Assembly: GCA_943788835.1 (NCBI GenBank)
Contig: CALSRU010000003.1
Span: 1 to 64,000, forward strand
DNA length: 64,000 nt
Source of the DNA: an uncultured Pseudomonadales bacterium
Lineage (GTDB): Bacteria; Pseudomonadota; Gammaproteobacteria; Pseudomonadales; UBA7434
Direction: 5' to 3'
The translations under genes and the position numbers were made by a program. Numbering within the stretch: the stretch's first letter is position 1; each line of letters opens with the position of its first letter. Positions 1 to 64,000 of the stretch are shown in pieces. Under the pieces are notes generated by a model. It saw only the letters and a list, made by a program, of their open reading frames with translations, was not told where the DNA came from and searched no databases.

Positions 1-285
1 CAAATAATCAAAGCGGCCGTCTTTGGCCAGTTTGGTCACTTCCTCTAGCAGGTCTTCGCGCAAGGTACAGCAGATGCAGCCATTGCTCATTTCAACGAGC
101 TTTTCTTCGCTGCGATTCAGTGATACTTCGTTTTGCACAATTGCAGCATCAATGTTGATTTCGCTCATGTCATTGACAATAACAGCGACCTTTTTGCCTT
201 GGCGATTATTGAGGATGTGGCTTAAGACTGTGGTTTTACCGGCGCCAAGAAAGCCAGAAAGTACAGTCACAGGAAGTTGATTCAT
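1..285 (-). CDS. COG0523/CobW-family GTP-dependent metallochaperone (N-terminal part)
   Basis: Translating the minus strand from the ATG at 285 gives 95 residues that run off the window edge. The start reads [20 protein letters not shown], with the G3E GTPase P-loop GFLGAGKT. It is followed by [12 protein letters not shown] (switch region) and the metal-binding CxCC motif in [13 protein letters not shown]. These are hallmarks of COG0523 proteins (ZagA/ZigA/YciC/CobW group), which deliver zinc or another metal to client enzymes using GTP. A Zur-like palindrome lies 30 bp upstream of the start, so a zinc-starvation role is likely. The C-terminal CobW domain lies outside the window, so the exact subgroup cannot be fixed. 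Confidence 0.93.
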
Positions 286-314
286 AACGATATGTGTCCC
301 ATAAAGGCAAATAT

Positions 315-345
315 AAATGATACGTTATATCATAACATATCATTT
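315..345. promoter_or_regulatory. Zur-like operator upstream of the COG0523 gene
   Basis: A 31-bp imperfect palindrome is centred at 330. Its core is GTTATATCATAAC, and the outer arms AAATGATA and TATCATTT are exact complements. The core resembles the gammaproteobacterial Zur box (GTTATAnTATAAC type). It sits 30 bp upstream of the minus-strand ATG at 285, where it would overlap the promoter. Zinc-responsive repression of the downstream metallochaperone is inferred from the motif and the gene family. Confidence 0.75.
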
Positions 346-673
346 GGTTGAAGGGGTTGGTCAGCGAGTCGTCTTGCGAGCGGTTGGTTTTGGGCATGCG
401 GCGCTAGGGTGTGCTTTCTGATGATTGTGGCGATAGGTCTGCAGCCTCATATCAATACTGCCGTCTCTGCGAGGCTGCCGCTTTAAAGTCAAATTCTTTT
501 GCGCATGAGAGACAAGTGATCCAAAGTGGCCTGCTTGCGTAAAGGACAGTACACTCCCAGTATTTAGGCTTAAAGCGGTCCAGTTTTAAGCTTAGGGGCA
601 ACAGCTAGCTTGTTTCGGCACCAGTCGGGCACGTTGGTAAACTAAAATAAAAATATTGAGTGAGGGGTCCGCC
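346..673. other. Intergenic region, no gene recognised
   Basis: I see no convincing coding sequence here. An 8-bp inverted repeat (GCAGCCTC at 441-448 and GAGGCTGC at 471-478) could form a hairpin, but it has no T-run. The end of the stretch holds a purine-rich Shine-Dalgarno-like GAGTGAGGGG (about 658-667), which fixes the start of the next gene at 674. Confidence 0.5.
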
Positions 674-1201
674 ATGATGAAAATCAAATCTAGCCTTTAC
701 TGTTTGACAATGCTTTTGACGTTGACCGCGCAGGTCGCCGTTGCTCGGCCGTCTATTCTCGCAGCCTGGCAGTCGGCTTACCCAGCTTCTGATTCCGACC
801 TCGTAAATTGCCAGCTTTGTCACCAGAACACATCGGGCGGTAATCCGTGGAACGCTTACGGTTGGAATATACGCCAGGGCATACAAAACAGTGGTTTAGC
901 AGCTAGCGCGGCTATCGCTGCCATTGAAGGGAACAACTCGGATGCAAGCGTCGTATCTGCGAGTAATAATCTTGAGGAAATATCTGCCAATACGCAGCCT
1001 GGGTGGACAGCTGGGGCTGTCAATACTATTTACTTTAAAAACGGCTCTACACTGACTAGCCAGACGGCGCCTTCGCTGGCGACCCCCCTCGATCCACCAG
1101 AGACTGCCACCGTTCCCATTTCATCTGGGTGGCTTGCGTTGCTTGGCTTGAGTCTGGCGTGGGTTGGCATATTCAGGGGATTAAACCGCCGTATCAAATA
1201 G
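674..1201 (+). CDS. Secreted CxxCH protein with exosortase-type C-terminal sorting tail
   Basis: A 175-residue protein. The start at 674 is preferred over an in-frame ATG at 656 because GAGTGAGGGG precedes it. Residues 1-25 form a signal peptide (KIKSSLYCLTMLL, cleavage near AVA-RP). Residues 46-50 are CQLCH, a c-type haem or CxxCH motif. The tail has the three-part sorting layout of PEP-CTERM-like proteins: VPISSGWL at 147-154, a hydrophobic helix, then a basic end (RGLNRRIK). VPISSGW resembles the IPTLxxWG signal recognised by exosortase H, and a small exosortase gene lies at 46.2 kb in this window. Whether the single CxxCH binds haem is not known. The precise function is unknown. Confidence 0.8.
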   Translation: MMKIKSSLYCLTMLLTLTAQVAVARPSILAAWQSAYPASDSDLVNCQLCHQNTSGGNPWNAYGWNIRQGIQNSGLAASAAIAAIEGNNSDASVVSASNNLEEISANTQPGWTAGAVNTIYFKNGSTLTSQTAPSLATPLDPPETATVPISSGWLALLGLSLAWVGIFRGLNRRIK

Positions 1202-1283
1202 CTTGGTATGACTATTCGGTTTTTGGTGGGCAGCGCTTTTAATGCCTGTCAATAAAACAGGGGTAAAACGCGGTCGAAAAAAA

Positions 1284-1320
1284 AGCCCTAATGCCTACTT
1301 AAGGCTTATTAGGGCTTTTT
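1284..1320. terminator. Bidirectional intrinsic terminator
   Basis: AGCCCTAAT (1284-1292) pairs with ATTAGGGCT (1308-1316), with an inner GCCT/AGGC stem. There is a T-run on the plus side and an A-run on the left that serves as a T-run for the minus strand. It can end both the CxxCH gene and the tmRNA gene. Confidence 0.85.
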
Positions 1321-1324
1321 TGTT

Positions 1325-1680
1325 TGGTGGAGACGGCGGGAGTTGAACCCGCGTCCGTCAGTCCTCTGCCATCGGCTCTACATGCTTAGCACCATCTATT
1401 AATTTAATTTCTCTCGACCCAATGGCCAGGGTGATGAGAAACGAGCCCAGTAAAAGTTTTGCCCGTTGGCCCTGAACATACCGCCAGACTAGCTTGTTCT
1501 GTATGACAGTCGCTTCTCGTTTACAAGCATCCGATGGCAACTGCTAGCAGGGATTAGGCTGCTAGAGCGTAGTTTTCGTCGTTGGCAACTATAAAGTTAC
1601 AGCGATTGTTTAACGAGAGTCACTACCCTCTCGGCATGCACCTTTGGTTTTGTAACCGGCGTCGAATCCGGATCGTCCCC
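1325..1680 (-). ncRNA. ssrA: Transfer-messenger RNA (tmRNA)
   Basis: The minus strand begins GGGGACGATCCGGATTCGAC at 1680 and ends with a tRNA-like T-arm (GGTTCAACTCCCGCC) and CCACCA at 1325. The length is 356 nt, normal for one-piece tmRNA. The tag reading frame is at 1554-1586 and encodes ANDENYALAA followed by TAA, which is the degradation tag added to stalled nascent chains. The RNA works with SmpB, encoded about 1 kb away on the same strand. Confidence 0.98.
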
Positions 1681-1697
1681 AAATTAAGTACCTTATA

Positions 1698-1703
1698 AGT
1701 ATA
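1698..1703 (-). promoter_or_regulatory. Likely -10 box of the ssrA promoter
   Basis: The minus strand has TATACT at 1698-1703, about 18 nt ahead of the mature tmRNA 5' end, as expected if RNase P trims a short leader. No clean -35 hexamer is visible. Two copies of the palindrome CTTATAAG (1692-1699 and 1718-1725) flank this box. Confidence 0.5.
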
Positions 1704-1778
1704 CGCTAATCTCTGTACTTATAAGATAAATTACTCACTAAACACCAGCCTTTTAAAGTTTAGGCGGCACCATACAGC

Positions 1779-2393
1779 CTAGGTGGCAACGGCTTTCATA
1801 AAAAAAGTGACGCAGCGCCGGATATGTTGGTCGATATCATCATCGCTGCAGTACGGCAAACCGAGTAGGCGGCGCTGTAATTCTTGCCCGCGAACTAAGG
1901 ACAGAAAATGTTTGGCTGCTGACTCTGTATCGGCTGCGACCATACTAATTTCGCCCGCTAATGCTTTGACCTCAAAATAGCTACTTAGTTGCTCGGTAAG
2001 CCACTGTGGCCCGGCTTCCCAAAAGAGCTTAGACACAGTGGGGTACTGATCGCTGCCGCTGATGCAGATTTTGTTGAGTTGCAGCGATTCATCACTGAGT
2101 ACCAGTTCGGCTATGCGGTTGCCAACGGCGAGTAGTACTTCTTCAAAACTTTTGTTGGTGTCAAAAAGATTTTCGGTAAGCTCATGCCTTTGGCAGGCTT
2201 CTTCTATAGCGGCGGTGAAGAGCGCCTCTTTACTGCCGAAGTGGCTGTAAAGCGTTTGCTTGGCTACGCCGGCATGCAACGCAATTTGGCTCATGCTGGT
2301 GTTTTCAAAACCCAGCTTAAGAAACAGTTGGCCAGCGCGCTCGATAATGGTGGCGCGCTTGTCGGTGTTTGATTTTTTTGCACTATTTTTCAT
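1779..2393 (-). CDS. TetR/AcrR-family transcriptional regulator
   Basis: 204 residues. The N-terminal 60 residues form a typical TetR helix-turn-helix domain: RATIIERAGQLFLKLGFENTS, then MSQIALHAGVAKQTLYSHFGSKEALF. The rest is an all-helical ligand/dimerisation domain of AefR/TetR_C type (for example RGQELQRRLLGL). The effector is unknown. No divergent efflux or enzyme gene adjoins it: smpB, the next gene, is on the same strand. A palindromic element about 100 bp upstream may be its operator (autoregulation, inference). Confidence 0.9.
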   Translation of the reverse strand: MKNSAKKSNTDKRATIIERAGQLFLKLGFENTSMSQIALHAGVAKQTLYSHFGSKEALFTAAIEEACQRHELTENLFDTNKSFEEVLLAVGNRIAELVLSDESLQLNKICISGSDQYPTVSKLFWEAGPQWLTEQLSSYFEVKALAGEISMVAADTESAAKHFLSLVRGQELQRRLLGLPYCSDDDIDQHIRRCVTFFMKAVAT

Positions 2394-2488
2394 AGGGTTA
2401 ACAATTCTTTAAGCTGGAGCCTGCATTGCTGGCACCAAAGCCATGTGTGGCTATTGGCCGCGACTGCGAATAGTAAACCTTATAGAAT

Positions 2489-2502
2489 AGACGGTCTAGT
2501 CT
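2489..2502. promoter_or_regulatory. Possible TetR operator (AGAC-N6-GTCT)
   Basis: AGACGGTCTAGTCT is an imperfect inverted repeat about 100 bp upstream of the TetR start, just after the A/T-rich stretch TTATAGAAT. Half-sites of this type are common in TetR-family operators. Assignment rests only on position and symmetry. Confidence 0.35.
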
Positions 2503-2619
2503 GATGGAGGTGCTGAGGGGTGTGACGGCGTTGCTTGGCGGCATTAAGAGCTCGCTTGGTGGGCGCCGAGATCTTATAGCTAAATGGAGAAGAATGCAGT
2601 GAGATACGGGTTGGGCGTA

Positions 2620-3099
2620 TTAATCGTTGTGTTGGCGCACGACCCGTTGTTTTTGTCGATTCCAGTCGCGGTCTTTTTCGGTCGCGCGCTTGTCGTAATC
2701 CTTCTTACCCTTGGCAATACCAATTTCGCATTTAACCAAGTGCTTTTTCCAATACAGCGACAGCGCGACGCAAGTGTAGCCCTCTTGCTGAGTGGCCGCA
2801 AAGAGTTTGCCCAGTTCGCGCTGGTTGAGCAACAGTTTACGGGTGCGAGTGGGGTCGGCAATAACATGGGTGCTGGCCGATTTGAGCGGCTCCATGTGTG
2901 AGCCTAGTAGCCATGCTTCGCCATCTTTGAGCAGTACATAGCTGTCGACCAGCTGGCACTTACCCGCCCGAATGCTTTTGAGCTCCCAGCCCATTAACAT
3001 CATGCCGGCTTCAAATTTGTCGGTGATGTGATAGTCATGCCACGCTTTTTTGTTCTTCGCGATCACGTTGGTATTAGTTTGAGGCTTCTTTTTAGACAT
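2620..3099 (-). CDS. smpB: SsrA-binding protein SmpB
   Basis: 159 residues, the usual length. The sequence contains [20 protein letters not shown] and [14 protein letters not shown] of the OB-fold core, and the basic C-terminal tail [17 protein letters not shown], which enters the ribosomal mRNA channel. SmpB binds the tRNA-like part of tmRNA and brings it to stalled ribosomes. It lies about 0.9 kb upstream of ssrA on the same strand, with the TetR gene between them. Confidence 0.98.
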
Positions 3100-3300
3100 G
3101 AATGACTTCTAATTAAACACGGGTCGTTTTGCTGGGTTGCGACGCTGCAGTATAGCAGTGAAGATGCACGCAATTGGCGGTTAGCCCGCTAATCGGTGAA
3201 TAGTAAAGGGCGATGATAGTGGCAATTCGTGTACAGGCCAATACACTACGCTTTTTAGCGCAATGAATCATTAACTACCGTTGAGTGATCCCGCAAACGA

Positions 3301-3615
3301 ATGAATGACTCAAAGACACCCAAGCTGGCGATTGAAGTGGCTTATGCTACGCCGGCAAAACAAAAAATTATTGTGTTGCAGGTCGATGCCGGTTGCACCG
3401 CCTATGATGCGGCAGTGCAATCGGGTATTGCGGCTGAGTTTGGCGGTGTGGATTTAACGGTCGCAAAAATGGGTATCTTTGGTAAGTCAGTAAAACCCAA
3501 AGAATACGAGCTGCGCGCCGGTGATCGTGTCGAAATTTATCGTCCCTTGGTGGCTGATCCTAAAGCGGCGCGCAAAGCGCGGGCTGAAAAATCGCGTCAG
3601 GCGGCTGAACATTAA
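3301..3615 (+). CDS. rnfH: RnfH family protein (UPF0125)
   Basis: 104 residues with a ubiquitin-like/ThiS fold. The core LAIEVAYATPAKQKIIVLQV, the VDLTVAKMGIFGKSVKP segment and the C-terminal GDRVEIYRPLVADPKAARK motif are diagnostic of RnfH. It is divergent from smpB. In many gammaproteobacteria ratA lies between smpB and rnfH, but here the 200-bp gap holds no ratA frame. The biochemical role of RnfH is not established. Confidence 0.93.
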   Translation: MNDSKTPKLAIEVAYATPAKQKIIVLQVDAGCTAYDAAVQSGIAAEFGGVDLTVAKMGIFGKSVKPKEYELRAGDRVEIYRPLVADPKAARKARAEKSRQAAEH

Positions 3616-3625
3616 GCTGCCGGCA

Positions 3626-3663
3626 GTTGAGGGGCGATTAAGCGGTTAAGGGGCGATTGAGAG
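3626..3663. repeat. 19-bp tandem duplication after rnfH
   Basis: Two adjacent 19-bp units (3626-3644 and 3645-3663) share the block AGGGGCGATT and differ at a few positions. They begin 11 bp after the rnfH stop codon. Confidence 0.7.
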
Positions 3664-3673
3664 GCCCTCTTGT

Positions 3674-4141
3674 CTAGCTAGCAGAGGTGTTTATTTCGTT
3701 ATTGACTTCATCTGTCGCTTCACTGGCGCTGGTTGCTTCGTCGGGTTTTGCCGCTTTGGGAAATTCATAATCGGTATTGATCTCATTCACTATGCCTTGG
3801 TCGAACGTGAGCGTTAGGCTTTTTGCGATGGTGCTGCCATCGGCCAAGCGCAGCGAATACAAGTAGTGCCAGTGCTCGTCATGCAATGCATCGACCACCA
3901 GCGGGGTCCCGAGTACGTAGCGCACTTGTCGCGGCGTCATGCCAACTTTGAGCTTATCCATCATGTCTTGGGTGACGATATTACCTTGTTGGATGGCAAT
4001 TTTATGCGGGCTTAAGAAACCTTTGCAGCCCACGGTTAACAGCATCAGTGCAACCACAACGCTCTGCTTAAGCAGTTTAGTGGCGGTGGTGTTAACAAGG
4101 GCCGGTATTAGCGTGTTCAGCTGAGCAAATGAAAAAGGCAT
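3674..4141 (-). CDS. bamE: Outer-membrane assembly lipoprotein BamE (SmpA/OmlA)
   Basis: 155 residues from the ATG at 4141; an upstream in-frame ATG at 4204 would add 21 residues. A hydrophobic stretch SVVVALMLLTVGC gives a lipobox ending at Cys39. The mature part contains the BamE signature VGMTPRQVRYVLGTPLVVDALH followed by HWHYLYSLRLADG. BamE is a lipoprotein subunit of the BAM complex, which inserts beta-barrels into the outer membrane. The n-region before the lipobox is unusually long, so the true start may be further downstream. It is divergent from fur, as in Pseudomonas. Confidence 0.95.
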   Translation of the reverse strand: MPFSFAQLNTLIPALVNTTATKLLKQSVVVALMLLTVGCKGFLSPHKIAIQQGNIVTQDMMDKLKVGMTPRQVRYVLGTPLVVDALHDEHWHYLYSLRLADGSTIAKSLTLTFDQGIVNEINTDYEFPKAAKPDEATSASEATDEVNNEINTSAS

Positions 4142-4404
4142 GAAAAGGGTTTTAATCCTGTATGGTTTATTGTGAGGGGCGCTTTGTATTTGTCGGCGCG
4201 GCAAACTTCAACATGCCGCATCGCTAAGGGCCGTGCGAATGTTGGCCGGTACTGTTTTACCCATCGCTATAGTGCAATAATACTGTAGATTTTAGAGAAT
4301 GCTACTATCGGGTCTTGGCAGACTAAATAATAGCGTTTTAATGCAGCAAATACGCGCAGCAGTGTATAGAGCTGGCGTGCGATTGTCATATGGGTGTCAT
4401 GGAA

Positions 4405-4824
4405 ATGAGTGCAGAAAATCAAGAATTACGGCGTGCGGGCCTCAAGGTTACGCTGCCGCGCCTGAAAGTCTTGCAGTTGCTTGAAAATGCCTCGGATGCT
4501 GACCGGCACATGAGCGCCGAAGACGTTTACAGAGGCTTGCTTGAGGCGGGCGAAGATGTGGGTCTGGCTACAGTTTATCGCGTGTTGACTCAATTTGAAG
4601 CAGCGGGTTTAGTGGTGAGGCACAATTTTGAAGGCGGGCATTCAGTGTTCGAAATTGAGCGCGGCGAGCATCATGACCATATGGTGTGTGCTAAAACCGG
4701 TGAAATCGTTGAATTTTATGACGCCGAGCTTGAGGCCTTGCAGCATAAAATTGCTGAGCGTCATGGCTTTGAAATCATTGATCACAGTATGGTCCTGTAT
4801 GTAAAACCTAGGCACGTTGATTAA
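4405..4824 (+). CDS. fur: Ferric uptake regulator Fur
   Basis: 139 residues when started at 4405, giving MSAENQELRRAGLKVTLPRL, which matches the usual Fur N-terminus; in-frame ATGs at 4390 and 4399 are alternatives. The winged-helix DNA-binding part contains LATVYRVLTQFEAAGLVVRH. The metal-binding part contains HHDHMVCAKTGEIVEF and ends IDHSMVLYVKPRH. As in Pseudomonas Fur, the second zinc-ligand cysteine pair of the E. coli protein is missing. It represses iron-uptake genes when loaded with Fe(II). Confidence 0.96.
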   Translation: MSAENQELRRAGLKVTLPRLKVLQLLENASDADRHMSAEDVYRGLLEAGEDVGLATVYRVLTQFEAAGLVVRHNFEGGHSVFEIERGEHHDHMVCAKTGEIVEFYDAELEALQHKIAERHGFEIIDHSMVLYVKPRHVD

Positions 4825-4841
4825 TTTTTTCATCCCAACAT

Positions 4842-6056
4842 TTGGAGCGAGCGCCAATTACCTCACGTTATCCCTCTGAAGATCATGCCAATTCCCCGTT
4901 AAAATTTGCCGATAGGGTGGCTGATATTGAGCCTTTTCGCGTGGTAGAAATGTTGACCCGCGCGGGCGAATTACAAGCCGCCGGTGTTGATATTGTCCAT
5001 ATGGAGGCGGGCGAGCCAGATTTCCCTACCCTGCCTCAAGTAGTGGCGGCAGCGAAGGCAGCGCTCGATGCAGGCCATACCTCGTACTCGCCCGCGGCGG
5101 GCATCCCGCAGCTGCGCGAGGCGCTCTCGCGTTGGTATCGACAGCAACACAATTTGGATGTACCGGCCGAGCGCATCATGATTACGCCTGGCGGCTCGGG
5201 TGCCTTATTGTTAATGAGTGCGCTGTTGGTCAACCCCGGGCAGGGCATTTTAATGACCGACCCTGGGTACCCATGCAATAGACACTTTTTACGCTTAGTT
5301 GAGGGGCGGGCGCAGCTTGTACCCGTTTCGGCGGAGCAACGTTTTCAATTAACTGCGCCCGTTGCCGAGCAATATTGGCGTGATAACACCGTGGGTGTGA
5401 TGGTGGCCTCACCGTCAAATCCGACGGGTACTGCACTCACCACCGATGAGATGCAAGCTTTGCTGGCATTATGTCAGGCGCGCGGCGGCAATTTAATTGT
5501 TGACGAAATTTATCAAGACCTGGTGTTTGGTGATGCTGCGGCGTCAGTGTTAGGTATGACAGACCAAGCTTTTGTGCTTAATAGCTTTTCAAAATATTTT
5601 GGTATGACTGGCTGGCGCTTGGGTTGGATGGTGGCACCTGCCCAGGCCATTCCTGCATTAGAAAAGCTTGCGCAAAATTTGTTTATTTCTATGTCTACTC
5701 CCACTCAGTATGCGGCGCTAGCAGCTTTTGAACCCGAGGCGTTGGCGGTCTTAGAGCAGCGTAAAAAAGAATATGCGCTGCGACGTAACTACCTATTGCA
5801 AGAGTTGCGTGCGATTGGTTTTGGTATTGAAGCTGAGCCGGTTGGTGCGTTTTATATTTATGCCAATATTCGTGGCTTAACGCAGCTCGACTCAAAAGAT
5901 TTTTGTTTGCAGTTGCTGGAGGAGCACGGCATTGCCATTACCCCGGGTGCCGATTTTGGTACTCACTTAGCATCGGAGCATGTGCGCTTTGCTTTCACCA
6001 CTTCGATTGAAAAGTTGCAAGAGGCGGTGCGGCGCTTGCGAAAAATGTTTTGCTGA
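4842..6056 (+). CDS. PLP-dependent class I/II aminotransferase
   Basis: 404 residues from a TTG start at 4842, 18 bp after the fur stop codon. The fold-type I signatures are present: MEAGEPDFPTLPQV, YSPAAGIPQLREALSRWY, SPSNPTGT, VDEIYQDLVFG, and the Schiff-base lysine in NSFSKYFGMTGWRLGW. The pattern is that of the aspartate/alanine-type aminotransferases. The amino-acid substrate cannot be read from the sequence. The TTG start is chosen because no ATG precedes the conserved KFADRVADIEPFRVVEM region and the spacing to fur is tight. Confidence 0.9.
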   Translation: MERAPITSRYPSEDHANSPLKFADRVADIEPFRVVEMLTRAGELQAAGVDIVHMEAGEPDFPTLPQVVAAAKAALDAGHTSYSPAAGIPQLREALSRWYRQQHNLDVPAERIMITPGGSGALLLMSALLVNPGQGILMTDPGYPCNRHFLRLVEGRAQLVPVSAEQRFQLTAPVAEQYWRDNTVGVMVASPSNPTGTALTTDEMQALLALCQARGGNLIVDEIYQDLVFGDAAASVLGMTDQAFVLNSFSKYFGMTGWRLGWMVAPAQAIPALEKLAQNLFISMSTPTQYAALAAFEPEALAVLEQRKKEYALRRNYLLQELRAIGFGIEAEPVGAFYIYANIRGLTQLDSKDFCLQLLEEHGIAITPGADFGTHLASEHVRFAFTTSIEKLQEAVRRLRKMFC

Positions 6057-6083
6057 TTTATTTTTTCATTATGCTCTGGGCAC

Positions 6084-6121
6084 TTTTCCCAGCAATTTCT
6101 CCGGTAATTTCCCCAGCTAGC
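6084..6121. repeat. Degenerate 12-bp tandem repeat after the aminotransferase gene
   Basis: Three successive 12-13-bp units begin TTTTCCCAGCAA, TTTCTCCGGTAA and TTTCCCCAGCTA. They start 28 bp after the aminotransferase stop codon and lie in the gap before the convergent recN gene. Confidence 0.5.
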
Positions 6122-6138
6122 TTTCCAATTATTTTTTA

Positions 6139-7821
6139 TTAGGCTGACTCTAAGATCTCGCTGGCATGTGCCAGTGTCGAGGCTGTTACGTCGAGCCCAC
6201 CGAGCATGCGGGCCAACTCAATTTTACGCGCTTCATTATCGAGGCGATCGATGCGTGTTGTAGCATTGGCCTTAGAGATCTCTTTGCTGACTAATAAGTG
6301 CTGGCTGCCTTTGGCGGCTACTTGTGCTAAGTGGGTCACGCAAAATACTTGGCAAGTTCTGCCCAGCTCGCGTAATAAGTTACCGACTACTTCAGCTACG
6401 CCGCCGCCAATGCCCACGTCAACTTCGTCAAAAACCAATGTGGGAGTGTCGCTAGTTTGTGCGGTTACCACTTGTATCGCAAGGCTAATGCGCGAGAGCT
6501 CTCCACCCGAGGCAATTTTAGCCAAGGGCTGAGTGGGTTTGCCGGGCACCGTGGCAATTAAAAACTCAACGCTCTCATGTCCACTGCTTGACGGCGCGTC
6601 GGCTTTGCACTCGCTCAGGCTCACTTCAAATTTGCAGTGCTTCATTTGTAAATCGGTGAGTTTTTTACTCACAGCCGCAATGAGTTTTTTAGCGGCGGCG
6701 CTGCGTTTTTTGGTGAGTTGCTGGGCTTTTTTATCAAATTGCGTGGTGAGTTCGGTTTGCTCAGTCAGTAATCCGGCAATTATTTCGTCAGAGTTTTCTA
6801 GCGCTTTTAGCTCGCGGCTGAGTGTCTGATGCTGTGCGGCGAGTTGCTCGGGTTTGATGTTGTGTTTGCGTGCAATGGCGTAAATAGCATCGAGCCGTGT
6901 TTCGACGTCGCGCAAGCGCTGCGGGTCTATCTGAACGCGCTCCGCGCTAGACTGCATTTCACTTAAGGCTTCTTCAATTTGAATACTCGCTGAGTCGAGT
7001 AAATCAATAGCTCCTTGCAGGTCGGGTAACGATCTAACGCCTTCGTTTAAGTGTGCAATGGACTGGCGTGTCGCGGTTAACGCGCCACTATTATTTCCGC
7101 CACTGTCGCTATCGCATAAGTCAGTAGCTATCTGCAATTGGCGCAAAAGATCTTCGGCATTGGCTAGCATTTTTTGCTCGTCTTCAAGCTTTTGCGTTTC
7201 GCCCTCGCTGAGCGCTAACTTATCAAGTTCTTGAACTTGGTAGGCCAGTAATTGCTGGCGCGCCTCAGGGTTTTTGTTGGCTGCGCGAAACTCATTGATT
7301 TGCCTTTGCACTGCTGACCATTGTTGGGCTATTTTTGCCACTTCGGATTGTAAGTTTTGATGTTTGCCAAAGGCATCGAGCATTTGCTGGTGAGTGGCCT
7401 TGTTGAGTAGTGATTGATGTTCATGTTGGCCGTGTAGATCAACGAGCTGTTCGCCGATGGCTTTAAGGTCGGATAAGTTAACCGGACTGCCGTTGATGAA
7501 TGAGCGGCTGCGACCATCGCTTTTTAAAATGCGGCGGCAAATAACTTCGTCGCTATCGGCTTCGATCAGTTCTTTGTGACGTAACCATGCAAAGGCTGCC
7601 GATTGGGGTTTGAGGCTAAAACTGGCGGTGACTTCGGCAGCTTGGCTTTCATTGCGCAGTACGTTGGTGTTGCCGCGGCTGCCCAGCGTTAAGGCCAGGG
7701 CGTCGAGCATGACCGATTTACCGGCGCCGGTTTCGCCTGTGATGGTGCTGAGCCCCGTGGCAAACTCAAGTGCAAGTTGCTCGACCGTGGTAAAATTTTT
7801 GATTGCGATGTGGGTTAGCAT
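6139..7821 (-). CDS. recN: DNA repair protein RecN
   Basis: 560 residues from the ATG at 7821 (MLTHIAIKNFTTVEQL); an upstream in-frame ATG at 7845 is less likely. The SMC-like ATPase layout is complete: Walker A GETGAGKS at 29-36, central coiled-coil arms rich in Glu, Gln and Lys, signature ASGGELSRISLAI, and Walker B TLVFDEVDVGIGGG. RecN holds broken DNA ends together during double-strand-break repair. I did not find a CTGT-N8-ACAG LexA box in the 216 bp upstream. It is divergent from hrcA. Confidence 0.97.
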   Translation of the reverse strand: MLTHIAIKNFTTVEQLALEFATGLSTITGETGAGKSVMLDALALTLGSRGNTNVLRNESQAAEVTASFSLKPQSAAFAWLRHKELIEADSDEVICRRILKSDGRSRSFINGSPVNLSDLKAIGEQLVDLHGQHEHQSLLNKATHQQMLDAFGKHQNLQSEVAKIAQQWSAVQRQINEFRAANKNPEARQQLLAYQVQELDKLALSEGETQKLEDEQKMLANAEDLLRQLQIATDLCDSDSGGNNSGALTATRQSIAHLNEGVRSLPDLQGAIDLLDSASIQIEEALSEMQSSAERVQIDPQRLRDVETRLDAIYAIARKHNIKPEQLAAQHQTLSRELKALENSDEIIAGLLTEQTELTTQFDKKAQQLTKKRSAAAKKLIAAVSKKLTDLQMKHCKFEVSLSECKADAPSSSGHESVEFLIATVPGKPTQPLAKIASGGELSRISLAIQVVTAQTSDTPTLVFDEVDVGIGGGVAEVVGNLLRELGRTCQVFCVTHLAQVAAKGSQHLLVSKEISKANATTRIDRLDNEARKIELARMLGGLDVTASTLAHASEILESA

Positions 7822-8037
7822 GTAAAGCCTGCGGTTAATTAGCACTGCAACAGCTTGCGCCGGTGCCAGAGTTGGCGTAAGTTTATCTCAACTAATTGCT
7901 GTGTGCACTGTGAAGAGTTTGAGCCGTGAAAGCCTGCGTCAGTAATGCGAGGGTCTGAGCAGCTAAGGTCTATTGGTTAGGCTAGCGCTTTGCTTGGGAA
8001 GTACCCAGGCGCCACTTAAAAAATCTGAATATTTGCC

Positions 8038-9084
8038 ATGCCTCAAAAAGAATTAAGCGAGCGAAATTTACACCTGTTGACGACTCTGGTCGATCGCTTT
8101 ATCCGCGATGGCGTGCCTGTGGGTTCTAAAACGCTGGCTCAAGATGCCACGCTTAAGCTGAGCTCGGCAAGTATTCGCAATATTATGGCTGAGCTTGAGG
8201 ATGGCGGTTATCTGGCGTCGCCGCATACCTCGGCGGGGCGAGTCCCCACCGATCGAGGCTATCGCCTGTTTGTCGACAGCATGGTGACGACTAATGTGCA
8301 TGCCTCCTCTGACGTACAAGACAAAATAAAAGATGGATTTAGTGCCGGTGGCAGTCCCGCTCGCTTAGCCGAGTCAGCCTCGGCCTTATTGTCGGATATT
8401 ACTCAGCAGGCCGGCTTGGTGCTGTTGCCGCGCAGCGCGAAGCTGCAGTTTCGGCAGTTAGAATTTTTGCCGTTGTCGAGCAAGCGCGTGTTGGCCATTT
8501 TGGTACTCAATGAGCATGAGGTGCAAAACCGGGTCATTCATACCGATAAAGATTACAGTGAGGAGCAGCTTCATCAGGCGGCGGCCTTTGTCAATGAGCA
8601 TTATTCGGGGCGTGATGTGCAGGATGCGCGCGGGCTGTTGTTGGCGAGCATGCGCGAAGATAAATCTGTGATTGACCAGCTCATGCAATCGGCTATCGAT
8701 TTTGCTAGTCAGGCTCTCGAATCCGTAGTGCCTGCTGAGAGTGACTATATTATCGCCGGCCAGGCTCATTTGCTGGGGAGTCAAGCGGGGCAGTCGGAAG
8801 ATATGCAGCGGTTGCGCGATTTGTTCGACGCGTTTCAGCAAAAAAAAGATATTTTGCATTTGATGGAGCGTTGCGCGCACGGGCAGGGCATTCAGGTCTT
8901 TATTGGTGAAGAATCTGGCTATCAGGTGCTGGATGATTTTTCAGTCATTACCGCACCTTATCAGGCCGGAGGTGAACCGGTAGGGGTGTTGGGCGTGATT
9001 GGCCCCACTCGCATGGCTTACGAAAAGGTCGTGCCGATGGTCGATATTACGGCTCGGCTGCTCTCTGCAGCCCTTAAGGGCTAG
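8038..9084 (+). CDS. hrcA: Heat-inducible transcription repressor HrcA
   Basis: 348 residues. The N-terminal winged helix reads LTTLVDRFIRDGVPVGSKTL, then SSASIRNIMAELEDGGYLASPHTSAGRVPTDRGYRLFVD, followed by the GAF-like dimerisation domain and the C-terminal IGPTRMAYEKVVPMVDITARLLS. HrcA represses chaperone genes through CIRCE elements. No CIRCE (TTAGCACTC-N9-GAGTGCTAA) is visible in this cluster, so its target here may lie elsewhere, such as groESL (inference). It heads the hrcA-grpE-dnaK-dnaJ cluster. Confidence 0.97.
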   Translation: MPQKELSERNLHLLTTLVDRFIRDGVPVGSKTLAQDATLKLSSASIRNIMAELEDGGYLASPHTSAGRVPTDRGYRLFVDSMVTTNVHASSDVQDKIKDGFSAGGSPARLAESASALLSDITQQAGLVLLPRSAKLQFRQLEFLPLSSKRVLAILVLNEHEVQNRVIHTDKDYSEEQLHQAAAFVNEHYSGRDVQDARGLLLASMREDKSVIDQLMQSAIDFASQALESVVPAESDYIIAGQAHLLGSQAGQSEDMQRLRDLFDAFQQKKDILHLMERCAHGQGIQVFIGEESGYQVLDDFSVITAPYQAGGEPVGVLGVIGPTRMAYEKVVPMVDITARLLSAALKG

Positions 9085-9270
9085 AAAAGCGAGCCACTGA
9101 GCGGCAAAGACCTGTTGCAGGCTGAGGCATGCCCTCGCTGAGTTAATGGTCAATCCCCCCTCCCCACTTTTGGAGGTCCCCCTTTTGCCTCTCAAAGGTT
9201 CTCTTTGGGGCTTACTAAGCCTATCTTGCCGAGCAGTCGCATGGGTCGCGGCATAATTACAGCAGTTTGC

Positions 9271-9300
9271 CTTGAATTTTACTGGTGTCGCCCCCAACAT
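9271..9300 (+). promoter_or_regulatory. Sigma32-like heat-shock promoter of grpE
   Basis: CTTGAA at 9271-9276 is followed about 14 bp later by CCCCCAACAT at 9291-9300. This fits the RpoH pattern CTTGAA-N13-15-CCCCATnT with two mismatches in the -10. It lies about 80 bp before the grpE start in the 293-bp hrcA-grpE gap. Confidence 0.55.
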
Positions 9301-9377
9301 GCCTCGCGCTGGCCAGCCACTAATTTGACGAGTGGTTTATTCGGTATTGCAGCAGTTATTTTAAGCGGAGATTTTAC

Positions 9378-10016
9378 GTGGCAGACAAGCAAGATCAGAG
9401 CGTTGACGGGGAGCACCCTGACACCACAGAAGAGTTGGCAACAACTAAACCGGCGGATGAAGCAGCCGCGGCCGAGTCTGAAAAAGGCTCTGCGCCCGCT
9501 GATGAAGGTGGTGATGCCGAGGGGCTTCAGGCTCAGTTAGACGGCGTCCAAGAGAAGTTAGTGGTCGCCCAAGAAGACGCCCTGCGTGCGGCAGCTGAAA
9601 TGCAAAATGTGCGCAAGCGGGCAGAGCGCGACGTTGAAAATGCCCATAGATACGGGCAGGAGAAGCTTATTTCATCACTGTTGCCGGTGTTGGATAACCT
9701 CGATCGAGCGATTGAGGCCGGTGCTAAAACCGAGGCCGGTGGCGAGGCGGTGGACGGCGCGGAATCAGACACATTAAAAGCCATTATTGAAGGCTTGGAG
9801 CTGACTCGAAAGAGTGCTTTTGATGTGCTCAAGCAGTTTTCGGTCGATGTGCTCGAGCCTTATGGCGAGCCGTTTGATCCGCAGATGCATGAAGCTATCA
9901 CTATGGTGCCTAGTGAGACTGTTGAGCCCAATAGTGTGATTGACGTGTTGCAAAAGGGCTACAGCCTCAACGGCCGCTTGGTGCGCGCGGCGATGGTGGT
10001 TGTGGCGAAGTCTTAG
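9378..10016 (+). CDS. grpE: Nucleotide exchange factor GrpE
   Basis: 212 residues from a GTG start (MADKQDQS). An acidic, disordered N-terminus and a long dimeric helix (residues about 50-110, containing ALRAAAEMQNVRKRAERDVE) precede the beta-wing domain with FDPQMHEAITMVP and VIDVLQKGYSLNGRLVRAAMV. GrpE speeds ADP release from DnaK and acts as a thermosensor. The linker after the helix has a small Gly/Glu-rich insertion (KTEAGGEAVDGAESD). Confidence 0.97.
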   Translation: MADKQDQSVDGEHPDTTEELATTKPADEAAAAESEKGSAPADEGGDAEGLQAQLDGVQEKLVVAQEDALRAAAEMQNVRKRAERDVENAHRYGQEKLISSLLPVLDNLDRAIEAGAKTEAGGEAVDGAESDTLKAIIEGLELTRKSAFDVLKQFSVDVLEPYGEPFDPQMHEAITMVPSETVEPNSVIDVLQKGYSLNGRLVRAAMVVVAKS

Positions 10017-10051
10017 TGAGGCTGGCAAGTTAAGTAACGGGTTTGCCAGCA

Positions 10052-10080
10052 CTTGAAAGTCCGCCGGCAACCCCCATATA
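10052..10080 (+). promoter_or_regulatory. Sigma32 promoter of dnaK
   Basis: CTTGAAA at 10052-10058 is followed after 13 bp by CCCCATATA at 10072-10080, a near-consensus RpoH promoter. The dnaK ATG is about 120 bp downstream, leaving a leader of about 110 nt. Confidence 0.85.
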
Positions 10081-10199
10081 GACAAGTGTAAGCAGAAAGT
10101 TAGGTGGTAAGTGGCTATTGAAGAGATTGGCCGATACGCAGACTACCAAGTTTTTATTATTTAATTGTGACCTTCAGGGTCGATGTGTTGGAGAGAATC

Positions 10200-12140
10200 A
10201 TGGGTAAAATTATTGGTATAGATCTAGGAACCACCAATTCATGTGTGGCCGTACTCGATGGTGGTAAAGCCCGAGTTATTGAAAACTCTGAAGGTGATCG
10301 TACAACGCCATCGGTGGTCGCTTACAGTGATAGTGACGAAGTGCTTGTAGGTCAGTCAGCCAAACGTCAGGCAGTTACTAACCCTACCAACACGTTGTTC
10401 GCTGTGAAGCGCCTTATTGGCCGAAAATTTGACGACGGTGTTGTGCAAAAAGACATCTCTATGGTGCCATACCCAATTGTTAAAGCCGACAACGGCGATG
10501 CCTGGGTTGAAGCTAATGGTGAGAAAATAGCACCGCCACAAATTGCTGCGCAAGTGCTAATGAAAATGAAAAAAACCGCCGAAGATTTTCTTGGCGAAAA
10601 AGTCACAGAGGCGGTTATCACTGTGCCTGCTTACTTCAACGACTCGCAGCGTCAGGCAACTAAAGATGCCGGTAGAATTGCTGGGTTAGAAGTAAAACGT
10701 ATTATTAACGAGCCAACTGCAGCAGCACTAGCTTACGGTATGGATAAAGCCGGCGGCGATCGTACCATTGCGGTGTTCGATTTAGGCGGTGGTACCTTCG
10801 ATATCTCCATTATCGAAATTGCTGATGTTGATGGTGAAAAACAATTCGAAGTATTGTCGACTAATGGCGACACGTTCTTAGGTGGTGAGGACTTCGATTT
10901 AGCGTTGATTGAGTATCTTGTTGCGGAGTTCCAAAAAGACAGCGGTATGGATTTAAAAGGCGATCCTCTGGCTATGCAGCGTCTGAAAGAGGCCGCTGAA
11001 AAAGCTAAAATTGAATTGTCGAGTTCACAGCAAACTGAGGTTAATCTGCCTTATATCACTGCAGACGCCAGCGGGCCTAAACATTTGGTTGTGAAGATGT
11101 CTCGCGCTAAGCTTGAATCGTTAGTGGGTGACTTGGTTGAGCGATCGCTTGAGCCAGTGCGCATTGCGTTAAAAGACGCTGATATGAGTCCTTCAGAAAT
11201 TGATGAGGTTCTGTTGGTGGGCGGTCAAACGCGCATGCCACTGGTGCAAGAAAAAGTGTCGGCCTTTTTTGGCCAAGAGCCGAAAAAAGATGTTAACCCC
11301 GACGAAGCTGTGGCCATGGGTGCGGCTATTCAAGGTGCCGTGTTAGCTGGAGATGTGAAAGACGTACTGTTGTTAGACGTGACGCCTCTAAGCTTGGGTA
11401 TTGAAACCATGGGTGGTGTGGCGACACCGCTTATTGAGAAAAACACGACTATCCCAACTAAAAAGTCGCAAATCTTTTCGACCGCTGAAGACAATCAAAC
11501 TGCTGTGACTATCCATGTTGTTCAGGGTGAGCGTAAGCAGGCTAGCACGAATAAGTCGCTTGGCAGATTCGACTTGACTGACATTCCGCCAGCGCAACGC
11601 GGTATGCCACAGGTTGAGGTGACGTTTGATATCGATGCTAACGGCATTCTCAACGTGTCGGCCAAAGACAAAGCCACAGGGAAGGAGCAATCCATTGTCA
11701 TCAAAGCTTCATCGGGTTTGTCGGATGATGAAATTCAGCAAATGGTTCAAGATGCTGAGGTAAATGCTGAGGCTGATCGTCAATTTGAAGAGCTTACTGG
11801 TGCGCGCAATACGGCCGAAGGCTTGGCTAATGCTTCGCGCAAAACGCTCGAAGAGGCCGGCGATAAAGCAACAGCCGAAGAGAAGTCAGCGATTGAAGCG
11901 GCCATTAAAGGTGTTGAAGAAGCCGTTAAAACGGATGACAAAGAGGCTATTGATGCTGCGGCAAATAAATTGACTGAAGCATCTTCATCGCTAGCGCAAA
12001 AAATGTATGCCGAGCAGGCAGCTCAGCAGGGTGACGCACCTGATATGGGTGACGCCAGTGCTAGCGCCGAAAATACTTCATCGAACGATGGCGATGATGT
12101 GGTAGATGCTGAGTTCGAAGAAGTTAAAGAAGACAAGTAA
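10200..12140 (+). CDS. dnaK: Chaperone DnaK (Hsp70)
   Basis: 646 residues from the ATG at 10200, preceded by TGGAGAGA; an in-frame start at 10167 is less likely because the conserved N-terminus is [18 protein letters not shown]. The ATPase domain shows the phosphate loops ([11 protein letters not shown]) and AYGMDKAGG. The interdomain linker [14 protein letters not shown] is followed by the substrate-binding domain. The protein ends in the acidic tail typical of bacterial DnaK ([15 protein letters not shown]). It works with the DnaJ and GrpE encoded on either side. Confidence 0.99.
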
Positions 12141-12184
12141 GGCCGTTAGGTCGGTGGCAAAGTAGCCGCTGTTGAGGCTGGTTT

Positions 12185-12210
12185 GGGGTCGATGTTTGCG
12201 CATCGGCCCC
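12185..12210 (+). terminator. Hairpin between dnaK and dnaJ (weak terminator or attenuator)
   Basis: GGGGTCGATG (12185-12194) pairs with CATCGGCCCC (12201-12210) around a 6-nt loop, with one G-T wobble. It is followed by AAGTTGTTAT rather than a clean T-run. It may reduce dnaJ expression relative to dnaK or stabilise the dnaK mRNA end. Confidence 0.5.
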
Positions 12211-12308
12211 AAGTTGTTATAGGTAAATTACTTTTTATTGTACGGCCTGCGCTGAGCGGTTGTGCGCAATGTAAAGGGCCGCGAGGCTAGAGGCTGGTGT
12301 AGTCGATT

Positions 12309-13442
12309 ATGTCAAAACGCGATTATTATGAAGTGTTGGGTGTGGGTAACAGCACCGAAAACAAAGAAATTAAAAAAGCTTATCGGCGCATTGCCATGAA
12401 GTACCATCCGGATCGCAATCCAGATGACCCTCAGGCGGATGAAAAATTCAAAGAGGCCACCGAAGCCTACGAAGTATTAAGCGATACTAAAAAGCGCGCG
12501 GCCTACGACCAGCATGGACATGCTGGTGTCGACCCGCAAATGGCGGGTGGCTTTGGCGGCGGTAATTTCAGCGATATTTTTGGCGATGTATTCGGTGATA
12601 TTTTTGGGGGCGCAGGTGGAGGCGGCGGTCGTGGTCGCGCCGGTCCTCAGCGTGGCGCCGATCTGCGTTACAACCTTGAGCTGTCACTTGAGCAGGCGGT
12701 CCATGGCGATACGCTAAAAATCAAAATCCCGTCATTGGTAGCGTGCAAAAAATGCGATGGGTCTGGCGCTAAGCCAGGCAGCTCGCCGGTGAAATGCGGT
12801 ACGTGTGATGGTCAGGGTCAGGTGCGCATGACTCAGGGTTTTTTCTCGGTGCAGCAAAGCTGCCCCAATTGCCGTGGTGCGGGTACCATTATTAAAGATC
12901 CTTGTCCTAGCTGCCATGGGCAAGGGCGTGTCGAAGAAACCAAAACTTTGTCGGTGAAGGTGCCTCCCGGTGTTGATACGGGCGATCGTATTCGCTTGGC
13001 AGGCGAGGGTGAAGCAGGGCCTGATGGCGGTCCAGCTGGGGATTTGTATGTCCAAGTACATGTGCGCGAGCATGGTATTTTTGAGCGCGACGGCAAACAT
13101 TTGTACTGTGATGTGCCTATTGGCTTTGCCGACGCAGTATTGGGTGGGGAGCTTGAAGTGCCTACGCTCGACGGTCGTGTAAAACTTAAAATACCACCTG
13201 AAACTCAAACCGGTAAGATGTTTCGCCTGCGTGGTAAGGGTGTGGTGCCTGTGCGTGGTGGCTCACCGGGTGATTTGATGTGCCGAGTGGTGGTTGAAAC
13301 TCCAGTGAATCTCACCAAAGAGCAAAAAGATCTCGTTAAGCAATTGCAGGCAAGCTTCGATTCATCTGAGCACAGCCAGTCGCCGCGCAAGAGTTCTTGG
13401 TTTGAAGGTGTACGCTCATTCTTTGATGATATGAAAAAATAG
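12309..13442 (+). CDS. dnaJ: Chaperone DnaJ (Hsp40)
   Basis: 377 residues. The J domain at 1-70 contains HPD in [10 protein letters not shown] Gly/Phe-rich segment (residues about 75-115) follows. Four zinc-finger repeats of CxxCxGxG type are present ([32 protein letters not shown]), and then the C-terminal substrate-binding domains. This is a type I DnaJ that stimulates DnaK ATPase and presents substrates. It lies 168 bp after dnaK. Confidence 0.99.
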
Positions 13443-13519
13443 TTTTTTGCCTGAGCCTTCGGTTCATTGATTGCTTAAAGTACGCGCGTGTGGGGTGCTT
13501 TCGCCTGGGGGCCTAGTGA

Positions 13520-14415
<896 letters not shown>

Positions 14416-14719
14416 CGATTGCTCGACGGCCGGTTCAGTCTAAGTCAGCTAACCCAATTTACTCATTTCTACCCCGCAATGGCGGTAGACAAGTATCCCT
14501 CTATTGCATAAACTCCCGCTACAAATCGGGCATCAATTTCTTTCCGAAGTTGATGACTTAGAACTGAAATATTTAAGCCTTTTCTGCTCTTGGACATCGT
14601 CTGGAGTGCGTATTTAAAAAGCGAGGCGGGAGATTATCCTTTATTGCTTTTTTGCGCTTCGTAAAGCTCTAAATTTTACAGCTACCCGTCTTTCATTTTC
14701 GTAATTGAGGCTCTCTATT
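14416..14719. other. Leader region upstream of carA
   Basis: A 300-bp stretch without a convincing gene. It is A/T-richer than its flanks toward the end, with a short Shine-Dalgarno-like TTGAGG at 14705-14710 serving carA. Regulation of carAB by arginine or pyrimidines is usual, but I could not identify a specific operator or leader peptide here. Confidence 0.4.
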
Positions 14720-15892
14720 TTGTCGCTCTATTCTGCGGTGCTTGCACTTGAGGATGGAAGTGTCTTCTACGGCACTTCGATTGGTATTGAGGGTTCATCA
14801 GTGGGTGAGGTCGTATTTAATACGGCGATGACCGGCTACCAAGAAATCCTTACCGACCCTTCCTACGCTAAACAAATTGTCACGCTCACCTATCCGCATA
14901 TTGGTAACACCGGTGCCAATGCTGAAGATAATGAATCCGATCGAGTGTGGGCCTCCGGCTTGGTAATTCGAGATCTACCGTTATTGGCCAGTAATTTTCG
15001 CAGTGAGCAAACCCTAGCGGAATTTTTGGTGCAAAATAAAGTGGTGGCGATCGCCGATATCGATACACGCAGGCTGACACGCATACTGCGTGAGAAAGGT
15101 GCGCAAGGCGGTTGTGTGATAGCAGCTGCCGGCGGTGTGAGAGACGTTGATGTTCAGCGCGCATTAGAGCAAGCCAAGGGCTTTGCTGGTTTGGCGGGTA
15201 TGGATTTGGCTCGCGAAGTGAGTTGCAGTGAAACTTACAGCTGGCGTGAGACTAGCTGGGCTTTAGGTAAGGGTCATTCCGAGCGCTCTGCTGAGAAGCT
15301 GCCTTACCATGTGGTGGCCTATGACTTTGGCGTGAAGCGAAACATACTGCGCATGTTGGTAGATCGCGGTTGTCGCTTAACCGTAGTGCCTGCGCAAACT
15401 CCCGCCAGTGATGTATTGGCAATGCAGCCTGATGGTATTTTCTTGTCGAACGGCCCAGGCGACCCTGAGCCTTGTGATTATGCGATTCAGGCAATCCGTG
15501 AGCTACTCGAATCTGATAAGCCTATGTTTGGGATCTGTTTGGGTCACCAGTTACTGGCTTTGGCGAGCAACGCGAAAACGATCAAAATGAAATTTGGTCA
15601 TCACGGCGCCAATCACCCTGTGCAAAATTTGCAGGATCACACGGTGTTGATCACCAGCCAGAACCACGGCTTTGCCGTGGATGAAAGCACCTTGCCCAGC
15701 TCTTTGAAAGTGACGCATAAGTCGCTGTTCGATCAATCGCTGCAGGGTATTGCGCGAATCGATAAGCCTGCATTTAGTTTTCAGGGGCATCCTGAGGCGA
15801 GTCCTGGCCCGCATGACGCAGCCCCTTTGTTTAACCAATTTATTGAGCTGATGCAATCGGCCGCCAATACGGCAAGTGCCGGAGAATTATAA
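14720..15892 (+). CDS. carA: Carbamoyl-phosphate synthase small subunit
   Basis: 390 residues from a TTG at 14720, preceded by TTGAGG at a 9-nt spacing; this yields the conserved N-terminus [17 protein letters not shown]. The N-terminal domain is followed by a class I glutamine amidotransferase domain with nucleophile Cys in [13 protein letters not shown] and the HPE of [11 protein letters not shown]. It supplies ammonia from glutamine to CarB for arginine and pyrimidine synthesis. The gap to carB is 3 bp, so the two are co-transcribed. Confidence 0.97.
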
Positions 15893-15895
15893 GAC

Positions 15896-18800
15896 ATGCC
15901 AAAACGTACCGACATCAAAAGTATTCTTATACTCGGCGCAGGGCCCATTGTTATTGGTCAAGCCTGTGAGTTTGATTACTCGGGTGCGCAAGCTTGTAAG
16001 GCATTAAAAGAAGAGGGTTATCGAGTTATTTTAGTTAACTCCAATCCGGCTACTATCATGACCGACCCGGCGATGGCCGATGCGACTTATATCGAGCCGG
16101 TTGAGTGGCGCACCGTTGAAAAAATTATTGAGAAAGAACGCCCCGATGTTGTGCTGCCAACTATGGGTGGGCAGACTGCTTTGAACTGTGCTCTCGATTT
16201 AGCCAGTCAGGGTGTGCTTGAAAAATATAACGTCGAGATGATTGGCGCGACTAAAGAGGCAATCGACAAAGCTGAAGATCGTGATTTGTTCGACAAGGCG
16301 ATGAAGGCTATAGGCTTAGAAACGCCGCGCTCGGCTATTGCCCACAATATGGAGCAGGCCTTCGCTGCATTAGACTATTTAGGTTTTCCCTCCATTATTC
16401 GTCCTTCATTCACCATGGGTGGTTCAGGCGGCGGTATTGCCTATAACCGCGAAGAGTTCGAGGAGATTTGTAAGCGTGGACTCGATTTGTCGCCGACTAC
16501 CGAATTGCTAATAGACGAGTCGCTGATTGGTTGGAAAGAGTATGAGATGGAGGTGGTGCGCGATAAAAATGACAATTGCATTATCGTCTGCTCGATCGAA
16601 AATTTTGATGCGATGGGTGTGCACACCGGTGACTCTATAACCGTTGCGCCTGCACAAACACTCACCGACAAAGAATATCAATTGATGCGTAATGCTTCGC
16701 TTGCCGTGTTGCGTGAAATTGGCGTTGAAACGGGTGGCTCTAACGTACAGTTTGGCATCTGCCCCGATACCGGTCGTATGGTACTGATTGAAATGAACCC
16801 GCGCGTGAGTCGCTCATCGGCGCTGGCCTCTAAGGCTACTGGCTTCCCTATTGCGAAAATTGCAGCCAAATTGGCTATTGGTTATACGCTCGATGAATTG
16901 ACTAACGATATTACTGGGGGCGCTACTCCTGCATCGTTTGAGCCAGCTATTGATTATGTGGTAACAAAGATTCCACGCTTTACTTTCGAAAAATTTCCCA
17001 CAGCCGAACCTATACTTAGCACGCAGATGAAATCGGTGGGTGAGGTTATGGCAATCGGCCGAACTTTCCAAGAGTCGCTGCAGAAAGCTCTGCGCGGTTT
17101 GGAAGTGGGAGCAGCGGGTCTCGACCCCATGTTAGATTTAGATAAAGAGGACGTGCTGAGCGATATTAAAGCGCAGCTCCATACGCCGGGACCTGACCGT
17201 ATTTGGATTGTGGCCGATGCTTATCGCGCAGGTTTGAATACCGAAGAGATTTACGCGATGTCAGGTATCGATCCTTGGTACCTAGTGCAAATTGAAGATT
17301 TGATTGCTGCTGAAGGCTCGTTGGTTGGTCAACAGCTGGCTACATTGACTGAGCACGATTTGCGGAAGCTCAAGCGCAAAGGCTTTTCGGATATTAGGTT
17401 GGCTGCATTACTAAGCTGCACCGAACAGCAAGTGCGTGATGCGCGCAAGTTGCACAAGGTGCAGCCTGTATTCAAACGCGTAGACACTTGCGCTGCTGAA
17501 TTTGCGAGCGCTACCGCTTATATGTACTCAACCTACGAAGATGAATGTGAAGCTCAGCCCAGTGATCGCGACAAGATCATGGTATTAGGTGGTGGTCCTA
17601 ATCGTATTGGTCAGGGTATTGAGTTTGATTATTGTTGTGTGCATGCGGCACTGGCTATGCGCGAAGATGGTTATGAAACCATCATGGTTAACTGTAACCC
17701 GGAAACGGTCTCTACGGATTATGATACTTCGGACCGTTTGTATTTCGAGCCGGTGACACTTGAAGATGTGCTGGCGATAGTAGATATAGAGCAGCCTAAG
17801 GGTGTGATTGTGCAGTTTGGTGGGCAAACGCCGCTTAAGTTGGCGCGTGCATTGGAAGCTGCTGGCGTGCCAATTGTGGGCACTACGCCCGATGCGATTG
17901 ATCGAGCTGAAGATCGCGAGCGCTTTCAGCAGATGATTCAGAAGCTCAAGCTTCGACAGCCGGCCAATGAAACTGTGCGTTCGGACGAAGCTGCAATAGA
18001 GGCGGCCAAGAATATTGGTTACCCCTTGGTGGTTCGCCCGTCTTATGTGTTGGGTGGTCGTGCTATGGAGATTGTCTTTAGCGAGAAAGAATTGCTCCGG
18101 TATATGCGCGAGGCTGTGCAAGTTTCTAACGAAAGCCCTGTGCTGCTCGATCACTTTTTGGATGCGGCAATTGAGGTTGATCTCGATGCAGTGTCTGATG
18201 GAGAGCAGGTTGTCATTGGGGCATTGATGCAGCACATTGAGCAGGCTGGTGTGCATTCAGGTGACTCGGCATGTTCGTTGCCGCCCTACAGTTTGCCTGC
18301 TGCCCAGCAGCAAGAGATGCGCGACATTGTTACTGCCATGGCAAAAGAGTTGGGTGTTGTTGGTTTGATGAATGTGCAGCTCGCTGTGCAGGACGATGAG
18401 ATATACGTAATTGAAGTTAACCCTCGCGCGTCGCGAACGGTTCCTTTTGTGTCGAAGTGTATTGGCGTGTCTCTGGCTAAAGTAGCGGCTCGGTGCATGG
18501 TGGGTAAAACGCTGGTTGAGCAAAATTTCACTAAAGAACGAATCCCTAATTTTTCGAGTGTAAAAGAAGCGGTATTCCCATTTTCTAAATTTCAGGGCGT
18601 TGATCCTATTTTAGGCCCGGAAATGAAATCAACCGGTGAGGTTATGGGCTCAGGCGCGACCTTCCCCGAGGCTTTTGCTAAAGCGCAGCTAGGTGCTGGA
18701 GCGGTGATGCCGCAGCTGGGCACGGCATTTTTGAGTGTGCGCGAGCGCGATAAGCCAGGTTTGGTGAGTGTTGCTAAAGAGCTGTTGGTGCATGGCTTTG

Positions 18801-19126
18801 ATTTGATTGCGACATCGGGTACGCGCAAGGCATTGGCTGAAGCGGGTGTGACTGCTGAGCCTGTGAATAAAGTATTAGAGGGCAGGCCACACATTGTAGA
18901 CGCCATTAAAAATGGCGATATCGCTCTTATTATTAATACCACTGAAGGGCCAAAAGCCATTGCCGATTCAGCGACCATTCGCAGTACCGCGCTGCAAAAT
19001 AAAGTGTATTACACCACCACGTTGACTGGTGCTATGGCCTTGTGCGAGGCGTTGCATGTAACCAATGAGTTAACTGTTAACCGGCTGCAAGATTTGCATG
19101 AGTCTCTTGTAGTTCAGGCAAGCTAA
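15896..19126 (+). CDS. carB: Carbamoyl-phosphate synthase large subunit
   Basis: 1076 residues, full length. Two homologous ATP-grasp halves are visible, each with an N-terminal signature ([19 protein letters not shown] and [19 protein letters not shown]). The metal-binding segments are [22 protein letters not shown] and [20 protein letters not shown]-terminal MGS-type allosteric domain (about residue 940 on, [14 protein letters not shown]) follows. It makes carbamoyl phosphate from bicarbonate, ammonia and two ATP. Confidence 0.99.
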
Positions 19127-19137
19127 GGAATTTTTGT

Positions 19138-19614
19138 ATGAACCGTGTGCCAATGACAACGTTGGGTGAGCTTGCGCTGCGCGAGGAGCTTACGCGACTG
19201 AAAAAAATTGATCGGCCTAAGATTGTTAAGGCTATTGCCGAGGCGCGCGAGCATGGCGATTTAAAAGAAAATGCTGAGTATCACGCCGCGCGCGAGCAGC
19301 AAAGCTTTTGTGAAGGTCGTATTCAAGAGATTGAAGGTAAATTGGCCGATTCGCAGGTGATTGATATTCATCAAATTCCACCAACCGGTAAAGTGATTTT
19401 TGGTACCACAGTCACAGTCATTAATGTTGAAACTGATGAGACGGTCACCTATCAAATTGTGGGTGAAGATGAGGCTGACGTTAAACTACTTAAGATTTCG
19501 GTGACCTCGCCCATTGCGCGTGCTTTGATTGGCAAAGAAGTGGGCGATATTGCGGTAGTCAATGCGCCAAGTGGTCAAATTGAGTATGAGATAGATCGAG
19601 TAGATCATCTGTAG
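19138..19614 (+). CDS. greA: Transcription elongation factor GreA
   Basis: 158 residues. The N-terminal coiled coil starts [22 protein letters not shown] and has the acidic tip motif [19 protein letters not shown], which reaches the RNA polymerase active site to stimulate cleavage of backtracked RNA. The C-terminal FKBP-like domain has [23 protein letters not shown]. It starts 11 bp after carB, so it is probably co-transcribed with it. Confidence 0.98.
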
Positions 19615-19777
19615 CTTCAGCTCGTTTGGCTTGTCTTAGCGGCGTTGTACTGCGGCGCTACAGCGTCACCAATTTTTGCTTGGTGCCCTTCGTTCAAATA
19701 GCAACCATTTCAAAAGTGTATTCATAGCTCGTGCCGTAAGTCTTGACTGCATGTGCCTAATCGTTAATCATGAGCGT

Positions 19778-19819
19778 TGAAGTTCGTTTACACCATAGCT
19801 GAAGTTCGTCTACACCATA
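19778..19819. repeat. Two tandem 22-bp units
   Basis: TGAAGTTCGTTTACACCATA (19778-19797) and TGAAGTTCGTCTACACCATA (19800-19819) differ by one base and have a 22-bp period. Confidence 0.85.
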
Positions 19820-19842
19820 AAAGAAGAAATGTGTGTTTAATT

Positions 19843-19877
19843 TATCTGGGTTATGTATCTGGGTTATGTATCTGGGT
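19843..19877. repeat. 13-bp tandem repeat, 2.6 copies
   Basis: The unit TATCTGGGTTATG occurs at 19843 and 19856 and partly at 19869, with no mismatch in the two full copies. Confidence 0.85.
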
Positions 19878-20114
19878 AGCACGAACGAATGCTAAGCATG
19901 CTGTTTTCTTTGGATGAACTCTTCGTAGGTAATGTTTTTAATGCGGGAGTAAAAGTACGCTAACTGCATCAAAGGCCGGCCTACCAAAAAAATAAATTAA
20001 CGATGCGCAGCAATTAAAAAAACCGCAGTAACAAAATTGAAAAATAAATGTAGTAAGTAGTAAAAGGTTACTTTTATTCACCATCATACGTTTCCAAATT
20101 TAAAAGGCATGACT

Positions 20115-23100
20115 ATGCATATCCGCGATCTTACTAAGTTAGTTGTTGTAGGTTTTTTGTTTTCTTTGCTGGCTGCTTGCGGCGGTGGCGGCACAAGTAG
20201 AGATTGCGCGCCTACTAATCCTAACTGTAATGATCCCGAACAAATAATTAATGTGCTGGGTGCCGATGGTCCAATGGCCAACGCCGTGGTTGAACTGTTT
20301 CGCTTGTCTGATTTTTTGGGTCAGCCGCCAAGCCCGCCAAGCTTGCTTGACGCCGACGCACGAACCGATGCCAATGGTTTGGCAACTTTAACTCTTAAAG
20401 CGGCTGACGAGGATGGCAGCAAACCTGGTGACGGACCTTTCTTGCTGCGTATCAGTTCGAATGGGGGCACTATTGATACAACTACCGGTGAGGCGCCTGC
20501 GATCACCTCGGTGAGCACGATCATTTCTGCTGCGCAATTCGCCAATCGCGCTAGTACGCGTTTTTATGCTACGCCATTTACCTCATTGGCTGTTGAGCGG
20601 GCTAAGGGTCGAGTCATAGCCGCTGGTGGTGATAGTAGTGATACTGCAGCTGTTGAGGCTGAGCTCGCTGCTGCAAGCGCTGAAGTATTGCAGGCAGTCG
20701 GCTTTGGTATGGCTACTGATATTGATATTTTTAATACGCCACCCATCATCGATGAAGGCACCGTGACGCTGGAAGAGCAGCAAGCAGTGGCAGCTTACCG
20801 TATGGCCATTGAAACTTTTGCCGAGGTGGTGGCGCAAGCGGCAAATAGTTTGGGGCAGAGCACGGACATCGTGCTCGAGGCTATAAAAATTGATATTGCT
20901 GACGGGTTAATTGGTGACTCGCCATCTACAATCGAACAAGCCGTTGTAGATGCTGTTAATACCGTTGATTCAGGATATTTAAATGGCAAGCGCCTTCCTT
21001 CTGCTGATGGCTCGGCGACTATTGAAGCCTTGCTAGAGGGCGAGTTTCCCGATGTGTCTGCACCGTTAGCAGGCGCAATTGATAGTGTGCCGGCCGCTGC
21101 CGACTTTGACGGTGATGGATTTGCTAACACCAACGATAGTGCGCCTTATGACCCTGAAGTGTCGGGTGATAGTGATAGTGATGGTGTTGATGATGCCGGC
21201 GATAATTGCTTGTCCGGCTGGAAGGTCCCCGCTGATCAGACCAACCCTGATCAGACCGATACCGATAATGATGGTACGGGTGATATTTGTGACGCCGACC
21301 AGGATGCAGATGGTGTGGATGATGGTCAGGATAACTGTTTAGGAGGTAATGACGTTTTTAATACTTATACCAACACGCCTCAGTCGATTTTTGATCCCAA
21401 TCAGGCCAATAATGATAACGATGCATTTGGCGATATTTGCGATGACGATATTGATGGCGACAATGCGCTGAATATCGACGACGACCAGCCGTTTGATCCC
21501 AGCGTTACTTCCGATAAAGATGGTGACGGTGTCGATGATGTGAGTGGTGATGGCGACAATTGTATCGATACTAGTTTTGGTGGCGCCGACACCTTTAATT
21601 TATTTGCTATTGAAGGTGTTGGAGATGACCGAGTGTTTAGTACCACTGTTGTTCAAGCGTTAGACGATCCAAATCAGGGCGATCGCGATGACAACGGAAT
21701 AGGCGATTTATGTGACAATGATGCCGACGGCGATGGCGTACTGAATGCTCAAGATTCACTGCCCTTCGATCCTAATTCAGCGGGTGATGCTGATAGCGAT
21801 GGGGTTGACGATTCTACGGATAATTGTATTGACGTTTCGTTTGGCGGCTTGCAGGAAATGAACCCTGGCGAATCATTAAGCGACCCCGATCAAACCGATA
21901 CTGATTTGGATGGATTGGGGGATATCTGCGACCTCGACAAAGATGGCGATACTATTCCCAACGACAAAGATCCGAGCGAGCTGGAGAATACGGTGAGTTA
22001 TCACTTTGATAGTTTCTTGCTGCAGCAAAGCAGTGAGGCGGGTTCCTTTAAGCTAGAGACTATCGGTGAAAGCGTCCTGCGTGATACCAATGAAGTGGTG
22101 GTTTCTGCTCCGGCTAACCAGCTGGATTTAGGTTCGGATAGCGTAAATGACAACACGTTTATTGTGAGCAGTGAATACCAAACAGCAGAAAATTCCCTGC
22201 TTTTGGCCGGTGCCGGTTTTGGCGCAGCCGTGGCGACCGAGGTTCAGCAGCCTCCTGAAGCTCGAGCGCTGGTGAATACCGATACGACTATTATTGCTAG
22301 CTACGCTGAGCCTAACCTGACTTTAGATGGTGTTGAGTTATTTCCTTGGGGTAAGTCGAGTTTTGTCGGCACGCAAGGGCTAAGTTTGCCGGTTGTAGGG
22401 GCAGGGCCGTTGGTCGCTGCAAGAAGAGATCAAGGCCTTACTACATTACTCTATACCGACGCGTCTCATGAAAATGCTGATCTAAATGGCAGTTATGGCT
22501 TTGTTGACTTGCGCATCGCTTACGATAGTGCGGTGAGTACCGCTTTGGTTGCTACACAGTCCCGTATTTACACCATGGCGTTTGATGGGGCAGGTTTGGT
22601 CACGCCAGCTAATGTGGGCGTCAATCAATTTGATGCGGTGGTTGGGCAGGGCTCTGCCGGTGACGGGTCTGTTAAATACTCCGAGCCGCAGCTAACGCCG
22701 GCAGGCTATTCAGTGTCGCTTGACGGCGCGGTAACGATAACGGGTACTGATCTCAGAGCAATGACAGATGCCGATGGTGAGTTGATTGCGGTATCGGCTG
22801 ATAACTTGCGCGGTTTTGGTGTGAAGCTGGATGTCACAGCCACGCAAGCTGATCTACTGGCGGGGTCACCTTATGCTCTGCAGGGGCTCTTCATAAACCC
22901 CGCATTAAATAGCCTTACTGCTGGCTCATTAAATAGCGCTGAGCTTAGTTTTGCTGATGTTAATGGATCAATTAAAGCCACCCTAAACTTCGGTGGCTCG
23001 TCCATCAGTACCAGTGATTACAGCGAGCCAGATACGGTCTTACCTAATGTGTCCATTGCAGCACGCAACACACAGCAATCTTCCGATGAAGTGAATCGGG

Positions 23101-23561
23101 CTGTGACGATAACGAATGGTCAGCTTGGGCGTATCGAGATGGGTAGTTATATACCGGGTGATGAAACGCCTCTGAGTGTCGAGCTGGAAGGTTTTTTTGT
23201 GAAGGGTAAAGGTTTGTTGTTGCGTTTTATCGAAACGCCGATTGCTGCCGTGGGTGGTGGGGCTGGTCCTGCGACAACCAATTTTTATTGTGGTGATCCT
23301 GCCGCGGTGGAGTTTGTGCAGCTCAACCCGAATGGTGCTCCGCCCACAGTAATCGTCCCGCAACCCACGAACAACCCAAGTTGTGGCTTTATCATCGTGG
23401 GTGATTCAGGCGCGCTGACGAAGGTCAGTGAGCGTGCGCGCAATGATGTGGGTAACGAGCAGCTCTACTCTGACATTCTGAGTGAGGCTGGAGCTTCGTT
23501 TTTTGAAGATAAAAGCGGCTTTGCTCAGGGAATTGTTTGGGGTATTCCCACCTCACCTTAA
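20115..23561 (+). CDS. Large surface lipoprotein with calcium-binding (thrombospondin type 3-like) repeats
   Basis: 1148 residues from the ATG at 20115; an ATG at 20109 abuts the AAAAGG ribosome site and is less likely. The signal peptide ends in lipobox LLAAC (Cys22), followed by a Gly-rich tether. An N-terminal domain (about 35-320) is shared with the protein at 31989: compare LGADGPMANAVVELFRL and YRMAIETFAEVVAQAA. Residues about 330-640 carry degenerate Asp-rich repeats (for example DSDSDGVDDAGDNC, DTDNDGTGDICDADQDADG) that are typical calcium sites. Cysteines in these repeats suggest disulphides. The C-terminal 500 residues are beta-rich and unrecognised. It has no sorting tail and is probably anchored in the outer membrane. 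Function unknown; an adhesin or surface-layer-like role is only a guess. Confidence 0.85.
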   Translation: MHIRDLTKLVVVGFLFSLLAACGGGGTSRDCAPTNPNCNDPEQIINVLGADGPMANAVVELFRLSDFLGQPPSPPSLLDADARTDANGLATLTLKAADEDGSKPGDGPFLLRISSNGGTIDTTTGEAPAITSVSTIISAAQFANRASTRFYATPFTSLAVERAKGRVIAAGGDSSDTAAVEAELAAASAEVLQAVGFGMATDIDIFNTPPIIDEGTVTLEEQQAVAAYRMAIETFAEVVAQAANSLGQSTDIVLEAIKIDIADGLIGDSPSTIEQAVVDAVNTVDSGYLNGKRLPSADGSATIEALLEGEFPDVSAPLAGAIDSVPAAADFDGDGFANTNDSAPYDPEVSGDSDSDGVDDAGDNCLSGWKVPADQTNPDQTDTDNDGTGDICDADQDADGVDDGQDNCLGGNDVFNTYTNTPQSIFDPNQANNDNDAFGDICDDDIDGDNALNIDDDQPFDPSVTSDKDGDGVDDVSGDGDNCIDTSFGGADTFNLFAIEGVGDDRVFSTTVVQALDDPNQGDRDDNGIGDLCDNDADGDGVLNAQDSLPFDPNSAGDADSDGVDDSTDNCIDVSFGGLQEMNPGESLSDPDQTDTDLDGLGDICDLDKDGDTIPNDKDPSELENTVSYHFDSFLLQQSSEAGSFKLETIGESVLRDTNEVVVSAPANQLDLGSDSVNDNTFIVSSEYQTAENSLLLAGAGFGAAVATEVQQPPEARALVNTDTTIIASYAEPNLTLDGVELFPWGKSSFVGTQGLSLPVVGAGPLVAARRDQGLTTLLYTDASHENADLNGSYGFVDLRIAYDSAVSTALVATQSRIYTMAFDGAGLVTPANVGVNQFDAVVGQGSAGDGSVKYSEPQLTPAGYSVSLDGAVTITGTDLRAMTDADGELIAVSADNLRGFGVKLDVTATQADLLAGSPYALQGLFINPALNSLTAGSLNSAELSFADVNGSIKATLNFGGSSISTSDYSEPDTVLPNVSIAARNTQQSSDEVNRAVTITNGQLGRIEMGSYIPGDETPLSVELEGFFVKGKGLLLRFIETPIAAVGGGAGPATTNFYCGDPAAVEFVQLNPNGAPPTVIVPQPTNNPSCGFIIVGDSGALTKVSERARNDVGNEQLYSDILSEAGASFFEDKSGFAQGIVWGIPTSP

Positions 23562-23593
23562 AGTTTGGGGGCTCGTTTAACGACTGTTATTAA

Positions 23594-23624
23594 AAGGCTC
23601 TGCATTATTGCGGAGCCTTTTTTT
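23594..23624 (+). terminator. Intrinsic terminator of the lipoprotein gene
   Basis: AAGGCTCTGC pairs with GCGGAGCCTT (one G-T wobble) around ATTATT, followed by a run of seven T. Confidence 0.9.
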
Positions 23625-23694
23625 ATAACGCGCACAGAAACTGATTAAAAAGCGAGCGATAGCTACAGAAAAGCCAATAATTACCAGAAATGGC

Positions 23695-23722
23695 TTGCCA
23701 TTAAAAGCGGTTATTGTATGAT
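23695..23722 (+). promoter_or_regulatory. Sigma70 promoter of the GGA-motif sRNA
   Basis: TTGCCA at 23695-23700, a 16-bp spacer, and TATGAT at 23717-23722. The start expected 7-8 nt downstream is G23730, which is the first base of the GGA hairpin. No clear GacA box (TGTAAG-N6-CTTACA) is visible upstream. Confidence 0.75.
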
Positions 23723-23729
23723 TTAAATC

Positions 23730-23925
23730 GTGTTCAGGAAGAACACATTGCCAGGGAGGTGTGGGCAAGCTGCCCACCAGATCCAAGGATAGGATAGGCA
23801 AGGACTGCATGTCTTCTGGCAGGAGGGGGCGCTATGCGCCCCCTCCAACTTGCCGTATAGTTACCTAAGATATATTGCTTTGACAACCAGCCGCAGTGAC
23901 GATGTCCTGCGGCTGGTTTGTTTCG
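23730..23925 (+). ncRNA. Candidate CsrA/RsmA-sequestering sRNA (CsrB/RsmZ-like)
   Basis: About 195 nt between a sigma70 promoter and an intrinsic terminator, with no coding frame. The RNA would begin with a perfect hairpin GTGTTC-AGGAA-GAACAC (23730-23746) that shows GGA in the loop, the classic CsrA/RsmA site. Five further GGA motifs follow: 23755, 23787, 23792, 23802 and 23822. The single-stranded run AAGGATAGGATAGGCAAGGA holds three of them. Two more stems follow (GTGGGCA/TGCCCAC at 23761-23777, and an 11-bp GC stem at 23822-23846). Such RNAs titrate CsrA/RsmA and so derepress its mRNA targets. Family membership is inferred from architecture. No protein partner is encoded nearby. Confidence 0.72.
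23885..23925 (+). terminator. Terminator of the GGA-motif sRNA
   Basis: AACCAGCCGCAG (23885-23896) pairs exactly with CTGCGGCTGGTT (23907-23918), followed by TGTTTCGTG. Because yhbY converges from the right, the same stem may also end yhbY transcription. Confidence 0.85.
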
Positions 23926-23942
23926 TGCTTATTGTTTAGATG

Positions 23943-24242
23943 CTACTTACTGCGCAACAAATTAGATAACTTAGGGTCGGGTTTTTTCGCTGCTCGGTAG
24001 ATTAACAGTACGCCTCCAATGGCTTGAACCAGTTCAGCATGGCTCGCTGCCAGTACTTCTGTGCGGGTAGCCGATTTATCATCTACACGCATTTTAATTT
24101 TAATTAGCTCATGGTCCTCTAGGGCGCGGTGCAGTTCGCCTAGCACCGACGCAGTAAGGCCTTTATCGCCAATAGTGAGCACTGGCTTTAAATCGTGGCC
24201 GATTTGCCTAAGGTGTCTTTTTCTATCGTTACTAAGTGTCAT
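23943..24242 (-). CDS. yhbY: CRM-domain ribosome assembly RNA-binding protein YhbY
   Basis: 99 residues forming a single CRS1-YhbY domain: LSNDRKRHLRQIGHDLKPVL, then IGDKGLTASVLGELHRALEDHELIKIKM with the GxxG-type loop, and the C-terminal VLLIYRAAKKPDPKL. It associates with pre-50S subunits. It is divergent from rlmE, as in many gammaproteobacteria. Confidence 0.96.
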   Translation of the reverse strand: MTLSNDRKRHLRQIGHDLKPVLTIGDKGLTASVLGELHRALEDHELIKIKMRVDDKSATRTEVLAASHAELVQAIGGVLLIYRAAKKPDPKLSNLLRSK

Positions 24243-24421
24243 TGTGAGAGTTTCAGCCGTAAAATCCGCTTGTGGGCAAAAGCGTTGAAGTGGGGCCCGA
24301 ATAAAAGTGTGGTTGTTGAGTCCTTCAATGTATTTGGCGGTATTTTAGCGCTATGCGGCACACGCCGCGCTTTTATATAGCGGTATTTCTTTTTGTTTAA
24401 CGGATAAGTATTTTCTCTGCG

Positions 24422-25045
24422 ATGACCAATAACAGATCAAAAGCTAGCGGTCGCTGGCTGCAAGAGCATTTTAATGATTATTATGTCAAAGAAGCCCAGC
24501 GCCAGGGCTATCGCTCACGTGCCGCATTTAAGCTGATTGAAATTAACGAAAAAGACAAGCTCATCAAAAAAGGCCATACGATCATTGACTTAGGTGCTGC
24601 TCCGGGGGGGTGGTCGCAAATTATTGGGCCAATGGTTGCGGAGCGTGGTCGACTGATTGCCACCGATATTTTGCCAATGGACAATTTAGCTGATGTAGAG
24701 TTTTTGCAGGGCGATTTTACCGAAGATGAGGTTTTTGACGCTTTGATGGCTATGTTGGCCAATGAGCGCGCAGACCTTGTTATTTCAGATATGGCCCCCA
24801 ACTTGAGTGGTAATCGGGGTGTTGATCAGCCGCGCGCTATGCATTTAGCTGAACTCGCGCTCGATTTAGCCGTCAAAGTCCTCAAGCCTGGCGGCGGTTA
24901 CGTGTGCAAGGTCTTTCAAGGCGAAGGGTTTGATCAATACATTGCCGAGATGCGTAAGTATTTTAGTAAGGTGGTTACACGCAAGCCGGCGGCTTCGCGG
25001 CCTCGCTCGCGCGAAGTGTATTTAGTAGGTAAAGGCTTCAGTTGA
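24422..25045 (+). CDS. rlmE: 23S rRNA (uridine-2'-O)-methyltransferase RlmE
   Basis: 207 residues. The sequence has the RrmJ-type SAM site [11 protein letters not shown], the catalytic Lys-Asp-Lys-Glu arrangement ([27 protein letters not shown]), and the C-terminal [19 protein letters not shown]. It methylates the 2'-O of U2552 in the A-loop of 23S rRNA. It lies ahead of ftsH, its usual partner, with a 255-bp gap that could hold an ftsH promoter. Confidence 0.98.
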
Positions 25046-25300
25046 AGTCGATGCAAGTTAAAAGCCATATACTGTTGGCTTGGTTGGGGTTAAAGTCGGC
25101 TGCAAATAGTGATTAAGGTCAAGTTATAAGTCGCTTCTGCACTTATACTGGGTGCAGATTTATAAGCATGAGTTTTGTATTATTAACCAAATTCGGAGTC
25201 GGGCTAGTTTAGTCGACGTCGTTTTTACCTTGAGTTGAGTCTAATGTGAGCTGCATTGGCCTCGGATCGTTTATTAAAATATGTCTAAGGGGTTAGCACG

Positions 25301-27265
25301 TTGAATGATATGGTGAAAAATCTAATATTGTGGGTCATCATCGCAGTGATCTTGCTCACAGTGTTTCAAAACGTCAACAGCCCCGAGCAAACTAAGAATC
25401 TATCGTATTCGGATTTTCTTGTTGAGGTGCAGACCGACCAAGTAAGGAAAATCGAAACCGAAGGTTTGACTATCCTTGGCGAGCGCGTTGACGGCACACG
25501 ATTTAAAACGATTAGGCCTTATATGGAGGATCCGCAGCTAATTGGCGACTTGCTGGATCACAGTGTGCAAATTGAGGGGCGCGAGCCCGAGCAGCAAAGC
25601 TTGTGGCGCCAGTTGCTGGTCGCATGCTTTCCTATTCTTATTATCATCGCGGTGTTCATGTTCTTCATGCGGCAAATGCAAGGCGGTGGCGGCGGTCGCG
25701 GCGGTCCAATGGCCTTTGGAAAAAGTAAGGCGCGATTGTTAGGTGAAGACCAGATTAAAACTACCTTTGCTGATGTGGCCGGTTGCGATGAAGCCAAGGA
25801 GGAGGTGAAAGAGCTGGTTGATTTTTTGCGTGACCCCAGTAAATTTCAAAAGCTCGGTGGCCGTATTCCACGTGGTGTCCTCATGGTAGGTCAGCCCGGC
25901 ACAGGTAAAACGTTACTGGCCAAGGCCATAGCAGGTGAGGCCAAGGTGCCTTTCTTCTCTATCTCGGGTTCGGATTTTGTTGAAATGTTCGTTGGGGTTG
26001 GCGCCTCTCGCGTGCGCGATATGTTTGAGCAGGCGAAAAAACAGTCTCCGTGTATAATTTTTATTGATGAAATCGATGCGGTTGGTCGTCATCGTGGCGC
26101 AGGTCTAGGCGGCGGGCATGATGAGCGTGAACAAACACTCAACCAGCTGCTGGTTGAAATGGATGGTTTTGATGGTAACGATGGCGTCATTGTTATTGCA
26201 GCAACTAACCGACCTGATGTACTGGATCCCGCGCTGTTGCGGCCAGGGCGTTTTGACCGTCAGGTGGTGGTCGGTTTGCCCGACCTGCGGGGTCGCGAGC
26301 AGATTCTTAAAGTACACATGCGCAAAGTGCCCATTGGCGAGGATGTAAAACCGTCGGTCATCGCGCGTGGCACGCCTGGATTCTCGGGTGCAGACTTAGC
26401 CAACTTGGTCAATGAGGCGGCGTTGTTCGCCGCGCGCGCCGGCGTGCAGTTAGTGACGATGGAGCAGTTTGAATTAGCCAAAGACAAGATTATGATGGGC
26501 GCCGAGCGCAAATCAATGGTGATGTCTGACAAAGAAAAACTTAACACCGCTTTCCATGAGGCTGGTCATGCTATCGTGGGGCGATTGGTCCCTGATCATG
26601 ATCCTGTCTACAAGGTGAGTATTATCCCTCGCGGACGCGCTTTGGGTGTGACAATGTTTCTCCCTGAGGAAGATCGTTATAGCCACAGTAGGCAGCATAT
26701 CCTCAGCCAGATTTGTTCTTTATTTGGTGGTCGTATCGCCGAGGAGATTATTAACGGTAAAGACGGGGTGACCACCGGCGCATCTAACGATATCCAGCGG
26801 GCGACAGAAATGGCTCGCAATATGGTTACTAAATGGGGCTTGTCCGACAAAATGGGGCCGCTGCTTTATGAGGAAAACCAAGAGGAGGTTTTTCTGGGTA
26901 AATCGGCAGGCGCGAGCGCGAGTCATGTGTCAGCAAATACGCGCAATAGTATCGATGAAGAAGTTCGTCGTATTATTGATGAGTGCTACGCCAGAGCGGA
27001 AGACCTATTGCAAGAAAATCGCGAAAAACTTGATAGTATGGCTGATGCGCTCATGAAATACGAAACGATAGACGCTGATCAAATCGAAGATATCATGAAC
27101 GGAGTCATTCCGCGCAAGCCAGCCAACTGGGCAGACGACGATGAACCGGGCGGTGACTCAGGTATTATGAACGCTGAGAATGCTGCAAGTGATAAGCCCG
27201 ATCAATCGGGAGCATCAAAGTCTGGGAAGACGCCTCCTATCGGCGGTCCCGCCGGCGAGCACTAA
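25301..27265 (+). CDS. ftsH: ATP-dependent zinc metalloprotease FtsH
   Basis: 654 residues. The first transmembrane helix is at 8-22 ([14 protein letters not shown]), followed by a small periplasmic domain and a second helix near 108-126 ([18 protein letters not shown]). The AAA core has Walker A GQPGTGKT, Walker [12 protein letters not shown] and the second region of homology [20 protein letters not shown]. The zinc site is HEAGH. A Gly-rich linker precedes the AAA domain. It is an inner-membrane hexamer that degrades misfolded membrane proteins and regulators such as sigma32. The start codon is a TTG. Confidence 0.99.
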
Positions 27266-27267
27266 GT

Positions 27268-27297
27268 AAAAAGGCGGCGCACCATGGCCGCCTTTTT
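27268..27297 (+). terminator. Terminator after ftsH
   Basis: AAGGCGGC (27271-27278) pairs with GCCGCCTT (27287-27294) and is followed by TTT. It lies between ftsH and folP. Confidence 0.85.
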
Positions 27298-27349
27298 CTT
27301 ATGCAGCATATTTGTGGCTAGTTAATTCCTTCTCGCTTTGGATTGAAAT

Positions 27350-28225
27350 GTGAAGCTTAGCTCTCCTCTAGGTACGATATGGCAGATTGGTGATGAGCCC
27401 CTGGTTATGGGAGTCCTCAATGCCACGCCCGATTCTTTTTCCGATGGCGGCCGCCACTTTCGTTCATCGGCTGTGGCAACGGCAAATTCCTCCGCGCTCA
27501 ATCTTGATGTTGCCTTAGCAGCGGCCCGCGATATGGTTGCGGAAGGTGCGGTAATTATTGATGTGGGTGGCGAGTCGACACGGCCGGGCGCGCAGCCGGT
27601 CTCTGAGCAGCAGGAGCTTGATCGGGTTATACCTCTGGTTGAAAAAATAGCGGCTGAACTTGATTGTGTGATTTCCGTTGACACCAGCACTGCTGCGGTT
27701 ATGCGCGAAGCGGCTGCGGCCGGAGCGGGTTTGCTCAACGATGTGCGCAGTTTTCAGTGCGAGGGTGCGCTTGAGGTGGCTGTGGCATCTCGCTTGCCGT
27801 TGTGTCTCATGCATATGCTTGGCGAGCCGAGGACTATGCAAGCGGATCCTCAGTACCATGATGTTGTTGATGAGGTGGCAGGTTTTCTGAATCAGCGAAT
27901 TACAGCATTGTGTGCGGCCGGTGCGCGGCGCGAGCAACTCATGATTGATCCCGGCTTTGGCTTTGGAAAATTATTGCAGCACAATCTGCAATTGCTAGTT
28001 CACCTTGATCGGCTAAACTCTTTACAGTGCAAGATTCTGGTGGGAATGTCACGCAAGTCTATGATTGGTCAGGTTCTCGACAAGCCAGTGGCTGAGAGGC
28101 TGTTCGGCGGAGTTGCACTGGCGAGTATTGCCGTCATGCACGGTGCGAATGTTGTTCGCACACATGATGTGGCGGCTACTGTCGATGCGGTAAAGATGGC
28201 TTATGCTGTTAAGCGTTCCAGTTGA
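27350..28225 (+). CDS. folP: Dihydropteroate synthase
   Basis: 291 residues from a GTG start (the nearby ATG at 27348 is followed directly by a stop). Key motifs are VMGVLNATPDSFSDGG, DVGGESTRPGAQPVSEQQEL, SVDTSTAAVMREAAAAG, DPGFGFGK, LVGMSRKSMIG and the C-terminal RTHDVAAT. It joins para-aminobenzoate to hydroxymethyldihydropterin diphosphate in folate synthesis and is the sulphonamide target. The preceding step, FolK, is encoded at 55.8 kb. Confidence 0.98.
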   Translation: MKLSSPLGTIWQIGDEPLVMGVLNATPDSFSDGGRHFRSSAVATANSSALNLDVALAAARDMVAEGAVIIDVGGESTRPGAQPVSEQQELDRVIPLVEKIAAELDCVISVDTSTAAVMREAAAAGAGLLNDVRSFQCEGALEVAVASRLPLCLMHMLGEPRTMQADPQYHDVVDEVAGFLNQRITALCAAGARREQLMIDPGFGFGKLLQHNLQLLVHLDRLNSLQCKILVGMSRKSMIGQVLDKPVAERLFGGVALASIAVMHGANVVRTHDVAATVDAVKMAYAVKRSS

Positions 28226-28288
28226 TCTCTATCGTTAGAAGCGGCCAGTCAATTCAAAAAATTATTTTAAAAATGGCAAAGCAATCTT

Positions 28289-29641
28289 ATGAGCAAAAAG
28301 TATTTTGGTACAGACGGGATTCGTGGGAAAGTTGGCGAAGGCGTTATCACCCCTGAATTCATGTTAAAGCTTGGGTGGGCGGTAGGTAGAGTTTTTTCGC
28401 GGCTTGGTAGTCGCGGCAGTGATGTGCCGCGTGTGATTATTGGAAAAGATACGCGCATTTCTGGCTATATGTTTGAATCTGCTCTTGAGGCTGGTTTAGT
28501 TGCGGCTGGCGCTAATGTGTTACTAATTGGCCCTATGCCCACGCCGGCCATTGCCTATTTGACGCGAACATTTCACTGTACCGCGGGTATAGTCATTAGT
28601 GCTTCGCACAACCCTTTTTATGATAATGGCATTAAGTTTTTTTCGGCCGACGGGCAAAAATTACCTGACGATATTGAATACGCCATTGAGGCTGAGCTTG
28701 AAAAGCCTATGGAAATGGTCGAGTCATCAGCACTGGGTAAGGTGCGACGCGTTGAAGATGCTAGCGGTCGCTATATTGAGTTTTGTAAAAGTACTGTACC
28801 TACAGGCTTCACTTTGGCCGGTTTGAAAGTGGTAGTCGATTGCGCTAATGGCGCGACCTATCACGTGGCGCCAAGTGTGTTGACAGAGTTGGGCGCCGAA
28901 GTGATAACAATTGGTGCGACGCCTGATGGTTTAAATATTAATGAAGGGGTGGGTTCTACATGCCCAGAGGCACTGGCAGCTAAGGTATTGGAGTGTAAGG
29001 CTGATATTGGCGTGGCCTTTGATGGTGATGGTGATCGGGTTTTATTTGTTGACGAGCAAGGTAATGCGTTGGATGGCGACGCTATTCTTTACATTATTGC
29101 TTGCGACCGCATTCGCACGAAGGGCAGTTGCTCTGGGGTGGTTGGTACGCTGATGTCTAACTTTGGTTTTGAGCTGGCCTTGCGTGATCTAGGCGTCCCA
29201 TTTGTCAGAGCGCGCGTGGGTGACCGCTACGTAAAAGAATTGATGCGCGAACATAATTGGTTGTTAGGCGGTGAAAGTTCGGGTCATATTATTTGTTCAG
29301 ATGTAACCAGTACCGGTGACGGGGTTGTAGCGGCGCTTAAAGTATTATTCGCTGTGGTCTCCGGTGGTGAGAGCCTATCGTCGCTAGTCAGTGACATGAC
29401 AATGTTTCCGCAGGTAATGATTAATGTGCGGCGCATGCGAAGTGTTGACCTCGATGCGGATCCTGGCATTCATGCAGCTGTGCGTGAGACTGAAGATATT
29501 TTAGGCAATGAAGGTCGAGTGCTGCTGCGGCCCTCGGGCACAGAGCCGCTCATTCGAGTAATGGTTGAGGGGCGTGATCAAGCGCAAGTGCATCGGCTGG
29601 CTACTGATTTGGCGGAAAAAGTCGGTCTTTTGGTTGGATAA
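28289..29641 (+). CDS. glmM: Phosphoglucosamine mutase
   Basis: 450 residues. The N-terminus [15 protein letters not shown], the phosphoserine loop [17 protein letters not shown], the magnesium site [15 protein letters not shown], the sugar-binding LGGESSGHI and the phosphate-binding [15 protein letters not shown] are all intact. It converts glucosamine-6-phosphate to glucosamine-1-phosphate for UDP-GlcNAc and the cell wall. Confidence 0.99.
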
Positions 29642-29917
29642 ATTATGGACGCACACAAGTTGAGCTATATGGCCTGTGAATGAGTCTAGTTAGGCGGGCA
29701 TTGAATTAGGCTTTTTTGTCTCTAGGCCGTTATCGGCAGTCATGCGCTTGTATGTTTTTGGACGCTTAGGTAAGATTGCCGCCCTTTTTGGCTGGGCCTG
29801 AATAAAGGTTGCGATTCTGGGCTTTTTTGCCACGCTTTGGTTGCTGTATGCCTGTGTATCTTTTGTGTTTTTTGCATGGGTCGTGGTTTAAATAACGGGT
29901 AGTGTGCAGGCAAACAC

Positions 29918-30658
29918 ATGCGTAAACAGATTGTGGTGGGTAACTGGAAGCTCAACGGCACGAAAGTGCTGTGCCATCAATTTGCCAGCGGTTTAGCTGG
30001 TTATATAGGTTCTGTTGAGCTGGTGATTTGTCCGCCGGCAACGCATATTGATTGCCTAGTTAGTGCTGCGAGCGCCCACAGCTCCACGGTCAGTGTGGGC
30101 GGGCAGAATGTCGCAGCGCAATCTGGTGGCGCTTATACCGGCGAAGTGTCGGCTGGTATGCTACGAGAGTTGGGCGCGTGTTACGCTATTGTGGGGCATT
30201 CTGAGCGACGGGCATTGTTTGGTGAAACGAGCGAGATAGTTGCACAAAAAGCCAGCCATTTGTTAGAGGCAGGCATTACGCCCATTATCTGTGTTGGTGA
30301 AAGTTCGTTGGTCAGAGAGGGTGGTGAGCACGCCAAATTTGTTGGCCGGCAAATCACGGAGGTGTTGTCACGGTTGGCGCCGTCGGCTGAGTCGGCTGTT
30401 ATATTGGCTTATGAGCCGATTTGGGCTGTGGGTACCGGTAATACAGCTAGTTCCGAGCAGGTGCAGAGTATGCACGCGCATATCCGATCAGTCGCCGCGC
30501 CGTTTATTAATTCGGTGGCAACGCGGGTGCTTTATGGGGGTAGCGTAACGCCCGATAACGCAGCGAATTTGTTAGCGTTACCCGATGTTGATGGCGCCCT
30601 CGTGGGCGGCGCTTCATTGGAGCTCGATAAGTTTTTGGCTGTTGCGGGCGGCTGCTAG
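29918..30658 (+). CDS. tpiA: Triosephosphate isomerase
   Basis: 246 residues. The catalytic residues lie in VGNWKLNG (Lys), AIVGHSERR (His) and LAYEPIWAVGTG (Glu), and the phosphate-binding YGGSVTPDNA follows. It interconverts dihydroxyacetone phosphate and glyceraldehyde-3-phosphate. It lies between glmM and secG, as in Pseudomonas. Confidence 0.98.
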   Translation: MRKQIVVGNWKLNGTKVLCHQFASGLAGYIGSVELVICPPATHIDCLVSAASAHSSTVSVGGQNVAAQSGGAYTGEVSAGMLRELGACYAIVGHSERRALFGETSEIVAQKASHLLEAGITPIICVGESSLVREGGEHAKFVGRQITEVLSRLAPSAESAVILAYEPIWAVGTGNTASSEQVQSMHAHIRSVAAPFINSVATRVLYGGSVTPDNAANLLALPDVDGALVGGASLELDKFLAVAGGC

Positions 30659-30820
30659 GCGTTGTTAGGGTGCGCCGATATTTAATGCGTCGCAATGCTT
30701 GCAGAAGGTTGAGGTATAAATAAGTTTTTGCCGAATGGTTAGACAGCGGGTCGGAGTTCGAGGCAGGTTGCGGCGAAATAAATAGAACAGTGAGTTAAAC
30801 AAAGCGGAAGGCATAAGTCA

Positions 30821-31264
30821 GTGATCGAGCAAATTATTATAGTAGTTCATGTTTTGGTGGCACTAAGCATTATTGCTTTGGTTTTGCTTCAGCAAGGTAA
30901 AGGCGCAGATATGGGCGCCTCATTTGGCGGGGGCGGCAGTCAAACGTTGTTTGGCGCAGCCGGTGGTGGCAGTGTGCTGACTCGCGCTACAGCGATTCTT
31001 GCGGTTACCTTTTTCGTCACCAGTTTTGGCTTGGCTATTATTGCCAAGCAAAAGGCCAGCAGCGTGAGCGGCGTTGATGATTTGTTCTCTGAGTCTGCGC
31101 TGGAGGATGCGGCCGCTAATGATGCTCAAGCTGAGCTTGAGGCTCAGTTGGATCGATTGCCTGAGTCTGGAGCGTATGAGCCAGACGCCGCGGTTGACCT
31201 GTCGGATATTGGTATTCCCGATGATGCTCCGGCCGTCGACGTTGTGGATTCTATTCCGCAGTAA
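30821..31264 (+). CDS. secG: Preprotein translocase subunit SecG
   Basis: 147 residues from a GTG start. The first helix is IIIVVHVLVALSIIALVLLQ, then the conserved cytosolic loop QGKGADMGASFGGGGSQTLFG, and a second helix near ATAILAVTFFVTSFGLAII. It is a small inner-membrane part of SecYEG. The C-terminal tail (about 70 residues, acidic) is longer than in E. coli SecG but common in Pseudomonas relatives. Confidence 0.96.
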   Translation: MIEQIIIVVHVLVALSIIALVLLQQGKGADMGASFGGGGSQTLFGAAGGGSVLTRATAILAVTFFVTSFGLAIIAKQKASSVSGVDDLFSESALEDAAANDAQAELEAQLDRLPESGAYEPDAAVDLSDIGIPDDAPAVDVVDSIPQ

Positions 31265-31329
31265 AGTAGTTCAAAAAATAATGACCGTTAAGCGCTGCGA
31301 AGGTGCCTTGTAGGTCAGAAGTTAATTTA

Positions 31330-31415
31330 GCCGAAGTGGTGGAATTGGTAGACACGCTATCTTGAGGGGGTAGTGAGCTATGCTCGTGCGGGTTCAAGTC
31401 CCGCCTTCGGCACCA
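31330..31415 (+). tRNA. tRNA-Leu (anticodon GAG)
   Basis: An 86-nt class II tRNA with acceptor GCCGAAG pairing with CTTCGGC and an encoded CCA. The D-arm is GTGGAATTGGTAGACAC, the anticodon arm CTATC-TTGAGGG-GGTAG gives GAG, and a long variable arm and the T-arm GCGGGTTCAAGTCCCGC follow. It follows secG, as leuU does in E. coli. Confidence 0.98.
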
Positions 31416-31988
31416 TCTTTTTGCAAGGTTTGATTTTCTCTGTAAAAAACAATCGGCGGTACAGGTTGCCGATGTTGCGAATATTCATTAGTTAGCTCCG
31501 TCTCTATTATCGCCTCCCCCCCGTTCTATTCGGTCGACCGCTCGATGTATTTCTAGGTCGAGTTTGCATGGCTGACCCTGCAGTTTTTCCTTTTTCGCAT
31601 TGATCGTGGTCGTCCAACAATGCCTGGATCAAGCGGCCCGTTACTGGAGCTTTTAAGTGCAGATCGTTGATGTAGGCGCTTGGCGGCGTGGCTTATGAGC
31701 TGAATGGTCATATCTTGTTAAATGACGTTTCTGAGTAAGTGGTTGTGACGGGGTAAAAATACGGTAGGGCGGGTTGACGTATCGTTTTGAATCGTCAATG
31801 ATTCAACCAACAAAAAGATTAACGGTTACACTATTTAGTGCGTTTATCCAGCCTCCGCAATCGCTGCTTTGGGTCTACCTGAAGTGGCTTTTTGTTATAC
31901 AAAACACTAGATCGCAGCGTGGTTTGTAGGCAATCGAGAGTGATTAAAAACTTTAAACCGCCATTATCAATCTGAGAGTACTTTTATT
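31416..31988. other. 570-bp intergenic region after tRNA-Leu
   Basis: No gene, repeat array or clear terminator is recognised. It probably holds the promoter of the lipoprotein gene at 31989. The stretch and the following gene lie between secG-tRNA-Leu and rimP, which are close neighbours in E. coli, so this is a synteny break. Confidence 0.4.
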
Positions 31989-34900
31989 ATGCATTTACCG
32001 TCGCTTGGCAAGTGGTTCTGTGCGAGTTTTTTTGCAGTTGTTTTAACGGCTTGTGGTGGGGGCTCCGACGGACAGGATGAGCCTGCAGAGCCCGTGACGT
32101 TAAATGCATTGGGCGTTGATGGCCCATTACTTGATGCCCAAGTCGAGGTGTTTACTCTTGCCGATTACATCATTAATGGTGACAGCAGTACTTCGCTATT
32201 ATTGGCACCTACCCGATCAAGCGCCTCTACAGGATTAGTCGATAACCTTACCCTAAGCATCACCAGCGTGCTGGATGCTTTGGTGCTGGTAGTAACGGCC
32301 GATGCTAATACAATCGACCTCACAACCGGTGAGGCTCCAGTGGTCAGCCAAGTAGTGACGGTTATTCGAGATCTTGACGTCTATCAGCCGGTATTCAACC
32401 CCGCTTCTAGCAGTTACGATCTTTTCCGCCGCCACTACGCCACGCCACTAACAACTTTGGCATTGGGCTTGGCTATTGAAACGGCAACGGCAAATAATGA
32501 GCTGACTCAGTTGGGCGTGTTGGGTGAGCTTAATAACGCCCAGAAAGCCATTAAAAACTTGTTTGGCTTTGGGGTGGCTTCAACCATTGATATTTTTACT
32601 ACCTCACCCATCCTTGATGAAGTTACGGCACCGCGCTCGCTGCAAGAAGAGGAAACGCAAGGGTTGCAAGAGGATGTAGGCCAGTACCGACTCGCTATTG
32701 AGACGTTTGTTAATGCAATAGCCGCAGCGGCAGCAGCCTCTGGGCAAGATACTGCTGCATTGATGCAGGCAATAATCGCCGATATTGCCGATGGCGTTCT
32801 GGACGATGCAGCCACCGATGCTGTTTTTGAAGCTATTAATGATACCGATAACTGGGAAGCAGCGGACGCTATTAAAACCTTGCTTGAGACTGAGTTAACG
32901 GGTCTTAATGGTCCTTTAGAGTCAGGCGTTGAGTTTGATGATGCCTCCTCACCCGATTCTGATCAAGATGGCGTGCCTAATGACGCTGATGATCTTCCGC
33001 AAGACCCTGACGGAACTGTTGATAGCGATGGAGATGGTGTTGGTGACAATACAGATGCATTCCCTAATGATCCCACTGAGTCGGCTGATAGCGATGAAGA
33101 TGGTGTGGGTGATAATGCAGATGCCTTTCCAAATGACGCTACAGAAACGGTCGATAGTGATGGAGACGGTGTTGGCGACAACGGCGATGTTTTTCCTAAT
33201 GATGCCACTGAGTCTGCCGATAGTGATGGAGACGGTGTTGGTGACAATGCTGACGCGTTCCCTAATGATGCCACTGAGTCAGCTGACAGTGACGGCGATG
33301 GAGTTGGTGACAATGCTGATGCGTTCCCTAATGATGCCACTGAGTCGGTCGATAGCGATGAAGATGGCGTGGGTGATAACGCGGATGCCTTCCCCAATGA
33401 CCCTACAGAAACGAACGATAGTGATGGCGACGGTGTAGGCGATAACGCCGATGCCTTTCCTAATGATGAGAGTGAGACTGTTGATAGTGATGGCGACGGT
33501 GTAGGCGATAATAGCGATGCTTTTCCCAATGATCCTGCAGAGTCTGCGGATAGCGACGGCGATAGTATTGGCGATAATGCCGACCCAAGGCCCGATAATG
33601 TTGTAGCAAATTATCACGCTGATATTTATGTTTCAGGGGTATTTGCTTCTGCTAGTCAAGATGAATTTAGCTTCGTGACGGTCAGCAATAATACGACCGC
33701 TTTGTCTGGCGCCACGCCAGCAGGCGTCGGCGCGAACGCACTAGATCTAGGTGATGATGGTGAAGGTGACGGTACTTTTTCTTTAGATCATGAATTTGAC
33801 GAAGTTCTGGCTGAGTTTGCACTAGGTGACGGTTGTGTGGCCGGAGTCGACTGCACCACTGCTCAAGTGGTAGGCCCCATTACGGAAGGGCCTGCTGTTA
33901 ATGATGATCCTGAAACGGTTAATGCAGTACTTTCATCCGGGGCGCTTGCCCTTGATTTTGCCCAGTACAATGTCGACGCCGAGTATGACGCGGGTGCTGA
34001 TGCCGTTATCGATGTGGAAACCGACTTGTCGTATGGTCTAGGGGGTACGGTTTATGCGCCTTTTGGCCAAAGCTTTGTAGGCACACAGCAATTTGAAGTA
34101 GGTCTGTACCCGGTGAGTAGTGGGGGTGCGTGTGCTACCGATATTACTTTGGGTGCATTTACTGATCAGCCAACGCTGGATACGGCGATAGCTGAGCTAG
34201 TTGCGACTAGTACCAGTGGCAGCGGTGGCGCTCCGGAATTTTACTGTGGTAATTCAACAGGCTTAGTCTTTTTAGATGCCAGTGTTGTGCCTGCTGTCGA
34301 GCTTGACCCTCAGCCGCCCGAGGGGTCTTTTGTGTGCGGTTTTATTGCCGGCGGTAATTCTGGTGCAGGAGCAGTTGCAGAGAACCTTGCGGCTTCAGCC
34401 AATTGTTCGATTGCTGGTGGTTACTTAGCGCAAGGCTTGAGTGTTTACTCTCCTGACCCTGAGAATCTGGTATTGGCCGCTTTTTCAGGGTTGACTTATG
34501 GCTTGGTTGAATTTTCGGCCGGCTACGCTGATAGTACCGAAGCGGCCTTGATGAATTTGAGTAGTAGCGTCAGCGAGATTGCTATTACCGATGGGTTGGG
34601 TGCTATCAGCCAGACAAATATTAGCTCTGTGAGCAGTGCGGTGGGCAGTGTTTCGGGCTCTCTGGCGGCGAGTGCGGTTGGCTCGGGCATTACGGGGATT
34701 GCTGTTAATGTTGCAGGTAGTGGTGAAATTGCGGTGACCACTAGCGGCGGCACGATTACAGGCTTTGCTGCCAACGATCTGGAATTGTTGACTCTAGCAG
34801 CCTATACGCCTGAAACAGGTGGAAATTCAGCTATTTTACAGCGCGGTTATGCGGTGCAGTTAGATAGCGGTGTGGTTGTGGCTGACCTCAATGGCCAGTC

Positions 34901-35270
34901 ATACGACCTGCAAGGTGTGGTGATTGAAACGTCAACATCGGGTGTCAATATGCTGACCTATCAAGGCGCAACGCTTTCATTTGCGGGTGGCCTAGCGACG
35001 TTGGCAGGTGATATTGCGAGTATCGCAGCTGAATTTGCGGATGACAGTAACAATTTGCCAGCGCCAGCGCCGAGTACTGTGGCGCTAGGTTCGCTGGTCT
35101 CGGGTTCAGTCGTCGTTGAGGATGATGGCCGTCTGACGATCGCTTTTGCAGGCTCAGACCTTGTCCTTGAAGGCTTTTATTCGTCTAATGGCTTGCTTTT
35201 ACGTTTAGTTGATGGTGCTGAGGGTGCTGTTATTAATGTTGCTCAAGGCGTCTTATTCGGCACGAACTAG
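31989..35270 (+). CDS. Large surface lipoprotein with tandem calcium-binding repeats, paralogue of the 20115 protein
   Basis: 1093 residues. The signal peptide ends in lipobox VLTAC (Cys22). The N-terminal domain (30-310) aligns with that of the 20115 gene (LGVDGPLLDAQVEVFTLADY; YRLAIETFVNAIAAAA; SPILDEVT). Residues 344-540 are about nine 22-residue repeats built on DSDGDGVGDNADAFPNDATE, a thrombospondin type 3/EF-hand-like calcium site. The C-terminal 550 residues are Ser/Gly/Ala-rich and beta-predicted, with no recognised domain. No sorting tail is present. Function unknown; it is probably exposed at the cell surface. Confidence 0.85.
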   Translation: MHLPSLGKWFCASFFAVVLTACGGGSDGQDEPAEPVTLNALGVDGPLLDAQVEVFTLADYIINGDSSTSLLLAPTRSSASTGLVDNLTLSITSVLDALVLVVTADANTIDLTTGEAPVVSQVVTVIRDLDVYQPVFNPASSSYDLFRRHYATPLTTLALGLAIETATANNELTQLGVLGELNNAQKAIKNLFGFGVASTIDIFTTSPILDEVTAPRSLQEEETQGLQEDVGQYRLAIETFVNAIAAAAAASGQDTAALMQAIIADIADGVLDDAATDAVFEAINDTDNWEAADAIKTLLETELTGLNGPLESGVEFDDASSPDSDQDGVPNDADDLPQDPDGTVDSDGDGVGDNTDAFPNDPTESADSDEDGVGDNADAFPNDATETVDSDGDGVGDNGDVFPNDATESADSDGDGVGDNADAFPNDATESADSDGDGVGDNADAFPNDATESVDSDEDGVGDNADAFPNDPTETNDSDGDGVGDNADAFPNDESETVDSDGDGVGDNSDAFPNDPAESADSDGDSIGDNADPRPDNVVANYHADIYVSGVFASASQDEFSFVTVSNNTTALSGATPAGVGANALDLGDDGEGDGTFSLDHEFDEVLAEFALGDGCVAGVDCTTAQVVGPITEGPAVNDDPETVNAVLSSGALALDFAQYNVDAEYDAGADAVIDVETDLSYGLGGTVYAPFGQSFVGTQQFEVGLYPVSSGGACATDITLGAFTDQPTLDTAIAELVATSTSGSGGAPEFYCGNSTGLVFLDASVVPAVELDPQPPEGSFVCGFIAGGNSGAGAVAENLAASANCSIAGGYLAQGLSVYSPDPENLVLAAFSGLTYGLVEFSAGYADSTEAALMNLSSSVSEIAITDGLGAISQTNISSVSSAVGSVSGSLAASAVGSGITGIAVNVAGSGEIAVTTSGGTITGFAANDLELLTLAAYTPETGGNSAILQRGYAVQLDSGVVVADLNGQSYDLQGVVIETSTSGVNMLTYQGATLSFAGGLATLAGDIASIAAEFADDSNNLPAPAPSTVALGSLVSGSVVVEDDGRLTIAFAGSDLVLEGFYSSNGLLLRLVDGAEGAVINVAQGVLFGTN
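33018..33605 (+). repeat. 66-bp in-frame tandem repeats (about nine copies)
   Basis: Units start at 33018 and then every 66 bp up to 33546. Each encodes a 22-residue Asp-rich segment (DSDGDGVGDNADAFPN core). Copies differ mainly at silent positions and at two or three variable residues, and the last is degenerate. Array length is likely to vary between strains. Confidence 0.95.
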
Positions 35271-35296
35271 CTTCGAGCTCGCTGAGCTTCTATTTA

Positions 35297-35325
35297 AAAG
35301 CCCTGCTTATGCGGGGCTTTTTTTT
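35297..35325 (+). terminator. Terminator after the second lipoprotein gene
   Basis: AAAGCCCTGC pairs with GCGGGGCTTT (one G-T wobble) around TTAT and is followed by a run of T. Confidence 0.92.
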
Positions 35326-35586
35326 GGTGGCTAATTGCTTTCGCAAGTGCTGGCAGTGAATTGCATTTTTTTGATATATTTCAATGGTTTGAGATTTTTT
35401 GTACTCATTGAGTGTGTGCTCGCCTTACTGTAATCAGTTGTACTGACTAGCACTCCAGCTCAACTTTAGGTTTTTTCGGGGCTCACTACCTGTGTCGACC
35501 ATGGCGGTATTCTTCATTGTCGAGAGGATTGGTTTGTATTGAGTCTTTAGATGTAAATACCCTACAGCATGGTCTGCCAAGTCTGG

Positions 35587-35615
35587 TTGACCTGTTTAAG
35601 GCGCATCCCTATAAT
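35587..35615 (+). promoter_or_regulatory. Strong sigma70 promoter ahead of the rimP leader
   Basis: TTGACC at 35587-35592, a 17-bp spacer and TATAAT at 35610-35615, with start expected near 35622. This is close to the consensus and would drive the rimP-nusA-infB operon through a leader of about 415 nt. Confidence 0.85.
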
Positions 35616-35621
35616 GCAGTC

Positions 35622-36036
35622 CCGTTTTAGCCGGTTCGATAGGCAGCGGGAGCTGAGCACGACGGTCAGCTGTTTTATTAGGGTAATTTTGGCTAAGAAA
35701 GGCGCTCGAACATTATGTGATTAATGATGTTAAAGCCTGAGACGCACAGAGTTGCGCAAGGCATTGGTGGTACGGTCGCATACGTTGTGTAACATGAACG
35801 TATGAGAGCTATAACTCATAGCATAGTCGGACTTTACAATGACATACAGCCATGCGCTGGTGTTGTAAAATTCGCTACAGAGTTAATGGCATTCATCGGT
35901 GGTCTGCGGGTGCGAGTTAAGCCATAAAGTTTTTATAAAAACCCCTGTCATCAGGGGTTTTTTGTTTTTGTAATTCAGCTGTTAAATGATTGGCAGTGCG
36001 GCACAGAGCGAATGTTAGGCAGCGGTAGATAAAGTA
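35622..36036 (+). ncRNA. Structured 5' leader of the rimP operon, possible attenuator
   Basis: The transcript from the promoter at 35587 runs about 415 nt to the rimP start and holds several stems: AGCTGA/TCAGCT near 35650-35672, CATACGTT with AACGTATG around 35780-35805, GCTAT/ATAGC next to it, TTTACAA/TTGTAAA enclosing CAGC/GCTG near 35833-35870, and an intrinsic terminator at 35937-35966, 70 bp before rimP. A rimP-leader attenuator has been described in gammaproteobacteria, and this has the same position and ends in a terminator. Alternatively the terminator releases a separate sRNA. I did not find the metY tRNA that sits here in E. coli. Confidence 0.6.
35937..35966 (+). terminator. Terminator in the rimP leader
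   Basis: AAAAACCCCTG (35937-35947) pairs with CAGGGGTTTTT (35952-35962) around TCAT, followed by more T. It lies upstream of rimP and downstream of a strong promoter, so read-through must be allowed or regulated. Confidence 0.92.
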
Positions 36037-36498
36037 GTGGCACTAGTTGATCGTTTACAAGATATTGTTCGCCCGGTAGTGGAAGACATCGGGTTGGACT
36101 TCTGGGGGCTGCAATATCAGTCTGGCTCGGTTAATGCCGTGCTGCGTATTTACATTGATTCGCCCAGTGGCATAAATGTTGATGATTGCGCAAAGGTGAG
36201 TCGACAGTTGTCGGTGCTGCTTGATGCTGAAGATATCATTCAGTCGGGTTACCGGTTGGAAGTTTCGTCGCCAGGTATGTCGCGGCCGTTTTTTGACTTG
36301 CCTCAATATGCTAGTTTTATTGGTAGCACGGTTAGGGTGAAGTTGGCGATGCCTTATGAGGGTCGCCGGCAAATTAAGGGGGTTATTAATCAGGTTGATG
36401 TTGATAGCCGCGAGCTAGCTATTGTTGAGGGCGAAACTGAATATGTCTTGCCTTACGAGTTGATTGAGAAAGGCCAGCTGTTACCTGAATTTGAGTAA
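36037..36498 (+). CDS. rimP: Ribosome maturation factor RimP
   Basis: 153 residues from a GTG start (MALVDRLQDIVRPVVEDIGLDFWGLQY). It contains the signature VDDCAKVSRQLSVLLDAED and LEVSSPGMSRPF, then an SH3-like C-terminal domain. RimP assists 30S assembly. It heads the operon with nusA and infB. Confidence 0.97.
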   Translation: MALVDRLQDIVRPVVEDIGLDFWGLQYQSGSVNAVLRIYIDSPSGINVDDCAKVSRQLSVLLDAEDIIQSGYRLEVSSPGMSRPFFDLPQYASFIGSTVRVKLAMPYEGRRQIKGVINQVDVDSRELAIVEGETEYVLPYELIEKGQLLPEFE

Positions 36499-36638
36499 TG
36501 AAAAATAGGTATTTGGCGCGGCGTCCTCGTCGCGCACTGTCAATTTTTTAAGTGTGCGGCGGGTTGTATTATCTGCCATGTTAGTCGAACGGTTATGATA
36601 ACTATCGGTGTTTCGGTTTAGAGCGATCGAGGAAGGAA

Positions 36639-38135
36639 ATGAACAAAGAAATTTTATTAGTTGCAGACGCAGTTTCTAGCGAAAAGGGTGTTGATCGAGA
36701 GATCATCTTTGAAGCCATTGAGGTGGCGCTGTCGACCGCCACTAAAAAGCGTTACGACGAAGAGTCAGATATCGAGGTCATGATTGATCGCGAGACGGGT
36801 GACTATGAGACGTTCCGTCGCTGGACCGTTATGCCTGATGACCACCTTTCGATTTTGGGAACTGAGTTCACCACCGAAGAAGCTGCCGAAAAAGATCCGG
36901 CCCTGCAAATTGGCGATGTGTATCGGGAGCAGGTTGAAAATATTGAGTTTGGCCGCATTGCAGCTCAAACCGCTAAGCAGGTTATTGTGCAGCGTGTGCG
37001 CGAGGCTGAGCGGGCCCAAATTGTCGATGAGTATCGTGCATATGAAGGTCAGCTGGTTAACGGCTCAGTTAAAAAAGTTACCCGCGATGCCGTCATTGTC
37101 GACTTGGGTAACAACGCCGAAGGCTATATGCCGCGCGAGGAGCTTGTAGGGCGTGAGGCCTTTCGGGTTGGTGATCGCGTTAGAGCTATTTTGTTAGAAA
37201 TTCGTGAAGATACGCGCGGGCCGCAGCTTATTTTGAGCCGCGCTTGTAATCAAATGTTAATCGAATTGTTTAAAATCGAAGTGCCAGAAATTTCTGAAGA
37301 GGTTATTGAGATTCGAGCTGCAGCTCGTGACCCTGGATCTCGCGCAAAAATTGCCGTTAAAACGAATGATGGGCGTATCGACCCTATCGGCGCGTGCGTA
37401 GGTATGCGTGGTTCTAGAGTTCAGGCAGTGTCGGGCGAATTGGCCAACGAGCGAGTCGATATTATTTTGTGGGATGACAACCCGGCACAGCTCGCCATTA
37501 ATTCTTTGTCGCCTGCCGAAGTAGAGTCACTCATCGTGGATGAAGAGACTAACTCTATGGATGTTGCAGTGGCCGAAGATAATTTAGCGCAAGCTATTGG
37601 TCGTAGCGGTCAAAATGTCCGCCTTGCGGCTCAGCTCACTGGTTGGACACTCAATGTAATGAGTTCGGAAGACGCAGCCGTCAAAGGCGAAGAAGAGGCC
37701 GGCGCACGTGTTGAAATGTTTATGAAAGCATTGGACGTCGATGAAGATGTGGCCTTAGTGCTTGCCGAGGAAGGTTTTACTTCGGTTGAGGAGGTGGCTT
37801 ATGTACCTCTTGAAGAAATGGTGGCTATTGAAGGATTTGATCAAGACATAGCAGAAGAGCTCAGAGCGCGTGCAAAAGATGCCTTGTTGACTCAGGCAAT
37901 TGCCTCTGAAGAGAAGCTAGAAGGTAGTGAGCCGGCTGAAGACTTACTGAACATGGAAGGCATGGACCGTCATTTGGCTTTTGTATTGGCCAATAAAGGG
38001 ATTGTCACCATGGAAGACTTGGCTGAACAGGCCATTGAAGATTTGATTGATATTGAGGAGTTAGATAGCGAGCGTGCTGGTAAGTTAATTATGACGGCGC
38101 GTGCTCCGTGGTTTGCTGAAGAAGAAGCTCAATAG
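36639..38135 (+). CDS. nusA: Transcription termination/antitermination protein NusA
   Basis: 498 residues. The N-terminal RNA polymerase-binding domain (1-125) is followed by the S1 domain (GQLVNGSVKKVTRDAVIVDLGNNAEGYMPREE), two KH domains (DPIGACVGMRGSRVQAVSGEL and IGRSGQNVRLAAQLTGW), and two C-terminal acidic helix-hairpin-helix repeats, as in Pseudomonas and E. coli. It controls pausing, termination and rRNA antitermination. Confidence 0.99.
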   Translation: MNKEILLVADAVSSEKGVDREIIFEAIEVALSTATKKRYDEESDIEVMIDRETGDYETFRRWTVMPDDHLSILGTEFTTEEAAEKDPALQIGDVYREQVENIEFGRIAAQTAKQVIVQRVREAERAQIVDEYRAYEGQLVNGSVKKVTRDAVIVDLGNNAEGYMPREELVGREAFRVGDRVRAILLEIREDTRGPQLILSRACNQMLIELFKIEVPEISEEVIEIRAAARDPGSRAKIAVKTNDGRIDPIGACVGMRGSRVQAVSGELANERVDIILWDDNPAQLAINSLSPAEVESLIVDEETNSMDVAVAEDNLAQAIGRSGQNVRLAAQLTGWTLNVMSSEDAAVKGEEEAGARVEMFMKALDVDEDVALVLAEEGFTSVEEVAYVPLEEMVAIEGFDQDIAEELRARAKDALLTQAIASEEKLEGSEPAEDLLNMEGMDRHLAFVLANKGIVTMEDLAEQAIEDLIDIEELDSERAGKLIMTARAPWFAEEEAQ

Positions 38136-38205
38136 TCAATGTTGTCGTATAGAAATATCTAGTTCATAGCATTAATGTGTTTGTAGCAGTTTAGGAGAAA
38201 AGTTC

Positions 38206-40845
38206 ATGGCGGAAGTGACAGTCAGTCAACTCGCTAAAACAGTCGGCGCCACGGTAGATCGTTTGCTTGCGCAAATGAAAGAGGCTGGACTCGACCACTC
38301 TTCGGGCGAGCAGCCTGTGTCGGATGACGACAAGCAGCGCTTACTTACGCATTTAAAAAGTAGCCACGGAGTTAGTACTGAGGCGCCGAAGCGTATTACC
38401 TTAAAACGCCGCACAATAGGCACTGTTAAAACCAGTGGCTCGCAGGGTAAAAAAACGGTTTCCGTTGAGGTCCGTAAAAAGCGCACTTATGTTAAGCGCA
38501 GTGATGAAGACCTCGAGCTTGAACCTGATGCAGATTTAGAAAACGAAGCCTTGGCAGCGGAAGCGGCAGCCGATGCGGCAGCAGAAGCATTAGCCGCCGC
38601 CGAAGGCGAGGCTGCTAACACTGCAGCGCCGGCGGATGAGTCAGACGATACGGCTGCACCGACCACGCGTCGTATCGATCCATTTGACGTTGAAGAGTTG
38701 CGTCGTCGAGCTGCTTCAAAGCGTAAAGAGCAAGAAGTTACCGAGAAGGCGCGCCGCGATGCGGTAGTTAAAAATAAAGCTGAAGAAGCCGCTCGCGTTA
38801 AAGCCGAAGCAGCGGCTCGAGTTAATCAGGCCGAAAAAGAAAAAACGGCAGGGCCTAAGCACTTTAAAGCTGCGCCAGGCTTGAGAACTGACGATGATGA
38901 GCCCAAGAAAAAACCAGGTAAGTCGCGTAAGCAGGTTAAGCAGCGCGGCAAAGGTCGCGGCAAAGGTCTGCGCCTAGACGAATTTTTGCAAGACGGTACG
39001 AGCTCTCGCGGCATAGGCGCCAACCGGGTCCTGCAGGCTATTAACAAACAAGAATTTGTGCAGCCTACTGAGCGAATCGTTCATGAAGTAGAGCTTGGCG
39101 AAACCATTGCCGTGACTGATTTGGCACAGCAGTTGGCGGTCAAGGCTAATGCGGTTATTCGTGAGCTGATGAAGCTTGGCGTGATGACTAATGTGAATCA
39201 AAGTATCGACCAAGAAACGGCAATATTGGTTGTGGAAGAGTTTGGGCATAAATATCGAATTGTTAGCGACGATATTACTGAAGAAGCATTGATGAATGCG
39301 CTTGCAGCTGCAATCGATGAAGATGCTGAGAATGTGCAAACACGCCCTCCAGTGGTTACTGTAATGGGTCATGTTGATCATGGTAAGACCTCGTTGCTCG
39401 ATTACATTCGCGAGTCGACGGTCGCCAGCGGTGAGGCAGGTGGCATTACACAGCACATCGGTGCTTATCAAGTGCCTACCTCGATCGGTGTCGTTACCTT
39501 TTTAGATACGCCAGGCCACGCGGCTTTTACGTCTATGCGCGCTCGCGGCGCGGAGTGCACCGATATCGTTGTGCTGGTAGTTGCAGCAGACGATGGCGTT
39601 ATGCCGCAAACCATTGAAGCTATTCAGCATGCGCGAGCAGCTGAAGTGCCTTTAGTGGTCGCTATTAATAAAATCGACAAGGAGTCGGCTGATCTTGAGC
39701 GAGTAAAAAATGAATTAGTTGCGCAAGAAGTCGTGCCCGAGGAGTGGGGCGGTGAAACACAGTTTATTCCGGTATCCGCACAAACGGGCGAGGGCATTGA
39801 TAAGTTGCTTGAAGCGTTATCGTTGCAGGCAGAGTTGTTGGAATTAACAGCGGCTATTGATGTGCCAGCCAAGGGTATTGTGGTTGAGTCGCGGCTTGAT
39901 AAAGGCCGTGGCAATGTTGCTTCTATTCTTGTTCAGCAAGGTACGTTGCGTAACGGTGACATGGTTCTAGCGGGCACGCAGTTTGGTCGTGTCAGAAATA
40001 TGAGTAATGAGCGACGTGAACTTATAGATAGTGCAGGCCCATCAATTCCTGTAGAAATTCTGGGCCTAGATGGCACGCCTAATGCGGGTGACGAGGTGTT
40101 GGTGGTACAGGACGAGCGCAAAGCGCGTGAAGTGGCCGAGCATCGACGTGATAAAGCACGTGATGTGAAAATGGCGCGTCATCAGAAAGCCAACCTCGAT
40201 AATATTTTTGCAGCCTTTGGCGAAGCCGAAACAAAAACGCTTAATGTCATTGTCAAGTCAGATGTGCGGGGCTCTACCGAGGCTATTTGTGCGGCTTTAC
40301 TTGAAATAGGCAATGAAGAAGTACAGGTTAATATCGTATCCAGCGGTGTGGGTGCCATAACCGATGCTGATATTAACCTTGCTACAGCAACGACGGCTGT
40401 AGTCTTTGGTTTTAATGTTCGTGCCGAGTCTAGTGCGCGCAGCATGGCTGAGCGCGATAGCATAGAAATCCGTTATTACAGCATCATTTATAATTTACTT
40501 GATGACGTTAAAGATGCCCTTTCGGGTATGTTGGCGCCAGAAAAACGCGAAGAAATATTGGGTACCGCTGAGGTGCGCGATGTATTTAAATCGCCTAAGT
40601 TTGGCTTGGTTGCAGGTTGTATGGTGGTAGAAGGGCAGGTGCTTCGTAATAAGCCTATTCGCGTCTTGCGCGACAACGTCGTGATTCACGAGGGCGAGCT
40701 GGATTCACTGCGTCGCTTCAAAGATGACGTGAGTGATGTCCGTAGCGGTACCGAGTGTGGTATTGGCATCAAAGACTACACTGACGTCAAAGAAGGCGAC
40801 AAAATTGAAGTATTTGACATCCATGAGGTCGAAAGATCGCTATAG
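38206..40845 (+). CDS. infB: Translation initiation factor IF-2
   Basis: 879 residues. The N-terminal IF2 domain ([20 protein letters not shown]) is followed by a long charged Ala/Glu/Lys region (about 100-260). The GTPase domain starts near residue 380: P-loop GHVDHGKTS, switch [14 protein letters not shown]. Domains II-IV end with [23 protein letters not shown]. It brings fMet-tRNA to the 30S subunit. Confidence 0.99.
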
Positions 40846-40898
40846 GTTTGATGCCTGTAGCATGCCTATTTTTTTATTAGCCACAATTAGCTGTATAC

Positions 40899-41273
40899 AT
40901 GCCAAGAGAATATAAGCGCAGTGACCGCGTAGCAGATTTCATTAAGCGAGAGCTGTCGGTATTGCTGCAGCAAGAGTTGCGTGATCCGCGTGTGGGTACC
41001 GCGATCATTAATGAGGTTACTGTTAGTCGCGATATCGCTCATGCCAAAGTCTACGTGACTTTTTTGGGGGTTGATGACGCTGGGCAGGCTGCCGAGCCCA
41101 TTGCTGTACTGAATGGTGCTGCAGGGTTTTTACGCACGCAAATGGCTTCAAAAAGCCGCATGCGTTCGACGCCTAAGTTACATTTTGTATTTGATCAGAG
41201 TGTTCGAGCGGCTGAGTATCTATCAAATTTGATTGATAGTGCTGTGGCCAGTGATGGGCCACAAGACAAATGA
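40899..41273 (+). CDS. rbfA: 30S ribosome-binding factor RbfA
   Basis: 124 residues with a KH-like fold: YKRSDRVADFIKRELSVLLQQELRDPRVG, then VTVSRDIAHAKVYVTF and MRSTPKLHFVFDQSVRAAEYLSNLI. It is required for late 30S maturation and cold growth. It lies between infB and truB as usual. Confidence 0.98.
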   Translation: MPREYKRSDRVADFIKRELSVLLQQELRDPRVGTAIINEVTVSRDIAHAKVYVTFLGVDDAGQAAEPIAVLNGAAGFLRTQMASKSRMRSTPKLHFVFDQSVRAAEYLSNLIDSAVASDGPQDK

Positions 41274-41329
41274 ATTTAGCGTATAGGTTAAATTGTTATG
41301 GTTGTCGTATTGAATGGCGTGCTTGATTA

Positions 41330-42352
41330 GTGTCTAGAAGGAAGCCGAAAGGCCGAGCACTCAGCGGTATATTTTTGTTAGATAAGCCATCTGGGGCAGG
41401 CTCAAATAGCGTTTTACAGCAAGTTAAGTATACATACTGTGCAAATAAGGCTGGACATACGGGTAGCCTTGATCCTTTGGCGACGGGTCTACTACCCATT
41501 TGTTTTGGTGAGGCGACTAAATTCTCTCGCTATTTGCTCGATGCCGATAAGGCCTACGATGCGACCATTTTTTTAGGTGCGGTTAGTGATACTGCCGATG
41601 CCGATGGTCAGGTTACATTTGTTGCCGACGCTAGTCAGTTGCAGTATGAGCAGGTTAGTGATGTCGTTAATTCGTTGCAGGGTGAGCAATGGCAAACGCC
41701 ACCTATGTACTCTGCGCTTAAGCATCAAGGGCAGCGCTTGTATAAGTTGGCACGCCAGGGTGTAACGATTGATGTGCCGGAGCGTCGTATTAATGTCTTT
41801 GACATTGAGTTGCTTGAGCATCGCGTCGGCGTGAAATTTGCTGATGGTGTTGAGCAGTGTGCACCTAGTGATGCATATTGCGGAGCAGAAATTGATATTC
41901 GTTTAACGGTGACTAAAGGCACCTATATTAGAAGCCTTGCCGAAGAAATAGGTCGCTTGTTGGGTGTTGGCGGCTATATCAGCGCCTTGCGTCGCACTGG
42001 AGTGGCTTCATTTAGGATTGAGCAGGCGGTGACATTGTCGCAACTTGAGCGCTGCAAACCGACCGAGTGTGATCGGCAGCTTGCTATAGACAATCAATTT
42101 ACCCAGCAGCCTTGTGTGTTCGAGCCGTTGGATGCATGGTTGATTTCAATCTCGGACGCGCTGCCGCATTTGCCGCAGGTGACATTGAATGAAAGCACCG
42201 GTTTTTATTTGTTGCGTGGTAATCCAGTGCAGGTGCCTGGTTCTCCGGCAGCGGGACAGGTGAAAATTATACTGGCCAGCGGCGATTTTGCTGGTGTAGG
42301 CGAAATAGATGATTGTGGACGGGTCGCGCCAAAGCGTTTGGTGGCGAGCTAG
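41330..42352 (+). CDS. truB: tRNA pseudouridine(55) synthase TruB
   Basis: 340 residues from a GTG start. The catalytic Asp lies in GHTGSLDPLATGLLPICFGEATKFS. Other landmarks are PPMYSALKHQGQRLYKLARQG, TKGTYIRSLAEEIGRLLGVGGYISALRRTGV and the C-terminal PUA-like segment. It makes pseudouridine 55 in the T-loop of tRNAs. It is somewhat longer than typical TruB because of an insertion near residues 165-185 (GVEQCAPSDAYCGAE). Confidence 0.97.
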   Translation: MSRRKPKGRALSGIFLLDKPSGAGSNSVLQQVKYTYCANKAGHTGSLDPLATGLLPICFGEATKFSRYLLDADKAYDATIFLGAVSDTADADGQVTFVADASQLQYEQVSDVVNSLQGEQWQTPPMYSALKHQGQRLYKLARQGVTIDVPERRINVFDIELLEHRVGVKFADGVEQCAPSDAYCGAEIDIRLTVTKGTYIRSLAEEIGRLLGVGGYISALRRTGVASFRIEQAVTLSQLERCKPTECDRQLAIDNQFTQQPCVFEPLDAWLISISDALPHLPQVTLNESTGFYLLRGNPVQVPGSPAAGQVKIILASGDFAGVGEIDDCGRVAPKRLVAS

Positions 42353-42409
42353 CAATGGCAGTAGTTTGGGCGGTGGAGTTTGCCGCCTCAGAGTAATAAC
42401 CAATATTGA

Positions 42410-42435
42410 CCTACCTGTAAATGTGCACGGGTAGG
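42410..42435 (+). promoter_or_regulatory. Hairpin in the rpsO leader
   Basis: CCTACCTG (42410-42417) pairs with CGGGTAGG (42428-42435) around a 10-nt loop, 37 nt before the rpsO ATG, with a short T-run after it. S15 autoregulates through leader structures in several bacteria, so this is a candidate S15 site or a weak attenuator (inference). Confidence 0.5.
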
Positions 42436-42471
42436 CCAATCTTTTTAATTGCACATTATGAGGAAAAGAAA

Positions 42472-42741
42472 ATGGCTCTTAGTCCAACTGAAAAAGCAGC
42501 AATTGTTAATGACTACCAGCGTGAAGAAGGCGATACCGGATCTCCTGAAGTTCAGGTAGCGTTACTTACAGCCAATATAAATAGCCTGCAAGGGCATTTT
42601 GGTAGTCATAAAAAAGATCACCACTCGCGTCGAGGTTTAATTCGCATGGTAAATCAGCGTCGCAAGCTTCTCGATTATTTGAAAAGTAAAGATACAGCGC
42701 GTTATGCCGAGCTAATTAAGCGTCTTGGTTTGCGTCGCTAG
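42472..42741 (+). CDS. rpsO: 30S ribosomal protein S15
   Basis: 89 residues from the ATG at 42472, preceded by GAGGAAAAG; a longer in-frame start at 42421 would add non-conserved residues. The family pattern is complete: [59 protein letters not shown], ending LIKRLGLRR. Confidence 0.99.
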
Positions 42742-42789
42742 CATTTTTCTTTGCCAAAGAATATCTGGCATTTGAAATCTTATTCAATG

Positions 42790-42818
42790 CAGCTAGTGCA
42801 TGGGTGCTAGCTGTTTTA
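42790..42818 (+). terminator. Hairpin between rpsO and pnp
   Basis: CAGCTAG (42790-42796) pairs with CTAGCTG (42807-42813), followed by TTTTAA. In E. coli this gap carries a terminator plus an RNase III site that controls pnp. The same role is possible here. Confidence 0.55.
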
Positions 42819-42842
42819 ATGATTTAACTTGGAGGATTTCGT

Positions 42843-44942
42843 ATGAATCCTATTACTAAACAGTTTAAGTTCGGCGATCACACCGTTACATTAGAGACCG
42901 GTCGTGTTGCGCGTCAGGCCAGTGGGGCTGTATTGGTGTCGATGGACGATACCGTTGTGCTATGTACCGTTGTTGGTGTTAAAAAAGCCAAGCCAGGGCA
43001 GGATTTTTTCCCGCTTTCAGTGCACTATCAAGAGCGAACCTATGCAGCGGGTAAAATCCCCGGTGGTTTCTTCAAGCGTGAAGCGCGACCCTCTGAAAAA
43101 GAAACCTTAACCTCGCGTCTTATCGATCGCCCTATTCGACCTTTATTCCCTAACGGATTCAAAAACGAAGTACAGGTAATCTGTACGGTGATGTCAGCTG
43201 AAAACCATATCGATCCTGATATCCCGGCCATGATTGGTACCTCGGCAGCACTAGCTATTTCAGGGATTCCTTTTAGTGGTCCTATTGGTGGTGCGCGAGT
43301 AGGTTACTCTGATACTGATGGCTATCTATTGAACCCTACTTACGAGACGCTGGAAACTTCCAAGCTGAATATGGTTGTGGCCGGTACTGACGACGCCGTG
43401 TTGATGGTTGAGTCTGAAGCCGATCAGCTGACCGAAGATCAAATGCTGGGTGCGGTTCTATTTGCTCATCAAGAAATGCAAGTGGTTATTGAAGCGATTA
43501 AATCGCTGGCTACCGATGCCGGTAAGCCCGTATGGGAGTGGGAAGCTGCATCAATTAATCAGGAACTGTATAGTTCACTCAGCACTTCAGTCAGCGCATC
43601 ATTGGGTGAGGCTTATCAAATTACAGAAAAATCCCAACGTTACGAAGCAGTTAATGCTCTGCGTGATCGAGCAGTTGACGAGTTTTCTGGTGAAGACATC
43701 GATGCTGATGAAGTGAAAGAGCTGTTCGGTAAAATAGAAAAAAGTATTGTGCGCCAACGTATTGTTAATCACGAGCCTCGTATTGATGGTCGCGATAACA
43801 AAACGGTTAGGGGCCTCGCAATGCAGGTAGGTGTGTTGCCTAAGGCGCACGGTTCGGCTTTATTTACGCGTGGTGAAACGCAGGCGATGGTTGTGACTAC
43901 GTTGGGTGCTATTCGTGATTCGCAAATTATTGATGCCTTACATGGCAGCTATAAAGACAACTTCTTGTTTCACTATAATTTCCCTAGCTACTCAGTAGGC
44001 GAGGCTGGCCGCGTTGGATTTGTTGGTCGTCGTGAAGTGGGTCATGGTCGTTTGGCCAAGCGTGGCGTGCTAGCGATGATGCCAACGGTTGAGGAATTTC
44101 CTTACGCAGTGCGTGTTGTGTCTGAGATCACCGAATCTAACGGTTCTTCGTCGATGGCTTCAGTTTGTGGTAGCAGTATGGCCTTGATGGATGCTGGTGT
44201 TCCTATCAAGTCACCGATTGCGGGTATAGCGATGGGCTTGGTGAAAGAGGGTGATAAGTTTGCTGTTTTAACTGATATTTTGGGTGACGAAGATCATCTT
44301 GGTGACATGGACTTTAAAGTTGCCGGTACCAATAATGGCATTACCGCTCTACAAATGGACATTAAAATAGAAGGCATTACCGAAGAAATTATGGAAATGG
44401 CGTTAAGTCAGGCATTGGCTGCTCGTTTGCATATTCTGGCCGAGATGAACACGATTATTTCTGAGCCACGTAAAGAGCTTTCTGAAAATGCGCCGAGCAT
44501 GGACGTGTTTAAGATTCATCCTGATAAGATTCGCGATGTAATTGGTAAAGGTGGAGCTACTATTCGTTCAATCACCGAAGAGACTGGTGCGTCGGTCGAT
44601 ATTGACGATGACGGTACTATTCGCATTTATGGATCGGATAAAGCTTCGTTGCAAGCGGCAGTTGATCGCGTTAATGAAATTACAGCCGAAGCTGAAGTTG
44701 GCGCAATTTATGAGGGTACCATTGCTCGGATTGTTGATTTTGGCGCTTTTGTTACGATTCTACCCGGAAAAGATGGCTTGTTACATATATCGCAAATTTC
44801 AAGTGAGCGCATAGAGAAAGTAACCGATGTGTTAGAAGAAGGCCAAACGATTAAAGTGAAGGTGCTTGACGTTGATCAGCGTGGTCGCATTAAGCTGAGT
44901 ATGAAAGAAGTTGTAGGCGAAGCGGCTACTGAAGCCGAATAA
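42843..44942 (+). CDS. pnp: Polyribonucleotide nucleotidyltransferase (PNPase)
   Basis: 699 residues. Two RNase PH domains are separated by a helical linker. The conserved [28 protein letters not shown] and the catalytic core [20 protein letters not shown] and [21 protein letters not shown] are present. The KH domain ([20 protein letters not shown]) and S1 domain ([18 protein letters not shown]) close the protein. It is a 3'-5' phosphorolytic exoribonuclease, preceded by the strong ribosome site TTGGAGG. Confidence 0.99.
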
Positions 44943-44961
44943 GCTCAGCAACGCAGTAAAT

Positions 44962-44990
44962 AAAAAAACCCCGTTATGCGGGGTTTTTTT
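44962..44990 (+). terminator. Terminator after pnp
   Basis: AAAACCCCG pairs with CGGGGTTTT around TTATG, followed by a T-run. It ends the rimP-pnp operon. Confidence 0.93.
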
Positions 44991-45074
44991 ATGCCTGACG
45001 GAAAACTTTAGGCTTAACTTTTATTAAATATCTCACAAAAATAAAACCCTTAGGTAAATCGTTACTGTCTAGAC

Positions 45075-45091
45075 TATCTGTCGGGCAGATA
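45075..45091. promoter_or_regulatory. Inverted repeat upstream of the ParA-like gene
   Basis: TATCTG (45075-45080) and CAGATA (45086-45091) are exact complements separated by 5 bp. A third CAGATA lies at 45119-45124, about 20 bp before the gene. It could be an operator for the ParA-like gene. No regulator has been matched to it. Confidence 0.4.
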
Positions 45092-45140
45092 ACTATTACT
45101 ATCAGCCACTGATTAAAACAGATAATTGGTAGGATACACG

Positions 45141-45893
45141 ATGAAACACGTTGTGGTGCTCAATCCAAAAGGCGGTTGTGGGAAGACCACGATTGCTACC
45201 CATTTGGCAGTTTATGCTTCGACTTTAGGTTTGCGTGTAGCATTGGCCGATCATGACGAGCAGGCTTCGTCGCATGATTGGCTTAAGTCACGTCCGCGGC
45301 GCTGCGCTGAAATTGCCGCTATTGCAGCCTACGAAGGTGCTGCTATTGATGGCGATTTTGAAGTCGTTATTCATGATATGCCGGCTACCGCCATCTTTGA
45401 TCATGCGAGCATCGCTGAAGCGAGCAGCAAAATAATTATTCCGATCATGCCGTCCCCTATTGATCTAAAGGCCGCAATGCGGCTTTGGATGAAGCTAAGT
45501 AATTCGGGTTGGCTCGATGACCCCAATATAGAAATAGGTGTTGTTGCCAACCGCATAAAAAATAATTCAAAATATGAACAGACGCTCAATGCATTTATAG
45601 AGAAAATAGGTTTGCCCCATATTACAACTTTGCGCGATACGCAAAACTATATTCGCTCTCTAGATGCAGGTTTAACCTTGTTTGATATGCCACCCAATAG
45701 GGTGGCTGACGATCTCATTCAATGGCAGCCTTTAATGGAGTGGACGGGCTTTTTTGATATCGAAGATGACGAGCTGCTGGAATTATTCGGTGCGCAGGCG
45801 GATGTGCAGCCGGGCGCTGATCAAATGGTTTCGTACGAAGATATGCAAGCCGAGCAGCTGGCTGAGGAAAGCTTAGGCTTCGAGCAATATTGA
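45141..45893 (+). CDS. Orphan ParA/MinD-family ATPase
   Basis: 250 residues from the ATG at 45141. The deviant Walker A NPKGGCGKTT is at 8-17, the A' region is RVALADHDEQASSHDWL, and a Walker B-like VVIHDMPA follows. The C-terminus is acidic (about 200-250). ParA-like ATPases position DNA or protein complexes. No parB-like gene or parS array lies next to it, and it stands alone between the pnp terminator and the exosortase gene. The cargo is unknown. Confidence 0.88.
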   Translation: MKHVVVLNPKGGCGKTTIATHLAVYASTLGLRVALADHDEQASSHDWLKSRPRRCAEIAAIAAYEGAAIDGDFEVVIHDMPATAIFDHASIAEASSKIIIPIMPSPIDLKAAMRLWMKLSNSGWLDDPNIEIGVVANRIKNNSKYEQTLNAFIEKIGLPHITTLRDTQNYIRSLDAGLTLFDMPPNRVADDLIQWQPLMEWTGFFDIEDDELLELFGAQADVQPGADQMVSYEDMQAEQLAEESLGFEQY

Positions 45894-46217
45894 GTGTTTG
45901 GCAGTTCTAGTGAGAGTATCCCATGGGAATCTATCATCACAGTGATCCATCATTGTGTTGATACCTCATCCTGCGCGAGTTTTGTCGTTAAACCTCTCTC
46001 GGCCTCCTAATTTGCTATCAGCTTGATCTAGTTGATGGATATAAAAAATGTTACTCTTTGAAGTCTCGGTGAGGGTGCCGCGCTATCTCTAGGTTGACGG
46101 TAGATTTCTTTAACATCCTTGATGAGCCTCGCGATGACAGGTTTGTTTGTCGCGGCCATGAATAATAGCTGCAAACATTGCTTAGTCAGGCTTACAGCGC
46201 TTGGCGAATAGGACTAT
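45894..46217. other. Intergenic region before the exosortase gene
   Basis: 324 bp with no recognised gene and no clear terminator for the ParA-like gene. A/T-rich stretches near 46035-46055 may contain the promoter of the exosortase gene. Confidence 0.4.
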
Positions 46218-46787
46218 ATGTCGCAAGAATCTAATAATTCGCTAGTAAATGCTGTTCTTGAAAACGCGGGTTTCCTGCGTTTTATGCTTTTGGCAGGTTT
46301 TTTGTTTTCCAGTTTTTTTGTGGTGTATAACGGGTACCTGTATGACTCAGACCCTTTTCTGCTTTATTTGGAGCTCTGTGCATCATCTACCTCTGGGTTG
46401 CTCAATTATGTGCTGGGAATGCATACGGTAGTGGTTGAAGCGTTAAGTGATGTATACACCAAAATACTTGCAGCCGAAGGTAGCGAATCCTATGTCATTG
46501 TTGCTCGTGGCTGTGATGCAAGTATGGTCTTTGCCGTGTTGATTTCAACGGTGGGTGCTTGGCCTGGTAAGTGGTATGTGAAATTGCTGGTTATTATGCT
46601 GGGCTTACTCGTCATGTTCTTTTTGAATATTCTGCGTATTGCTGGCATGTTGTTGGTAGATCTATATTTACCTGATCAGTTTGATCTGTTTCATGAATGG
46701 GTGTTACCCATGGTATTAATCTTGGGTGCCCTAACTTATTTCTACGTTTGGATAACACTGTCTGGCACCCACCCCTCGGACGAATAG
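46218..46787 (+). CDS. Small exosortase family protein (exosortase H-like)
   Basis: 189 residues with about five hydrophobic helices. The exosortase catalytic triad is recognisable: Cys99 in VARGCDASMVFAVLISTVGAWP, Arg140 in FFLNILRIAGMLL (the NxxR motif), and His159 in FDLFHEWVLP. Size and layout fit the short exosortases of the XrtH type that process IPTLxxWG-CTERM tails. Exosortases are inner-membrane cysteine proteases/transpeptidases that cleave C-terminal tripartite sorting signals. A candidate substrate is encoded at 674-1201. The subfamily is inferred; the residue after Cys is Asp rather than the more usual Asn or Ser. Confidence 0.85.
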   Translation: MSQESNNSLVNAVLENAGFLRFMLLAGFLFSSFFVVYNGYLYDSDPFLLYLELCASSTSGLLNYVLGMHTVVVEALSDVYTKILAAEGSESYVIVARGCDASMVFAVLISTVGAWPGKWYVKLLVIMLGLLVMFFLNILRIAGMLLVDLYLPDQFDLFHEWVLPMVLILGALTYFYVWITLSGTHPSDE

Positions 46788-46868
46788 CGCATAGCAGGCG
46801 TAACCAGTATGGCCGGGTAAAAACCACATTAGGTAAGGTCTTTTTTCTTTGCAGTGTCGAGGCATTTT

Positions 46869-48035
46869 ATGCAATTTAATTTAAATCAAGAGCAGCTTGC
46901 TTTTCAAAAAGCTGCACGTGACTTTTCTGCAGGTGAGTTGGCCCCACATGCTCAAGAATGGGATGAAAAAAAACTTTTCCCGGTAAAAACTATCGCCTCG
47001 GCCGGTGCGTTAGGGTTTTGCAGTATGTACTGTGATGAAAAAGTGGGTGGATTAGGCTTATCGAGACTTGATACCGTCATTATTTTAGAAGAGCTTGCGG
47101 CGGGATGTACCTCGACAGCGGCTTTCATTTCTATCCATAACATGGCCAGCTGGATGATTACCCAATGGGGTAGCGATACGATCGTGAAGCATTGGGGCGC
47201 GGCATTGATGAGTGGCGAAAAATTAGCTTCGTATTGTTTAACCGAAGCTGATGCCGGCTCAGATGCCGGTAATTTGCGGACTTCGGCTCGGGCTGATGGC
47301 GAGTATTACGTTTTAAATGGCGCCAAAGCATTTATTAGCGGAGCCGGCGCTACTGATGTGTTAGTGGTGATGGCGCGAACAGGGTCTGCTGACGACGGAC
47401 CTAAAGGTATTTCGGCGTTTGTTGTGCCTGCCGATGCGGCCGGTATTAGCTACGGAAAAAATGAAGTAAAGATGGGTTGGAATAGTCAGCCGACCAAAAC
47501 TATTAGCTTTGAAGATGTGCGCATTTCCGCGGAGTGTCTGTTGGGGCGTGAAGGCGAAGGTTTTAAAATAGCGATGCAAGGGCTGGACGGTGGCCGCATT
47601 AACATAGCAAGTTGTTCAATTGGCGCGGCTCAGGCTACCCTTAATCATGCTAAGCAATATATGCAGGAGCGCCGTCAATTTGGCCAGTCAATCGCTGATT
47701 TTCAGGCGTTGCAATTCAAGTTGGCCGACATGGTGACCGAGCTAGTTGCTGCCAGACAAATGGTTCGACTTGCGGCTTATAAGCTAGATAATGATGACGC
47801 AGACAAAACGACCTATTGTGCCATGGCGAAGCGTTTTGCTACTGATATAGGTTTTCGTGTTTGTGATGAGGCTCTGCAGTTGCATGGCGGTTATGGCTAT
47901 CTTCGCGAGTACCCTATTGAGCGATTTTTTAGGGATGCGCGTGTGCATCAAATTTTAGAAGGTACTAATGAAATTATGCGTGTCATTACAGCACGACGAT
48001 TATTGGCAGAAGGTGGCACCGAGGCAATACGATGA
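46869..48035 (+). CDS. Acyl-CoA dehydrogenase, probably isobutyryl-CoA dehydrogenase
   Basis: 388 residues from the ATG at 46869. The FAD and acyl-CoA fold is intact: YCLTEADAGSDAGNLRT, GWNSQPTKTISFEDVRI, RRQFGQSIADFQALQFKLADM, and the C-terminal LHGGYGYLREYPIERFFRDARVHQILEGTNEIMR with the catalytic Glu. Its neighbours, an enoyl-CoA hydratase, a 3-hydroxyisobutyryl-CoA hydrolase and a 3-hydroxyisobutyrate dehydrogenase, point to valine breakdown and so to isobutyryl-CoA as substrate. The next gene overlaps it by 4 bp. Confidence 0.93.
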   Translation: MQFNLNQEQLAFQKAARDFSAGELAPHAQEWDEKKLFPVKTIASAGALGFCSMYCDEKVGGLGLSRLDTVIILEELAAGCTSTAAFISIHNMASWMITQWGSDTIVKHWGAALMSGEKLASYCLTEADAGSDAGNLRTSARADGEYYVLNGAKAFISGAGATDVLVVMARTGSADDGPKGISAFVVPADAAGISYGKNEVKMGWNSQPTKTISFEDVRISAECLLGREGEGFKIAMQGLDGGRINIASCSIGAAQATLNHAKQYMQERRQFGQSIADFQALQFKLADMVTELVAARQMVRLAAYKLDNDDADKTTYCAMAKRFATDIGFRVCDEALQLHGGYGYLREYPIERFFRDARVHQILEGTNEIMRVITARRLLAEGGTEAIR

Positions 48036-48808
48036 GTAACGCACTAACACTTAACATACACGGACATACAGCTCTACTGACGTTCACTAACCCACCCGCA
48101 CATACTTGGACTCCTGAAAGTTTGAGTGAGTTGGTTTTGATTGTTGAGAAGCTCAATGCCGATAAAAATAATTATGCATTGGTATTGACTGGGCAAGGGG
48201 AGAAATTCTTTTCAGCCGGAGCCGATTTGAATCGCTTTAATCACGACGATAAAGGCCAAGCTTTCGAGTTTGCCGATGCCTTTGGCCAGGCTTTTGAGGC
48301 GTTAGCTAATTACAATGGCGTGGCTATTGCCGCAATTAATGGCTATGCAATGGGTGGCGGTCTAGAGGTGGCATTAGCTTGTGATGTGCGTATTGCAGAG
48401 CCTCATGCGCAATTGGCATTGCCCGAGGCGGGTGTAGGGTTGCTTCCTTGTGGGCTGGGTAGTCAGCAGCTTGCGTGGCTGGTGGGAGAGCAGTGGGCAA
48501 AACGGATGATACTGCTAGGTGAGCGCCTCAGTGCCCAGCAAGCTATGGCGATTGGTTTGATTTCTGAAATCGTTGATGCCGGCAGTGTAGTTGAGCAGGC
48601 GCTATCGCTAGCGACTAAAGTTGAAAAGCAAAGCCCAACATCGATACGTTATTGCAAAGCGCTGATTATGGCGGCGCGAGAGCAGCCGCTAAATAGCAAT
48701 TTTTCGAAGGAGCGTGAGCTGTTCGTTAAACTGTGGGATAGCCAAGATCAAAAAGAGGGGGTTGCTGCTTTTGTCGAAAAGCGCGCGCCGCTGTGGAAGA
48801 ATGCTTGA
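48032..48808 (+). CDS. Enoyl-CoA hydratase/isomerase (valine pathway)
   Basis: 258 residues overlapping the previous gene by ATGA. The crotonase fold has the oxyanion-hole segment FSAGADLNRF and the catalytic region INGYAMGGGLEVALACD, with Glu residues in GGGLEVAL and LALPEAGVGLLP. By context it hydrates methacrylyl-CoA to 3-hydroxyisobutyryl-CoA. Broader enoyl-CoA hydratase activity cannot be excluded. Confidence 0.93.
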   Translation: MSNALTLNIHGHTALLTFTNPPAHTWTPESLSELVLIVEKLNADKNNYALVLTGQGEKFFSAGADLNRFNHDDKGQAFEFADAFGQAFEALANYNGVAIAAINGYAMGGGLEVALACDVRIAEPHAQLALPEAGVGLLPCGLGSQQLAWLVGEQWAKRMILLGERLSAQQAMAIGLISEIVDAGSVVEQALSLATKVEKQSPTSIRYCKALIMAAREQPLNSNFSKERELFVKLWDSQDQKEGVAAFVEKRAPLWKNA

Positions 48809-48810
48809 AT

Positions 48811-49971
48811 ATGGATGCCTCAGAAAAAACTGTTCATGCTGAAAGTGCGGTGGTTGTTTTTAAAGAGCTGCCAGCGGCGCAGCATCGAAAAATAGGCACG
48901 GCAGAGCTGAACGTGCCTGCAACACTCAATTCCCTTACTATTGAAATGGTTGAGCAGTTGTTACAGCAGTTACTTGTATGGCAGAGCGATTCGTCTGTCG
49001 TATGCGTGATGATTAGTGGTTCCGGTGAAAAGGCATTTTGCGCCGGTGGTGACGTGCAAGCATTGCGTAATAGTTCGCTTGCCACACCAGGCGGCCCCTG
49101 TGTTGAAGCCGAAAACTTCTTCGCGCGCGAGTATCGCCTAGATTATCTTATTCATACTTTTGGCAAGCCTGTTGTGGTCTGGGGTGATGGTATCGTAATG
49201 GGTGGAGGCCTAGGCATTTTTGCAGGTGCTAGTCATCGGGTAGTCACTGAAACTAGTCGCTTTGCTATGCCCGAGGTAAGTATCGGTCTTTATCCTGATG
49301 TGGGCGGTAGTTTTTTTCTCAATCAGATGCCGGCTCAGGTAGGTCGATTTTTGGCGCTAACAGGCGCTGCATTTAATGCTGCCGATGCGCTATATGTTGG
49401 TATTGCCGATGTGTTTATACAGCGCAGCCAATTTGATACTGTGCTGGCAAAACTCCAAGGCGGAGCGCCTGCTACGCATGATGCCATGTCAATGCTGTTA
49501 ACCAGCTGCAGGGCAGCGACAGTCGATGAAACAACAGCCGATGAAGCAACAGCAACGGTTACGCCCACTGTCGGTAATATTGAGCCGCATATTGATACTA
49601 TCAATGCACTATGTAGTGGCGATAACATTGAAGCAGTCTTTGAGCGGATAGCGACTTTGCAAACCGATGATGCGTGGTTGCTAAAAGCACAAAAGACTCT
49701 CCTGCAAGGTTCACCATTGAGTGTTGTATTAATTGATTTGCAGTTGGCCCGCAGTGTCGGTCAGCCTTTGGCGAAAGTTTTGAATGCCGAGTTACTATTG
49801 TCGACCAATATCATTCGATACCCCGAGTTTGCCGAAGGTGTGCGCGCCTTGCTGGTGGATAAAGATCGCAAACCAAAATGGCAGTTTTCTAATATAGCGG
49901 CTATTCCTGAAGCGCTTATCGAATCATTTTTTTCGGCGCCGTGGCAAGAAAACCCACTGGCTGATTTGTAG
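48811..49971 (+). CDS. 3-hydroxyisobutyryl-CoA hydrolase
   Basis: 386 residues from the ATG at 48811, 2 bp after the previous stop. This longer crotonase has AFCAGGDVQALRNS, GIVMGGGLGIFAGASHRVVTE and the HIBYL-CoA hydrolase signature FAMPEVSIGLYPDVGGSFFLNQMP. It frees 3-hydroxyisobutyrate from CoA, removing the toxic methacrylyl-CoA pool. A Thr/Ala-rich insert (TVDETTADEATATVTPTVG) near residue 240 is unusual. Confidence 0.93.
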   Translation: MDASEKTVHAESAVVVFKELPAAQHRKIGTAELNVPATLNSLTIEMVEQLLQQLLVWQSDSSVVCVMISGSGEKAFCAGGDVQALRNSSLATPGGPCVEAENFFAREYRLDYLIHTFGKPVVVWGDGIVMGGGLGIFAGASHRVVTETSRFAMPEVSIGLYPDVGGSFFLNQMPAQVGRFLALTGAAFNAADALYVGIADVFIQRSQFDTVLAKLQGGAPATHDAMSMLLTSCRAATVDETTADEATATVTPTVGNIEPHIDTINALCSGDNIEAVFERIATLQTDDAWLLKAQKTLLQGSPLSVVLIDLQLARSVGQPLAKVLNAELLLSTNIIRYPEFAEGVRALLVDKDRKPKWQFSNIAAIPEALIESFFSAPWQENPLADL

Positions 49972-50034
49972 CGAGTGGCGACCTAAATGGTTATTGACCA
50001 ATAGTTTTAAATGAAAATAGGGCGAGAAACCAAT

Positions 50035-50928
50035 ATGGCAAGCGTGGCTTTTATAGGCTTAGGCAATATGGGTGGCGGTATGGCGGCCAATTTAGTGAAA
50101 GCGGGTTTTGCTGTGACCGCTTTTGATTTGTCTACGGCTGCTTTGAGTGCCGCAGAGGATGCCGGGTGTAAAAGTGCTGCAACTGCCGTACAGGCCATTG
50201 AAGGCGTTGATTTTGTTGTGTCGATGTTACCCAGTGGTCGTATTGTTGAAAGTATTTATATAGAAGGCGACAAACTATTAGATGTAATGTCGACGCATAC
50301 CGTAGTGATCGATTGCTCTACGGTGGCAGCAGAGAATTCTCAACGAGTCGCAGCTGCGGCAACTGCGCGAGGTATTCGTGCGATTGATGCACCCGTATCG
50401 GGCGGTGTAGCTGCGGCAGCAGCAGGTACTTTATCGTTCATGTGTGGCGGTAGCGAAGAGGCGTTTGCGGCTGGGCGACCTGTGCTAGACGCTATGGGCA
50501 CGAATATTTTTAGAGCCGGTGAGGCAGGCGCGGGTCAAACAGCAAAAATTTGTAACAATATGTTGTTGGCAGTGCACATGATTGGTACCTGTGAGGCACT
50601 GCAACTTGGTGTCGACAATGGGCTTGACCCTGCTGTTTTGTCTGAGATTATGGGTAAGAGTTCTGGTGGCAATTGGTCTTTAGAAAAATACAACCCGTAT
50701 CCTGGAGTGATGGACGGCGTACCGGCTTCACGCGATTACGAGGGCGGTTTTATAAATCTATTAATGCTCAAGGATTTGGGGCTGGCACTGGACGCGGCTG
50801 GGCTGAGTCAGTCATCTGTGCCTATGGGTTCTTTGGCGCACAGCTTGTATACCATGCATGCTGGCAACGGCAATGCTAAAAAAGATTTTTCGGGTATTTT
50901 AGAGTTATTCTCAACCGACAAAGAATAG
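50035..50928 (+). CDS. mmsB: 3-hydroxyisobutyrate dehydrogenase
   Basis: 297 residues from the ATG at 50035; an in-frame ATG at 50011 would add eight residues. The NAD-binding loop is FIGLGNMGGGMAANLVKAGF. The substrate-binding segment is DAPVSGGVAAAAAGTLSFMCGG, and the catalytic Lys lies in GAGQTAKICNNMLLA. It oxidises 3-hydroxyisobutyrate to methylmalonate semialdehyde. The following enzyme, MmsA, is not in the window. Confidence 0.95.
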   Translation: MASVAFIGLGNMGGGMAANLVKAGFAVTAFDLSTAALSAAEDAGCKSAATAVQAIEGVDFVVSMLPSGRIVESIYIEGDKLLDVMSTHTVVIDCSTVAAENSQRVAAAATARGIRAIDAPVSGGVAAAAAGTLSFMCGGSEEAFAAGRPVLDAMGTNIFRAGEAGAGQTAKICNNMLLAVHMIGTCEALQLGVDNGLDPAVLSEIMGKSSGGNWSLEKYNPYPGVMDGVPASRDYEGGFINLLMLKDLGLALDAAGLSQSSVPMGSLAHSLYTMHAGNGNAKKDFSGILELFSTDKE

Positions 50929-50929
50929 C

Positions 50930-50978
50930 TTAGTTCTTAGTTCTTAGTTCTTAGTTCTTAGTTCTTAGTTCTTAGTTC
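50930..50978. repeat. Perfect TTAGTTC tandem repeat, seven copies
   Basis: Seven uninterrupted copies of the 7-bp unit TTAGTTC, starting 2 bp after the mmsB stop codon, followed by TC and a C/T-rich tract. It lies between mmsB and the convergent acs gene. Confidence 0.95.
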
Positions 50979-51047
50979 TCAGCGGCTCCCTTTTCTTTTT
51001 TTGCGGTCGGCACGAAACGACTAATACCTAACGACTCGCTTTGACCT

Positions 51048-52982
51048 TTACTGATTGGCTCGTTCTGCAATGAGGTTACTTACCACTGTGGGATCTGCCA
51101 GCGTACTCGTATCGCCCAAGTTATCAATTTCATTCGCAGCAATTTTACGTAATATACGACGCATGATTTTTCCTGAGCGCGTTTTGGGTAGCCCCGGTGC
51201 CCATTGAATAAGGTCGGGCTTGGCAATTGACCCAATTTCACTGGCAACTAGCGCTCGGAGTTCTTTTTTCAAGGCTTCTGATGGCACAGAGCCTGCCATA
51301 GGTGTTACATAGCAGTAAATACCCTGGCCTTTAATGTCATGTGGGTATCCCACTACCGCAGCTTCGGCGATATCTTTGTGCAATACCAGCGCGCTTTCCA
51401 CTTCTGCAGTGCCCATGCGATGCCCCGATACGTTGAGTACGTCGTCTACTCGCCCTGTAATCCAATAATAACCATCGCTATCGCGCTTCGCTCCGTCGCC
51501 AGTAAAGAAGTAGCCAGGGTAGGTAGTAAAGTAAGTATCCACCATGCGCTGATGGTCTCCGTAGACGGAGCGTATTTGGCTGGGCCAAGATTGTTTGATT
51601 GCGAGGCTGCCTTCGGCTTCACCAGCCATCTCGTTGCCTTGCTCATCAAGGATGGCGAGCTCAACACCAAAAAATGGCAGTGTCGCTGAGCCGGGTTTTA
51701 GGTCGATAGCACCAGGAAGTGGTGAGATCATGATTGAGCCGGTTTCGGTTTGCCACCAAGTATCCACAATAGGGCATTTTTCCTTACCTACCACTTGGTA
51801 ATACCAGTCCCAGGCTTCGGGATTAATAGGTTCGCCAACAGTTCCTAACAATTTTATTGAGTTGCGAGATGTGCGTGTTACGTAGTTGTCGCCCAAGGCC
51901 ATAAGTGCGCGCAGAGCAGTGGGTGCAGTATAAAAAATATTAACTTTATGTTTGTCACAAATTTCCCAGCAGCGTGACGCATCAGGGTAGGTGGGTACGC
52001 CCTCAAACATCAGTGTAGTGGCGCCATTAGCTAATGGTCCGTACACAATATATGAATGCCCAGTAATCCAGCCAACATCTGCAGTACACCAATAAATATC
52101 ACCGTCTTGATAGTCAAAGACGTACTTATGACTAATGGTTGCGCCGAGTAAATACCCTGCTGTGGTGTGCATTACGCCTTTGGGCTTGCCGGTTGAACCG
52201 GAGGTGTACAAAATAAATAACGGGTCTTCAGAGTCCATCAGCGCCGGCGTGCAGTGAGTGTCAGCGGTGGCTACCAAGTCATGATACCAAGCGTCATGTT
52301 TTTGCCATTGAACTTGTCCGCCAGTGCGCTTGACGACTACCACGGTATGGACGTTAGGGCATTTGCCTACGGCTATATCGGTGTTGGCTTTGAGAGGGAT
52401 TTTTTTACCACCGCGAACGCCCTCATCGGCCGTAATGATTACTCGGCAATCGGAGTCCAGTATCCGATCACTCAATGCGTCGGGCGAAAACCCACCAAAT
52501 ACTACGGAATGCACTGCGCCTATGCGCGCACAAGCTAGCATGGCATAGGCCGCCTCAGGAATCATTGGCATGTAGATGCATACCCGGTCCCCTTTGCTGA
52601 CGCCGCGACTTTTAAGTGCGTTGGAAAATTTGCACACCGCATCATGCAGTTCGGCATAAGTAATGGATTGTGAATCTGATGGTTCGTCGCCTTCCCAAAT
52701 AATAGCTACCTGTTCAGCACGATCAGGCAAGTGTCTGTCGATGCAGTTGGTGGTAACGTTCAACTGGCCACCTTTAAACCATGCGATGTTGCCTTGACTG
52801 AAGTCGCAGTCGCGAACCGTATCCCACTTTTTATCCCATTGCAGGTAATTCGATGCCTGTACCGCCCAAAACATTTCCGGTTGCGTAATCGATGCGGTAT
52901 ACATTGCATCGTACTGTTCGCGGTTAAGGTGGGTGTTGGCTAGGGAGCCAGCTTTTACAGGGTAAACTTTCGAAGTGGACAT
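51048..52982 (-). CDS. acs: Acetyl-CoA synthetase
   Basis: 644 residues. The AMP-binding core is [41 protein letters not shown], the hinge and [27 protein letters not shown] are present, and the C-terminal acetylatable Lys lies in [18 protein letters not shown]. It activates acetate to acetyl-CoA through acetyl-AMP. In Pseudomonas and related bacteria Acs is often linked to CbrB-type and CrbSR control, but I see no operator here that proves it. Confidence 0.98.
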
Positions 52983-53109
52983 AAATAGATACCTGTAGGG
53001 ATTTTATAGAAATAGTTTGCGTTCTAAGTTCTGGAGAAGCCTAGTTGGGATTGAGGCTGCGTTGATAGCCGACGCAAATATTTTTTAAAGGCCTGCATAA
53101 CCTCTACGC

Positions 53110-53973
53110 CTAGCGCTTGTTAATTGAAAGTGAAATGTTGTCGAGTAATCGCGTCTTGCCAGCAAATGCAGCAGCGAGTACAACGATATTATCACTGTCA
53201 ACATTTTCACGAATGGGGGTGAGGGTCTTTGCATCGCATATCTCAAAATAATCTGGCTCGAGTCCCGCCGCTAGCAGTTCATTTTTTGCTTCGATGCAGA
53301 GTATATTGTATGAAGTACTGCCTGACAGTATTTGTTTTTTGACCGATTGTAGCTCGGCGTATATTGCCGTGGCCTGTTTGCGTTGAGTATCAGTCAGGTA
53401 GCCATTGCGTGAACTCATGGCGAGCCCACTGGTTTCTCGGATGGTGGGCACCCCAACAATATCAATCGGCATGCATAAGTCTTCAGTCATCCGCTGAATA
53501 ACTGCGAGCTGCTGGTAATCTTTTTCGCCGAAAATAGCCATGTCGGGTTGGACTAGATTAAAAAGTTTGCTAACGACTGTGCACACCCCTTCAAAATGAG
53601 TCGGACGGCTGTGCCCTTCTAGGTTTGTACCAAGCGCTGCGTTATTTACCTTAGTGTGTGCTTCAATACCATTGGGATAAATTTCTTTATTATCAGGAGT
53701 GAATAAGTAATGCGTGTTTTCTGCTTCTAGTTTCGCTAAATCCTCGGTGAGTGTTCGTGGATAGTTATCGAAATCTTCGCCAGCACCAAACTGCATGGGA
53801 TTGACAAAAATACTAGCGATCACCACGTCTGCGATTTCGTGTGCGCGCTTGATAAGCGCTAAATGTCCAGCGTGAAGATTGCCCATGGTAGGTACAAGTG
53901 CAATGCGTTTGTCCTGTGCTTTTTCCGCGCGGATGGCGGCGCGTAAATAGGTGACTTGATTAAGAGTTTGCAT
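53110..53973 (-). CDS. panC: Pantothenate synthetase
   Basis: 287 residues. HIGH-like motif VPTMGNLHAGHLALIKRA, then VNPMQFGAGEDFDNYPRT, FEGVCTVVSKLFNLVQPDMAIFGEKDYQQL, and the KMSKS-like SGLAMSSRNGYL. It condenses pantoate with beta-alanine using ATP. It lies downstream of panB. panD is not in the window. Confidence 0.98.
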   Translation of the reverse strand: MQTLNQVTYLRAAIRAEKAQDKRIALVPTMGNLHAGHLALIKRAHEIADVVIASIFVNPMQFGAGEDFDNYPRTLTEDLAKLEAENTHYLFTPDNKEIYPNGIEAHTKVNNAALGTNLEGHSRPTHFEGVCTVVSKLFNLVQPDMAIFGEKDYQQLAVIQRMTEDLCMPIDIVGVPTIRETSGLAMSSRNGYLTDTQRKQATAIYAELQSVKKQILSGSTSYNILCIEAKNELLAAGLEPDYFEICDAKTLTPIRENVDSDNIVVLAAAFAGKTRLLDNISLSINKR

Positions 53974-54049
53974 GGATTATTTCAGCAGGTGGCTGACCGT
54001 TAATTGGGTCGGGTTGTTAGAGGTGATGGTTTACTTGGTATGCATAGTA

Positions 54050-54868
54050 TTAGTTGTACTGATGCTCGGCCGCAGGGTAGGTGCCTGCCTTGACGCTTTT
54101 ATCGAAGCTTGAGAAGGCATCTTTTATGGGGTTGTCGCTAAAGATATTTTCGGAAGTGAGAAAGTTTTTGACAAAGCGAGCGGGGCGCTCGCTAAGCCCC
54201 AGTAAATCGTGGGCAACTAAAACTTGTGCGTCGGTCGCATGTCCGGCGCCAATACCAATCGTCGCAATACCAATGCCTTCTGTTACTTCGCGTGCAAGGT
54301 CTGCGGGGATGCACTCCAATACAATAAAGTCGGCTCCAGCATTTGTCAGCGCCAGTGCATCGTGCAAGAGCTGCGTGCGCTGGGTATCGCTTTTACCTTG
54401 TACTTTGTAGCCCCCCAGCTTGTTGACTGATTGCGGTGTTAAGCCGAGGTGGCCGCAAACCGGAACACCATTTTGCAGAAGTTGCTGGACAGTCTCTGCC
54501 AACCATGCCCCGCCTTCAAGCTTGACCATGTTGGCGCCAGCGCGCATCAACTGGCCAGCATTTTCTAGTGCAGTTTGAATGTTTTGATAAGACATAAAGG
54601 GCATGTCGGCAATAACCAAGGCTGGGCTGTTAGAGCGAGCGTTGCCTCGTGCAACTGCCTCTGTATGGTAGGCCATTTGATCAATGGTTACAGGCACGGT
54701 GCTCGCCTTGCCCTGTACTATCATACCCAGTGAGTCGCCAACTAATAAGGCATCGACACCAGCGTCGGCAATTGTTTTGGCAAGTGTTGCATCATAGACA
54801 GCAACAACACTGAATTTTTTTGCATCCGATTTTAGCTGCAGGAGTTGTGGAACCGATTTTTCGAGCAT
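54050..54868 (-). CDS. panB: 3-methyl-2-oxobutanoate hydroxymethyltransferase
   Basis: 272 residues. The TIM-barrel motifs are VVAVYDATLAKTIADAGVDALLVGDSLGM, MPFMSY, NMVKLEGGAWL, GHLGLTPQSVNKLGGYKVQG and the catalytic Glu in VLECIPADLAREVTE. It makes ketopantoate for coenzyme A synthesis. In frame with neighbours panC and the deoxynucleoside kinase on the minus strand. Confidence 0.98.
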   Translation of the reverse strand: MLEKSVPQLLQLKSDAKKFSVVAVYDATLAKTIADAGVDALLVGDSLGMIVQGKASTVPVTIDQMAYHTEAVARGNARSNSPALVIADMPFMSYQNIQTALENAGQLMRAGANMVKLEGGAWLAETVQQLLQNGVPVCGHLGLTPQSVNKLGGYKVQGKSDTQRTQLLHDALALTNAGADFIVLECIPADLAREVTEGIGIATIGIGAGHATDAQVLVAHDLLGLSERPARFVKNFLTSENIFSDNPIKDAFSSFDKSVKAGTYPAAEHQYN

Positions 54869-54897
54869 TAGATACCTGTAGAGTGTGAGCTTGCCAA

Positions 54898-55614
54898 TCA
54901 GGAAAAGATGGTGGGGTTGAAATAATGTCTGCCGCCACGAATGTTTAACATGTAATCGACGAGCGCTAAAAAATCATCTTGATTGGCATTGAAATCTATA
55001 TCGGTGCAATTGACTATTAGCAGTGGGGCATCGTCGTAGTAAAGAAAAAATTCGCTATAAGCTTGGTTAAGCATTTCAATATATTCGCGATCAATGGCTC
55101 GTTCGATGTTAACTCCACGCTGGGCAATCCGGCGCATTAGTACGTCAACAGGAGCCTGCAAATAAATCACTAAATCGGGTTTGGGTGCATCAATGGTTAG
55201 CTGTGCATACACTTGTTGGTAAAGTGCAAACTCATTGTCGTCTAGGTTAACTTTAGCAAACAGCTGGTCTTTTTCGATGAGGAAATCGGCAATACGAACC
55301 GGCGAAAATAAATCATGCTGGCGCATTTCTTGAATTTGCTGGGCGCGCTGAAATAAAAAGAACAGTTGTGTGGCTAGTGCATTTTGGCGACGATTTTTAT
55401 AAAAGCTGCCTAAGAATGGATTTTGCTCGGCCTGTTCGAGCATGGTTTCATAGTTGAAGGCGTTAGCTAAGCGTTTAGCTAGGGTGGTTTTGCCAACACC
55501 AATAGGCCCCTCAACCGTAATAAAGCCGGGTATTTCACGATCCTTTATGATCGAGGCTAGCCAGCTAGGATTAACGGCCATAGACTCTTTTGGGTCGAGT
55601 GATTCATTATTCAT
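54898..55614 (-). CDS. Deoxynucleoside kinase (deoxyadenosine/deoxyguanosine kinase type)
   Basis: 238 residues. The Walker A is ITVEGPIGVGKTTLAKRLA. NPFLGSFYKNRRQNALATQLFFLFQRAQQ and a catalytic-type DxR-like region follow. A lid-like segment, MRRIAQRGVNIERAIDREYIEMLNQAYSEFF, and PDLVIYLQAPVDVLMRRI fit the dNK/dGK family. It phosphorylates salvaged deoxynucleosides, with specificity not readable. It sits 29 bp upstream of panB in the folate/pantothenate cluster. Confidence 0.88.
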   Translation of the reverse strand: MNNESLDPKESMAVNPSWLASIIKDREIPGFITVEGPIGVGKTTLAKRLANAFNYETMLEQAEQNPFLGSFYKNRRQNALATQLFFLFQRAQQIQEMRQHDLFSPVRIADFLIEKDQLFAKVNLDDNEFALYQQVYAQLTIDAPKPDLVIYLQAPVDVLMRRIAQRGVNIERAIDREYIEMLNQAYSEFFLYYDDAPLLIVNCTDIDFNANQDDFLALVDYMLNIRGGRHYFNPTIFS

Positions 55615-55766
55615 AAAGTGTAATGCGCCATTATCAATATCAACCGATTTTTTAAAGTCCCTTTATTATTCCGCCAATTATAATCAATAACCGGCCTGTG
55701 CCGAGTAGTTATTTACGCGGTGCGGCAGATTAAACGCGCTGCATATATTATCAGCAAAGTTATACG

Positions 55767-56303
55767 TTATGGCGTTGGGTTGGGTAATTTCGTTAAGCGG
55801 CCAGCTGGGCAGTCGGCTACTCGATCGGTCAGTTGGCTGCCGTCGGGTAGTGTTAGGTTGCCTGCTATCTCCAGCAGTGGGCAAAGAACAAAATTGCGTT
55901 GAAGCATGTGGCTATGTGGGATGCATAAATGCTCATGGGCTATTTGTAGCTGATCGTAGAGTAAAATATCTAGGTCTAATGTGCGAGGTGTCCAGCGGCC
56001 GTTACGCTCTCTGCCATGGCGCTGCTCTATGGCTTGTAAGGCGCTCAGTAGGTCATTGGGCGGCAGCTGGGTCTCGATTTTAACGACGGCATTAATATAA
56101 TCACCTTGCTCCCCAGGCCCAATAGGCGCGCTGCGGTATAGCGAAGAGCAGGCGAGACGTTTGGATTGGTGCAGTTGGGCCAGCTCAGTCATCGCTATAA
56201 GGACAGTCTCAATCGGCGTGCCAAGGTTGCTGCCCAAGCCTATATAGATGATTGCTTTTTGCTGCGCGGCAGTTACGGGGGGGATATTCAATTTTGCATC
56301 CAT
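55767..56303 (-). CDS. folK: 6-hydroxymethyl-7,8-dihydropterin pyrophosphokinase
   Basis: 178 residues. The family motifs are IIYIGLGSNLGTPIETV, CSSLYRSAPIGPGEQGDYINAVVKI, ERHGRERNGRWTPRTLDLDILLYD and the His-containing LCIPHSHMLQRNFVLCPLLEIAG. It transfers diphosphate from ATP to the pterin ahead of the FolP step. The first 16 residues before AIIYIG are longer than usual. Confidence 0.97.
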   Translation of the reverse strand: MDAKLNIPPVTAAQQKAIIYIGLGSNLGTPIETVLIAMTELAQLHQSKRLACSSLYRSAPIGPGEQGDYINAVVKIETQLPPNDLLSALQAIEQRHGRERNGRWTPRTLDLDILLYDQLQIAHEHLCIPHSHMLQRNFVLCPLLEIAGNLTLPDGSQLTDRVADCPAGRLTKLPNPTP

Positions 56304-56329
56304 AGGCTAAAAATTTCAGGCTACGCGGC

Positions 56330-57703
56330 TTAGTCGGTTGCAGGCTGGCGGCGCGCCCCAGAACTTCTGCGCCTGCGCGGTCTGCCACTACGACTGCTCA
56401 CTGGCGTGGTGCGTACCTGGTCGGGATGCTCAATCTGCAGGTCTGTCCAGAATTGACTGCCCCGAGCTAATTTTTCACCGGCTTGTTCGCGCATGAGTAA
56501 AAAATCGTAAGCTGCACGAAAGCGCGGATGGCTCAATAGCGTGACGGCGCGTTTGCCTTTGGACATTTCGAGATTGTATTGCAAATTCCAAATTTCGCGG
56601 ACGGCGATGCTGAAGCGCCGCGGAATTGAAATCACCGCAATTTGTTGTTCGATAGCCTCTTGGCTAGCTGTTTGTCTGGCTGGCGCGGCATGCATGCCAT
56701 TGTTTTCTAGTCGTTTGCGGTGCTCAATAAACACGGGCCACAATAAACTGGCATATAAAAATGCCGGCGTGACGGGTTTGTTCGCTTCGATACGTTGGTC
56801 AGTGTTGGTGAGTGCCGCCTCAACGAGCTGCTTGCCAAGCGCGTTGTTTTTATTAAGGCAGCGAGACGTTCCGGGGAATAATGGTGCAAAGAGATCGTAC
56901 TTCAGCATCAGTTGAAAAATCTTGTAGGCCTGGCCACCAAGAAATAGTTTACTGATTTCATCAAACAGTCGTGCCGGTGCCACTTGTTCAAGATGATGGC
57001 TCATATCGGCAATCGGTGCAGCCGTTGCTTTTTCAATAGTGAATCCTAGTTTAGCTGCAAACCGAATCACCCTGAGCATTCGCACTGGATCTTCTCGATA
57101 GCGCTGAGCGGGGTTGCCGATCATGCGCAACAGTTTTTTGTCGAGGTCAGCCAGTCCCGCGGTGTAGTCGAATACGCGAAAGCCATCAACACTGTAATAG
57201 AGCGCGTTGATTGTGAAGTCGCGACGTAAGGCGTCTTCGCGCAAGCTGCCGTAAACATTGTCGCGCAACAGCATGCCTTGTGAATTCTGCTCGCCGCGCG
57301 GGTCGGTGCCTGCTTGCGGCTCTTGGTGAGCGGCGCGGAAGGTAGTAACTTCAATGACTTCTCGACCAAATCGCACGTGCACAATTTTAAAGCGGCGGCC
57401 AACAATACGAGCGCGTCGGAACAATGCATTCACTTGTTCGGGGGTGGCATTGGTTGCCACATCAAAATCTTTTGGCTTGCCTGATAATAATAGGTCGCGG
57501 ATACAGCCGCCAACGAGGTAGGCTTCATACCCAGCTTTGTTCAGGTCGTATAAAACGGTCAGTGCATTTTTGCTGATCTGTTTGCGAGAGATGCAATGCT
57601 CTGCGCGTTCAAGCACAAGAGGCTCGTCCTCAATGGCCATGGCGTCATTAGTAGGTAACAGTGAGCGGACGGCTTTATGTATTTTTTTTAGCATTGAATC
57701 CAC
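56330..57703 (-). CDS. pcnB: Poly(A) polymerase I
   Basis: 457 residues. The nucleotidyltransferase core is AYLVGGCIRDLLLSGKPKDFDVATNATPEQV, which separates PAP I from CCA-adding enzymes by its N-terminal region and length. RDNVYGSLREDALRRDFTINALYY and the RNA-binding YREDPVRMLRVIRFAAKLGF follow. The tail is strongly basic (SRSGRPRRRRSSGARR). It adds 3' poly(A) that promotes RNA decay. It lies where pcnB follows cbrB-crcZ in Pseudomonas. Confidence 0.96.
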   Translation of the reverse strand: MDSMLKKIHKAVRSLLPTNDAMAIEDEPLVLERAEHCISRKQISKNALTVLYDLNKAGYEAYLVGGCIRDLLLSGKPKDFDVATNATPEQVNALFRRARIVGRRFKIVHVRFGREVIEVTTFRAAHQEPQAGTDPRGEQNSQGMLLRDNVYGSLREDALRRDFTINALYYSVDGFRVFDYTAGLADLDKKLLRMIGNPAQRYREDPVRMLRVIRFAAKLGFTIEKATAAPIADMSHHLEQVAPARLFDEISKLFLGGQAYKIFQLMLKYDLFAPLFPGTSRCLNKNNALGKQLVEAALTNTDQRIEANKPVTPAFLYASLLWPVFIEHRKRLENNGMHAAPARQTASQEAIEQQIAVISIPRRFSIAVREIWNLQYNLEMSKGKRAVTLLSHPRFRAAYDFLLMREQAGEKLARGSQFWTDLQIEHPDQVRTTPVSSRSGRPRRRRSSGARRQPATD

Positions 57704-58118
57704 AGGTATCTTGATGGCGCTGCGCTGCCAATCTGAAGTTGGGCGCAGTTAGAGGCGGTTATTAGGTTAGGCAAGTAACCCAGATACAAATTCAGGAAAC
57801 GCAGCACATTGTTGGCGCTTGATTGAGAGGTTGAAGTGTAAATAGTTAGAGCCGTTGCGGTGATAGGTTATACATACGCTGGTTCATGCCAAGCAATCCC
57901 AGGTGCATCAATAACTACGATTGTAACATACGGGCCAGCCTTGCGAGCCGGTCTAATGCCTCAACTCTGCGGGGTTTGCAAGCTTGCAGGTACCATCCAG
58001 TAAGCGCGCTCAGAAAGGCTCCAGGGTGCTGGAAATTCCAAAATGCGGCGCGTTTATTGTCGTGAATATAAGTGCGCTAGGTTGGCTGCCACGCAGTAAG
58101 GCGGGTTGATTTTCAGAA
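57704..58118. other. Distal part of the gap between pcnB and the sRNA region
   Basis: I see no gene. It must contain the pcnB promoter or the 3' part of the sRNA transcript. A self-complementary TGCAAGCTTGCA lies at about 57977-57988. The end of the CrcZ-like RNA could fall here, since no U-rich terminator is visible directly after its hairpins. Confidence 0.4.
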
Positions 58119-58242
58119 CGCCAGAAATGGCGATGGGGAGCAAGCTCCCCATCCAGGTCTTCATCTCTTTTTTTATTTGATTTCTTCCCACTCGACTTAT
58201 TATATTATTAGCACGAGCTTTTGATTTTATTGTTATTTGTCC
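58119..58242 (-). ncRNA. CrcZ-like sRNA candidate (minimum extent)
   Basis: The minus-strand transcript expected from the sigma54 promoter at 58252-58267 would start near 58242. The first 90 nt are A-rich: AATAACAATAA gives overlapping AANAANAA motifs, and AATAAAAA gives another. These are the Hfq/Crc-binding CA motifs that CrcZ uses to sequester the catabolite-repression complex. A 10-bp GC hairpin (58132-58153) and a smaller one (58119-58132) follow. It lies directly downstream of a CbrB-type gene and upstream of pcnB, exactly where Pseudomonas has crcZ. No U-run ends the RNA, so its true 3' end is unknown. There is no coding frame. Confidence 0.68.
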
Positions 58243-58251
58243 TTGTTATAG

Positions 58252-58267
58252 TGCATGGCGTGTGCCA
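58252..58267 (-). promoter_or_regulatory. Sigma54 (-24/-12) promoter of the CrcZ-like RNA
   Basis: The minus strand reads TGGCACACGCCATGCA, 15 of 16 positions fitting TGGCACRNNNNTTGCW with correct GG-GC spacing. It lies about 170 bp downstream of the CbrB-like stop codon and points away from that gene. Confidence 0.85.
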
Positions 58268-58340
58268 GTTATAGAAAGTCTATAAAAAACAATAGATTGG
58301 GGGATTTAGGCTCGACTAGTGTCTCCGTTGCGTTTCTATG

Positions 58341-58405
58341 GGTTACACTTTTGTTGGCATAAAATGTTACGCCTTCGGCTTACTGTGCGGCAAAAGTAAC
58401 ATTTT
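58341..58405. promoter_or_regulatory. GTTAC/GTAAC inverted repeat, candidate activator site
   Basis: AAAATGTTAC (58361-58370) and GTAACATTTT (58396-58405) are exact 10-bp complements 25 bp apart, centred about 140 bp upstream of the predicted start. That is a normal position for a sigma54 enhancer. A third half-site GGTTAC lies at 58341-58346. A site for the CbrB-like protein encoded next door is the simplest reading. Confidence 0.6.
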
Positions 58406-58438
58406 TGATCAGTCTGGTAGTCGCGCAGTTGGCTGGCA

Positions 58439-59890
58439 CTATTCGCTGTTATCGGCGGCTTGATTGGCCGATTTGCCGGCAGGCTTGACCCTTGGCATAT
58501 CGAAACGCTGGCGACGCTCCCAGAGGCATTTACGGCTGATGCCGAGTTTTTTAGCGAGTTCGGTTTCGTTCATCTGCTCTTGATTTTCAAGTACAAACCG
58601 TTGGAAATATTCTTCTAGTGAGAGGTCTTCCTGAGGATCTTGATGCACCGATGTTGGATGGCCGTTGCTGGATTGTTCGGTTAAGCTCAGGTTGCTGTTG
58701 TCCTGAGTTGACAGCGGCGTTAACGTCTCGGCATTGATGCGATTGATATCCACCAGGTCCACATCCATTTCTAGTAAATGGCGATGAATGGCGTTGTCGT
58801 CGGCCATAATGGCGGCGCGTTCAATGACATTCTCTAGTTCACGTATGTTGCCTGGCCAGTCATAACTAGTGATGGCTTGAATAGCATCTGGTAGCAGGTA
58901 TAGCCCCGGGTTTTCGTACTTTTGTGCCGCGCGGGCCAGTAGATACTCGGCTAAGTCGAGCAGGTCTTTGCCGCGTTGCCGCAGGGCGGGTAAAAACACC
59001 CGGAAAACGTTGATGCGATAGTAAAGATCCGGCCGAAACTGCCCGGTCTTGGCCATCTCCTGCAAATCGCGATGTGTTGCAATAACGAGTCGCACATCGA
59101 CACTGCGCGACTGGCTAGAGCCTACGCGTCGAATCTCACTCTCTTGGATGAAGCGCAGCAGCCGGGCTTGAGCCTCGCTAGGTAGCTCCCCAATTTCATC
59201 AAGAAATAAAGTGCCACCTTCGGCCGCTTCGATGAGTCCTGAGCGCTTACCCGCTGCACCTGTGAAGGCGCCTTTCTCGTGACCAAAAAGCTCTGATTCA
59301 ATCAGTGTTTCGGGTATGGCAGCACAGTTGACCGCAACAAAGGGTTGTTTAGATCGATCGCTGGCATCGTGGATGGCTCTTGCGACAAGCTCCTTACCGG
59401 TTCCTGTTTCACCTCGAATAAGCACGGTAGAGCGTGTGGGCGCGGCTTTTTTGATACGCCGATACACTTCCTGCATCGGTTCGCTGGTGCCAATCATGCC
59501 CGGTAGTGGTTGCGTGATGGGCCGTTGCTCTGCATTGGAAACAGGTAGAGAGCTAATGCGTTCAATCGCTTGAAGCAGGTCGCCATCGTTAATCGGTTTG
59601 GTAATGTAATCGACGGCACCTTTTCGCATTGAATCAACCGCGGTCTGTAAGCTGGTGTAGCTCGTCATGATAAGTACTGGGGTGATGCCAGTGAGTTTGA
59701 TTAGGTCGGTGCCCGGACCGTCGGGTAATTCCAGTTCGCTGAGGATAAGGTCATATTGAATCTGTTTGGATTGACGGCGGGCGTCGGCTAAACCGCTGGC
59801 GTAATCCGCCTCGATGTTGATGCTGGTGAGTAGTCGTGCAATATGTGCGGTGATGAGCTGATCATCTTCAACAATCAATACCTTTTTCAA
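58439..59890 (-). CDS. cbrB: CbrB-like sigma54-dependent regulator with Glu at the phospho-acceptor site
   Basis: 483 residues from a TTG start. Domain order is a receiver (1-115), AAA+ (about 132-375) and Fis-type helix-turn-helix (about 440-475). The AAA+ part is complete: Walker A GETGTGKE at 160-167, sigma54-contact GAFTGA at 207-212, Walker B GTLFLDEIGE. The receiver is strongly CbrB-like (PVLIMTSYTSLQTAVDSMRKGAVDYITKPI), with Thr76 and Lys98 kept, but the phospho-acceptor is Glu52 (DLILSELELPDG; codon GAA at 59735-59737). No histidine-kinase gene adjoins it; gluQ follows directly where Pseudomonas has cbrA. It probably activates the sigma54 promoter at 58252. The cbrB name rests on similarity and synteny. 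Confidence 0.9.
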   Translation of the reverse strand: MKKVLIVEDDQLITAHIARLLTSINIEADYASGLADARRQSKQIQYDLILSELELPDGPGTDLIKLTGITPVLIMTSYTSLQTAVDSMRKGAVDYITKPINDGDLLQAIERISSLPVSNAEQRPITQPLPGMIGTSEPMQEVYRRIKKAAPTRSTVLIRGETGTGKELVARAIHDASDRSKQPFVAVNCAAIPETLIESELFGHEKGAFTGAAGKRSGLIEAAEGGTLFLDEIGELPSEAQARLLRFIQESEIRRVGSSQSRSVDVRLVIATHRDLQEMAKTGQFRPDLYYRINVFRVFLPALRQRGKDLLDLAEYLLARAAQKYENPGLYLLPDAIQAITSYDWPGNIRELENVIERAAIMADDNAIHRHLLEMDVDLVDINRINAETLTPLSTQDNSNLSLTEQSSNGHPTSVHQDPQEDLSLEEYFQRFVLENQEQMNETELAKKLGISRKCLWERRQRFDMPRVKPAGKSANQAADNSE

Positions 59891-59980
59891 ATCACTCGGC
59901 CCCTATGTCGCGGATTGCTCAATGCGGTGATAAGTTCAAGGGATGAGTATTTTCAGACCCCTTCGACTCACGGCTATAAT

Positions 59981-60016
59981 GTAACCCTTTGTAACGCAAA
60001 TAGCTAATTTTGTTAC
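59981..60016. promoter_or_regulatory. GTAAC/GTTAC half-sites upstream of the CbrB-like gene
   Basis: GTAAC at 59981-59985 and 59991-59995 and GTTAC at 60012-60016 lie about 90-125 bp before the TTG start. They are the same half-site sequence as the inverted repeat upstream of the CrcZ-like RNA, so autoregulation is possible. Confidence 0.5.
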
Positions 60017-60118
60017 GTATGGTAGGTGTTAGCCTGTAGGCTGACGGCGCCTTGGCTTGCCGATAATGAGTAATAAGGGGCTGGCGAAAAAATAAGCTTT
60101 ACTCTATAAATCAGAGTG

Positions 60119-61108
60119 TTAGTCGGTAATCAGCTGTGGTGAGATGGGTATTTTATGAGCGTCCCAGTGAGCAATTGCGTGAGCTAAGATGTCACGAACC
60201 AGCTGCGGGTCTTGTAGGCTAGATCTTTTGCTCGGCGCAGTGCTTGTGACGGAGGGCGGCACTATTGGCAGGGCTTGGCCCAGTTGATGGAGAGCGCGTA
60301 ACACATTAGTCACGACTTGCGAATTATCAATTGCCGGGGCGCCGGTTTGCTTGCTCAGTTTACTTTGGTCGGCTGAGTTTACTAACAGCGGAAGGTGTGC
60401 ATAGCGTGGGCTTTTGAGCCCTAGTGCACGCTGTAACAGTATTTGCCAGGGGGTGGAGTCGAGCAAGTCGGCGCCGCGCACAATATCGGTAATCCCTTGG
60501 TCAGCATCATCCACCACAACAGCCAATTGGTAGGCAAATAGCGAGTCTCGTCGCCGAATGATAAAGTCGCCCAGTGCCCCGATATCAAAGCTTTGTGGTC
60601 CCAGAATGCGGTCGATAAACTGCTCCTGCCTAGGCTGTTTGTGACCTACATCAAAGCGAATGGCGTGGCTGGCAGGTTCGGTTGCGGTGGCTAGCCGGTA
60701 GTGGGCTTGCTTGTGCTTGCGACAAGAGCCAGGGTAGGGGCCGCTATGCTGCTTGAGCAGCTTGCGCGAGCAATTGCAGTAAAAAATTCGCTCTTGTGCA
60801 GCCAATTGTTGCAGGATTTCAATGTAACGCGCGTCGCGATCGGATTGGATGATGGGTGTTCCGTCCCAGAACAACTGGTGGGCCTCGAGTGTTTCACAAA
60901 TGGCTTGGCTGGCACCGTGAACGGTACGGTGCTGATCGACATCTTCAATGCGCAGTAACCATTTACCATCATGAGCTTTGGCGTCTAAAAAGCTAGCCAA
61001 AGCCGCTAGCAGCGAGCCCTGATGCAAGGGCCCGGTGGGCGACGGGGCGAAACGGCCAATGTAGCGCTGCTCTTGGCCGCCGCTGTGCTTAGCCGCTGTG
61101 CTTAGCAC
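60119..61108 (-). CDS. gluQ: Glutamyl-Q tRNA(Asp) synthetase
   Basis: 329 residues. The class I HIGH-like motif is RFAPSPTGPLHQGSLLAALASFLDA and the KMSKS-like motif is SKLSKQTGAPAI. A zinc site with Cys residues lies in FYCNCSRKLLKQHSGPYPGSC. There is no anticodon-binding domain, as expected for GluQ, which attaches Glu to queuosine in tRNA(Asp) rather than to a tRNA end. It follows dksA on the same strand, as in E. coli and Pseudomonas. Confidence 0.96.
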   Translation of the reverse strand: MLSTAAKHSGGQEQRYIGRFAPSPTGPLHQGSLLAALASFLDAKAHDGKWLLRIEDVDQHRTVHGASQAICETLEAHQLFWDGTPIIQSDRDARYIEILQQLAAQERIFYCNCSRKLLKQHSGPYPGSCRKHKQAHYRLATATEPASHAIRFDVGHKQPRQEQFIDRILGPQSFDIGALGDFIIRRRDSLFAYQLAVVVDDADQGITDIVRGADLLDSTPWQILLQRALGLKSPRYAHLPLLVNSADQSKLSKQTGAPAIDNSQVVTNVLRALHQLGQALPIVPPSVTSTAPSKRSSLQDPQLVRDILAHAIAHWDAHKIPISPQLITD

Positions 61109-61191
61109 AGCTGATGGCGATGCAAGAGCAGGGTAGGTGAGGCGGGTTGTGGCCTACTAAAGGCTGCGCAGTCTGGAGTGTGCAGGATGAC

Positions 61192-61647
61192 TTAGCCTAG
61201 CTGCAGTTTTTCTTTGATTTCATCGAGTGTTTTACAATCGATACAGAGTGTCGCCGTAGGTCTGGCCTCGAGCCGTTTGATACCAATTTCTACACCACAG
61301 GCATCACAGAAGCCGTAGTCATCAGCATCGATGCGGTCTATGGTCTTGTCAATTTTGCGAATCAGTTTGCGCTCGCGATCGCGGGCGCGCAGTTCAAGGC
61401 TAAACTCTTCTTCTTGAGTGGCGCGATCGGCAGGGTCAGGGAAGTTGGCCGCTTCGTCTTTCATATGGCTGACCGTGCGGTCGACCTCTTCCATTAATTG
61501 GCCTTTCCAGTCGAGTAATATGGCCTTAAAGTGCTTTTGCTGTGGCTCACCCATGTACTCTTCGCCGCGCTTAGGCTTGTACGGCGTAAAGTTTTGAAAG
61601 CTTTCTGCGAGTTCGTTCTTCTTTTTACTGCGCGCTTTTGCCGGCAT
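61192..61647 (-). CDS. dksA: RNA polymerase-binding transcription factor DksA
   Basis: 151 residues. The coiled-coil part contains EYMGEPQQKHFKAILLDWKGQLMEEVDRTVSHMKDEAANFPDPADRATQEEEFSLELR, and its tip reaches the secondary channel of RNA polymerase. The zinc finger has CDACG and CIDC cysteine pairs (canonical four-Cys type). It works with ppGpp to adjust rRNA and amino-acid promoters. Confidence 0.98.
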   Translation of the reverse strand: MPAKARSKKKNELAESFQNFTPYKPKRGEEYMGEPQQKHFKAILLDWKGQLMEEVDRTVSHMKDEAANFPDPADRATQEEEFSLELRARDRERKLIRKIDKTIDRIDADDYGFCDACGVEIGIKRLEARPTATLCIDCKTLDEIKEKLQLG

Positions 61648-62280
61648 GTTAAAACCCTCTTTTCGAGTTGCTTCTCGCCAGTGGGTGCTTGACTCATGCT
61701 TTGGCCGTTGAGTTATCGCTAACTAAACACTGCCAAAGTTACCCTTAGCGATTGAGAGGATCCAGAAAAAAGTGATGCAGTTGGATCCTGTTGATTCTGT
61801 ATTGTTTGGTGCGTTACTGCTGTTACAAGCCGTTATTGGGTACAACGCGAATCTGTAAGAACACACCCCTCGATCAACGAGGGCGGGGAATCTACCAGAA
61901 AAGGTGCAGGTATTCCACTGTAAATTGCTAAAATCAATCAAGCTAGGCACCTCTGACTGCCCCCTGCCTTCAACCTGTGCGTGTTGTTGCAAGGTTCTAC
62001 GGCAAATGATCATAGGGCAAACCGCTGACTCATAGAATAAGGTAAACTGCGCCGCTTAGTGGTTAGGGCTAAGCCTTTCGAATGCAGCGCACTTTGGTCT
62101 GAGGCTCTGGTACCCGTCAGTTTGCGCGCTTAAAAACCACTAAATTGTCTATTAGTGACCAGCTATTAAAGGTGGGGCAGGCATTGCGCCAGATGGTTTG
62201 GTTATAATGGCCGACCTGCATCAACTTGCAAGCAGGCGTCATTTCTAAACGATCACATTTTAAATCGAGGGTAGCAAAGT
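61648..62280. other. 630-bp intergenic region between dksA and the third lipoprotein gene
   Basis: No gene is recognised. A GGATCC pair near 61758-61788 is an inverted repeat. Near the right end TATAAT at 62203-62208 may be the -10 of the lipoprotein promoter, though the -35 is poor. GAGGG at 62267-62271 is a plausible ribosome site for a TTG start at 62281. Confidence 0.45.
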
Positions 62281-64000
62281 TTGTTGGATCTAGGCAAAGG
62301 TAATACCGAGCAACTGATGGCGCAAAGTGGAACGCAGCGAAATAAAAAAAACTTAGTGGTTAGGCGGCTCGTGAGTGCAGCGCCTTCGTCGCGCAGTTTC
62401 GGCCCGTTATTATTGAAGGTGTTGAGTGGCTGCGCTGTTGCGCTGCTGTTGAGCGGTTGTATTAATAGCGATGATGAAAATTCGACTGGCGTTATTGTTC
62501 CTGTTAATGCGCTTGATTTCCCGTCCGTATCGCAAGTAGTAGCCACCGATGGTGATATGACTGTGTCGGGAATTGCTGTAGCCCGAACCAATGAAAGTGT
62601 TGTTGAGCAAATTGAATTGAGTTTTGACGACGGCACTGATGCAGACCCGATTGCCCTAGACCCTATTTTTAATAATGGTGAGTACGCACAACCTCCCTAT
62701 ACTCTTGAGGATGCTCCCTACCCAGTTTTTAATTGGCAGCAATTAGTATCGGCAGACACATTGCCATTGGGTATTAGTGCTGTGAGCAATGTGGCTACTT
62801 TTGGTGAGTATTCGACAGCCAATGCATTTTTTGCCACGCGTGGCAGCTCATGGATGTGGCAGGCCGATTTGCAAAAAGATGCCAGCGGCCAATGGTTTTT
62901 GCTGGATAGCGCGCGTCAGGCCCTGCTGAAAATTGATTTGGACACGGGCGTACAAACGCTGTTTTCAGCCTCGGGCGATAACAATGGCGTTGCTATGGAT
63001 AAGCCGGTAGATTTTGTCATAGATGGCAATCGTGCCTTGGTAGTAGATAGCCACTTGGCGGCCATTATTGCGATTGATTTAGATAGCGGTGTGCGCAGTA
63101 TCTTGTCCGATGCGGTGACGCCGACGAGTAGTGTTGCATTCGTGCAGCCTGTGGCGATTACCATAGATACTGCGAATGATGTCGCTTACGTAGCCGATCA
63201 AGGACGTGTGAATTTGGTGAAAGTTGCGCTTAATACCGGCGCGCGCGAAGAGTTTGCTGTCAATCCAGAACCAGAAGAGCCGGCCTTGGTATTTCCGTTA
63301 GATATTGCTTTTCAGCAGCAGAATGCTGGTGACCGCTTGTTTGTCAGTGATGCGAGTGTTAACGAAGTCATTGTTATTGATGTTGCGACTGGGTTTAGCC
63401 GAGTACTTGCTGCTCCCGAGCCTAGTGAAGAAAATAACGGGAATGAGGCGGTAGACTCTGAGGCGGGAGAATCTGAGGCTATAGTTTTAACCTACTCACA
63501 AGTTAGACGGTTAGCTCTTCAGGGCAGCGATTTGTATGTGTCTGATGCAGGCCCATTTACCGCCAGTGGTTTTATTTTTTATGGTGCGATTTTTAAAGTT
63601 AATGTCTCGGGTAATGTTGATACTTCAGGTACCGAGACATTAGATGGCCAAAAAACACTATTGTCGGCAGCGACAGCGCCTAACACGAATAATTTGTTCA
63701 AATCGCCACAGGCGCTGGTTTTTGACGATAGAAAAACACCGGCTACAACAGACGATGATCGTTTACTCGTGCTTGACAACCAATTGGGCGCCATTGTTGC
63801 TGTTGCAGCTAGGGAGACTGATCCAGACGGTACGCCGGAAGTGCCTGTTAGTTTGGGGGGGCGTACTTTTTTACCGGGTAGCGTGACACTGAATCAGGCA
63901 GATGTTGATGCGGGCAAGGGTTCTAGTGCCCAGGGTCTCGCGGCCGACTCTATTAGTGTGACACTGAATTCAGCGGTGGATGTTTTGAACTCGGGTTCGG
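62281..64000 (+). CDS. Lipoprotein with NHL/beta-propeller-like repeats (C-terminus outside the window)
   Basis: An open frame runs from a TTG at 62281 (GAGGG ribosome site 9 nt upstream; an ATG at 62317 is the alternative) to the window end, at least 573 residues. The hydrophobic stretch LLLKVLSGCAVALLLSGC ends in a lipobox (Cys near residue 58 from the TTG), with a long n-region, so the true start may be later. The rest has repeated segments such as LLKIDLDTGVQTLFS, AIIAIDLDSGVRSILS and VIVIDVATGFSRVLA, spaced like beta-propeller blades of the NHL/SMP-30 kind. Function unknown; it is probably a surface or periplasmic lipoprotein. Confidence 0.8.
   Translation, partial: MLDLGKGNTEQLMAQSGTQRNKKNLVVRRLVSAAPSSRSFGPLLLKVLSGCAVALLLSGCINSDDENSTGVIVPVNALDFPSVSQVVATDGDMTVSGIAVARTNESVVEQIELSFDDGTDADPIALDPIFNNGEYAQPPYTLEDAPYPVFNWQQLVSADTLPLGISAVSNVATFGEYSTANAFFATRGSSWMWQADLQKDASGQWFLLDSARQALLKIDLDTGVQTLFSASGDNNGVAMDKPVDFVIDGNRALVVDSHLAAIIAIDLDSGVRSILSDAVTPTSSVAFVQPVAITIDTANDVAYVADQGRVNLVKVALNTGAREEFAVNPEPEEPALVFPLDIAFQQQNAGDRLFVSDASVNEVIVIDVATGFSRVLAAPEPSEENNGNEAVDSEAGESEAIVLTYSQVRRLALQGSDLYVSDAGPFTASGFIFYGAIFKVNVSGNVDTSGTETLDGQKTLLSAATAPNTNNLFKSPQALVFDDRKTPATTDDDRLLVLDNQLGAIVAVAARETDPDGTPEVPVSLGGRTFLPGSVTLNQADVDAGKGSSAQGLAADSISVTLNSAVDVLNSGS

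Follow-up and report, generated by a model that had tools for sequence, protein, structure and literature searches.

The sequence between a gene for a large lipoprotein-like protein and the converging gene yhbY, in a 64,000-nucleotide stretch of DNA (the window) from an uncultured Pseudomonadales bacterium, a gammaproteobacterium of probably marine origin, raises the question of whether it encodes an RNA that sequesters CsrA and, if so, to which family such an RNA belongs. A sequence-only reading of the window had proposed a unit with the architecture of CsrA/RsmA-sequestering RNAs, made of a promoter, a hairpin at the predicted start, six GGA motifs and a terminator stem, and had suggested that it might be a new or a diverged family. 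We consider it very probable that the locus encodes a stand-alone Csr/Rsm sponge small RNA (sRNA), most likely forming a genus-level sequence family of its own within a well-known class. It is thus both diverged and new as a sequence family, but its mechanism would not be new.

The predicted transcript (23729..23925, + strand) would start 168 nt past the stop codon of the upstream neighbor and end 18 nt short of the end of yhbY on the opposite strand. The upstream neighbor (20109..23561, + strand) encodes a 1150-residue lipoprotein-like protein containing calcium-binding thrombospondin type 3 repeats and has its own terminator at about 23596-23627, which precedes the sRNA promoter in the window and in the relatives; yhbY (23943..24242, − strand) encodes a CRM-domain ribosome assembly protein. 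In the window the lipoprotein-like gene is an insertion between greA and yhbY; it is absent from two members of the genus (G001 and G005), in which greA adjoins yhbY directly. The position beside yhbY, which the sequence-only reading had found unfamiliar for rsm genes, is not reported for them in the literature searched, where nothing pairs yhbY with RsmZ either. Elsewhere in the window, Rfam identifies a tmRNA (1325-1680, − strand) and a ribosomal S15 leader (42407-42528, + strand).

The predicted promoter is of the sigma-70 type (TTGCCA-N16-TATGAT, 23695..23722, + strand), with its −35 box at 23695-23700 and its −10 box at 23717-23722, as had been claimed. It matches the consensus at 10 of 12 positions and is the sole promoter-like site in 23560-24000 (441 nt, both strands scanned); all six genus members that carry the locus retain the TATGAT box, and most of them the TTGC of the −35 box. 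The first hairpin starts seven nt beyond the −10 box. A protein-coding reading was rejected, as the RNA holds only short open reading frames and the indels among homologs are not multiples of three.

All six GGA motifs are present (starting at 23737, 23755, 23787, 23792, 23802 and 23822, and spanning 23737-23824), but about five are available for binding because the sixth sits inside a stem (23822-23832/23836-23846). The locus has six A(N)GGA motifs against 1.6 expected, a count reached by one in 1000 dinucleotide shuffles; in a 445-kb sample of the same genome, on which this genome-wide estimate of chance rests, no other place on either strand holds six per 130 nt, making this the densest stretch. 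The number of GGA motifs in loops is not significant for the window alone, being equaled by 108 of 1000 shuffles, and its significance comes from the sequences of the relatives. The sRNA span folds to an energy far below that of its shuffles (z = −6.5).

Hairpin 1 (GTGTTC/GAACAC around an AGGAA loop, 23730..23746, + strand, with arms 23730-23735 and 23741-23746) lies where the sequence-only reading had placed it and is the predicted first CsrA site; among the relatives three of its base pairs are changed on both sides and the (A)AGGA loop is invariant. The second GGA belongs to an AGGGA motif (23753..23757, + strand) whose position is not conserved in the alignment of the relatives. Hairpin 2 (ATCC-AAGGATA-GGAT, 23781..23795, + strand) carries the third GGA in its loop and the fourth in its 3' arm; its counterpart in relatives is TACC-AAGGATA-GGTA, with two pairs changed on both sides and 95% of cells paired, and when the window is folded by itself, the structure of lowest energy favors a competing pairing here. 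The fifth GGA lies in a short hairpin (GCA-AGGAC-TGC, 23798..23808, + strand; helices 3-4) whose stem is weak in the window species and whose counterpart in G002 and G004 is CTGTT-AGGGAT-AACAG. The segment 23815..23846 (+ strand) follows, consisting of CTGGCAGGA and an 11-bp stem, GGAGGGGGCGC/GCGCCCCCTCC; this helix 5 has 100% of its cells paired and is orthologous to the terminator stem of the relatives.

BLASTN gave a single homolog (G007, 97% identity), and the others were sought by synteny with yhbY. The locus was thereby traced to a total of five further genus members, of which four are so strongly diverged as to lie beyond the reach of BLASTN. Each of the five homologs is flanked on one side by the 3' end of a surface-protein gene that has its own terminator and on the other by the end of yhbY, so that the unit is conserved in place, as the sequence-only reading had proposed to check. 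The RNA was not found in the genus members G001 (a 70%-complete genome), G005 and G008, and a model built from the genus loci (R1) found no second copy in the window's own genome. Across the diverged syntenic homologs the stems vary by compensation while the AGGA, AAGGAU or AUGGA loops hold, as the variants of hairpin 1 illustrate (GTGTTC-AGGAA-GAACAC, GCATTC-AAGGAT-GAGTGC, GCGTTC-AAGGAT-GAATGC, GTGTTC-AGGAC-GAACAC and GCGCTC-AGGAT-GAGCGT). G003 has two extra tandem hairpins (CAGGAC and CAGGAA) ahead of CAAGGAT, and G002 and G004 carry C-AAGGAU-G, an exact ANGGAX hexaloop on a stem. The pairing test on alignment A3 gave 92% of cells paired, compared with 40-51% in controls in which the structure was slid along the sequences; the 92% is biased upward by the choice of the structure partly by eye on the same sequences. 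The sturdier measure is the number of pairs in which both partners change in one or more sequences, 8 of 23, compared with 2.3 in shuffles and equaled in none of 500. The sequence-only reading had named hairpins conserved without their GGA motifs as the sign of another function, and the four diverged homologs display the reverse, with compensating stems and invariant AGGA/AAGGAU loops.

The 3' end appears to have changed within the genus. A clear tract of six to eight T comes after the stem CTGGCAGGGAGCGC...GCGCTCC in G003 and G010, whereas in the window and G007 the orthologous stem (23822-23846) has lengthened to 11 bp without keeping its T tract, and a second hairpin stands 38 nt downstream. 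This second hairpin (23885..23925, + strand; also in G007) is the 12-bp terminator stem of the sequence-only reading. The stem itself is there and perfect (23885-23896/23907-23918, with a 10-nt loop), but its T tract is weak (TTTGTTTCG), 23885-23918 was not called by the terminator scan, and the orthologous terminator of the relatives is the upstream stem. We regard the 12-bp hairpin as the probable terminator in the window species, and it may also serve the converging yhbY. Because of the lost T tract and the second hairpin, the transcript is predicted to extend to about 195 nt here (with the first strong stem reached at about 120 nt), compared with about 125-160 nt predicted in the relatives.

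No Rfam family is reached at its cut-off by the window RNA or its relatives. When each RNA was searched alone against 4227 families, the family with the lowest E-value was PrrB_RsmZ for the window (12.9 bits, E 0.37), for G002 (16.6 bits, E 0.04) and for G004 (20.7 bits, E 0.0033), in each case over the full model (1-133), and CsrB for G003 (13 bits, E 0.067). These scores stay far under the gathering score of 44 bits for PrrB_RsmZ (RF00166) and the cut-off of 71 bits for CsrB (RF00018), to which the window gave no match. The E-values are individually weak and the four sequences are related to each other; the agreement in family and boundaries is nevertheless telling. In other families of the order, R1 matches GGA-rich, apparently intergenic, RsmZ-like sequences in L139 (E 4.5e-4) and L140 (E 0.002; both per genome), yet in L125, from a relative within the order, it misses the true RsmZ, which suggests that the window RNA belongs to the same class but to a separate sequence family. 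Altogether, four further families within the order contain GGA-rich RsmZ/CsrB-like stretches (L139:1501-1658, L140:1501-1649, L126:1555-1670 and the center of L131), none reaching an Rfam cut-off. Weak R1 matches in L141-L148, L151, L152, L175 and L181 were set aside as mere G+C-rich terminators of other genes, and an RsmY match in L043 (1053-1173) as chance, since it overlaps the end of a neighboring gene.

The resemblance to RsmZ/PrrB of Pseudomonas extends to length, a GGA-loop hairpin at the very start of the transcript, further A(N)GGA hairpins, a GC-rich 3' stem and the full-length though weak covariance match (12.9-20.7 bits); the window RNA differs in its score, in having no GacA box and in adjoining yhbY. 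RsmW, RsmV and other extra Rsm RNAs are likewise intergenic, GGA-rich and outside the classical loci. With CsrB/CsrC of Escherichia and Pf1-Pf3 of Pseudoalteromonas (RF00018 and relatives) it shares repeated hairpins such as TCAGGATGA and, putatively, a promoter of its own, an intergenic terminator and the role of CsrA sponge, but those RNAs have 9-25 GGA motifs (PMC11882849) against five or six here, and the CsrB match is just 13 bits in one relative (G003).

Three other explanations must be weighed against a sponge. The GGA motifs could be incidental to an Hfq-dependent base-pairing sRNA, GcvB-like or other, as the strong 3' stem and a weak GcvB match (E 0.052) in a search of 411 nt would allow; we hold this to be very improbable, since that match, which we take as chance, crosses the wrong hairpins, scores 18.8 bits where the cut-off is 42, and vanishes when the RNA is searched alone, and since a base-pairing RNA would vary its loops with its targets, whereas here the AGGA loops are fixed and the stems covary. 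The position between the two neighbors could instead mark a structured element of an adjoining transcript, either a 3' UTR belonging to the lipoprotein gene or an antisense or 3' UTR element of yhbY. This is the least probable of the three: the lipoprotein gene has a terminator ahead of the sRNA promoter, that promoter is conserved, and the G-U wobbles suit the + strand only (nine G-U cells against one A-C).

An RNA that binds CsrA for a purpose other than titration, for instance to bring CsrA to a target or to work as a riboregulator that depends on CsrA, would fit the small number of usable sites, about five compared with 22 in CsrB and 14 in CsrC (PMC11882849). It seems to us as improbable as the base-pairing sRNA, given that RNAs the size of RsmZ do act as sponges with only a few sites. 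Titration needs more than one motif, since RsmY reduced to a single GGA no longer binds (PMC2375449), and several are retained here.

A sponge RNA at this locus would be transcribed from its own sigma-70-like promoter and fold into short hairpins displaying A(N)GGA in their loops; by analogy with the binding chemistry of CsrA and RsmE, it would capture several CsrA dimers, thereby freeing the mRNAs that CsrA represses or protects. CsrA/RsmE binding is best when A(N)GGAX forms a loop of six nt immediately on top of a stem (PMC4005645), and the SELEX consensus is RUACARGGAUGU (PMC7652899); the five-nt AGGAA and seven-nt AAGGATA loops of the window are predicted to bind somewhat less tightly than a six-nt loop. 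The likely partner is a canonical CsrA with L4 and R44, encoded after lysC (lysC-csrA) in the same genome. A second, more diverged paralog (L173:17713-17895, in C4), 40% identical to the first, keeps R44, has IMREE in place of VHREE and stands alone behind a PLP-dependent sulfhydrylase-like gene.

As for the control of such an RNA, no GacA box (TGTAAG-N6-CTTACA) lies within 500 nt upstream at up to three mismatches, in agreement with the sequence-only reading, and a weak TCTAAG-N6-CTTGCG overlaps the −35 box in G002 and G004 only. The genome does encode a LuxR-type GacA-like response regulator before uvrC-pgsA (L123:381-1025, in C17), the arrangement of gacA in known relatives; its best NCBIfam match is UvrY/SirA/GacA (129 bits, under the cut-off of 280). 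Its receiver domain begins LADRNELV, where UvrY/GacA have two acidic residues, although LIDPHLDG, which resembles a phosphoacceptor site, and the YLSKD lysine are kept. The chemistry of its phosphorylation may therefore be different. The best BarA/GacS match (225 bits against a cut-off of 890) is unconvincing. Because the RNA has no GacA box, is fixed beside yhbY in one genus and coexists with a GacA homolog of diverged receiver, it is conceivable, if on balance rather unlikely, that the sponge has become detached from GacA control and titrates CsrA in response to another signal.

Overall, the locus provides a genus of uncultured Pseudomonadales with a putative CsrA antagonist that lies outside Rfam, for which alignments A1 and A3 could seed a new family. 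Taken with the similar stretches elsewhere in the order, it indicates that the Rfam Csr/Rsm models miss much of this class of regulatory RNAs outside the model genera.
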